Source: a virus. From it: a stretch of DNA of 26,195 nt. Numbering within the stretch: the first letter of the stretch is position 1; each line of letters begins with the position of its first letter. The notes under the pieces were generated by a model. The model was not told the DNA's origin. It made no database searches and saw nothing but the letters and a program-made list of their open reading frames with translations. The DNA lies in IMG/VR virus record IMGVR_UViG_3300025880_000090, positions 1 through 26,195 of that record; one strand, written 5' to 3'. The position numbers and the translations under genes were made by a program. Below are positions 1-26,195 of this stretch, piece by piece.

Positions 1-233
1 ACTAATGAAGTTTTACCTGAAGTTTGTGTTGTTTTTTGTGCTTTATTTTTTTCTTCATAAAAATCAGATATTTGTTTAAGAGTAAACTTACGTAACCATA
101 CTGGCATATTATATACTGTATGATAGTCATATCCACCTTTACCATGGAATAGTATAGAATGTATTTGGGTAAATAATCCTACTCTAAATTGAGGCGCTAT
201 TTTAGAGCTCAGGCCAAAAAAAGCTAATCCCAA
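1..233 (-). CDS. Small conserved T4-like phage protein next to the baseplate hub gene (3' end outside window)
   Basis: This open frame continues off the left edge. Its readable translation contains FTQIHSILFHGKGGYDYHTV followed by YNMPVWLRKFTLKQI. From memory, short proteins of marine T4-like phages found beside the gp26 gene have this kind of motif. No ATG opens the frame ahead of the conserved part. The only usual candidate is a TTG at 233-231, inside the 3' end of the upstream gene, 11 bases after an AAGGAGGT sequence (252-245). Most genes here lack Shine-Dalgarno sites, so either this gene really uses one or it is reached by frameshifting from the upstream gene at the seven-T run (see findings). 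The function is unknown; a role in baseplate hub assembly is inferred from position only. Confidence 0.6.
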   Translation of the reverse strand, partial: MGLAFFGLSSKIAPQFRVGLFTQIHSILFHGKGGYDYHTVYNMPVWLRKFTLKQISDFYEEKNKAQKTTQTSGKTSL

Positions 234-930
234 TGGGGATGGCTACCTCCTTCCCATCTTCGTCTATATAACGAAGGTCCACATCTGGTTGTGTGTCTCT
301 AAGATGTTTTCTTAGTGTTTTAGAATCTATAGCTAGTAAAAAATTATCAACAAATTCTCTAACTTCTTTAGACCCTGTTTCACCATTAACTGATGTAATA
401 ATATATTTTAATCTTGTACTTAATTCAGGAGCTACATTTTTATTTATTTTCTTTAATCCCTCTAGTTCTCTATCAATTTTAAGTTCATCTGCTCCAGTTA
501 AAATTTTATAAGTAATTGGGGTTTTTGAATGGGGTAATATAAAGTTAAATTCATTTTTACCTTTTGTAATTAAAGATTCATCAAATTCTTTATTTTCTAA
601 AGTTGATAAATCAATAGTTTTTTCTTCTCCTCGATAAGTAAATTTATATTCTGCCCCATACCCTAATATACGAGTTGCTACTAATACAGCATTTTTATCT
701 CCTAAAATTAAATCTTTCTGGTTTACTCCTTCAGTTAAAATTACAGAATCTAATAATTTATTTAATACTGTTCCTTTTTGAATGTAGGATTGATTGGTTA
801 AAATATCCTCTTCTTTAGCAGTCATATATTTTATTTCTACTTTACCACTTGATAAAGGATGATCTTTGGGGTATATTAAACCTTTTGAGGGTAATTCTAC
901 TTCTTCGCTTGGAAATTTAAATTCGGCCAT
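202..930 (-). CDS. 26: Baseplate hub protein, T4 gp26-like
   Basis: The 242-residue product begins with the pattern EVELPSKGLIYPKDHPLSSG, followed by an acidic MTAKEEDIL segment, a GVNQKDLILGDKNAVL segment and RILGYGAEY. This is the layout I know for the T4 baseplate hub family typified by gp26 (Pfam T4_baseplate): 'LPSkG..Y', 'mta.DE', 'l...D...ll...R...yG..Y'. Members help assemble the central hub (wedge-attachment core) of the contractile tail baseplate. At 242 residues it is a little longer than T4 gp26 (about 208). It follows the tail-tube gene, from which it is separated by a terminator, and has a variant of the late-promoter-like motif plus an inverted repeat in its leader. The 3' end overlaps the next frame. 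It could instead be another member of the same hub-assembly family. Confidence 0.6.
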   Translation of the reverse strand: MAEFKFPSEEVELPSKGLIYPKDHPLSSGKVEIKYMTAKEEDILTNQSYIQKGTVLNKLLDSVILTEGVNQKDLILGDKNAVLVATRILGYGAEYKFTYRGEEKTIDLSTLENKEFDESLITKGKNEFNFILPHSKTPITYKILTGADELKIDRELEGLKKINKNVAPELSTRLKYIITSVNGETGSKEVREFVDNFLLAIDSKTLRKHLRDTQPDVDLRYIDEDGKEVAIPIGISFFWPEL

Positions 931-938
931 AATCTTTA

Positions 939-953
939 TTTAATTAAAACGTT
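939..953 (-). promoter_or_regulatory. Inverted repeat AACGT-AAAA-ACGTT in the hub gene leader
   Basis: On the coding strand the leader of the hub gene contains AACGTAAAAACGTT, a perfect 5-bp inverted repeat around AAAA, directly after a weak copy of the late-promoter-like motif. A closely similar string (AACGGTAAAAACGTG) lies in the leader of the 757-residue glycosyltransferase gene. It could be an operator or a leader hairpin; the sequence alone does not decide. Confidence 0.35.
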
Positions 954-959
954 TTTACG

Positions 960-971
960 TTGATAAATATT
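960..971 (-). promoter_or_regulatory. Variant late-promoter-like motif before hub gene
   Basis: The coding strand reads AATATTTATCAA, matching the first half of the recurrent AATATTTATAATAAAA element but diverging after TTTAT. It sits about 29 bases before the start codon and just downstream of the terminator that closes the tail-tube transcript, a sensible place for a new transcription start. Confidence 0.35.
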
Positions 972-976
972 AAGAT

Positions 977-1002
977 AAAAAAAAGCTTGACCGAAGCCAA
1001 GC
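977..1002 (-). terminator. Intrinsic terminator after tail tube gene
   Basis: The coding strand reads GCTTGGC-TTCG-GTCAAGC followed by eight T. This is a 7-bp stem (one G-U pair) closed by a UUCG tetraloop, with a U-tract: a textbook rho-independent terminator. It lies about 30 bases after the tail tube stop codon. Confidence 0.9.
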
Positions 1003-1032
1003 AATTTTTCAAATTAGGGGTGGGTAAAATTT

Positions 1033-1521
1033 TTAGAAATTTAATACACAGTAATCTGGTTGAACTGTCATTGTAATTTCTTGTGCAGCATTTTCTTGAT
1101 CCCAGCCAAAATCACCAAATGAAGCATTTGTAATCATTGCTCCTTTGATAATCCATTCTGAAACGATATCACCTACAGGTCCTAGTACATTAATTGTTAA
1201 GTCTTTCTTATAGAAATCACTATAACCATCTCTACCAGTTACTGATTCATGATGTAATCTAACCCATTCCATTACTGATTGTGCACCAGATGGAGTGATA
1301 GGATCAAATAATGTAAACTCAATAGTACCCCAAGTTGTTTTACCTTTTACAAATCTTTGAACATTAATGTGATTCAAAGGTACTGTTCCTTGTTCTACAG
1401 TTACAGCTCCTACACCTTTCATAATGTAAGCTGGGAATCCATCTACAAAACAGATAAATCTATTCTTTTGTTTTGGTTCAAATGCTGTGAAAAATATTTC
1501 GTTTGGGTTTAATACTGCCAT
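1033..1521 (-). CDS. 19: Tail tube protein, T4 gp19-like
   Basis: The 162-residue product has almost the same length as T4 gp19 (163). It shows the features of the myoviral tail tube monomer: an N-terminal NRFICFVDGFPAYIMKGV strand pair, VQRFVKGKTTWGTIEFTLFDPI in the middle, and a C-terminal WIIKGAMITNASFGDFGWDQ ending with ITMTVQPDYCVLNF. In T4-like phages hexamers of this protein stack to form the inner tube through which DNA passes. It directly follows the sheath gene, the classic 18-19 order, has its own promoter-like motif 16 bases before the start codon, and is closed by a strong terminator. No Shine-Dalgarno site precedes the ATG. Confidence 0.93.
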   Translation of the reverse strand: MAVLNPNEIFFTAFEPKQKNRFICFVDGFPAYIMKGVGAVTVEQGTVPLNHINVQRFVKGKTTWGTIEFTLFDPITPSGAQSVMEWVRLHHESVTGRDGYSDFYKKDLTINVLGPVGDIVSEWIIKGAMITNASFGDFGWDQENAAQEITMTVQPDYCVLNF

Positions 1522-1537
1522 TTTATTTTTTTATTTT

Positions 1538-1549
1538 ATTATAAATATT
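1538..1549 (-). promoter_or_regulatory. Late-promoter-like motif before gp19
   Basis: The coding strand reads AATATTTATAATAAAATAAA, ending 16 bases before the ATG. It is one of about ten near-identical copies placed before late genes. Its reverse complement contains TATAAATA, the T4 late-promoter consensus, but no gene runs that way, so the leftward reading (TATAAT core) is preferred. Confidence 0.5.
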
Positions 1550-1563
1550 CGTCTTTTTATTTC

Positions 1564-4233
1564 TTATGCTGGGAAAGTTGCTCCAGTTGGTAATACATTA
1601 AAATCTAACATAATAAATTCAGCTGTTCTAGTTGGTTGTAAGAAAATTTGTCCTACTAACTCATTTCTATCTATTACATCTGGTGTATTATTACTTTCAT
1701 CCATTACTACTTTAAAAGCATATAATCCTTGTCTTTGTTGTACACTTTCTAAATATGGGTTAACTTGAGTTAAGAAATTTTGTCTAGTTGCGATTGTATT
1801 AGCTTCAAATACTAAATTATCTGCAATTTGAGAAATATATTCTTTAAGTGTAATTAATAATCTACGTACATTTACTCTATCTAATGCAGAAGCAGCTTTT
1901 TGTAATGTTTTCTGTCCAAATACTACTACTCCTTGTTGTGGGAATGTAGCAATTGGGTTAACATTTGCTTCATATAAAGTATCTCTATTAGTAGATGTTA
2001 ATTTTCTTTCAGCTCTAACAACTTGTCCCATTCCACCTCTAGTAATACCCGCTGGTGCAAACCATGGATCACTTGAAGCATCTGTAAACGCATATACTCC
2101 TGGTATAAACGTAGAAGCCGGTATGTAAACTAATTGACCAGAATTTGGATCAACTGTTTGTAACCATGGCCAATAGGTAGCTGTATAGCTATTATCAATA
2201 CCTCCCGCTTGGTTTGTTACTGTAGCAATTGGTTGGTTATATCTTACTAGATCAATTACCGCAATATTATCACCTCGGGTGATTGAATTATTTATTAAAG
2301 TAGTAATTTGACCCGCATGGTCTTGATTAGTTAAACCAGGTACTGATATTACATTATACTGATAATCATCTTGACTAGCTAATAAAGCAATTGCATTATT
2401 ATAATCAGACCCTATTAATCCTTGAGTATCGATATTATTAATATCTTGATAAAAATTAGCTGCTCTTGCTACAGGAATATTTCTACCAACAGCTCCATCA
2501 AATGAACCTGATCCTATAATAGGTAAAGAGGCTGTGAATTCAGATTTTGCAGTTCCATCATTATTAAAGTAATTTGGTGTTGGAGTATTTACTTGTCTTA
2601 CTCTAACATAATTAGAAATTTGTGCAAATGAACCTGATTCTTGTAAAAAGGTATCTACTCCTTCTGTTACTAGATTAGTAGATATATCACCAATTGCTCT
2701 TGAGATATAATTTGGAGAAAATGGATCTAATGAAATATTATTATATGTTTCTAATACTACTTTATTATTAGTATTATCATTACCACGTCTAATTGCTAAT
2801 GAAAATACTCCTGAAGAAGTGTTAACACTTGTAATTTCCCATCTTACGTTAAGAGATGAACCACTAGTTAAAGCTCCACCTGCTATTTCAACACCACTTG
2901 TATCAGACCCAGCAGGGTATGTATTATTCATAATTTCACCTTCAGAAATTGTTTCTAATACAAAAGCTGTTTGGTTTTCAATCATTGCATCGGTTAATAC
3001 AAAAACTGGATTTGTTGAAAATACACCAGCTGTTCCACTTGCAATACTTACTTCATCCTCATTTGCATAACCTAACCCATCTTCTGTAACTACAACGCCT
3101 GAAATCTCAGTTAAGATTTGAGGTTGAGTAATTTGAAATATGAGAGCATCTCCACTTGTAGCACCTAAGCTTGTAGCAGGGATAGAAATTTGATCTCCAA
3201 CTTTATACCCTGATCCTAAAGTAGTATTACCTGCATCTAATGTAATATTACCTGCAGTAATTGTTCCTGCTAAATTAGCATTCTGGATAGAAAATGTTGC
3301 GGCACCACCTGCAGCACCTGCTCCCAAAGGAGCTCCTGCTAAAGCATTAATACCTGCGGCCGTAACATTAATAACTGAGGTATTTGTGTAACTAGATCCT
3401 CCAGATACCAGTGTAATTTTTGTAATTTCACCCGCACCATCACTAGTTACTGTTACTACACCTCCAGATCCACCACCTGAAACACTACCTCCATTTGAGA
3501 TTAAATCAGATACATTAATATTTGTGGTTGTTATAGAAGGGGTAACACCTGTAATTGTAGTACCACCAGCTGTTACTTCAGCTCCGGCTAAAAATGAATC
3601 TCCTGTACTAACTACAATATCCCATAATGCACCTATTCCATCTCCACCAGTACCTGATATGTCATTATAATTATCAGCTACCATATTTGAACCTGATTGT
3701 ACAATTATAGATGTAAAAGGAGTACCCGTAAATAAAATACCATTACTATTACTAGTTGTTACTGTTACTTCAGCACCCGATCCATTTCCTGAATCAGTTA
3801 CTAATGGAACACCTGTGTATGTTCCAGGGGCTGATGAACCACTACCACCACCTGTTGAAGTTTTATATCCACTAAAGATATTTCCAATTAACCCACCGGT
3901 TGGAGATTCTAAATTATTTTGAATGGTTGTAGAAGTAGCTGAGTTAAAAGATCCCGAAGTTACTCTTGTTACTAAAAGTGAAGTTCCACCATTTTGAAAA
4001 TATTGGTTTGCTGCGATAGAAGTAAGATATGTGTACTCATTAGAACCACTTAATAGAGCCCCACCAAATAATGCTTGGTATGAACTAAATGAACTAATTA
4101 GAGTTGGTCTTTCTACAGGACCAATTACAGTAGGTCCTATAATTGCCGCACCTCTTTCAATGGGTTGTGAAGTAACAAAAGATTGATCGTTTTCTCTTGC
4201 TAATACACCTGGGGAGATTAATGTTTCTGCCAT
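1564..4233 (-). CDS. 18: Tail sheath protein, T4 gp18-like, with large beta-rich insertion
   Basis: This 889-residue protein is the contractile sheath subunit. Residues 1-100 (ISPGVLARENDQSF, AAIIGPTVIGPVERPTLI, FQNGGTSLLVTRV) and 490-889 (FVLETYNNISLDPFSPNYIS-like region, RGDNIAVIDLVRYN, WFAPAGITRGGM, LYEANVNPIATFPQQGVVVFGQKTL, DRVNVRRLLITLKEYI, EFIMLDFNVLP) are typical of gp18-family sheath proteins. T4 gp18 has 659 residues. The excess is a Gly/Ser/Thr-rich insertion at about residues 115-420 with repeated 'GSGY..GD.I.I'-type strands, probably beta domains displayed on the outside of the sheath, roughly where T4 gp18 has its protruding domains. It lies between a small coiled-coil gene and gp19 and has its own promoter-like motif. 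Confidence 0.92.
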   Translation of the reverse strand: MAETLISPGVLARENDQSFVTSQPIERGAAIIGPTVIGPVERPTLISSFSSYQALFGGALLSGSNEYTYLTSIAANQYFQNGGTSLLVTRVTSGSFNSATSTTIQNNLESPTGGLIGNIFSGYKTSTGGGSGSSAPGTYTGVPLVTDSGNGSGAEVTVTTSNSNGILFTGTPFTSIIVQSGSNMVADNYNDISGTGGDGIGALWDIVVSTGDSFLAGAEVTAGGTTITGVTPSITTTNINVSDLISNGGSVSGGGSGGVVTVTSDGAGEITKITLVSGGSSYTNTSVINVTAAGINALAGAPLGAGAAGGAATFSIQNANLAGTITAGNITLDAGNTTLGSGYKVGDQISIPATSLGATSGDALIFQITQPQILTEISGVVVTEDGLGYANEDEVSIASGTAGVFSTNPVFVLTDAMIENQTAFVLETISEGEIMNNTYPAGSDTSGVEIAGGALTSGSSLNVRWEITSVNTSSGVFSLAIRRGNDNTNNKVVLETYNNISLDPFSPNYISRAIGDISTNLVTEGVDTFLQESGSFAQISNYVRVRQVNTPTPNYFNNDGTAKSEFTASLPIIGSGSFDGAVGRNIPVARAANFYQDINNIDTQGLIGSDYNNAIALLASQDDYQYNVISVPGLTNQDHAGQITTLINNSITRGDNIAVIDLVRYNQPIATVTNQAGGIDNSYTATYWPWLQTVDPNSGQLVYIPASTFIPGVYAFTDASSDPWFAPAGITRGGMGQVVRAERKLTSTNRDTLYEANVNPIATFPQQGVVVFGQKTLQKAASALDRVNVRRLLITLKEYISQIADNLVFEANTIATRQNFLTQVNPYLESVQQRQGLYAFKVVMDESNNTPDVIDRNELVGQIFLQPTRTAEFIMLDFNVLPTGATFPA

Positions 4234-4260
4234 TTTATTATGTTATTTTAATATTGTTTT

Positions 4261-4272
4261 ATTATAAATATT
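4261..4272 (-). promoter_or_regulatory. Late-promoter-like motif before gp18
   Basis: The coding strand reads AATATTTATAATAAAAC, 27 bases before the sheath start codon. It is a full match to the recurrent element. Confidence 0.5.
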
Positions 4273-4290
4273 AAAAAACTTTTCAAAAAA

Positions 4291-4545
4291 CTATTTTGTT
4301 AAAGTAAATTCCCCAGTTTCTAGATCAATATTTCCTTCACCATACTTATCCTGGAGTTCTTTAGCTGTTTTATTAGATTTTTCTTGTAAATTAGCTAACC
4401 CATCTAGAATTTGGCTTCTTTGACCTTCTAATATTGCTTTTTGGATATCAACATTACCTAAATTAAAAGTAATTTGATTTTGTTCTTGTTGATAACCTCT
4501 AAGAACTTTTAGTTCTTCTTCTGATAACTTAATTGTTTTACTCAT
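4291..4545 (-). CDS. Small coiled-coil protein, paralogue of the 85-residue gene product at 9092-9349
   Basis: The 84-residue product is rich in Glu, Gln, Lys and Leu, with a heptad-like helical middle, and ends in LQDKYGEGNIDLETGEF. That C-terminal KYG-G-(I/V)DL signature and an N-terminal KL(S/T)EEE motif are shared with the product of 9092-9349, so the two are probably paralogues flanking the glycosyltransferase genes. Small coiled-coil proteins of this size in T4 include the fibre chaperone gp57A, but I see no sequence match and only note the analogy. It lies between the 293-residue glycosyltransferase and the sheath gene, and has its own promoter-like motif 13 bases upstream. Function unknown. 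Confidence 0.75.
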   Translation of the reverse strand: MSKTIKLSEEELKVLRGYQQEQNQITFNLGNVDIQKAILEGQRSQILDGLANLQEKSNKTAKELQDKYGEGNIDLETGEFTLTK

Positions 4546-4559
4546 TTTTTAAATTTTTG

Positions 4560-4571
4560 TTTATAAATATT
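4560..4571 (-). promoter_or_regulatory. Late-promoter-like motif before small coiled-coil gene
   Basis: The coding strand reads TTTAATATTTATAAACAAAA, ending about 14 bases before the ATG. It matches the recurrent element with one change in the TATAAT core. Confidence 0.45.
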
Positions 4572-4606
4572 AAATTGTTTATTATTAGTTGTTTTTTGTA
4601 TTAATT

Positions 4607-5488
4607 TTATTCTAACCAATCATCTATTTGTTCTATAACCATATTTGGGGTTATTGAAGTATGACATTCAAATTGGCGTGGTGTATCTTTATGTTTGGGA
4701 CACCAATACCAATCTCCAAAATCAAAGTTATGCTCAATTCCTACCTTGTTAAAACACCCATGGCATACTGATTTATTGATAATTCGTTTATAATTAGGGA
4801 AATCTAAAGGAATTTCATGCCAGTCTTCTGTAAAATTAGATATCATTACTACTTTTTTTTCTAGAGCATGAGCTAACCAAGTTAAACCCGAGGATAGCCC
4901 TATAAAAAATTCAGCGTGTTGTATATAATTAACAGTGTCTTCTAAAGATACTTGTGTTTTGTTATTAGATTTTTTTGGTAACCCATTCCAATAAGGAGGA
5001 CAACCAAATAATTCATCACGTTCTACTACTACAGGGGTAAAACCTTTTTTTCTTAATATTCTACATAACTCAGTCCAATAAGGAGGAGTACCCTGTACAC
5101 TTTTCCCTTTAGGATGATTCCAATATTTTAATTGTGAAGTAGAATGTACACTTATAACAACATATTTTCCTTTTATAGGACGTTTTTTAGGGGTAATATT
5201 TAATTTAGGTTGAATGTAATTCCATTTTTTATAACCTAAATCTAAAGCAAACCCTTCTTGAATATTAGTTTTAAAATTATAATCTACTGGAATTATTTCC
5301 TCAAATCCTTCTGTTGTATTTACTAATTTTAAATTTGGATAAGACTCTTTAAATAAAAATTGAAACTTAGGATTTACCTTAACATAAACATCACAATTTT
5401 GATCTAACCTATATTGATTTATATAGGGAATAGCTATGATTGTATCCCCTAAGGAATTTGATAATATATTAACTAAAACTTTTCTCAT
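4607..5488 (-). CDS. Autotransporter-heptosyltransferase-like (Aah/TibC type) GT-B glycosyltransferase
   Basis: The 293-residue protein has a GT9/ADP-heptose transferase-like layout. The N-terminal LVNILSNSLGDTIIAIPYIN resembles the 'GDTIAWxPxV' segment of Aah/TibC enzymes. Middle strands include GKYVVISVHSTSQLKYWNHP, and the nucleotide-sugar site region is FFIGLSSGLTWLAHALEKKV. Near the C-terminus four cysteines (C242, C245, C263, C275; C-x2-C-x17-C-x11-C) surround FDFGDWYWCP. From the literature, TibC/Aah enzymes carry such a Cys quartet binding iron and transfer heptose to serines of autotransporter adhesins. The start codon overlaps the stop of the 757-residue gene (ATGA), implying coupled translation. 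Unlike its partner it lacks the N-terminal beta domain of the family. The donor sugar and target are unknown; phage fibres are the inferred target. Confidence 0.75.
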   Translation of the reverse strand: MRKVLVNILSNSLGDTIIAIPYINQYRLDQNCDVYVKVNPKFQFLFKESYPNLKLVNTTEGFEEIIPVDYNFKTNIQEGFALDLGYKKWNYIQPKLNITPKKRPIKGKYVVISVHSTSQLKYWNHPKGKSVQGTPPYWTELCRILRKKGFTPVVVERDELFGCPPYWNGLPKKSNNKTQVSLEDTVNYIQHAEFFIGLSSGLTWLAHALEKKVVMISNFTEDWHEIPLDFPNYKRIINKSVCHGCFNKVGIEHNFDFGDWYWCPKHKDTPRQFECHTSITPNMVIEQIDDWLE

Positions 5489-7758
5489 ATATTACTTGAA
5501 TTGAATACTTGAGTAGGGGTAATAGATTTTTGACAAATATGCTGTTTATTTGTTCCTTTCCAAATAGGACACCAATCCCAATCCCCAGGATCAAATGTAA
5601 AATTAGGATTAGTCCAACAAGGAATACATGCATTATCATTCATTACACGAGTAATATGAGAAGTAAATTCATGATCTCTTTCACTAAACCCATTAATCAT
5701 AATTGTATGTTTTTTTAAAGCCCAATTTAACCACGATAAACCTGATCCTAGCCCAATAAATTTATCAGCATAAGTTAAATAAGTAGCTACTACATCTAAT
5801 GGTCTACCTTGAATATTAGTTGTACCTGGGATAGTATAAGGGGTTGAGGAAAGTATAACTACTTGGTAATTTTTATTTTTAAACATTTTGGATAATTCAA
5901 CCCAATTATCATAAGTCCATTCCTTACACCCCGAAGTTGATTGAGGACCAAATACTACATATTTTCCTTGAATAGGTTTTTCACCAATGTTAAAATTAAC
6001 CCCATAATTAAGTTCTTTATATTCTAACCCTAAAATATCAGTTGATGTTTGTATCAAAGGAATTGTATTTGGTTGGGTTGGGTGATCATCAAAATTTTTA
6101 AAATTACCATCTGAATTTTTAAACCATCCTATTTTATATTGAGCATAAGCAGAACAAGATTCTCCGGGTTTAATAAATTTAATATTTTTATATTCTGGAA
6201 GGTTTTTAAACCAATTATTATGAAAGGTACTAACTATAACTTTACATTGATGTTTTTTAGCAAATTCTATAACTTGGGGGGTCCATGCTATTGTATCACC
6301 AATTGATTTTGAATCTAAAGTTATTTTTACGTTTTTATCTTTAAGGTCTAATTTATGAATTACTTTACCATTTAATTTAATAACCCAAGGAATAAAATAA
6401 GATTTATTACATTTAGTCCACATATTATTAGTAATAACAGAAGAATGAACTATTTTATTTGTTTCCCCATTTATAAATTCTACTTTATACTTTTCAAAAT
6501 TAGACCCTTTGATTTCTATTTTAGGACCTTCATTAAAACTAATTTCAATGTTATTAGGAGGTATATTATTTACTAAATAGTCTATTTCTTTTTTAGCTAT
6601 TTGAGCAGCATTTTCCCAAGTAAACTTTTTTCTTATTTCAACCGATTCTTTTATTGCTTGTTTTTTATGTTGTTTATAATTAACATAAGCATCCCTCATT
6701 ACCCTTTTTAAATCATTAAAATCAGGTGAATAAAATTCCCCAGGTAAGTCAGATTGAGAGAATGTACTATATTCTCCCCCTATAGCAGGAATAGTTCCTT
6801 TAATTTTTACGGGCAATCCTTTACCTTCTGCAAATTCTAATTGAGCACTACAATTTGAATAAATAGAAGGGGTACCACAAGCCATTGCCTCAATTAAAGG
6901 TAAATTCCATCCCTCAGCACGAGCACAAGATAAAAATACATGACCTTTTTGTAAGTACTTAATATATTCTTCTCTTGTTGGAAAATGTTTTATTTTTAAT
7001 CTTGGATCAATTAAACCATAATGTTTAAGTCTTTCTTCAGTAGATTCAAAGTCATCCTTAGCCATATGGTTGTCTATAGATAATATTAAATCTACAGGTT
7101 CATCTTTATCAAATTCTTCTAAAAAAGACTCAATAACCTCTTTAGTAGATTTTCTATAATCCCACCGACCAAACATTGTAAATTTAAATCTTCCATCGTC
7201 ATATTCCGGAAGTGTAGCCTTTTTATTAGGGTGAAAAATAGTAGAATCTACTGCTTCAGGAACAACCTTTACTTTATCTGAAGGAATTCCTTGTTCAATA
7301 GTACAGTCTCTTTGCCATTTAGAAGCAACCCAAACTTGATCAAATGTAGATAATTGATTAAAAAATGTTTTAGGTTGACGAGTTGTTTCCCATACATTAT
7401 AGGCTATTTTTGGGCCTTGATAATCTTGATAAAACACATGGTGGTTTGTTTCACACAAAACTAGATTGACATTATGATCAAAATCGTTAGGATATTTAGT
7501 ATAAATATCTTTATGAATTAAATTATTATCTTCCCACAAATATTGTGAAGTAAGTAGTTTTTTATCTAACCCATCAAAGTATTCTTCTCCATTATGGGGT
7601 TCATCTTTATAACCATCCCATGATTTACCTACTGTAAAATTTCTTATTTTTAAGTTATAAAGATTAGAAAGTTCTCTATAAAATGCTCTTGTATGATTAG
7701 CATAACCTGTAGTTCCTACATAACTACCATGTGCAAATATTTTAGGTGTTTTTATCAT
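5485..7758 (-). CDS. Bifunctional glycosyltransferase: GT4 domain fused to Aah/TibC-type O-glycosyltransferase domain
   Basis: The 757-residue protein has two complete-looking enzymes. Residues 1-395 are a GT4-type retaining GT-B transferase: FTMFGRWDYRKSTKEVIESF, then SCARAEGWNLPLIEAMACGTP with the E-x7-E pair E282/E290. Residues 403-757 match the autotransporter heptosyltransferase architecture: a beta domain with VEFINGETNKIVHSSVITNN and a following MWTK, then SIGDTIAWTPQVIEFAKKH (about 485-503), CKVIVSTFHNNWF, a PLIQTSTDILGLEY segment, IGLGSGLSWLNWAL, and the Cys quartet C711, C714, C730, C742 around FDPGDWDWCP. Known relatives (Aah, TibC) O-glycosylate serine repeats in the cytoplasm with ADP-heptose. 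One polypeptide could therefore attach the first sugar and extend it; that coupling is inference. It is followed at once by the 293-residue paralogue (4-base overlap). Confidence 0.82.
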   Translation of the reverse strand: MIKTPKIFAHGSYVGTTGYANHTRAFYRELSNLYNLKIRNFTVGKSWDGYKDEPHNGEEYFDGLDKKLLTSQYLWEDNNLIHKDIYTKYPNDFDHNVNLVLCETNHHVFYQDYQGPKIAYNVWETTRQPKTFFNQLSTFDQVWVASKWQRDCTIEQGIPSDKVKVVPEAVDSTIFHPNKKATLPEYDDGRFKFTMFGRWDYRKSTKEVIESFLEEFDKDEPVDLILSIDNHMAKDDFESTEERLKHYGLIDPRLKIKHFPTREEYIKYLQKGHVFLSCARAEGWNLPLIEAMACGTPSIYSNCSAQLEFAEGKGLPVKIKGTIPAIGGEYSTFSQSDLPGEFYSPDFNDLKRVMRDAYVNYKQHKKQAIKESVEIRKKFTWENAAQIAKKEIDYLVNNIPPNNIEISFNEGPKIEIKGSNFEKYKVEFINGETNKIVHSSVITNNMWTKCNKSYFIPWVIKLNGKVIHKLDLKDKNVKITLDSKSIGDTIAWTPQVIEFAKKHQCKVIVSTFHNNWFKNLPEYKNIKFIKPGESCSAYAQYKIGWFKNSDGNFKNFDDHPTQPNTIPLIQTSTDILGLEYKELNYGVNFNIGEKPIQGKYVVFGPQSTSGCKEWTYDNWVELSKMFKNKNYQVVILSSTPYTIPGTTNIQGRPLDVVATYLTYADKFIGLGSGLSWLNWALKKHTIMINGFSERDHEFTSHITRVMNDNACIPCWTNPNFTFDPGDWDWCPIWKGTNKQHICQKSITPTQVFNSSNI

Positions 7759-7772
7759 TTTATTTTAAATTT

Positions 7773-7800
7773 TACACGTTTTTACCGTTATATACACGTT
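7773..7800 (-). promoter_or_regulatory. Leader element with AACG-GTAAAAACGTG, similar to that of the hub gene
   Basis: The coding strand of this leader reads ACGTGTATATAACGGTAAAA then ACGTG. The TAAAAACGT core is shared with the leader of the hub gene (939-953), and ACGTG occurs twice flanking it. It replaces the usual AATATTTATAATAAAA element, which is absent here. It may be a different promoter class or an operator. Confidence 0.3.
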
Positions 7801-7809
7801 AAAATATTT

Positions 7810-8682
7810 TTAATTATTAAGTGATGTTATAATTTTATTTACATCAAATACTTCATTTAAATTATTGTAAGGTATAGAGTGGATATCTTGTGCTAAATTA
7901 AAAGGTTGGTAAACAGAATTTTGAATTTGGGGTTTTTTTGTAAAGAGATTAGCTTGAATATTATCATGTAATTTATACCCAAACACTGTTGGTTTAGTAG
8001 TTACCCAACATACAGTAGATTTCACATTCATGGCTGCTGCTAAATGTTGAGAAAATGAATCTATTAATAAACGTTTAGAAGACATTTGAAGTAAAATAGC
8101 AATACTTCTAAAACCATCTAAAGCTTGCATTGTGTCAGGATAGGTATATTGGTCTTTTCTTTTAATATGAATAATTGCATAATCATTTTTATAATGATCA
8201 ATAACATTTAATACAGTAGGTTCTGGTATATCTCTTGTCCATGAATATTGAAAACCTTGACCTTGAGGTCCTCCATTTGTTTGTATGGCTAAAATAGGTT
8301 TATCTAATTTATAAAAAGGGGAAAAATAATCTAGCTCGGGTTGTGTTAAATAGATTTTAGGTTGTTCATTATTATAATGTAACCCATAAATTTTACACCA
8401 AGTTTTAAATAAATGTTCTTTTTCTGTTAAAAATGAAGTGTGACGGTAGGGGTCTTCAATAAAAAGTTTGCAATCTTGATCCTTAATGTATTTAAGATAA
8501 GCCCCATTCATTTGTTCAGGTCTATATATTTTACTAACCTGGGGGTTATTTAAAAATACATCAGGGTAAGCAGTTACAACTATTAAATTAGAATTTTTAT
8601 ATCGTTTCTTTATAACCTGTACCATGGCTGTTGCCATAATAGATTTACCTAAACCCCCATCTATCTGGAATATTATGTTCAT
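7810..8682 (-). CDS. GT9/heptosyltransferase-like GT-B protein
   Basis: The 290-residue protein begins FQIDGGLGKSIMATAMVQVI, the Gly-rich loop and helix seen at the start of GT9 (ADP-heptose:LPS heptosyltransferase) proteins, followed by LIVVTAYPDVFLNNPQVSKI. The C-terminal half has ILAIQTNGG, DYAIIHIKRKDQ and RLLIDSFSQHLAAAMNVKST, corresponding to the GT9 'D(T/S)..mHlA.a....v.l' donor-binding region. It lacks the Cys quartet of the two Aah/TibC-like proteins downstream. Its role is probably to add a sugar to a nascent glycan, or it may be a substrate-handling homologue; which one cannot be read from sequence. It lies 40 bases after a small DUF-type gene and 52 bases before the GT4 fusion. 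Confidence 0.65.
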   Translation of the reverse strand: MNIIFQIDGGLGKSIMATAMVQVIKKRYKNSNLIVVTAYPDVFLNNPQVSKIYRPEQMNGAYLKYIKDQDCKLFIEDPYRHTSFLTEKEHLFKTWCKIYGLHYNNEQPKIYLTQPELDYFSPFYKLDKPILAIQTNGGPQGQGFQYSWTRDIPEPTVLNVIDHYKNDYAIIHIKRKDQYTYPDTMQALDGFRSIAILLQMSSKRLLIDSFSQHLAAAMNVKSTVCWVTTKPTVFGYKLHDNIQANLFTKKPQIQNSVYQPFNLAQDIHSIPYNNLNEVFDVNKIITSLNN

Positions 8683-8721
8683 AACTTTGTTTTTAAATTA
8701 AATAACTATTTTATATTTTGA

Positions 8722-9033
8722 TTACCAAGGAACACCATCATCCGTGGTTTTACTTTGTTCATAATTAATTTGTTCTGCAACCGAAGATGAATTAGATGTT
8801 TCTATAGCTAAATAATCTATGCTTCCTGTTACCCAAGTAAGCACTATTTCTTCTGTTAAATCATCATAAGATACAAAATCTGGGTCTGAAGGGGATTTAG
8901 ATGGGAGAGAGTAATCTCCTACCATTCTTTTCATAGATCCAGAGTATGTAGTATTACAAGTATAAGAAGCTGTTGTAACTAAACCATCGCTTAAATTTCT
9001 TTCTAAATTAGTTATTGACCAAGTATGTTGCAT
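8722..9033 (-). CDS. Conserved small phage protein of the type seen in marine cyanophages
   Basis: The 103-residue product starts HTWSITNLERNLSDGLVTTA and ends with a Ser-rich helix followed by DDGVPW. From memory, a family of about 100-residue proteins in marine T4-like phages opens with 'W.I.nLER....G.V..a.w' and ends 'G(L/V)PW'; I recognise it as that family but its function is undescribed. The middle segment FVSYDDLTEEIVLTWV is also typical. Such genes usually sit among structural or fibre genes, suggesting a small virion or assembly protein. It has its own promoter-like motif 17 bases upstream, which separates it from the glycosyltransferase genes on each side. Confidence 0.75.
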   Translation of the reverse strand: MQHTWSITNLERNLSDGLVTTASYTCNTTYSGSMKRMVGDYSLPSKSPSDPDFVSYDDLTEEIVLTWVTGSIDYLAIETSNSSSVAEQINYEQSKTTDDGVPW

Positions 9034-9050
9034 GTTGAAATATTTTATTT

Positions 9051-9062
9051 ATTATAAATATA
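9051..9062 (-). promoter_or_regulatory. Late-promoter-like motif before the 103-residue gene
   Basis: The coding strand reads TATATTTATAATAAATAAAA, ending 17 bases before the ATG. It is a full match to the recurrent element. Confidence 0.5.
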
Positions 9063-9091
9063 CAAAGGTTTATTTACTTATCCTAATAAAT

Positions 9092-9349
9092 TTAAGAATT
9101 TTTAATGTATAAACTATTTATTAAATCAACTTGACCCCTTCCATACTTATTAAACATATCTTGTTGAAATAAATTTTCTTTGGTATTTAATTCTATTATA
9201 TTAGTATAAACTTCTTCTAATTGACGTTCATTTTCTAATTCAGCTAATTTAATTTCTCCTAATTGTACTAAATATTCTAATTTTTTATTATGTAAAGAAT
9301 TTCCAATATTAAATTCTTCTTCTGTTAATTTTTGATTATCCATTACCAT
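9092..9349 (-). CDS. Small coiled-coil protein, paralogue of the gene product at 4291-4545
   Basis: The 85-residue product is predicted to be almost entirely helical and charged, with KLTEEEFN near the N-terminus and FNKYGRGQVDL near the C-terminus. Both are shared with the 84-residue product encoded at 4291-4545 (KLSEEE, DKYGEGNIDL). Two ATG codons (9349 and 9343) are possible starts; the first is listed. It begins immediately after the stop of the 409-residue glycosyltransferase and is probably co-translated with it. Function unknown; an accessory or chaperone role for the neighbouring enzymes or fibres is speculation. Confidence 0.7.
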   Translation of the reverse strand: MVMDNQKLTEEEFNIGNSLHNKKLEYLVQLGEIKLAELENERQLEEVYTNIIELNTKENLFQQDMFNKYGRGQVDLINSLYIKNS

Positions 9350-9350
9350 T

Positions 9351-10580
9351 TTATATTTTTGTATTTAATAAGTTTTTTAATTTAGAACTATCTAATGTAG
9401 CCACTAAATTTATATCATTTTTACTATTTCTATAAGCATAAATTTTATATTCACTTTTATCACTAATATAAGAATATATTTCTTGGAAAGTAAGTAATAT
9501 ATTAAACTCATGTTTAATTTTAAAATCTAAGGAATATTTATTTACTGTATCAACTATACTTTTTTTTACTAATTTAATATTACTAAAGTTTGTTAGTGTT
9601 TTTAATTTATTTTTATGGTTTGGTTTAATTAGTTCAGTAAATACCGTTATAATAATATAATCGTATCCTGATATTAATTTTGGGTAATTTATATAAGGGT
9701 TAAAATTTATAAAAAGAATTTTTTTAGGTTTACCAGAATTTTTAATTTTTTCTAAATATTCTTCTGATAACCCAACTGGGTCTCCTTTATCATCTAAATG
9801 TTTACAAACTATAGAGGGTACTATACTTATTTTTTTTCCTAATAGTCTTATTCTATAACATATTTTAGAATCTGGGGGAGCGTCAGTATCAAAATAATCT
9901 CGATTTTCAGTTAAAGGGAGAATTTGTTTTGCATCATTTACTGAAAGTAGCATGCATCCATTTCCTACAAATCCTATATCTGTATAATCTGTGTAAGTTA
10001 AATCGTCTATAGAGGTTTCTATCCATTTATCTTTTCTTACACTTGCTACTATACGTCTTTTGGTTTCAGGTTTTTCTGTAACTATAGTAGGTCCTAACCA
10101 TTCTTTATTAAAATAAATCCCGCTTGCTATGCCACAATTTTCTATTTTATAGTAGGTATTAAAAAGATCTTCTAAAGCAAAATAAGGCGGTATAGTATCA
10201 TCATCTACAAAATGTATAAAATCTCCATCTTTAACTGATTGTAATCCTATATTGATATTTTGTAAAGCAGAATCATGTTTAACAAGCGTGTCTTTTTTGC
10301 GGGTATATTGTTCCCATTCTTCCCAATTTAAATCAGGGTGACACCTTCTATTACCTTCTATGAAACTTATTTTATTGTATTTGTCAGATAGTTTTAATTC
10401 TTTAATTTTACTTTTGAGTTGTTTTGTAAAATTACTATCACATCCTAAAACTAGATTTAAATTAAGCTGGTTTATTTGGTTAGGGGTAGTTAAATTACAG
10501 AAGTAATCTAAAAGTTTATCTATAGAAAATTCTCTTCCTATAATAATAGATACAATAGTACAACTAACTTTATTTTTCAT
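9351..10580 (-). CDS. GT-A fold glycosyltransferase with DDD motif and an extra C-terminal domain
   Basis: The 409-residue protein opens with CTIVSIIIGREFSIDKLLDY, typical of a GT2-like transferase, and has a metal-binding DxD-type motif in DGDFIHFVDDDTIPP (D126-D128). The acceptor-side residues follow in TDIGFVGNGCMLL and DYFDTDAPPDSKICYRIRLL, and the catalytic region closes with KHLDDKG. This is an inverting GT-A architecture for adding a sugar to a protein or glycan. Residues from about 285 to 409 form a separate, very Lys/Asn/Ile-rich domain starting KPKKILFINFNPYIN that I do not recognise. It is the first glycosyltransferase of the island in transcription order and precedes the small coiled-coil gene by one base. 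Donor and acceptor are unknown. Confidence 0.72.
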   Translation of the reverse strand: MKNKVSCTIVSIIIGREFSIDKLLDYFCNLTTPNQINQLNLNLVLGCDSNFTKQLKSKIKELKLSDKYNKISFIEGNRRCHPDLNWEEWEQYTRKKDTLVKHDSALQNINIGLQSVKDGDFIHFVDDDTIPPYFALEDLFNTYYKIENCGIASGIYFNKEWLGPTIVTEKPETKRRIVASVRKDKWIETSIDDLTYTDYTDIGFVGNGCMLLSVNDAKQILPLTENRDYFDTDAPPDSKICYRIRLLGKKISIVPSIVCKHLDDKGDPVGLSEEYLEKIKNSGKPKKILFINFNPYINYPKLISGYDYIIITVFTELIKPNHKNKLKTLTNFSNIKLVKKSIVDTVNKYSLDFKIKHEFNILLTFQEIYSYISDKSEYKIYAYRNSKNDINLVATLDSSKLKNLLNTKI

Positions 10581-10633
10581 TAAAACTTATTTCCAGTACT
10601 ATTAATATATGAATTTATTTACTAAATTCCAAA

Positions 10634-11320
10634 TTAAGATATTCCGGTTACTTTACCAACGTTTGCTGTAGCTACTCCTGTTATTTCTCCTATGTTAGCA
10701 GATACTACCCCTGTTACGGTATTTCCATATCCAGTTACTGCAGTATAAGTTAAGGTTGGCTTTAAAGTTAAAGAGTTAAGGTGGTATTGTAGCGGTATTT
10801 GAAATCCTGATGAAGGTTGAGAATTAGAATAGTCGTAAGTATGGTCTATTACTGCTAAAATTAATTCAGAATTGGTATTAGCATCCGATATCGCAGTACT
10901 ATTTAATGCTATAGTATTTTGAGCATCTCCAGTGTTACTAAAGGTGGTGAACTCAGCTGAGTAAGCAGTGCTTAAATCTGCAGCTCCAAAGTCACCAACT
11001 GCAATATTAGAACCATCAGGTGCAGTAGATTTTACAATAATAATATCTCTGGTTGCGGAAGGGGATTTTGTATATAAATCTAAGTCTAAATCTGTAATTG
11101 TTCCGCTAACTGAGGAAAGGTCAAAATGTAAATAACCTCTTCTAATCCTAAATGTATTACCTCTTGATCCAACATATTCAGCATTAATTAGAGCACCCGA
11201 TTGATATACAAAAGCAGTTGTTGCCGTAGATGCATTCCTTGTATCGCTCCAAGTATATATAGTAGAATCTAAAGATATAAAAAGTTCTCCTGATGTATTT
11301 TCTGGGGTTACTGATGGCAT
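10634..11320 (-). CDS. Fibre-type virion protein with beta-sandwich domain and ANxGxxTG C-terminal repeats
   Basis: The 228-residue protein contains a beta-rich domain (about 30-195) with FRIRRGYLHFDLSSV followed by TDLDLDLYTKS and a long C-terminal strand segment SLTLKPTLTYT. This resembles the DNRLRE-like or carbohydrate-binding-like jelly rolls found in secreted and phage fibre proteins; the assignment is by pattern only. The last 30 residues are a short repeat, TGVVSANIGEITGVATANVG then KVTGIS. From memory, similar (V/I)xGVxxANIxKVxG repeats are common in phage fibre and adhesin proteins. It follows the methyltransferase gene by four bases and is likely part of the same receptor-binding apparatus. 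Confidence 0.6.
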   Translation of the reverse strand: MPSVTPENTSGELFISLDSTIYTWSDTRNASTATTAFVYQSGALINAEYVGSRGNTFRIRRGYLHFDLSSVSGTITDLDLDLYTKSPSATRDIIIVKSTAPDGSNIAVGDFGAADLSTAYSAEFTTFSNTGDAQNTIALNSTAISDANTNSELILAVIDHTYDYSNSQPSSGFQIPLQYHLNSLTLKPTLTYTAVTGYGNTVTGVVSANIGEITGVATANVGKVTGIS

Positions 11321-11324
11321 AATT

Positions 11325-11984
11325 TTACTGTCTTATATACATTGGCATGTAATACTCGTTTGTATTATGATATTCATTTTTTGGGATTTGAATTTTATAA
11401 TCACTCAATCTGATTAATTCATAGCTAACTCCCCTTCTATTTTTAGTAGTTTCGTCTGGAGTGAAATTTTCCATTGGATTCCACCAAGTCATTCTACCTC
11501 CTACCTTTAAAAATTTAGTAATGTAGTTTTTAAATTCGTGTAACTTTGTATCTTGATAAGTATCTATAAAAATAGCATCAAATTCCTGTAAACCTGATTT
11601 TTCAAAAGATTTTCTAAATTCATCAAACCAGTTCTTACCTCCTAAGATAGTAACTCTATTTTTAAGTCTATTTTTATCATAATATGTATTACGCTCTCCG
11701 GCCCAAGCATTTGCTCTTTCAGTAATAGCTAGGTGTGTTTCTATAATTGTATGCTGTACCGGTTGATAGTTTTGTATAAATCCGGCTGATATACCCATAC
11801 CAAAACCTAATTCTAACACGCTTTCTACTTTACCTCCATTAGTAACCCATTCGGCAGATCTTCTCATAATTGGGGTTTCCCAATCCATCATTACGTTAAA
11901 CTCTTTACCGTCTTTAGAGTACTTAATTTTATCACTTTCGAAAGTAAGAGATCTTTCTTTATATCCTGTATCAAATCCTGCCAT
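11325..11984 (-). CDS. Class I SAM methyltransferase resembling guanidinoacetate/arginine N-methyltransferases (GAMT/RMT2)
   Basis: The 219-residue protein has the full class I core: SAM-binding loop VLELGFGMGISAGF (about 55-69), the acidic end of the second strand TIIETH (E82), FDAIFIDTYQD (136-145) and LKVGGRMTWWNP (159-170). More telling, the segment DWETPIMRRSA (E36) before motif I and the IDTY motif (D141) match the 'RWETPYM' and 'YDTY' motifs of GAMT and fungal RMT2. In GAMT these supply the Glu and Asp that hold the guanidino group (Glu45 and Asp134 in mammals, from memory). So an N-methyltransferase acting on an arginine-like or guanidino group is plausible. It is packed 10 bases after the 891-residue fibre gene and 4 bases before another fibre gene, suggesting virion modification; that link is inferred. 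Confidence 0.78.
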   Translation of the reverse strand: MAGFDTGYKERSLTFESDKIKYSKDGKEFNVMMDWETPIMRRSAEWVTNGGKVESVLELGFGMGISAGFIQNYQPVQHTIIETHLAITERANAWAGERNTYYDKNRLKNRVTILGGKNWFDEFRKSFEKSGLQEFDAIFIDTYQDTKLHEFKNYITKFLKVGGRMTWWNPMENFTPDETTKNRRGVSYELIRLSDYKIQIPKNEYHNTNEYYMPMYIRQ

Positions 11985-11994
11985 AAAGTTATTT

Positions 11995-14670
11995 TTAAGC
12001 TATTTCTACCCAAGCTCCGTCTGGGTTAAAGTAAATTACTTCAGTAGAATCATCAATTAAATGTCCTACTACTCTTACAATATCTCCTGTACCTGAAGGA
12101 GCTCCTGTTGTAATACCTCCTGCTGTAGTTGATAAATATAGAGGTGATCCTATAGTTCCTCCTGTAAGACCGAATACTGATGTGAATCTTGCAAATCCTC
12201 TTATAAGCATACCTACAGTATTTGAAAGTCCAGTTCCTGCAGCTATTGCAAGCATATTAGTTGCTGAACTAGCAGCATCAGCATCAGCTAATGACCAACT
12301 AGATGTACCTGATACTGGTTCAAGTAAATAATAAACGTTTCCTGCTGTTACATTTGAAGAACCTACATATATTAATTCACCTGCAGTATTAGCAGTTCCT
12401 AAATATGGTGTTTGATTATTATGTGCATGGAAGGCAAAATTATTTACAAAAGTAGTACAATTTGATAAAGCTGTAATGCTGGTACCAATAATAAAGGAAC
12501 AAGCTTTACTATTTATATTATTATTATTTCCTGATATAATACCACTCATACAACCATTATTTGTGTTAGAACACCCACCACCTATAAATCCTTGGCCTGA
12601 TGAAACAGTGTTTGTGCATCCTCCTGCTATTACACCTCCAGTAGCAGAGACGGTATTTTCACCACCCCCTGCAATAACTGCTTGGGAAACTCCACTAGAA
12701 ATTGTATTATTATTTCCTCCACCAATAGGAGAGGATGTTCCTTGAGTATCATTACTAAATCCTCCTCCAACAGAACTACAAGCACCTCTAGCACAGTTAA
12801 TATAACCACCAGCTACTATACCATAGTTATTAGAAACATAATTATCACGTCCTCCACCAATATGACCATACTGTCCATAGGAACAGTTATTATACCCCCC
12901 GGCTGTTGTACTATATGTATTTGATGAATCATTAGAGTAACCACCACCAACAGTTGAATAAGAACCTCTTGCACAATTTAAACGACCTCCTCCAACAATA
13001 CCATAATCATTTTGAACAGAGTTACTACACCCACCAGCAATAGTCCCCCAACAATCATTTGTACCAATTTTATTAAAATAACCTCCTCCAATAGTACTAC
13101 AATGAGAACTAGCACAAATTTGATTTGTACTTCCACCTCCTATAAATCCTCTATTTGAGCATATTGAATTAGACTGACCACCTACAATAGTTGAATAGGT
13201 ACCATTTGATATACAGTTACTTTCACCTCCAACAATAGATGCGCAGCCACTACTATCTATGCAATTAGATGCACCCCCACCTACAGTATCAAAATTAGCT
13301 CCTTTTGCATAATTACCTTTACCTCCTACAATTACATCAAACTCTCCAAAAAGTACGTTGTTAGATCCCCCACCAATAAATTGTGCGTCATTGAAAGTAC
13401 AATTACATCTACCCCCTCCTATAAATACAGCATTTGAGTCAGTACAGTTAAAATTCTGGATACCCCCAACAATAATATTAGCACAAGCAGTAGTTAGTGT
13501 AGGTGTTATACAGTTTTGTAAACCACCTCCTATAAAGTCAAAGGCTTCTCCTCCTTTTGAGAAATTACATTTACCCCCTACTATTACACTAGTAGAAGTA
13601 AATACTTTATTTTCGCTACCCCCACCTATAAATCCCCTAATAGCACAGGATTCATTTGTAGTACCACTTACTAAACCTGCAAATTCGGCATCAACTATAT
13701 TTTCACATCCTGCACCTAGAAAACTATCAGCTGCTGATGATGTATTTAGACTACCTGCTCCAATAAAAGACCTTAAACCATTACTTTTATTACAAGTTCC
13801 ACCTGCAATTGTTGAATAACTACTTCCAACAATATGACAATTTGTACATCCTAGACAAACAGTTCTATTTTGGAAATTAGCTTTTATAGTTGCATTGGAT
13901 GGATCAACTCCAGCAAATGCCATTTCACAATTAGCTACTTGTCCTCCAATGATATAATCATTATCAGTCAGTACAGCTAATTCACCTCCAAAATAATCAT
14001 CTCCAATAATAATTTTACCAAAGTTATTATTAACACCAAAAGTTGTCTGGTCTGTACAGAAATAAGCACCTTGAGTTGATACGTTAAAATTAGAGGTTTG
14101 TGAACAAAATGTTGCAGTAGTAACTGTAACATTAGCTTCTACATTACCACCCCCTGCACCATCATAGGTAATTACACCATTATTTGTAGTTCCTGTTAAA
14201 GATAATAATCCACTTGTTCCTGAAGAACCTGATGATCCTGAAGTTCCTGATGAACCTGAAGTACCTGAAGAACCACTAGAACCTGATGAACCTGAAGTAC
14301 CTGATGAACCTGATGAACCTGAAGTACCTGATGAACCTGATGAACCTGAAGTACCTGATGAACCTGATGATCCTGAAGAACCACTAGAACCTGAAGTTCC
14401 TGATGAACCTGAAGTACCTGAAGAACCACTAGAACCTGATGAACCTGATGAACCTGAAGTACCTGATGATCCTGAAGTGCCACTTGAACCACTTGAACCT
14501 GATGATCCACTTGAACCAGAGGATGCTGCATTTTCTCTTGTACCTACTTCTCCGGCACTATTAATTACAAGTGTTGTGTTTTCAGATCCTTGGGTAGAAA
14601 GACCTGTTAATTTAAGTTCATTTAACTCAGCGTTACTTCCACTAAGTACTACTTTTTTCCAATTTGGCAT
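11995..14670 (-). CDS. Long collagen-like fibre with Cys-rich GGGxxN repeat shaft
   Basis: This 891-residue fibre has four parts. (1) Residues 1-50, MPNWKKVVLSGSNAEL through GTRENAAS, a putative virion-anchor module shared with the 372-residue fibre upstream. (2) Residues 51-155, strict Gly-X-Y tract of GSS and GTS triplets without proline. (3) About 270-740, some 25-30 imperfect repeats of 'F/IVGGG..N', probably a trimeric beta-helix or YadA-head-like shaft, unusually rich in Cys (NC, GCSN, CAN patterns). (4) C-terminal domain starting GELIYVGSSNVTAGNVYYLL and ending EVIYFNPDGAWVEIA, likely a tip or trimerisation domain. It is the first of three tightly spaced genes (fibre, methyltransferase, fibre). 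The Ser/Thr tract is a candidate target for the O-glycosyltransferases downstream. Confidence 0.85.
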   Translation of the reverse strand: MPNWKKVVLSGSNAELNELKLTGLSTQGSENTTLVINSAGEVGTRENAASSGSSGSSGSSGSSGTSGSSGTSGSSGSSGSSGSSGTSGSSGTSGSSGSSGSSGSSGTSGSSGSSGTSGSSGSSGTSGSSGSSGSSGTSGSSGTSGSSGSSGTSGLLSLTGTTNNGVITYDGAGGGNVEANVTVTTATFCSQTSNFNVSTQGAYFCTDQTTFGVNNNFGKIIIGDDYFGGELAVLTDNDYIIGGQVANCEMAFAGVDPSNATIKANFQNRTVCLGCTNCHIVGSSYSTIAGGTCNKSNGLRSFIGAGSLNTSSAADSFLGAGCENIVDAEFAGLVSGTTNESCAIRGFIGGGSENKVFTSTSVIVGGKCNFSKGGEAFDFIGGGLQNCITPTLTTACANIIVGGIQNFNCTDSNAVFIGGGRCNCTFNDAQFIGGGSNNVLFGEFDVIVGGKGNYAKGANFDTVGGGASNCIDSSGCASIVGGESNCISNGTYSTIVGGQSNSICSNRGFIGGGSTNQICASSHCSTIGGGYFNKIGTNDCWGTIAGGCSNSVQNDYGIVGGGRLNCARGSYSTVGGGYSNDSSNTYSTTAGGYNNCSYGQYGHIGGGRDNYVSNNYGIVAGGYINCARGACSSVGGGFSNDTQGTSSPIGGGNNNTISSGVSQAVIAGGGENTVSATGGVIAGGCTNTVSSGQGFIGGGCSNTNNGCMSGIISGNNNNINSKACSFIIGTSITALSNCTTFVNNFAFHAHNNQTPYLGTANTAGELIYVGSSNVTAGNVYYLLEPVSGTSSWSLADADAASSATNMLAIAAGTGLSNTVGMLIRGFARFTSVFGLTGGTIGSPLYLSTTAGGITTGAPSGTGDIVRVVGHLIDDSTEVIYFNPDGAWVEIA
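14212..14525 (-). repeat. Gly-Ser-Ser/Gly-Thr-Ser coding minisatellite in the long fibre
   Basis: This is a DNA tract of 9-base units (coding GSS or GTS triplets with TCA, TCT, ACT and GGT/GGA codons). It is repetitive enough that other reading frames stay open as shadows. Such tracts change length by slippage or recombination. A second, longer tract with the same units lies in the fibre gene upstream (15704-16166). Confidence 0.85.
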
Positions 14671-14706
14671 ATCAATTTCTTATTAGGTTGGTTACACAAA
14701 GTGCCC

Positions 14707-14726
14707 ACTTCCCCGAAGGGCCGTAA
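14707..14726 (-). promoter_or_regulatory. GC-rich hairpin in the leader of the long fibre gene
   Basis: The coding strand contains GGCCCTTCGGGGAAGTGGGC, which can fold as GCCC/GGGC plus TTC/GAA with a GGG loop and a two-base bulge. It is strikingly GC-rich in an AT-rich leader, lies between the promoter-like motif and the start codon, and has no following T-tract, so it is not a normal terminator. A role in mRNA stability or translation control is possible. Confidence 0.4.
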
Positions 14727-14730
14727 TACT

Positions 14731-14742
14731 TATTATAAATAT
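14731..14742 (-). promoter_or_regulatory. Late-promoter-like motif before the long fibre gene
   Basis: The coding strand reads ACATATTTATAATAAGTA, about 60 bases before the ATG, further upstream than other copies, leaving room for the hairpin at 14707-14726. Confidence 0.45.
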
Positions 14743-14756
14743 GTTTTAAATTTTTT

Positions 14757-14945
14757 CTATTTAACAGGAGGAGGAGGAATTTGATTTTCCTCTTCTTGTT
14801 TTTCAATACTTTCAATTTTTTGATTTAACTTTACTTGTATAGTACCTATAAAGATAGCATCAATACCTGTAATTGGAATATAATCAGTTGATTTTCTAAG
14901 AGCACGTAATTCTCTTAAAGAAAGATTTGTTAAATTGTAAGACAT
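14757..14945 (-). CDS. Small protein of unknown function between the two collagen-like fibres
   Basis: The 62-residue product begins SYNLTNLSLRELRALRKSTD, then has a short hydrophobic stretch (GIDAIFIGTIQVKL), a helical charged segment and a proline tail IPPPPVK. It starts five bases after the stop of the 68-residue gene and lies in the gap between the two paralogous fibre genes. I do not recognise a family. Its size and site would suit a fibre assembly helper, but nothing in the sequence demonstrates that. Confidence 0.6.
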   Translation of the reverse strand: MSYNLTNLSLRELRALRKSTDYIPITGIDAIFIGTIQVKLNQKIESIEKQEEENQIPPPPVK

Positions 14946-14950
14946 AACTA

Positions 14951-15157
14951 TTATTTTTTAATTGATTCTTGGTATTTTTCTTGAAGTTTTAAAGTAGTAT
15001 TATAACATATTTCTACATATTCCCCTTTAAATAAACTATTTTTAATGGTTACAAGTAAAAATTCTATTTGTTTTGGGGTTAGTTCGATATTAAGTGTAGG
15101 AGGATTAGACATATTGTCTTTTCCTCCTACAACTACATTTTTAGTTTTTAATGCCAT
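14951..15157 (-). CDS. Small protein of unknown function downstream of the 372-residue fibre
   Basis: The start is taken at the ATG at 15157, giving 68 residues beginning MALKTKNVVVGGKDNMSN; an upstream TTG at 15184 would add nine residues but is a weaker start. A second ATG inside (MSNPPTLNIELTPKQIEFLL) is also plausible because that segment looks like the start of many small phage proteins. The C-terminal half is helical and charged (LQEKYQESIKK). Position between the two fibre genes suggests an accessory role in fibre production; function unknown. Confidence 0.6.
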   Translation of the reverse strand: MALKTKNVVVGGKDNMSNPPTLNIELTPKQIEFLLVTIKNSLFKGEYVEICYNTTLKLQEKYQESIKK

Positions 15158-15197
15158 AAACCTTTTTAATATTTTAGAAAACAATTTTATTTAAATT

Positions 15198-16316
15198 TTA
15201 CGAATAAATATAAATATCTTCGTTACTTGCTACGTATATGTTTCCTTCTTTATCATATTTGGATGGAGCATCATCTGGGTCATTGGTAGTTCCTACAACT
15301 ACTGCTGCCATAAATGCATCTGGAGTGTATGAAGATAAAGTAGCATCAAATGAGCTAGTTACACCCCATCTTCCAGTAGACAAACCATCATAAGCAAAGG
15401 CATCACCAAAATCTTGGTCAGTTTGTTGTATAACAATACCACCATCACCAACAGTTGTTGAACCTGATCCAAGTAATATAAATCTATCTTTAACTAATAA
15501 ATTTTCAGTATTTCTAAATGAAGCAGTACCATCAACAAATAAATCATTTGATATAATAACATCACCTGTTACTGTTAATAATCCAGTATTTGATTCTGAT
15601 CCACCATCACTAACAAATGTTAATCTTTGTTCAGCATTAGCACTAGTACCATCTATATCAGTCAGTATTCTATTGTTTCCTGAGTTTTGTACATTAATTA
15701 CACCACTAGTACCACTTGATCCTGATGAACCACTTGATCCTGATGAACCACTTGAACCACTAGTTCCTGATGAACCTGAAGTTCCACTTGAACCGCTTGA
15801 ACCTGATGAACCAGATGTACCTGATGATCCTGAAGAACCTGATGAACCAGATGTACCTGATGATCCTGAATTTCCTGATGTACCTGATGAACCTGAAGAA
15901 CCGCTTGATCCTGAAGAACCGCTTGATCCTGAAGTTCCTGATGAACCAGAAGTACCAGATGAACCATCATTACCTGAGGTACCGCTTGATCCTGAAGTTC
16001 CTGATGAACCAGAAGAGCCACTTGAACCTGAAGAACCAGATGTACCACTTGATCCTGAGACTCCAGACGTTCCTGAAGAACCACTTGAACCAGAAGAACC
16101 TGAAGTTCCAGATGATCCTGATGAACCACTTGAACCAGAAGAACCAGATGTACCAGAAGAACCAGAACTAGCTGCATTTTCTCTTGTACCTATAACCCCT
16201 GAAGAATCAATAACTAAGGTTGTTGTTTCTGAAGGATTTGAGCTTAAATTTGTAAGGGATAAATTTGCTAATTCAGCCGCTGACCCACTAACAATTACTT
16301 TTTTCCAATTTGCCAT
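15198..16316 (-). CDS. Collagen-like fibre protein, paralogue of the long fibre
   Basis: The 372-residue product has an N-terminal module (MANWKKVIVSGSAAEL through GTRENAAS, residues 1-50) about two-thirds identical to that of the 891-residue fibre, so both probably attach to the same virion site. Residues 51-205 are an almost pure Gly-Ser-Ser/Gly-Thr-Ser tract with rare Val, Asn-Asp and Asn interruptions. The C-terminal 165 residues (RLTFVSDGG, GDVIISNDLFVDGTASFRN, DRFILLGSGSTTVGDGGIVI, RWGVTSSFDATL) form a beta-rich domain resembling those at the tips of fibre proteins in marine myoviruses. Its Ser/Thr density makes it the best candidate substrate for the O-glycosyltransferases encoded in this island. 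It has a promoter-like motif 40 bases upstream. Confidence 0.82.
   Translation of the reverse strand: MANWKKVIVSGSAAELANLSLTNLSSNPSETTTLVIDSSGVIGTRENAASSGSSGTSGSSGSSGSSGSSGTSGSSGSSGSSGTSGVSGSSGTSGSSGSSGSSGSSGTSGSSGTSGNDGSSGTSGSSGTSGSSGSSGSSGSSGSSGTSGNSGSSGTSGSSGSSGSSGTSGSSGSSGSSGTSGSSGTSGSSGSSGSSGSSGSSGTSGVINVQNSGNNRILTDIDGTSANAEQRLTFVSDGGSESNTGLLTVTGDVIISNDLFVDGTASFRNTENLLVKDRFILLGSGSTTVGDGGIVIQQTDQDFGDAFAYDGLSTGRWGVTSSFDATLSSYTPDAFMAAVVVGTTNDPDDAPSKYDKEGNIYVASNEDIYIYS
15704..16166 (-). repeat. Gly-Ser-Ser/Gly-Thr-Ser coding minisatellite in the 372-residue fibre
   Basis: This tract of about 460 bases is made of 9-base units encoding GSS and GTS, longer than the tract in the paralogue (14212-14525). 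Together with a shared 21-base block just upstream (14525-14545 and 16171-16191 are identical), it offers a substrate for exchange between the two fibre genes. Confidence 0.85.
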
Positions 16317-16356
16317 TTTTTATTATTGTATTTTATTTGTTATTGATTTATATTTT

Positions 16357-16368
16357 ATTATACATATT
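16357..16368 (-). promoter_or_regulatory. Late-promoter-like motif before the 372-residue fibre
   Basis: The coding strand reads AATATGTATAATAAAATA, a one-base variant (TATG for TATT) shared with the copy before phoH. Confidence 0.45.
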
Positions 16369-16385
16369 ATGTTTTTATTTTAGAA

Positions 16386-16778
16386 TTAAAGACCTAAATA
16401 AAACTCATTAGAAGAATAAACAATTCCCCCTGCTATTGCTGTTGGTAAAGAGTTAAAGTTAATTAATTTTAATACTCCTTCATTTGTTACTCTAATTCCT
16501 TGATTACTTGCATTTTTTATTAATAAAAGATCTTGACCCGACCCATTATCAGTTATTTCTAATCTAGGACCTGATGGGGCTCCTCCTATACTTAAACTAG
16601 TACCATCAAATTGTAAATTAGATTCTCCATTAATAACATTAGGATTTCCTGTAGCACTTAATAGATAATTATTTACATTGTTATTAATTGTGATACCACC
16701 ACCACCACCTCCAGAAGAATTTTGGACTTGGTAAGCACCAACTTTTAATGAATCTACAAATCTTACATTACTAGCCAT
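16386..16778 (-). CDS. Short fibre-type virion protein
   Basis: The 130-residue product has an N-terminal segment SNVRFVDSLKVGAYQVQNSS, a hexaglycine hinge, and a beta-rich remainder (LQFDGTSLSIGG, QGIRVTNEGVLKLINF) ending GGIVYSSNEFYLGL. From memory this ending is typical of short fibre or appendage proteins of tailed phages. It begins six bases after the gp15 gene, so it is probably translated from the neck/tail transcript and could be an appendage attached near the neck or tail; which one is not visible. Confidence 0.6.
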   Translation of the reverse strand: MASNVRFVDSLKVGAYQVQNSSGGGGGGITINNNVNNYLLSATGNPNVINGESNLQFDGTSLSIGGAPSGPRLEITDNGSGQDLLLIKNASNQGIRVTNEGVLKLINFNSLPTAIAGGIVYSSNEFYLGL

Positions 16779-16784
16779 TTTTTT

Positions 16785-17771
16785 TTAATTTTTTAATTCT
16801 GTACCTGGTGTTACATCTGATATATTAGATATTTCTCCTTGGTCTTCTCTTTGTCTTCTTGTTCTGCCATCTTTTGTCTTATTAACTCCTTCTTGGAAAA
16901 TTTCTGAATTAGAAGTTGTTTCCATAGAAATAATAAATTTAGATTTAGAATTGTATTTAGAAATAGAATTCATATCTTTTTGTATTGTATCAGGTATGAT
17001 ATATCCTCTTAACCTAATATTAAAAGTACCTTTTACTAATCTATCTCTACCTGTTGTTAATTCTGTTGCTGTAGAAAAACTGTCAATAAAAGCTCTAAAT
17101 TTAAATCTTTCAGGATTTCCCCAATAAGCATCAGATGCATATTCACAAGATTCAATAATTTTATTTAATTGTTCCATGTAATATGTTTGAACAATTACAC
17201 TATACTCTAAATTTACAAAATCAGGAACTGCTACTGCATAAAATTGTTTTGCGGGTATTTTATTTTGAATAGCTGCCCAATTACTATAAAAGTTTTTTGG
17301 GTTATAACCCCGTTGAAATGTACCATATAAATTAGGACTATTAGCATCTAATTTATTATAAACTGTTCTATCCTTTGTTATAGTATCTCTTTTAAGAACA
17401 ATAATAGGTAACATAATAGCACCTTTTTTATCTCTATAATACCCATCTCTTTGAAATGATTTCCATCTTTCAGGGGAACCATATATTACTGGTACTTCTC
17501 TTCTTTCGCCGTTTTGATAAACAAAAGGTTTTATTACATTTTGGAAGTAATAAAATACTGCTTCATCTAAATCTTGAATCCCAATTGAAAAAGGTTTATT
17601 TGTATCTCCTTTCCAAGATAATTTTTCTGACCTGTTAAATGGTATACCTGTTTGATTCTCATTTGAAGGTGATGGAATATTAGGATTACCATACCTTTCA
17701 GATGTTGGTCTTTGTTGATCAATACTGATTTCTTTTTGTGTTTTAGGTATGGGTTTTCTATACTGTGACAT
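16785..17771 (-). CDS. 15: Tail sheath stabiliser and completion protein, T4 gp15-like
   Basis: The 328-residue protein carries the pattern of gp15: AVFYYFQNVIKPFVYQNGER followed by VPVIYGSPERWKS, corresponding to the T4 gp15 'YFYN.....G....VPITYAS..H' start. Later come LKRDTITKDR, VAVPDFVNLEYSVIVQTYYM, EQLNKIIESCEYASDAYWG and VKGTFNIRLRGYIIP. Gp15 caps the finished tail tube and sheath so the tail can join the head. It is longer than T4 gp15 (272 residues), mainly through an N-terminal extension of about 65 residues rich in Pro, Ser and Asn. The start codon overlaps the gp14 stop (TAATG). Confidence 0.82.
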   Translation of the reverse strand: MSQYRKPIPKTQKEISIDQQRPTSERYGNPNIPSPSNENQTGIPFNRSEKLSWKGDTNKPFSIGIQDLDEAVFYYFQNVIKPFVYQNGERREVPVIYGSPERWKSFQRDGYYRDKKGAIMLPIIVLKRDTITKDRTVYNKLDANSPNLYGTFQRGYNPKNFYSNWAAIQNKIPAKQFYAVAVPDFVNLEYSVIVQTYYMEQLNKIIESCEYASDAYWGNPERFKFRAFIDSFSTATELTTGRDRLVKGTFNIRLRGYIIPDTIQKDMNSISKYNSKSKFIISMETTSNSEIFQEGVNKTKDGRTRRQREDQGEISNISDVTPGTELKN

Positions 17772-18334
17772 TAAAATCTTTCTTTATAAGGTGAAATCGC
17801 AACTTTATCAGCTGGGATGTAATAAGTTGAACATAATATTGATAAGTTAGTCCCAAATAAATCTAAATTAGGATTTAATGGGTTATCAGTACCATCTGAG
17901 TTATTATTAGGGTAATCAGGGTTTTTTCCACTCCAATATTGGTTAGCTACCACACTTTGTACTCCATAATATCCTTCTTGATATAAAATTATATCTCCAA
18001 CATCCGGAACAACTTCTTCTGTTGGGTTTCCATTTGGAAAACCAGGTCTAACAGCTTTTAAATCATCTCTTAAAAAATAAAAATCAATAGGTTGTTGGAA
18101 TTGTATTCCTTCAGAATCTTCAGGATATTCTTGAGCTGATCTATTAATTAGACAATTAAATAAAAAAGGACCATTATAAAATTTTTCAGCTGCAGCTTCA
18201 CCATAGATATTAACTTTCGTTTCTTCTAATTTAAATTGATAAAAAGCCGCTTGTTGGGTAATAACATTACCCATAACTTCTCTATTTAAGTGTCTTACCA
18301 GAGAAACATCTCTCTGTCTTGCAAACATTGCCAT
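17771..18334 (-). CDS. 14: Neck protein, T4 gp14-like
   Basis: The 187-residue protein shares the gp14 layout: a helical N-terminus, FYQFKLEETKVNIYGEAAAE then KFYNGPFLFNCLI, a strand pair VGDIILYQEGYYGVQSVVAN, and a C-terminal LCSTYYIPADK segment. Gp14 forms the ring under gp13 that seals the packaged head and receives the tail. It is shorter than T4 gp14 (256 residues), lacking the C-terminal extension. It is flanked by the gp13-like gene (one base upstream) and gp15 (TAATG overlap), the conserved 13-14-15 block. Confidence 0.75.
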   Translation of the reverse strand: MAMFARQRDVSLVRHLNREVMGNVITQQAAFYQFKLEETKVNIYGEAAAEKFYNGPFLFNCLINRSAQEYPEDSEGIQFQQPIDFYFLRDDLKAVRPGFPNGNPTEEVVPDVGDIILYQEGYYGVQSVVANQYWSGKNPDYPNNNSDGTDNPLNPNLDLFGTNLSILCSTYYIPADKVAISPYKERF

Positions 18335-18335
18335 A

Positions 18336-19535
18336 TTATCCTATATAAATTACTCTTGGAACTTGATCCAATTCTCTTAATACTGCATCAGCTTCTCTTA
18401 CTTTTCTTTCTAATAATGAAGCACGTGAATTTTCATCAAAATATGCTCTTAATCTTTCTAATAAAGCTGTTTTTTCTGCAGTTGCTGCTGCTAATAAATC
18501 TGCTTGATTTAATGTCATATCGGCATTAGGGATAGGTACTGTACTATATTTACCACGAACATATCCTAAAATTTCTTTACAAATTGCTAATGTCATTTCA
18601 AATATCCATTGTCTACCTACTGAGTTGATTAGTGAGTATACAGGGTTTTGATAGGGCATATTAGAAACATTTGTAATTTTATCTTCAGCACAGATTAAAC
18701 TGCTTTCTAATCTTTCATCTCGTATAATATACTCGAACCATAAATTACCACAATTACATGAACCATTTACATCTTCAGCAATATCTCCTACTCCACTAAT
18801 TTCATATGGTCCTGGGATAGGGAATATTCTAATTACATTGTTATGTATTTCAAAGCTATAATTAGACATTCTAACCATTTGATTCATCTCAATTGATTGA
18901 ATAACTTGCATATCGTAATTTAGAGGCATCATTAAAAAGCCCATTGAACCACCAAATCCACCCATTTCCATTAATCCAGCAGCAGCTACACCCCCAAACC
19001 CAAACCCATCAAATGGGGCTAAATATCTTGCAGATGCAGGTATAGGTTCTTGATAAAATACTCTTTTTATTTCTATACTACTGGATATACCTTGTTGTTT
19101 AGCCCAAATTTTTAAATCATAATCTTGTACACTTGAAGTTAAAGGAACATGCCCTTTATACCAAGGTACATTACCACCAACACCTGCTTCTTCACCATAT
19201 TGTTCTGATAGTCTAATTATAGTATCAAAATTAGGTTGAACTATAACTTCACTTAAATCTACATTTTCATAAGGTAAACCAGTAAGATCTAATACATTTT
19301 CTCTAATTAAATAAGCATATAATTCATTTCCATACATTGTTATGGCTTCTTCAAATGCGGTAAATATAGATCCTGTTTGTAATTCAACATCCATTAAAGG
19401 ATACCCTAAACGTGTAGTAACAAATTTAGCAACTTTAAGACAGTCAACTTGAAATTCAATGTCATTATTATAAAAACCAAAAGCGGTTGCATTTGGGTTC
19501 CATAATGGATTACCATCATAAATTGGAACATTCAT
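18336..19535 (-). CDS. 13: Neck/head-completion protein at the gp13 position
   Basis: The 399-residue protein begins with NVPIYDGNPLWNPNATAFGF and then FQVDCLKVAKFVTTRLGYPL; the early helical region (ELQTGSIFTAFEEAITMYGN) resembles the helical adaptors of head-tail connectors. A Gly-rich, hydrophobic insert (FDGFGFGGVAAAGLMEMGGF) sits mid-protein, followed by beta segments (NNVIRIFPIPGPYEISG) and a long helical C-terminus (TALLERLRAYFDENSRASLL). It directly precedes gp14 and gp15, so it is called gp13 mainly by position; I cannot align it well with T4 gp13 (309 residues) from memory. It has its own promoter-like motif 15 bases upstream, next to a terminator. Confidence 0.6.
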   Translation of the reverse strand: MNVPIYDGNPLWNPNATAFGFYNNDIEFQVDCLKVAKFVTTRLGYPLMDVELQTGSIFTAFEEAITMYGNELYAYLIRENVLDLTGLPYENVDLSEVIVQPNFDTIIRLSEQYGEEAGVGGNVPWYKGHVPLTSSVQDYDLKIWAKQQGISSSIEIKRVFYQEPIPASARYLAPFDGFGFGGVAAAGLMEMGGFGGSMGFLMMPLNYDMQVIQSIEMNQMVRMSNYSFEIHNNVIRIFPIPGPYEISGVGDIAEDVNGSCNCGNLWFEYIIRDERLESSLICAEDKITNVSNMPYQNPVYSLINSVGRQWIFEMTLAICKEILGYVRGKYSTVPIPNADMTLNQADLLAAATAEKTALLERLRAYFDENSRASLLERKVREADAVLRELDQVPRVIYIG

Positions 19536-19550
19536 ATCTTATTTAGTTTT

Positions 19551-19562
19551 ATTATAAATATG
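19551..19562 (-). promoter_or_regulatory. Late-promoter-like motif before gp13-like gene
   Basis: The coding strand reads CATATTTATAATAAAACT, 15 bases before the ATG, and abuts the terminator of the preceding gene. Confidence 0.5.
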
Positions 19563-19587
19563 AAAAAAAAGACCTCAAATTGAGGCC
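19563..19587 (-). terminator. Intrinsic terminator after the short fibre-like gene
   Basis: The coding strand reads GGCCTCA-ATT-TGAGGTC followed by eight T: a 7-bp stem with one G-U pair and a U-tract. It separates the 183-residue gene from the neck gene cluster. Confidence 0.88.
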
Positions 19588-19616
19588 TTAAATTTTTATT
19601 TTATTTATTTTATTTA

Positions 19617-20168
19617 TTAAGCTAATGAACCTGATCTCCATCCTCCATCTATGTATGCATAAATAAAATGATTTCCACCTGTTACAACAAATTCAAAAGT
19701 ACCTTCTGGTCTAGCACCAGTGGGGATTGCAGAAGAAGTACATCCTATTAAACATGAACCTGAGTTATATTGTGTATCAACAGATCCAGTAAATGATCCT
19801 GTAATTTCTCCGTCAAATGATCCTGTAAAAGAACCTGTTACATTACCTGATCCTGTAAATGATCCTGTAAGTGATCCTGTAAGTTCTCCGTCAAATGATC
19901 CTGTAAAAGAACCTGTTAAATCTCCATCCCAAGATCCACTTCCTATACCATTAAATGAACCAGTAAATGAACCCGTTAAAATTACATCTTCAGTAGTTGT
20001 AATAGACCCTGATACATCAAGTGATCCTGTTATATCACATGAGCCTGATATTGTTAATGAACCAGTTATCGAATGTGATCCTGTAAAGTGTCTAAAATTA
20101 TTATCTAGTTCTTCAATTGTTAAAGCTGAATCTTTACCACCTGAACCTGTTCTATAAGTTAATGCCAT
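19617..20168 (-). CDS. Short repeat-rich fibre-like protein
   Basis: The 183-residue product begins ALTYRTGSGGKDSALTIEEL and DNNFRHF, an N-terminal pattern typical of phage structural proteins ('LT..EmDnNF'). Residues 30-140 are repeats of GSLTISGS, TGSFTGSFDG and similar, compatible with a trimeric beta-helix stalk, and the C-terminus is a small beta domain (FEFVVTGGNHFIYAYIDGGW). It may be a head or neck appendage, given its position between the capsid and neck genes. Ser/Thr/Gly-rich composition recalls the collagen-like fibres but the repeat is different. It has its own promoter-like motif and terminator, so it is an independent transcription unit. Confidence 0.65.
   Translation of the reverse strand: MALTYRTGSGGKDSALTIEELDNNFRHFTGSHSITGSLTISGSCDITGSLDVSGSITTTEDVILTGSFTGSFNGIGSGSWDGDLTGSFTGSFDGELTGSLTGSFTGSGNVTGSFTGSFDGEITGSFTGSVDTQYNSGSCLIGCTSSAIPTGARPEGTFEFVVTGGNHFIYAYIDGGWRSGSLA
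19806..19840 (-). repeat. 35-base direct repeat, copy 1 of 2
   Basis: An identical 35-base copy lies at 19884-19918, offset by 78 bases (26 codons), inside the repeat region of the 183-residue protein. Identity at DNA level, beyond amino acid constraint, indicates recent duplication or gene conversion. Confidence 0.85.
19884..19918 (-). repeat. 35-base direct repeat, copy 2 of 2
   Basis: Second copy of the repeat at 19806-19840; the two encode the same TGSFTGSFDGE-type segment. Confidence 0.85.
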
Positions 20169-20188
20169 TTTTTATTAAATTTAATTTT

Positions 20189-20200
20189 GTTATAAATATT
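20189..20200 (-). promoter_or_regulatory. Late-promoter-like motif before the 183-residue gene
   Basis: The coding strand reads AATATTTATAACAAAATT, 20 bases before the ATG; one C replaces T in the TATAAT core. Confidence 0.45.
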
Positions 20201-20741
20201 AAGAAGAACCTACAAGGTACTCTATTCTAATATCTGATTTGTTTGCTTTTGCTTTTATACTATATAGTGATGCAAAGGATGTAAAATATTGTAAATCAAC
20301 ATATCCTTCTACTACATAGTCATAATAATTGCTACTTTCAAATTGTGCATTTGATAACATCATTGATTTACCTGGATCTATTTTAAATACACCCTCATCA
20401 CCTGATCCTACATTACCCGTATTAGGTGCTTGTGCATCAGGGCTATTTTGTATTAAATATAAAGAAAGATAATTTTCACAATCTAAATTAGTAAATCTTA
20501 AATATTTTACCGTATCTCTAACAAACGAACCTGCTACTTGAGAAGCTTCATTATCAACAAATCTTAAAAGTTCTACACCTGTATCTTCCCAATTTACTGA
20601 TATTGTGTCTATTCTTCTTACTAATTGATTTACATTAGGTATTTTTATACTATTAGTTGCTACTTCTTCATTACCATTAGGTAAAGTTATGCTTTCACGT
20701 ATAAATACTTCTAACGAACCTGTAGTAGTACATAATGCCAT
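20199..20741 (-). CDS. Beta-rich probable virion protein of unknown function
   Basis: The 180-residue product is beta-strand-rich and begins LCTTTGSLEVFIRESITLPN, continues with VNQLVRRIDTISVNWEDTGV and VKYLRFTNLDCENYLSLYLI, and ends with SIKAKANKSDIRIEYLVGSS. There are no membrane segments, and the chain has the alternating-strand look of a jelly-roll or decoration protein. It lies between phoH and a fibre-like gene, with a promoter-like motif 11 bases before its ATG. It could be a head decoration or appendage protein; no family is recognised. Confidence 0.6.
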   Translation of the reverse strand: MALCTTTGSLEVFIRESITLPNGNEEVATNSIKIPNVNQLVRRIDTISVNWEDTGVELLRFVDNEASQVAGSFVRDTVKYLRFTNLDCENYLSLYLIQNSPDAQAPNTGNVGSGDEGVFKIDPGKSMMLSNAQFESSNYYDYVVEGYVDLQYFTSFASLYSIKAKANKSDIRIEYLVGSS

Positions 20742-20752
20742 AATTCTATTTT

Positions 20753-20764
20753 ATTATAAATATG
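20753..20764 (-). promoter_or_regulatory. Late-promoter-like motif before the 180-residue gene
   Basis: The coding strand reads CATATTTATAATAAAATA, only 11 bases before the ATG, so a transcript from it would be nearly leaderless. Confidence 0.5.
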
Positions 20765-20767
20765 ATG

Positions 20768-21505
20768 TTAATTCTTACTATTATAAATATATGATCCAGA
20801 AGTGGTAATACTTACTCCTTTATCAACTGCTTCATTGTAATAATCTAATAAATCTTCAACAATCTCATTTCTATGGTTAGTAGTTAATGTAATAGCTTCT
20901 AAATTTTTAATTTTTCTTGCTGCTGTATATAAAAATTTAAACCCAGAATCTGATTTTTTCTTTAAATCTGTTTGGTGGGCATCACCACATATCATCATTT
21001 TACTTCTTAAACCTATACGTGAAGTTATCATTTCCATTTGTTCGTGAGTAACATTTTGAGCTTCATCAACTATAATCATTGAATCCATAAATGTTCTACC
21101 TCTCATAAATGATACGGGTACAATTTCTATTTTACCATCTTCAATAAGCTTTTCAATTTTTACTTTATCATGTAGCGCAAAGAAATTTTGATAAATAGGT
21201 TGAACCCAAGGATCCATCTTTTCTCTTAAATCACCAGGTAAAAAACCTATTTCTTCTTTTGATACAGTAGGCCTAGTAATTATTATTTTATCATATTGTC
21301 TTCTTAAAAGACCATCTAGGGCAACATTACATGCTAGTAATGTTTTTCCACTACCTGCACCCCCTCCCAAGAGGGTAATTGTATTTTCCAGGATGTGTTT
21401 TTTAGCGTCTTTTTGTTCTTCATTAAGTTGGAGTTTGAACTTAATTGGGTTCTTAGGAATTCTCTTAGGGCGATAAACATCGTCCGTATGGGGTTTACTT
21501 GCCAT
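20768..21505 (-). CDS. phoH: PhoH-like P-loop ATPase
   Basis: The 245-residue protein is a stand-alone PhoH ATPase domain: Walker A GGAGSGKT (48-55), IIITRPTVSKEEIGFLPGDL (the conserved 'RP.V....LGfLPG' block, about 74-92), Walker B MIIVDEAQN (143-151), sensor motif ICGDAHQTD (172-180) and the arginine-containing LTTNHRNEIV. PhoH proteins are common auxiliary genes of marine phages; they are linked to phosphate starvation or RNA metabolism in bacteria, but their role in phage infection is not settled. Here it lies inside the virion gene block between the capsid and neck genes, in its own unit after the capsid terminator, with a promoter-like motif about 120 bases upstream. The start at 21505 is the first ATG of the conserved frame. 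Confidence 0.93.
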   Translation of the reverse strand: MASKPHTDDVYRPKRIPKNPIKFKLQLNEEQKDAKKHILENTITLLGGGAGSGKTLLACNVALDGLLRRQYDKIIITRPTVSKEEIGFLPGDLREKMDPWVQPIYQNFFALHDKVKIEKLIEDGKIEIVPVSFMRGRTFMDSMIIVDEAQNVTHEQMEMITSRIGLRSKMMICGDAHQTDLKKKSDSGFKFLYTAARKIKNLEAITLTTNHRNEIVEDLLDYYNEAVDKGVSITTSGSYIYNSKN

Positions 21506-21627
21506 AAATTCTTGAAATTAGGGGTTATGTAATAAGTGAATATAACCGTTGTAAATACGTTAGAAAACAATAAAATTTTAATATAGCTATATAATGAGAT
21601 AAATATAGTTTGTGTATAACGCATTTT

Positions 21628-21639
21628 ATTATACATATT
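21628..21639 (-). promoter_or_regulatory. Late-promoter-like motif before phoH
   Basis: The coding strand reads TTAATATGTATAATAAAATG, immediately downstream of the capsid terminator and about 120 bases before the phoH start. The rest of this 195-base intergenic region has no convincing gene. Confidence 0.45.
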
Positions 21640-21647
21640 AAAAGCAT

Positions 21648-21673
21648 AAAAAAACCCGGCATAAAGCCGGGTT
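21648..21673 (-). terminator. Strong intrinsic terminator after major capsid gene
   Basis: The coding strand reads AACCCGGC-TTTAT-GCCGGGTT, an 8-bp GC-rich perfect stem, running into seven T. It lies 27 bases after the capsid stop codon. Confidence 0.95.
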
Positions 21674-21700
21674 AATTTATTAAGAAATATTAAGTATCTA

Positions 21701-23386
21701 CTATAAAGTGTTTAAACCTGATATATTAATTTTTCCGTAGAATTCTGGACGAACCATTTTCTTAGCATATCTAGTTAATAGACCTTTTCTTGGTACGAAC
21801 GTATCTGGATCGTATACAAGAGGAGTCATAATTAACGGAATGTAAGGAGCAAATACAGCACCACTTTCTAAGAACTGAGTACCACGGTATCCTAATAGGA
21901 TTGTGTTAGCAGTCATGTAAGGGTTTTTGTATACTTTTTGGCGACTATTTAAAGCACCAACTTTTTGTACACCAAATGCATAGCTCATTTTAGCAGCATC
22001 ACCATCTGTGTCAGCAGCAAATCCAGGAATAGATTCCAAGATAGTAGCTACAGTTGGAGAAACAACCATAAAGTTAGCACCACCACGTAGAGTTTTCTGG
22101 TGGATGATGTTGCTCAATTTTTGGATTTTAGTTCCTAATGTTTGGAACCATTGTCCTTGAGAATTGTAGAATCCAAGATCTGAAATAGTACCATTTCCGC
22201 CACCTGTGATAGCTTGGTTATTTACAGCAGACCATGTTTCAGTTCCTGCAGCAGCAGAATCAATTAACATACTTAAGATTTCTAAGTCAATTTCTAAAGA
22301 AATGTACTCACTTAAGATTGAAGTTAATTCAGCTTCAGCATCTAATGCATGATATGCATTTAAATCCTGTGCAAATTCTGGTGTCCATACAGCTTTAAGT
22401 TTTCTAGTTTTAGCAACAATTGCAGATGATTGCATCTGGATGTTGATTTCTGGAATTACTTGTTCTGGGCAACATCCTGGCTCGTCGTTAAACTTGTTAG
22501 GGTGTGGGTTACCTGCTTCAAAGTCACCTCTGTTATTATCAGTTGGTTGAACTTGATAGTTTACAAATACACTATCAGCTTCAATAGCTGTATCTAAAGC
22601 CACAAATACTACGAAGTCATTAACTGCATCGTAAGTTGTAAATTCAGATAATTGTACACCAGCTACAGATCCATCAGATCCTGTTGGTACAACACTAGTT
22701 AAAGATCCTGTAAATAATTGGAATCCTTTTACACCTTCGAAATCAGCAAAAGCTAATTTTGCAGCAGGAACTTTTACCAATTGGTAATCTCCAGCTACTG
22801 CAGAAGCAGAATATTCTGAATTAAAGTTAAAGTCTGCCCAATTTGCTTGTGCAAAAGTGTTACCAGTTACAAGAGATTGAGTGTTTTGGATAGAATATCC
22901 GAAACGACCTGATCCGTAAAGACCACCAGCATTTGTGTTACCAAATGGGTCTTCAGCTGAGGTTTTGCTACCATATAATGAATCGCCTGCTGAAAATGGA
23001 GATTTACTAGATCCATATTGGAAATCTAGGAAAAATACAAGACCAGAAGGTAAATTCATTGGTTGTACTGATACAAATTCCTGTGCAGCAATTTGACCAA
23101 ATACTTTACGTACTAATGGTAAAGCTACACCAGCCCACTGTCCACCAACGTTTACGCCAGTTTGTGACTGAAATGTACCACCACCACTTACACCACCACT
23201 AGTTTGTGATGATTCAACAACAAGTTGTTTAGCTTGATTTTCAAGAATCATACCCATGTTATTTTTCTGGGCACCTTGTAAACCTTCTAATAAACCTGTC
23301 TTTTCCCATTTGCTAGCTAATCTAGCCGCGTCAGACTGTAAAGACTGGTATGGGTTCGCGCTTTCTAAAAGAGTATTTAAGCTCAT
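21701..23386 (-). CDS. 23: Major capsid protein, T4 gp23-like
   Basis: The 561-residue protein (T4 gp23 has 521) shows the family order. The N-terminal prosegment LLEGLQGAQKNNMGMILENQ is followed by SSQTSGGVSGG, then ALPLVRKVFGQIAAQEFVSV and QPMNLPSGLVFFLDFQYG (T4: 'GVQPM..P.G..F'). Later come KTRKLKAVWTPEFAQDLNAY, EISLEIDLEIL-like helix 'SLEIDLEILSML', VSPTVATILESIPGF and the C-terminal end YDPDTFVPRKGLLTRYAKKM and RPEFYGKINI. The prosegment is probably removed by the gp21-like protease; E58 in LVVE is a candidate cleavage site. It follows the scaffold gene by 32 bases. No Shine-Dalgarno site; the ATG follows an A-rich stretch. Confidence 0.95.
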   Translation of the reverse strand: MSLNTLLESANPYQSLQSDAARLASKWEKTGLLEGLQGAQKNNMGMILENQAKQLVVESSQTSGGVSGGGTFQSQTGVNVGGQWAGVALPLVRKVFGQIAAQEFVSVQPMNLPSGLVFFLDFQYGSSKSPFSAGDSLYGSKTSAEDPFGNTNAGGLYGSGRFGYSIQNTQSLVTGNTFAQANWADFNFNSEYSASAVAGDYQLVKVPAAKLAFADFEGVKGFQLFTGSLTSVVPTGSDGSVAGVQLSEFTTYDAVNDFVVFVALDTAIEADSVFVNYQVQPTDNNRGDFEAGNPHPNKFNDEPGCCPEQVIPEINIQMQSSAIVAKTRKLKAVWTPEFAQDLNAYHALDAEAELTSILSEYISLEIDLEILSMLIDSAAAGTETWSAVNNQAITGGGNGTISDLGFYNSQGQWFQTLGTKIQKLSNIIHQKTLRGGANFMVVSPTVATILESIPGFAADTDGDAAKMSYAFGVQKVGALNSRQKVYKNPYMTANTILLGYRGTQFLESGAVFAPYIPLIMTPLVYDPDTFVPRKGLLTRYAKKMVRPEFYGKINISGLNTL

Positions 23387-23418
23387 TTTTTTTTAGTTTT
23401 TTAGGGTTAAAATAATTT

Positions 23419-24612
23419 TTAAATTAATCCAGCAAGTTTACGCATACGGTTGTATACATCATTGCTTTCAATAATGGGTTTTTTAGCTTCAGTTATTGTA
23501 CCAGTTGCTTTAGAAGCACTACCTTGTGGTCTTGCTTTAGCTTCTGTTTTTGATACTAAACCTTCGTTTAATGTTTCAAAAATAACTTTAGCTTCTTTTA
23601 CTGAAGAGGCTTTATCAAAGGCTTTAAGCACTCTAACTTTTTTATCTTCAGTTAAGTTTTTAGATTTGAATACTTTGTTTGTGTAAAGTAGTTTAGCATT
23701 TAAAAGGTTAACTTCTTGCAATTCAACTTTAAGAGCTTCGATTTTATCTAATGCTTCTTTAAATCTCATTTTTTCGGTTTCTTTTTCGATTTTAGTGTCA
23801 TCTTTGTCACCATCTTCGTTTCCGGCACCGGTTTCACCTTTGTCCATGTCTTTTGCTTCGTCGATTTCTACATCAACTTCTACATCTTCAACATCTTCTA
23901 CGTCCACAACGTCTTCAACATCTTCCTCTTCAAAGTCTTCGCCTGCTTCAATTGTTCCGTCTGCTACTAAATCTTTAATAACATCCTCAATGAATCCTTT
24001 TAAGTCGTCTTCTGACATATCTTCTAGATCAATTTCTTCATCGTCGATTTTGTCTTCTTCGTCTTCTTTCTCGTCTTTCATACCATCCAAGTAGCCTTCT
24101 TCTTCAGCATCAGTACGTTCGTCCTCTTTCAAGTCCTCTTTTTCGTCCTTCATACCGTCTTTGTAGCCTTCTTCTTCAGCGTCTGTACGAGCGTCCTCTG
24201 AAACTTTCATGCTTTTAAGTTCTTTTTCGATGTCGTCTTTAGCGTCTTCGAATCCGTCCTTATAGCCTTCTTGTTCAGCATCTGTACGTTTGTCTTCATC
24301 CAATTCAAGTTCAGCAAGTAATTCGTCTAGGTTAATCTCGTCAAGCTCTTCTTTAGCTTCATCCATATCTTCTTTCTCTTCTTTCATATCATCTTTAGAA
24401 TCCATTTCTTCTTTAACGTCGTCTTCTTCATACTTTTTACCGTATCCTTCGTCAACGTCTTCTTTGTCCATTTCTTCTAATTTTGCAGAAAGCATAGATT
24501 TCAAATGTGGAGTAAAAGCCTCCTCAAGAGCAAGTTTAGCATTTGCGATAGCAGTTTCTTTAACAGCTTTAGCATCGGCAATTGCTTCTTTTAACAAATC
24601 ATTGTTTGCCAT
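23419..24612 (-). CDS. 22: Prohead core scaffold protein, T4 gp22-like, with acidic repeats
   Basis: The 397-residue protein is extremely acidic (long Glu/Asp runs with Lys) and sits between the protease and capsid genes, the gp22 place. The C-terminal 120 residues (KIEALKVELQEVNLLNAKLL and NLTEDKKVRVLKAFDKASSV) have the coiled-coil plus helical pattern of gp22-type scaffolds; the N-terminus (KLALEEAFTPHLKSMLSAKL) is also typical. In between are three copies of R-T-D-A-E-(E/Q)-E-G-Y-(K/L)-D-G starting at residues 109, 142 and 166, an expansion that makes it much longer than T4 gp22 (269). Scaffold proteins fill the prohead core and are degraded by gp21 before packaging. It has a 178-base upstream region with a hairpin and a terminator. 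Confidence 0.85.
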   Translation of the reverse strand: MANNDLLKEAIADAKAVKETAIANAKLALEEAFTPHLKSMLSAKLEEMDKEDVDEGYGKKYEEDDVKEEMDSKDDMKEEKEDMDEAKEELDEINLDELLAELELDEDKRTDAEQEGYKDGFEDAKDDIEKELKSMKVSEDARTDAEEEGYKDGMKDEKEDLKEDERTDAEEEGYLDGMKDEKEDEEDKIDDEEIDLEDMSEDDLKGFIEDVIKDLVADGTIEAGEDFEEEDVEDVVDVEDVEDVEVDVEIDEAKDMDKGETGAGNEDGDKDDTKIEKETEKMRFKEALDKIEALKVELQEVNLLNAKLLYTNKVFKSKNLTEDKKVRVLKAFDKASSVKEAKVIFETLNEGLVSKTEAKARPQGSASKATGTITEAKKPIIESNDVYNRMRKLAGLI

Positions 24613-24637
24613 AATCTCAAAATTTAAGTTTGTGAAA

Positions 24638-24657
24638 TACGATTATTAGGAATCGTA
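24638..24657 (-). promoter_or_regulatory. Inverted repeat TACGATT/AATCGTA in scaffold gene leader
   Basis: A perfect 7-bp inverted repeat with a 6-base loop (TACGATT-CCTAAT-AATCGTA on the coding strand) lies 26-45 bases before the scaffold ATG. It has no T-tract. A palindrome TATACGTATA lies further upstream at 24711-24720. Either could be a regulatory binding site or an mRNA hairpin that tunes the very high expression needed for scaffold and capsid. Confidence 0.4.
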
Positions 24658-24739
24658 ATAGGGAATAATTTTATATCGGTACCATATTCAGTTTCATGGC
24701 ACATTGCGGTTATACGTATATGGAGAGATATTAAAATAT

Positions 24740-24762
24740 AAAAGCCCTCAAAAAGAGGGCTT
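24740..24762 (-). terminator. Probable terminator after prohead protease gene
   Basis: The coding strand reads AAGCCCTC-TTTTT-GAGGGCTT followed by TTATATTT. The 8-bp stem is perfect but the T-tract is broken, so termination may be partial, letting some transcription continue into scaffold and capsid. Confidence 0.7.
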
Positions 24763-24790
24763 AGGTCTAAATCGGTTGAATTTAGAGGGG

Positions 24791-25396
24791 TTAAGTTATT
24801 GGACATGATCCTTTTGAACAAAGAATTTCATGTACTACTTTATTAACATTCGTATAATCATAAGTGATAACTTGTTTCCCTTCATTTAAGGTATGCATAT
24901 AAGAACCAGGGTTAGAAGGTGTTGAAACAAAATCCCAACATAGTAATTCAAAGTCATCTTGTACTTCCATTACCCCACCTCTTTCTTCTAATGATCCCAT
25001 ACCGCGAGATGAAACACCTACTGTTACACCTGCCTTAATTAATTCTTTAAGAATTTGCCCTGAAGGTGTAGGTAAAATTTCTATTTTGCCCATTACATTA
25101 TCTCCATCCCACCAATAGTCTGATATTAGATGTGATACATTTTTTAAGTTTACTACAGTAGATTCAGGATGATCTAATTCTCCCATTGAACGTCTTTGTT
25201 CAATAAGTTCATTATATTTATCCATTTCTCTATTCCATAGATCTTTTGAATAATATCTACCATTGCCATTTTTAACTTCGGCTGTAGCTAAAATTCCTTC
25301 AACCATTAAGTTACCCGTCTCCTTGTTAACATTTTCTGTTAATTGAAGGGGGTTAACCTTAAAGGTATTAGTTTCTATTAAGAGTGATTTACCCAT
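24791..25396 (-). CDS. 21: Prohead core protease, T4 gp21-like
   Basis: The 201-residue protein (T4 gp21 has about 212) has the herpes/T4-type serine protease layout. GILATAEVKNGNGRYYSKDL leads to GELDHPESTVVNL with the catalytic His (H76), then ISDYWWDGDNVMGKIEILPT, GVTVGVSSRGMGS with the nucleophile region (S129/S130), and FELLCWDFVSTPSNPGSYM with a conserved Asp (D155). It cleaves scaffold and capsid prosegments during head maturation. It sits directly upstream of gp22 and gp23 and two bases after the preceding gene, in the classic 21-22-23 order, and is followed by a terminator-like hairpin. Confidence 0.92.
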   Translation of the reverse strand: MGKSLLIETNTFKVNPLQLTENVNKETGNLMVEGILATAEVKNGNGRYYSKDLWNREMDKYNELIEQRRSMGELDHPESTVVNLKNVSHLISDYWWDGDNVMGKIEILPTPSGQILKELIKAGVTVGVSSRGMGSLEERGGVMEVQDDFELLCWDFVSTPSNPGSYMHTLNEGKQVITYDYTNVNKVVHEILCSKGSCPIT

Positions 25397-25397
25397 A

Positions 25398-26195
25398 TTA
25401 TTTAACTAGTTTATAAGAAACTTTTTTAATATTAAAATTTGGGTTTTTTACTTTTTTACCACTTTCATCTCTGTATTCAGCAGGTTTTTCATTATCATCT
25501 TTTGCTTTTTCAGGTTTTCCTAATGATTTACCAAAAGAACTTAAAGATACTGCGGGGTTAAGTTCAACTTTTTGTCCTATTTTAAATAAACCTCCTTCTT
25601 TATCATATTCAGTAGCATTGCTTACCATATCATTTTTAGCATCGGTTGGTTCTAAAAATTTACCTATATATGGTTTTAAAGCCTCATCAGATACATCTTT
25701 TGGAATTTCATAAACTCCACCATCAAGTCCTTCATTAATAGTATAAGCAGATGTTGATTGTCCTACTTTTTTAGGATCTCTTTCACCAGCAGCACCACGA
25801 GTTGGGTTGTTTTTATCATTCCAACTTACCTCATCCATTTCATCTACCATTTCTTTTTTAGAATATTTTGACCCACAAGATTTTTCATAGATTCTTTCCA
25901 TCTTAGCTTTTCTTCTTTGTAAATCTTTGATTTCTCTTTGCATTTGCTTCATCTTAGATTTATCAATTAATTCACTTAAGTTTTCATCTTCTTGAATTGA
26001 ATTAACTCTATTTACTTTCTCATCAATGTGATCATGTAAAAAGTCTAATTGAGCTTCCATTTTTACTTTTTCAGCTTCTTTCCCTATTTCCGCTAATTTA
26101 CTATCTATTGATTCTTTTTTCACTTTTTTCTTTTTATCTGATGCTGCTTTTTTCATTGGTTCTTTTTTATCTCCGTCTCCGTCGATATCTGCAAA
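25398..26195 (-). CDS. Charged coiled-coil head-module protein with EF-hand-like motif, 5' end outside window
   Basis: The frame has an ATG at 26156 (252 residues), but it stays open to the window edge, and the upstream residues FADIDGDGDKKEP look like genuine protein, so the true start is probably outside. The DIDGDGD string is an EF-hand-like calcium loop. Next come a very Lys-rich stretch, a long coiled coil (MKQMQREIKDLQRRKAKMER, then IYEKSCGSKYSKKEMVDEMD) and a C-terminal domain (YEIPKDVSDEALKPYIGKFL, GGLFKIGQKVELNP). The place, just before gp21, is where T4 has small prohead-core genes (67, 68), so a core or portal-associated role is likely but unproven. I do not recognise a named family. 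Confidence 0.65.
   Translation of the reverse strand, partial: FADIDGDGDKKEPMKKAASDKKKKVKKESIDSKLAEIGKEAEKVKMEAQLDFLHDHIDEKVNRVNSIQEDENLSELIDKSKMKQMQREIKDLQRRKAKMERIYEKSCGSKYSKKEMVDEMDEVSWNDKNNPTRGAAGERDPKKVGQSTSAYTINEGLDGGVYEIPKDVSDEALKPYIGKFLEPTDAKNDMVSNATEYDKEGGLFKIGQKVELNPAVSLSSFGKSLGKPEKAKDDNEKPAEYRDESGKKVKNPNFNIKKVSYKLVK

What the first reader, a model, noticed from the sequence alone, without database searches (positions are those of the whole stretch)
5485..7758. GT4 and autotransporter-heptosyltransferase domains fused in one 757-residue protein
The N-terminal GT4 domain (E282/E290 pair) and the complete C-terminal Aah/TibC-like module including its own beta domain are each full length. 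A fusion suggests sequential action: the C-terminal domain attaches the first sugar to Ser/Thr and the GT4 domain extends it. Fusion of these two families is unusual to my knowledge.
Basis: partly seen in the sequence, partly recalled or inferred. Interest (0 to 1): 0.7.

Follow-up and report, generated by a model that had tools for sequence, protein, structure and literature searches.

The report
Phage two-enzyme protein for fibre glycosylation
A T4-like virus of bacteria carries one protein made of two complete sugar-attaching enzymes, conserved in many environmental phages and usually found near collagen-like tail fibres rich in serine and threonine, which suggests that the phage coats its own fibres with sugars.

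Summary
Window 5485-7758 encodes a 757-aa chain with a complete GT4 half (2-399; EX7E E282/E290 invariant) and a complete TibC-like half (402-757; TIGR04414 221.5 bits, cut-off 200; fold match to TibC Z 35.0). The window is a fragment of a T4-like myovirus, not a bacterium. The fusion is not rare: all 80 IMG/VR loci fetched have it as one ORF beside the tail sheath. None of about 80 bacterial TibC-family loci has a GT4 fused to it.

Catalytic residues and iron-finger cysteines are invariant. The adenine-binding Arg286 is lost, and so are both sides of the dodecamer contact (thumb deleted, F368 to His). It is a diverged phage branch, not a canonical Aah/TibC heptosyltransferase.

Upstream genes encode Gly-(Ser/Thr)-Ser collagen-like fibres. 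25 of 47 contigs with such tracts carry a TibC-like gene, against 0 of 26 random viral contigs. Loci whose tracts contain proline also carry lysyl/prolyl-hydroxylase-like enzymes. Best reading: a two-step protein O-glycosyltransferase that decorates the phage's own fibres. Substrate, donors and order of steps are inferred, not shown.

The parts
5485..7758 (-). GT4 + TibC-like fusion protein, 757 aa
   Evidence: stop codon overlaps the next start (ATGA)
6574..7758 (-). GT4 (GT-B) half, residues 1-395; EX7E E282/E290 and R198/K203 invariant in 48 relatives
   Evidence: (phrog_2170 E 3.5e-28)
5500..6558 (-). TibC-like half, residues 401-753: beta-barrel, GT-B core, four-cysteine iron finger (C711, C714, C730, C742); catalytic base D488, T608, K612, W676 kept; V657 in place of TibC Arg286; thumb deleted; H740 in place of TibC Phe368
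4607..5488 (-). Second, shorter TibC-like protein (293 aa, no beta-barrel), coupled to the fusion by a 4-nt ATGA overlap; keeps a long thumb-like insert and Phe at the 368 position
   Evidence: (TIGR04414 208.8 bits, over the cut-off); same tandem in L003/L207, L201, L175, L208
7810..8682 (-). Possible GT9-like glycosyltransferase, 290 aa (weak)
   Evidence: no Pfam match; low-confidence model (pLDDT 64.9) whose best match is GT9 3tov, Z 13.0; often directly upstream of the fusion in relatives
9351..10580 (-). Possible GT-A type glycosyltransferase (409 aa), by eye only (VDDDT motif)
   Evidence: sequence inspection; no Pfam match
11325..11984 (-). Possible methyltransferase (219 aa), sub-threshold
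   Evidence: PF13578 E 0.027, below the cut-off
11995..14670 (-). Fibre protein, 891 aa, with a 105-residue Gly-(Ser/Thr)-Ser tract (residues 52-156); candidate substrate
15198..16316 (-). Fibre protein, 372 aa, with a 156-residue Gly-(Ser/Thr)-Ser tract (residues 52-207); candidate substrate
4291..4545 (-). Small conserved protein between the fusion and the sheath gene in nearly all relatives
1564..4233 (-). Tail sheath protein, syntenic marker downstream of the fusion
   Evidence: PF04984 and PF17482, phrog_23, synteny

Best explanation
The protein is a phage-encoded, two-headed protein O-glycosyltransferase that decorates the phage's own tail fibres, above all the collagen-like Gly-(Ser/Thr)-Ser shafts encoded a few genes upstream. 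One half (most likely the TibC-like half) puts a sugar on side-chain hydroxyls and the other adds a second sugar to it. The fused clade has dropped TibC's ring contacts, so it probably works as a monomer or as the iron-finger back-to-back dimer on long fibre shafts. Shown here: the fusion, the folds, the intact catalytic residues, the loss of the ADP-contact Arg and of the ring interface, synteny with the tail sheath and fibre genes, and the association with Ser/Thr collagen-like tracts. Inferred: protein substrate, its identity, both donors, order of the steps, and benefit to the virion (stability or shielding of a collagen-like rod that lacks proline).
For: Both halves are over their curated thresholds and fold-matched. 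D488, T608, K612, W676 and the four iron-finger cysteines are invariant in 85 distinct fused-clade copies. Position between fibre genes and the sheath gene is kept across the fetched relatives. 21 fusion loci have Ser/Thr-rich Gly-X-Y tracts in the same stretch; in several (L057, L058, L074-L078) the fibre gene is directly next to the fusion. Contigs of at least 30 kb chosen only for the Gly-Ser-Ser-Gly-Thr-Ser DNA pattern: 25 of 47 carry TIGR04414, against 0 of 26 random viral contigs (Fisher 1e-6). Within 33 contigs chosen only for a related capsid gene: with tract 5 have it and 3 lack it, without tract 1 has it and 24 lack it (Fisher 0.0013). The closest isolated relative, Flavobacterium phage immuto, has a homologous fibre C-terminus but no such tract in the region and no TibC-like hit. 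The same island changes with fibre chemistry: after clustering at 80%, loci whose tracts hold 4% proline or more have a 2-oxoglutarate hydroxylase homologue in 10 of 10 clusters, those below 4% in 0 of 20; one of these enzymes is a GT4 + collagen-galactosyltransferase-like + lysyl-hydroxylase-like protein. TibC is joined to at least two unrelated GT4 subfamilies in other phages.
Against: No biochemical evidence. About half of the tract-bearing contigs show no TibC-like gene (many are fragments). Phages with Pro-rich, Ser/Thr-poor tracts keep the fusion, so Ser/Thr collagen cannot be its only substrate; it may act on another virion protein or on hydroxylated residues. Standalone phage TibC-like genes occur in loci with hardly any such tract. 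Closely related contigs are not independent, and the 4% proline cut-off was set after seeing the data.
Confidence: 0.58

Rival explanations
1. Same substrate class, opposite order: the GT4 half starts the chain on Ser/Thr and the TibC-like half extends it.
For: SdgB, a GT-B enzyme among the structural hits of the model, first adds GlcNAc to serines of SD repeats and SdgA adds the second (PMC8561734). Loss of Arg286 and of the thumb suggests that the TibC half changed donor, acceptor or assembly.
Against: The SdgB-like enzymes carry an inserted DUF1975 acceptor-binding domain (PMC8561734); the GT4 half here is a plain two-domain GT-B of about 395 aa. Every characterised TibC-family enzyme acts directly on protein (PMC4358343), and TibC-like copies stand alone in many phages.
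Confidence: 0.2
2. It is an ordinary Aah/TibC-type heptosyltransferase using ADP-heptose, with an added GT4, acting on a host autotransporter or adhesin.
For: Over the TIGR04414 'equivalog' cut-off; same fold and catalytic residues.
Against: Arg286, which reads the adenine, is Arg in 75 of 76 bacterial copies and in none of 85 fused copies; the thumb (17 columns in 76 of 76 bacterial copies) is cut to 8-9 in all fused copies; F368 is His in 83 of 85. Phage and bacterial copies form separate clades. The gene sits in a phage structural operon with no autotransporter.
Confidence: 0.07
3. It alters host surface glycans (LPS or capsule) during infection, for example to stop superinfection.
For: Many phage glycosyltransferases do this (general knowledge); GT4 enzymes commonly build polysaccharides.
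Against: Lies inside the late structural block between fibre and sheath genes in the relatives fetched; joined to a family known for protein O-glycosylation; tied to fibre type.
Confidence: 0.1
4. It glycosylates phage DNA or another non-fibre virion protein (sheath, tube or the conserved 84-aa neighbour).
For: The fusion is retained where fibre tracts are poor in Ser/Thr and is always next to the 84-aa gene and the sheath gene.
Against: No base-modification gene was recognised in the window; TibC-family precedent is protein; the association is with fibre tracts.
Confidence: 0.05

Closest known systems
TibC / Aah bacterial autotransporter heptosyltransferases (BAHT; TIGR04414; PDB 4rap, 4rb4; PMC4358343)
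   Same: beta-barrel + GT-B core + four-cysteine iron finger; catalytic Asp, Thr, Lys and Trp kept; Z 35.0 over 342 residues
GT4 (PF00534) retaining GT-B glycosyltransferases; structurally nearest PBCV NY-2A B736L (3oy2) and MshA (3c4q)
   Same: EX7E, Arg/Lys pair, two Rossmann domains
   Different: C-terminal TibC-like half; donor unknown
Mimivirus L230 collagen hydroxylase-glycosyltransferase and R699 (PMC9614988, PMC9546862)
   Same: virus-encoded, multi-domain, near the virus's own collagen-like proteins; sister phages of this family carry a lysyl-hydroxylase-like domain matching L230 (E 2e-22) and LH3 (E 9e-26)
   Different: in the window the tract supplies Ser/Thr hydroxyls directly, with no hydroxylase in the window; GT4-TibC pair instead of L230-type domains
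SdgB/SdgA of staphylococcal SD-repeat adhesins (PMC8561734)
   Same: two consecutive GT-B transfers onto a serine-repeat protein
   Different: two separate enzymes with DUF1975 insert; here two different GT families in one chain
Phage-encoded virion glycosylation in mycobacteriophages Che8 and Rita (reported in PMC11256854, citing Freeman et al. 2023)
   Same: phage glycosyltransferases modifying the phage's own virion proteins
   Different: capsid proteins there; fibre shafts proposed here; different enzymes

Membership tests
BAHT (Aah/TibC, TIGR04414) | Score above the curated TIGR04414 cut-off (200 bits) | tested here: met
   221.5 bits, residues 401-753
BAHT (Aah/TibC, TIGR04414) | Fold: N-terminal beta-barrel plus GT-B core | tested here: met
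   model 402-757 on TibC 22-385, Z 35.0, rmsd 2.3, 342 aligned
BAHT (Aah/TibC, TIGR04414) | Catalytic Asp110 and sugar/phosphate ligands Thr226, Lys230, Trp305 | tested here: met
   D488, T608, K612, W676; invariant in 85 distinct fused copies
BAHT (Aah/TibC, TIGR04414) | Iron-finger cysteines 339, 342, 358, 370 | tested here: met
   C711, C714, C730, C742
BAHT (Aah/TibC, TIGR04414) | Arg286 contacting the adenine of ADP-heptose | tested here: not met
   V657; Arg in 0 of 85 fused copies, in 75 of 76 bacterial copies
BAHT (Aah/TibC, TIGR04414) | Beta-hairpin thumb (Phe265/Val266) and Phe368, needed for the dodecamer | tested here: not met
   thumb columns 8-9 instead of 17 in all fused copies; H740; His in 83 of 85
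BAHT (Aah/TibC, TIGR04414) | Heptose transfer to an autotransporter | not testable with these tools
   no autotransporter gene in the window; activity needs an assay
GT4 | PF00534 above its gathering score | tested here: met
   36.7 bits, cut-off 26.4
GT4 | EX7E motif and Arg-x4-Lys phosphate clamp | tested here: met
   E282/E290, R198/K203 invariant in 48 relatives
GT4 | Retaining transfer from a nucleotide sugar | not testable with these tools
   needs an assay
SdgB/GtfA-type Ser-repeat glycosyltransferases | DUF1975 beta-rich insert in the acceptor domain | tested here: inconclusive
   no such family in the Pfam scan and no extra beta domain evident in the model's GT4 half; not searched for specifically

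The most novel reading that the evidence does not exclude
Several phage lineages carry a modular collagen-fibre glycosylation island between fibre and sheath genes. Either the fibre encodes its own hydroxyl acceptors (Gly-Ser/Thr-Ser tracts) or the phage makes them with collagen lysyl/prolyl-hydroxylase-like enzymes, and a two-headed GT4-TibC enzyme builds the glycan in both cases: a phage counterpart of animal and mimivirus collagen modification.
Probability: 0.45. Interest if true: 0.82.

Novelty: new variant of a known kind. Interest (0 to 1): 0.64.

Why it matters
TibC-type enzymes are known as bacterial virulence-adhesin modifiers. A large, separate phage branch, with the ring interface and the ADP contact rewritten and a second glycosyltransferase attached, gives a natural test of which TibC features are needed for catalysis and which only for autotransporter recognition. 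If the fibre reading is right, glycosylation of tail fibres by phage enzymes is widespread in environmental T4-like phages, which bears on host recognition, virion stability and any attempt to express such fibres recombinantly. It also offers a simple two-domain enzyme for building disaccharides on repetitive Ser/Thr proteins.

Tried and rejected
1. Rarity of the fusion: rejected. 2. Assembly chimera or frameshift joining two genes: rejected, 80 loci share it. 3. Fusion also in bacteria: not seen in the bacterial TibC-family loci fetched; other joins seen there are MTase + TibC in a Bacteroidetes MAG (L086) and TibC + TPR in Bradyrhizobium. 4. Ser/Thr tracts as the only substrate: rejected, because Pro-rich fibre phages keep the fusion. 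5. Phage-encoded ADP-heptose supply: rfaE-II-like matches below the cut-off in 3 of 10 large records and a gmhA-like match in one, none in Mel-JY01; inconclusive. 6. Structure of 7810-8682: model too weak (pLDDT 65) for more than a GT9-like hint. 7. Active sites facing each other: not testable, no coordinates or PAE are given. 8. Scan with the lysyl-hydroxylase-like protein gave only 2 loci. 9. Literature on phage TibC or phage collagen hydroxylases: nothing found in the open library; this is no proof of absence. UniProt-derived entries named 'Glycosyltransferase Aah/TibC [uncultured Caudovirales phage]' exist, so the presence of the family in phages is already in annotation.

Full report
What is there. 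The gene lies on the minus strand at 5485-7758 and encodes 757 aa. Its stop overlaps the start of the next gene (4607-5488) by four bases, ATGA. The window is a 26-kb virus record with the structural genes of a T4-like myovirus: sheath, tube, baseplate, capsid, PhoH. Its capsid protein is 57% identical to that of Flavobacterium phage immuto and 47% to that of Microcystis phage Mel-JY01.

Two complete enzymes. The N-terminal half is GT4 (PF00534 over its cut-off; Z 34.8 to 3oy2 and 32.3 to MshA). The C-terminal half is TibC-like (TIGR04414 221.5 bits; 4rap E 1e-35; Z 35.0 over 342 residues). The AlphaFold2 model has mean pLDDT 90.4 and pTM 0.77. Almost no linker separates the halves (GT4 matches end near 399, TibC matches begin at 400-402).

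Distribution. All 80 loci fetched from IMG/VR with this protein carry the fusion as one ORF, 730-776 aa as a rule and 1016-1248 aa in 14 cases. The longer ones add C-terminal domains, e.g. a PIG-L deacetylase. The gene sits directly upstream of an 84-aa gene and the tail sheath gene in nearly all. Mel-JY01 has GT4, an inserted methyltransferase-like part, then TibC in 1226 aa, annotated only as 'methyltransferase FkbM'. None of the bacterial TibC-family loci found in 84,980 species genomes carries this GT4. In phages the TibC module also stands alone (380-382 aa), and is joined to methyltransferases or to other GT4 subfamilies. The GT4 parts of L225, L228, L231, L264 and L269 score at most about 10 bits with our GT4 profile, while Mel-type GT4s score 440-530 and all TibC parts score about 300 or more. 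GT4-TibC pairing has therefore arisen, or had its GT4 replaced, more than once.

Residues. Numbering from TibC (PMC4358343): the catalytic base D110, T226, K230, W305 and the iron-finger cysteines are kept in all 85 distinct fused-clade copies. Arg286, which contacts adenine N1 and was put forward as the reason for ADP specificity, is V, T, I, L or S. The thumb that links dimers into the ring is deleted, and its partner F368 is His in 83 of 85. Standalone phage copies have lost Arg286 too but keep F368 and a 14-residue thumb, so loss of the ring contact is special to the GT4-fused clade. In the tree, bacterial copies form one clade (100) and the fused clade another (100). The protein thus passes most of the sequence criteria of the family but fails two that carry its specific function. 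I file it as a TibC-like branch, not as an Aah/TibC heptosyltransferase.

Substrate. Upstream in the window lie two fibre proteins with 105- and 156-residue Gly-(Ser/Thr)-Ser tracts; the DNA pattern occurs 67 times against 0 in shuffles. In L057, L058 and L074-L078 such a fibre is directly next to the fusion. Contigs selected only for the tract pattern carry TIGR04414 in 25 of 47 cases; random viral contigs in 0 of 26. The random set is of mixed phage types and includes shorter contigs, so a matched set was added: among 33 contigs selected for a related capsid gene, tract and TibC go together (5/3/1/24, Fisher 0.0013). Immuto, which has a homologous fibre C-terminus, has neither the tract nor a TibC-like hit.

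Fibre chemistry and enzymes covary. Some fusion-bearing phages have Pro-rich, Ser/Thr-poor collagen-like tracts. Those loci have, in the same slot, a 2-oxoglutarate oxygenase similar to PKHD and prolyl-4-hydroxylases and usually a 776-aa GT4 + procollagen-galactosyltransferase-like (E 5e-14) + lysyl-hydroxylase-like (LH3 E 9e-26; mimivirus L230 E 2e-22) protein. After clustering at 80% identity the hydroxylases occur in 10 of 10 clusters with at least 4% proline and in 0 of 20 below it; at 95% it is 12 of 13 and 0 of 22; at 70% it is 3 of 3 and 0 of 15, with two clusters mixed. The cut-off was set after seeing the data, and relatedness is only partly removed. Still, it ties this gene island to the fibres.

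Mechanism. The most likely reading is protein O-glycosylation of the fibre shaft in the cytoplasm before assembly, with two sugars added by the two halves. TibC-family precedent favours the TibC half as initiator; SdgB/SdgA (PMC8561734) shows that GT-B enzymes of the GT4 type can initiate on serine repeats as well, so the order stays open. Virus-encoded precedents are mycobacteriophage capsid glycosylation (PMC11256854) and mimivirus collagen modification (PMC9614988, PMC9546862).

Limits. No assay, no coordinates for the active-site geometry, many contigs are fragments, and the literature search covers open-access papers only.

Noticed in passing
L038:6299-8626 (and homologues in L025-L030, L040, L041, L043, L044, L046, L048-L052, L064-L066): Phage protein joining GT4, a procollagen-galactosyltransferase-like domain and a lysyl-hydroxylase-like domain (LH3 E 9e-26), next to Pro-rich collagen-like fibres; perhaps more surprising than the finding itself.
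   Followed up: partly
L018:10001-13741 and similar 1241-1248-aa proteins: Fusion extended by a further ~480 aa that includes a PIG-L type de-N-acetylase domain (PF02585 39.1 bits), suggesting an amino-sugar in the glycan.
   Followed up: no
L083:2-3052 (Microcystis phage Mel-JY01, PP395634.1): A long plus-strand ORF with Gly-X-Y tracts runs off the record start but is annotated as opposite-strand hypothetical proteins; probably a missed fibre gene.
   Followed up: no
L032:2778-3596; L081:4469-5569: Sulfotransferase (PF00685/PF13469) and UDP-galactopyranose mutase (PF03275) genes in the same island of relatives, pointing to sulfated or galactofuranose-bearing glycans.
   Followed up: no
L301 (G007:C1:38000-54000) and L303 (G005:C1:168000-178000): Phage clusters of sugar-nucleotide genes: L301 has SIS-type isomerase-like, cytidylyltransferase-like, GDP-mannose-dehydratase-like and KDO-8-phosphate-synthase-like proteins (by eye); L303 has an adjacent kinase and nucleotidyltransferase pair resembling a split HldE.
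   Followed up: partly
window 10634-11320 (-): 228-aa protein with sub-threshold CBM96-like match (PF24517, 20.5 bits, cut-off 26) inside the island.
   Followed up: no
window 8722-9033 (-): DUF7936 protein (68.8 bits, cut-off 27) recurring just upstream of the GT9-like gene in relatives.
   Followed up: no
L086:4300-7071 (contig CAIWBA010000291.1): Bacteroidetes MAG contig whose methyltransferase + TibC protein groups with jumbo-phage copies in the tree; the contig may be a phage.
   Followed up: no

Follow-up and report, generated by a model that had tools for sequence, protein, structure and literature searches.

In guanidinoacetate methyltransferase (GAMT), the Glu residue of the WETP motif (Glu45) binds the guanidino group. 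A GAMT-like core, with motifs such as VMMxWE and GFGMGI, is also present in RMT2, where an ankyrin-type N-terminal extension lies ahead of the catalytic domain. Asp134 of GAMT serves as the proton acceptor in a concerted methyl transfer (PMC12471008), and yeast Rmt2 (RMT2), a type IV protein arginine methyltransferase (PRMT), methylates the delta nitrogen of Arg67 in Rpl12 (PMC3365026), an example of a GAMT-like fold that works on an arginine within a protein.

In marine viruses, genes annotated as GAMT (K00542) have been catalogued among the auxiliary metabolic genes (AMGs) of the global ocean, where creatine production under low oxygen was proposed for them (PMC11360552). The part of that catalogue available here treats them as creatine metabolism and describes no fibre cassette; they have the enzyme annotation and the marine viral source in common with the gene studied here. 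In addition, methylated Lys and Arg residues, including tail-fibre arginines, were first reported in 2026 in the virions of phages of the flavobacterium Cellulophaga; most of this methylation is dimethyl-Lys, and it was observed in phages without a known methyltransferase (PMC13288928).

Family and active site of the methyltransferase

The window, that is, the whole 26,195-nucleotide stretch of viral DNA that was analysed, contains a methyltransferase gene with the following features.

11325 to 11984, minus strand: GAMT-like SAM-dependent methyltransferase, 219 aa (open reading frame list, PDB sequence and fold matches, relatives)
11877 to 11879, minus strand: codon of Glu36 (WETP), matching the WETP Glu of GAMT in the alignment (66 of 66 viral relatives)
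11562 to 11564, minus strand: codon of Asp141 (DTY), aligned with the proton acceptor Asp134 of GAMT (65 of 66 viral relatives)

The reading frame starts with ATG, and is separated by 10 bases from the fibre gene that precedes it (ending at 11995) and by 4 bases from the adhesin gene that follows it (starting at 11320). These coordinates and spacings are exactly those given by an earlier reading made from the letters of the window (hereafter, the sequence-only reading), which had also proposed a GAMT/RMT2-like guanidino methyltransferase.

A phmmer search against all PDB sequences returned four distinct matches, all of them GAMT (best, 3orh, E = 8e-8), and a profile built from the viral proteins alone matched GAMT at 3e-22, with the next family at 8e-6. 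In the fold search with the AlphaFold2 model (pLDDT 94.4), five GAMT chains ranked first (3.4e-13 to 4e-12, TM up to 0.70) and led the best non-GAMT match (3.8e-8) by about four orders of magnitude. The protein had remained unannotated because Pfam, NCBIfam, and PHROGs hold no good model for it. PRMT types I–III gave no Pfam or NCBIfam match, and one PRMT chain was reached in a profile search, at no better than E = 0.08. No family or fold match to an FkbM or sugar O-methyltransferase was obtained from Pfam, NCBIfam, or the fold search; the first-ranking structures were GAMT chains and not enzymes of those types. The phage protein is certainly a member of the GAMT superfamily, which has the guanidino N-methyltransferase fold, and the proposal of a GAMT-type enzyme is borne out by the sequence profile, the predicted fold, and the near-invariant Glu/Asp pair.

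The phage protein shares with GAMT (PDB 3orh, 1xcj, and 1khh) a Rossmann-type SAM core with LExGFGM, the WETP Glu, and the DTY Asp, and the two are similar in size and fold (TM 0.70). The SAM-binding core LExGFGMxI and the acidic residue after strand 2 are both present. As the sequence-only reading had suggested, Glu36 and Asp141 pair with the WETP Glu and the YDTYP Asp of human and rat GAMT, at a level far beyond chance. In contrast, the overall identity is about 24%, the phage protein is shorter after the DTY motif, and TWWN stands where GAMT has TYCNLTS. The phage protein also differs from GAMT in belonging to a viral clade apart from the sampled cellular homologues, in lying within a fibre cassette, and in having no amidinotransferase partner that could be found. 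It would share the GAMT-like core with RMT2; unlike RMT2, it is a bare catalytic domain of 219 residues without an N-terminal extension, a single domain from about residue 13. The best viral structural match was A0A8D9CBY1 of an uncultured marine phage in BFVD (TM 0.77–0.85, 30% identity), which belongs to the same viral family and bears the automatic UniProt name 'putative guanidinoacetate methyltransferase'.

An IMG/VR search with a small alignment identified 506 stretches encoding relatives of the methyltransferase. When 50,697 named phages were searched by tblastn, only one record was found, LR745206, a 634-kb uncultured phage. Homologous loci numbered 42 in bacterial and archaeal genomes, and one of these, on a Flavobacteriales MAG contig (L083), itself carries the viral cassette described below.

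Conservation was evaluated in 66 distinct viral proteins, including that of the window. Glu36 was retained in all 66 and Asp141 in 65, so that the pair was not lost among the homologues. M32, W35, M40, L57, E58, G60, G62, M63, and G64 were invariant, as were H78, I80, E82, H84, W119, T166, N169, N203, Y205, Y211, and P214. The full SAM core that had been claimed is thus present, with L57, E58, G60, G62, M63, G64, and E82 kept in all 66 proteins. The dN/dS values of close pairs (0.08–0.31) indicate that the gene is under purifying selection. The exception at Asp141 is a relative 81% identical to the protein of the window (L004, 8001–8666), in which the catalytic Asp is replaced by Asn (D141N; FINTYQD); this may be an inactive member.

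In a maximum-likelihood tree, taken as unrooted, a branch with 100/97 support splits all of the viral methyltransferase sequences from the cellular ones. The cellular homologue that groups nearest to the viral clade is from a rumen Deltaproteobacteria MAG (L084, 7992–8573), and has DVF in place of DTY; its surroundings look chromosomal, with a dapA-like gene nearby. GAMT-like domains homologous to the phage enzyme, but built into bacterial peptide synthetases, were also observed: those in Pseudoduganella, Massilia, and an acidobacterium (L112, L115, and L117) lie within NRPS proteins with condensation and AMP-binding domains, and L117 adds PKS, radical SAM, and B12-binding domains.

The fibre-tip cassette

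The genes on the two sides of the methyltransferase contain the following features.

11995 to 14670, minus strand: long tail fibre, 891 aa, with collagen-like GSS/GTS repeats (Pfam Collagen 2e-14; PHROG tail fibre)
11998 to 12357, minus strand: C-terminal tip domain of this fibre (..VRVVGHLID..IYFNPDGAWVEIA), conserved ahead of the methyltransferase at almost every locus
10634 to 11320, minus strand: predicted adhesin, 228 aa, CBM96/CBM-like beta-sandwich (follows the methyltransferase in 81 of 82 loci)
11156 to 11170, minus strand: exposed hairpin loop GSRGN of the adhesin (Arg53; residues 51–55), a candidate methylation site
10637 to 10732, minus strand: C-terminal tail of the adhesin with a repeated ANIGxVxGV motif, common to downstream proteins of other folds (low pLDDT)

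The gene order, namely a long fibre that ends in a conserved tip domain, the methyltransferase, and a CBM96-like protein of about 228 residues (longer in some loci), was recovered almost without exception in loci selected solely for their similarity to the methyltransferase. The counts refer to the best-matching 82 loci of about 500 IMG/VR stretches, near-duplicates included. The tip domain comprises about 120 residues with the signature VR[IV][IV]GY...[IM][YW]FNPD.[TS][FW][VI]E[IV], and in three relatives it weakly matched PF09956 (Phage_cement_2). It was present upstream in 78 of the 80 methyltransferase loci that have upstream sequence, of which 74 were detected by HMM and four, with long low-complexity fibres, by eye (L004, L032, L033, and L083); this count leaves out L010, for which the HMM match is circular, and the two loci without the domain are L010 and L053. 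The gap between the fibre and methyltransferase genes ranges from -4 to 28 bases, and the downstream starts often overlap, suggesting that the cassette is translationally coupled. With about 80 loci carrying the fibre cassette, the link to virion fibres is stronger than the sequence of the window could have shown by itself.

The claim that fibres flank the gene on both sides held for the upstream neighbor, a true fibre, and failed for the downstream one, a protein of the CBM96/CBM fold. For the model of the latter (pLDDT 88), Foldseek matched a chondroitin-sulfate-binding CBM (8wab, 2e-6) and an alginate-binding CBM96 (7vbo, 3e-5). Pfam CBM96 matched weakly, at 4.5e-4, under the curated cut-off, and a sequence profile of the family gave antibody noise only when searched against the PDB. 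The fold matches suggest that the downstream protein is most likely a carbohydrate-binding tail adhesin with an acidic-polysaccharide-binding fold, and it is better named a predicted adhesin than a fibre. In CBM96, a structural homologue, a single R36E change abolishes alginate binding (PMC9971899), which offers a functional precedent for the arginine loop of the adhesin. At four loci (L143, L148, L158, and L178), the protein behind the fibre tip has only the C-terminal ANIGKVxGV tail in common with the CBM-like partner and a different N-terminal domain; the tail has the appearance of a modular tag by which tip proteins dock.

To avoid circularity, a second search was seeded with the fibre tip domain instead of the methyltransferase. 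Of the 63 distinct loci in which sequence follows the tip, 12 had the methyltransferase followed by the CBM-like gene, 11 had a CBM-like-type gene directly, and 40 had other genes; a methyltransferase without the CBM-like gene was found in none of the 63. The CBM-like partner was therefore present in 12 of 12 tip loci with the methyltransferase versus 11 of 51 without it (Fisher 5e-7, uncorrected for shared ancestry). In four of the 11 methyltransferase-free partners, the C-terminal tail is the same and the N-terminal domain is different. The methyltransferase is therefore an optional insert between the tip and the CBM-like partner.

For the LR745206 megaphage, which is of a different size class, the methyltransferase is 32–36% identical and lies 15 bases behind fibre genes, and no CBM-like gene follows. 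Among cultured phages, the closest one that carries the tip domain is Flavobacterium phage immuto (Immutovirus), in which the tail fibre gp47 has the same tip domain as the fibre of the window, and the fibre, sheath, tube, and baseplate genes are in a similar order. Unlike in the window, neither a methyltransferase nor a CBM-like partner follows the immuto fibre. A Gp23-type capsid gene was found in 16 of 50 carrier records, the megaphage among them, and in the window.

Candidate acceptors and alternative functions

The setting of the gene in the cassette points to a substrate within the virion. The reading we put forward, with somewhat less than even confidence, is that the protein is an active guanidino methyltransferase devoted to the host-recognition end of the virion, with an arginine of the tip proteins as the likeliest acceptor. 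The methyltransferase would be produced at the same time as the fibre tip and the CBM-like protein. In its active site, the guanidinium group would be held by Glu36 and Asp141; SAM would donate its methyl group to the internal (delta) nitrogen and Asp141 would accept the proton, as in GAMT. An arginine of the neighboring tip proteins would then become delta-N-methylarginine, with the GRG loop exposed on the CBM-like adhesin as the leading candidate site and a fibre arginine as the next; the modification might change how the adhesin reads acidic surface polysaccharide, or its survival outside the cell. In the sequence-only interpretation, the guanidino methyltransferase and its association with fibres stand, and its 'arginine methyltransferase dedicated to virion proteins' is retained here as a suggestion.

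The loop reads GSRGN in the window, whereas most relatives have GRGG, GRGS, or GRGA. The Gly-Arg-Gly loop is tentatively regarded as the leading target. An R-G loop was observed in 71 of 72 partners that occur with the methyltransferase versus 11 of 23 that occur without it. In the closest contrast, L221 and L222, which have the enzyme, carry GRGGG, whereas the loop is deleted in L206–L216, which lack it. However, the enzyme-less partners L226, L228, and L229 retain GRGGG and the contrast is mostly that of one clade, so that the loop is a lead and not proof, and was not accepted as a decisive co-evolving site; the association, being largely that of one clade, may reflect descent. The arginine of the fibre-tip signature VR[IV][IV]GY was rejected as a methyltransferase-specific target, since it is kept equally with and without the gene, including in gp47 of immuto.

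Further points speak against a virion-protein substrate: GAMT and its kin act on small molecules too, the megaphage copy has no CBM-like partner, and the virion methylation of the Cellulophaga phages was mostly dimethyl-Lys in phages without a known methyltransferase. In an auxiliary metabolic role, the protein would be a genuine GAMT, making creatine from guanidinoacetate in infected cells. The closest characterised family is indeed GAMT, all of the guanidino-binding residues are kept, and viral GAMT (K00542) is reported in the ocean catalogue as the most virus-enriched AMG (85.4-fold), with creatine production proposed (PMC11360552). Conversely, a fixed slot between the fibre tip and the CBM-like adhesin in about 80 loci is atypical for a metabolic gene, and the viral clade is apart from the cellular one. 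An amidinotransferase (PF02274) was found in none of the 50 carrier records, which are mostly fragments (IMG/VR records up to 171 kb and the 634-kb megaphage), whereas the controls matched; no phage-borne source of guanidinoacetate was thus found in these phage records, and the host may supply it. In addition, the GAMT-like domains inside NRPS proteins indicate that the fold is employed outside creatine synthesis as well. Creatine synthesis is accordingly considered unlikely.

A recruitment of the fold as a fibre-tip assembly helper or structural part, with catalysis secondary or lost, is given a still smaller chance. The gene directly follows that of the fibre, in many loci with translational coupling (gaps of -4 to 28), a position typical of fibre chaperones, and the catalytic Asp is lost in one member (D141N of L004). 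However, the near-perfect conservation of the catalytic and SAM-site residues argues for catalysis, and tip-domain fibres often occur without the methyltransferase, which is therefore not needed for folding them.

Tailoring of a virion glycan, in which a sugar or another small molecule attached to the fibre would be methylated at a guanidino or amino group, appears more doubtful again. Four glycosyltransferase-like genes lie in the fibre region of the window, and the Ser/Thr-rich collagen-like repeats of the fibre could be glycosylated. Relatives of these glycosyltransferases, however, were found near the methyltransferase in only 2–5 of 83 loci (flanks of 8 kb or less), and the enzyme has no sugar-methyltransferase family or fold match; a pathway involving the glycosyltransferases of the window was rejected, as most carrier loci do not share those genes. 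The least probable reading is methylation of a host protein (a receptor or a defence factor), late in infection or by virion-carried enzyme: phage infection is reported to alter host protein methylation (PMC13288928), but the tight linkage with structural genes and one adhesin type points to a virion partner, and no host target is suggested by the present data.

We return to the virion-arginine reading. Its more specific form, a phage-dedicated delta-N arginine methyltransferase acting on the phage's own adhesin or tip, would be the first phage-encoded enzyme to methylate virion proteins and would make the published creatine AMG a part of the host-recognition machinery; this form is held with lower confidence than the general one. 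The novelty claimed by the sequence-only reading does not extend to viral GAMT, which was already known (the creatine AMG of PMC11360552; UniProt A0A8D9CBY1). In the literature, no phage arginine methyltransferase of fibres was found, and neither the fibre-tip/CBM cassette nor its breadth nor the implied virion substrate was found described. If correct, the reading would provide an enzyme for the methylation of virion proteins just reported in marine Bacteroidota phages (PMC13288928), and covalent arginine methylation would join the ways in which phages may tune host recognition. Given the position of the genes within a fibre-tip cassette, and as no guanidinoacetate source was found in the carrier records, it would also suggest that the most virus-enriched AMG of the ocean catalogue (GAMT, PMC11360552) may be assigned to the wrong process.

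Other genes in the window

The four glycosyltransferase-like genes in the fibre region (4607–10580) comprise a GT9-like gene, a GT4+GT9 fusion, a second GT9-like gene, and a GT2-like gene. The GT9 protein at 4607–5488 and the C-terminal half of the fusion at 5485–7758 share 29% identity. A possible role of these genes is fibre glycosylation.

Two small paralogous helical proteins of 84 and 85 residues (26% identity, E 7e-5) are encoded at 4291–4545 and 9092–9349. They have no clear family, and their relatives lie close to the methyltransferase gene in 42 and 31 of 83 loci, respectively. A further small protein is encoded at 14951–15184.

Collagen-like Gly-Ser-Ser/Thr coding repeats are located at 14219–14518 and 15702–16167, in two fibre genes. 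The strands opposite these repeats also contain long open frames, which are mechanical ORFs.
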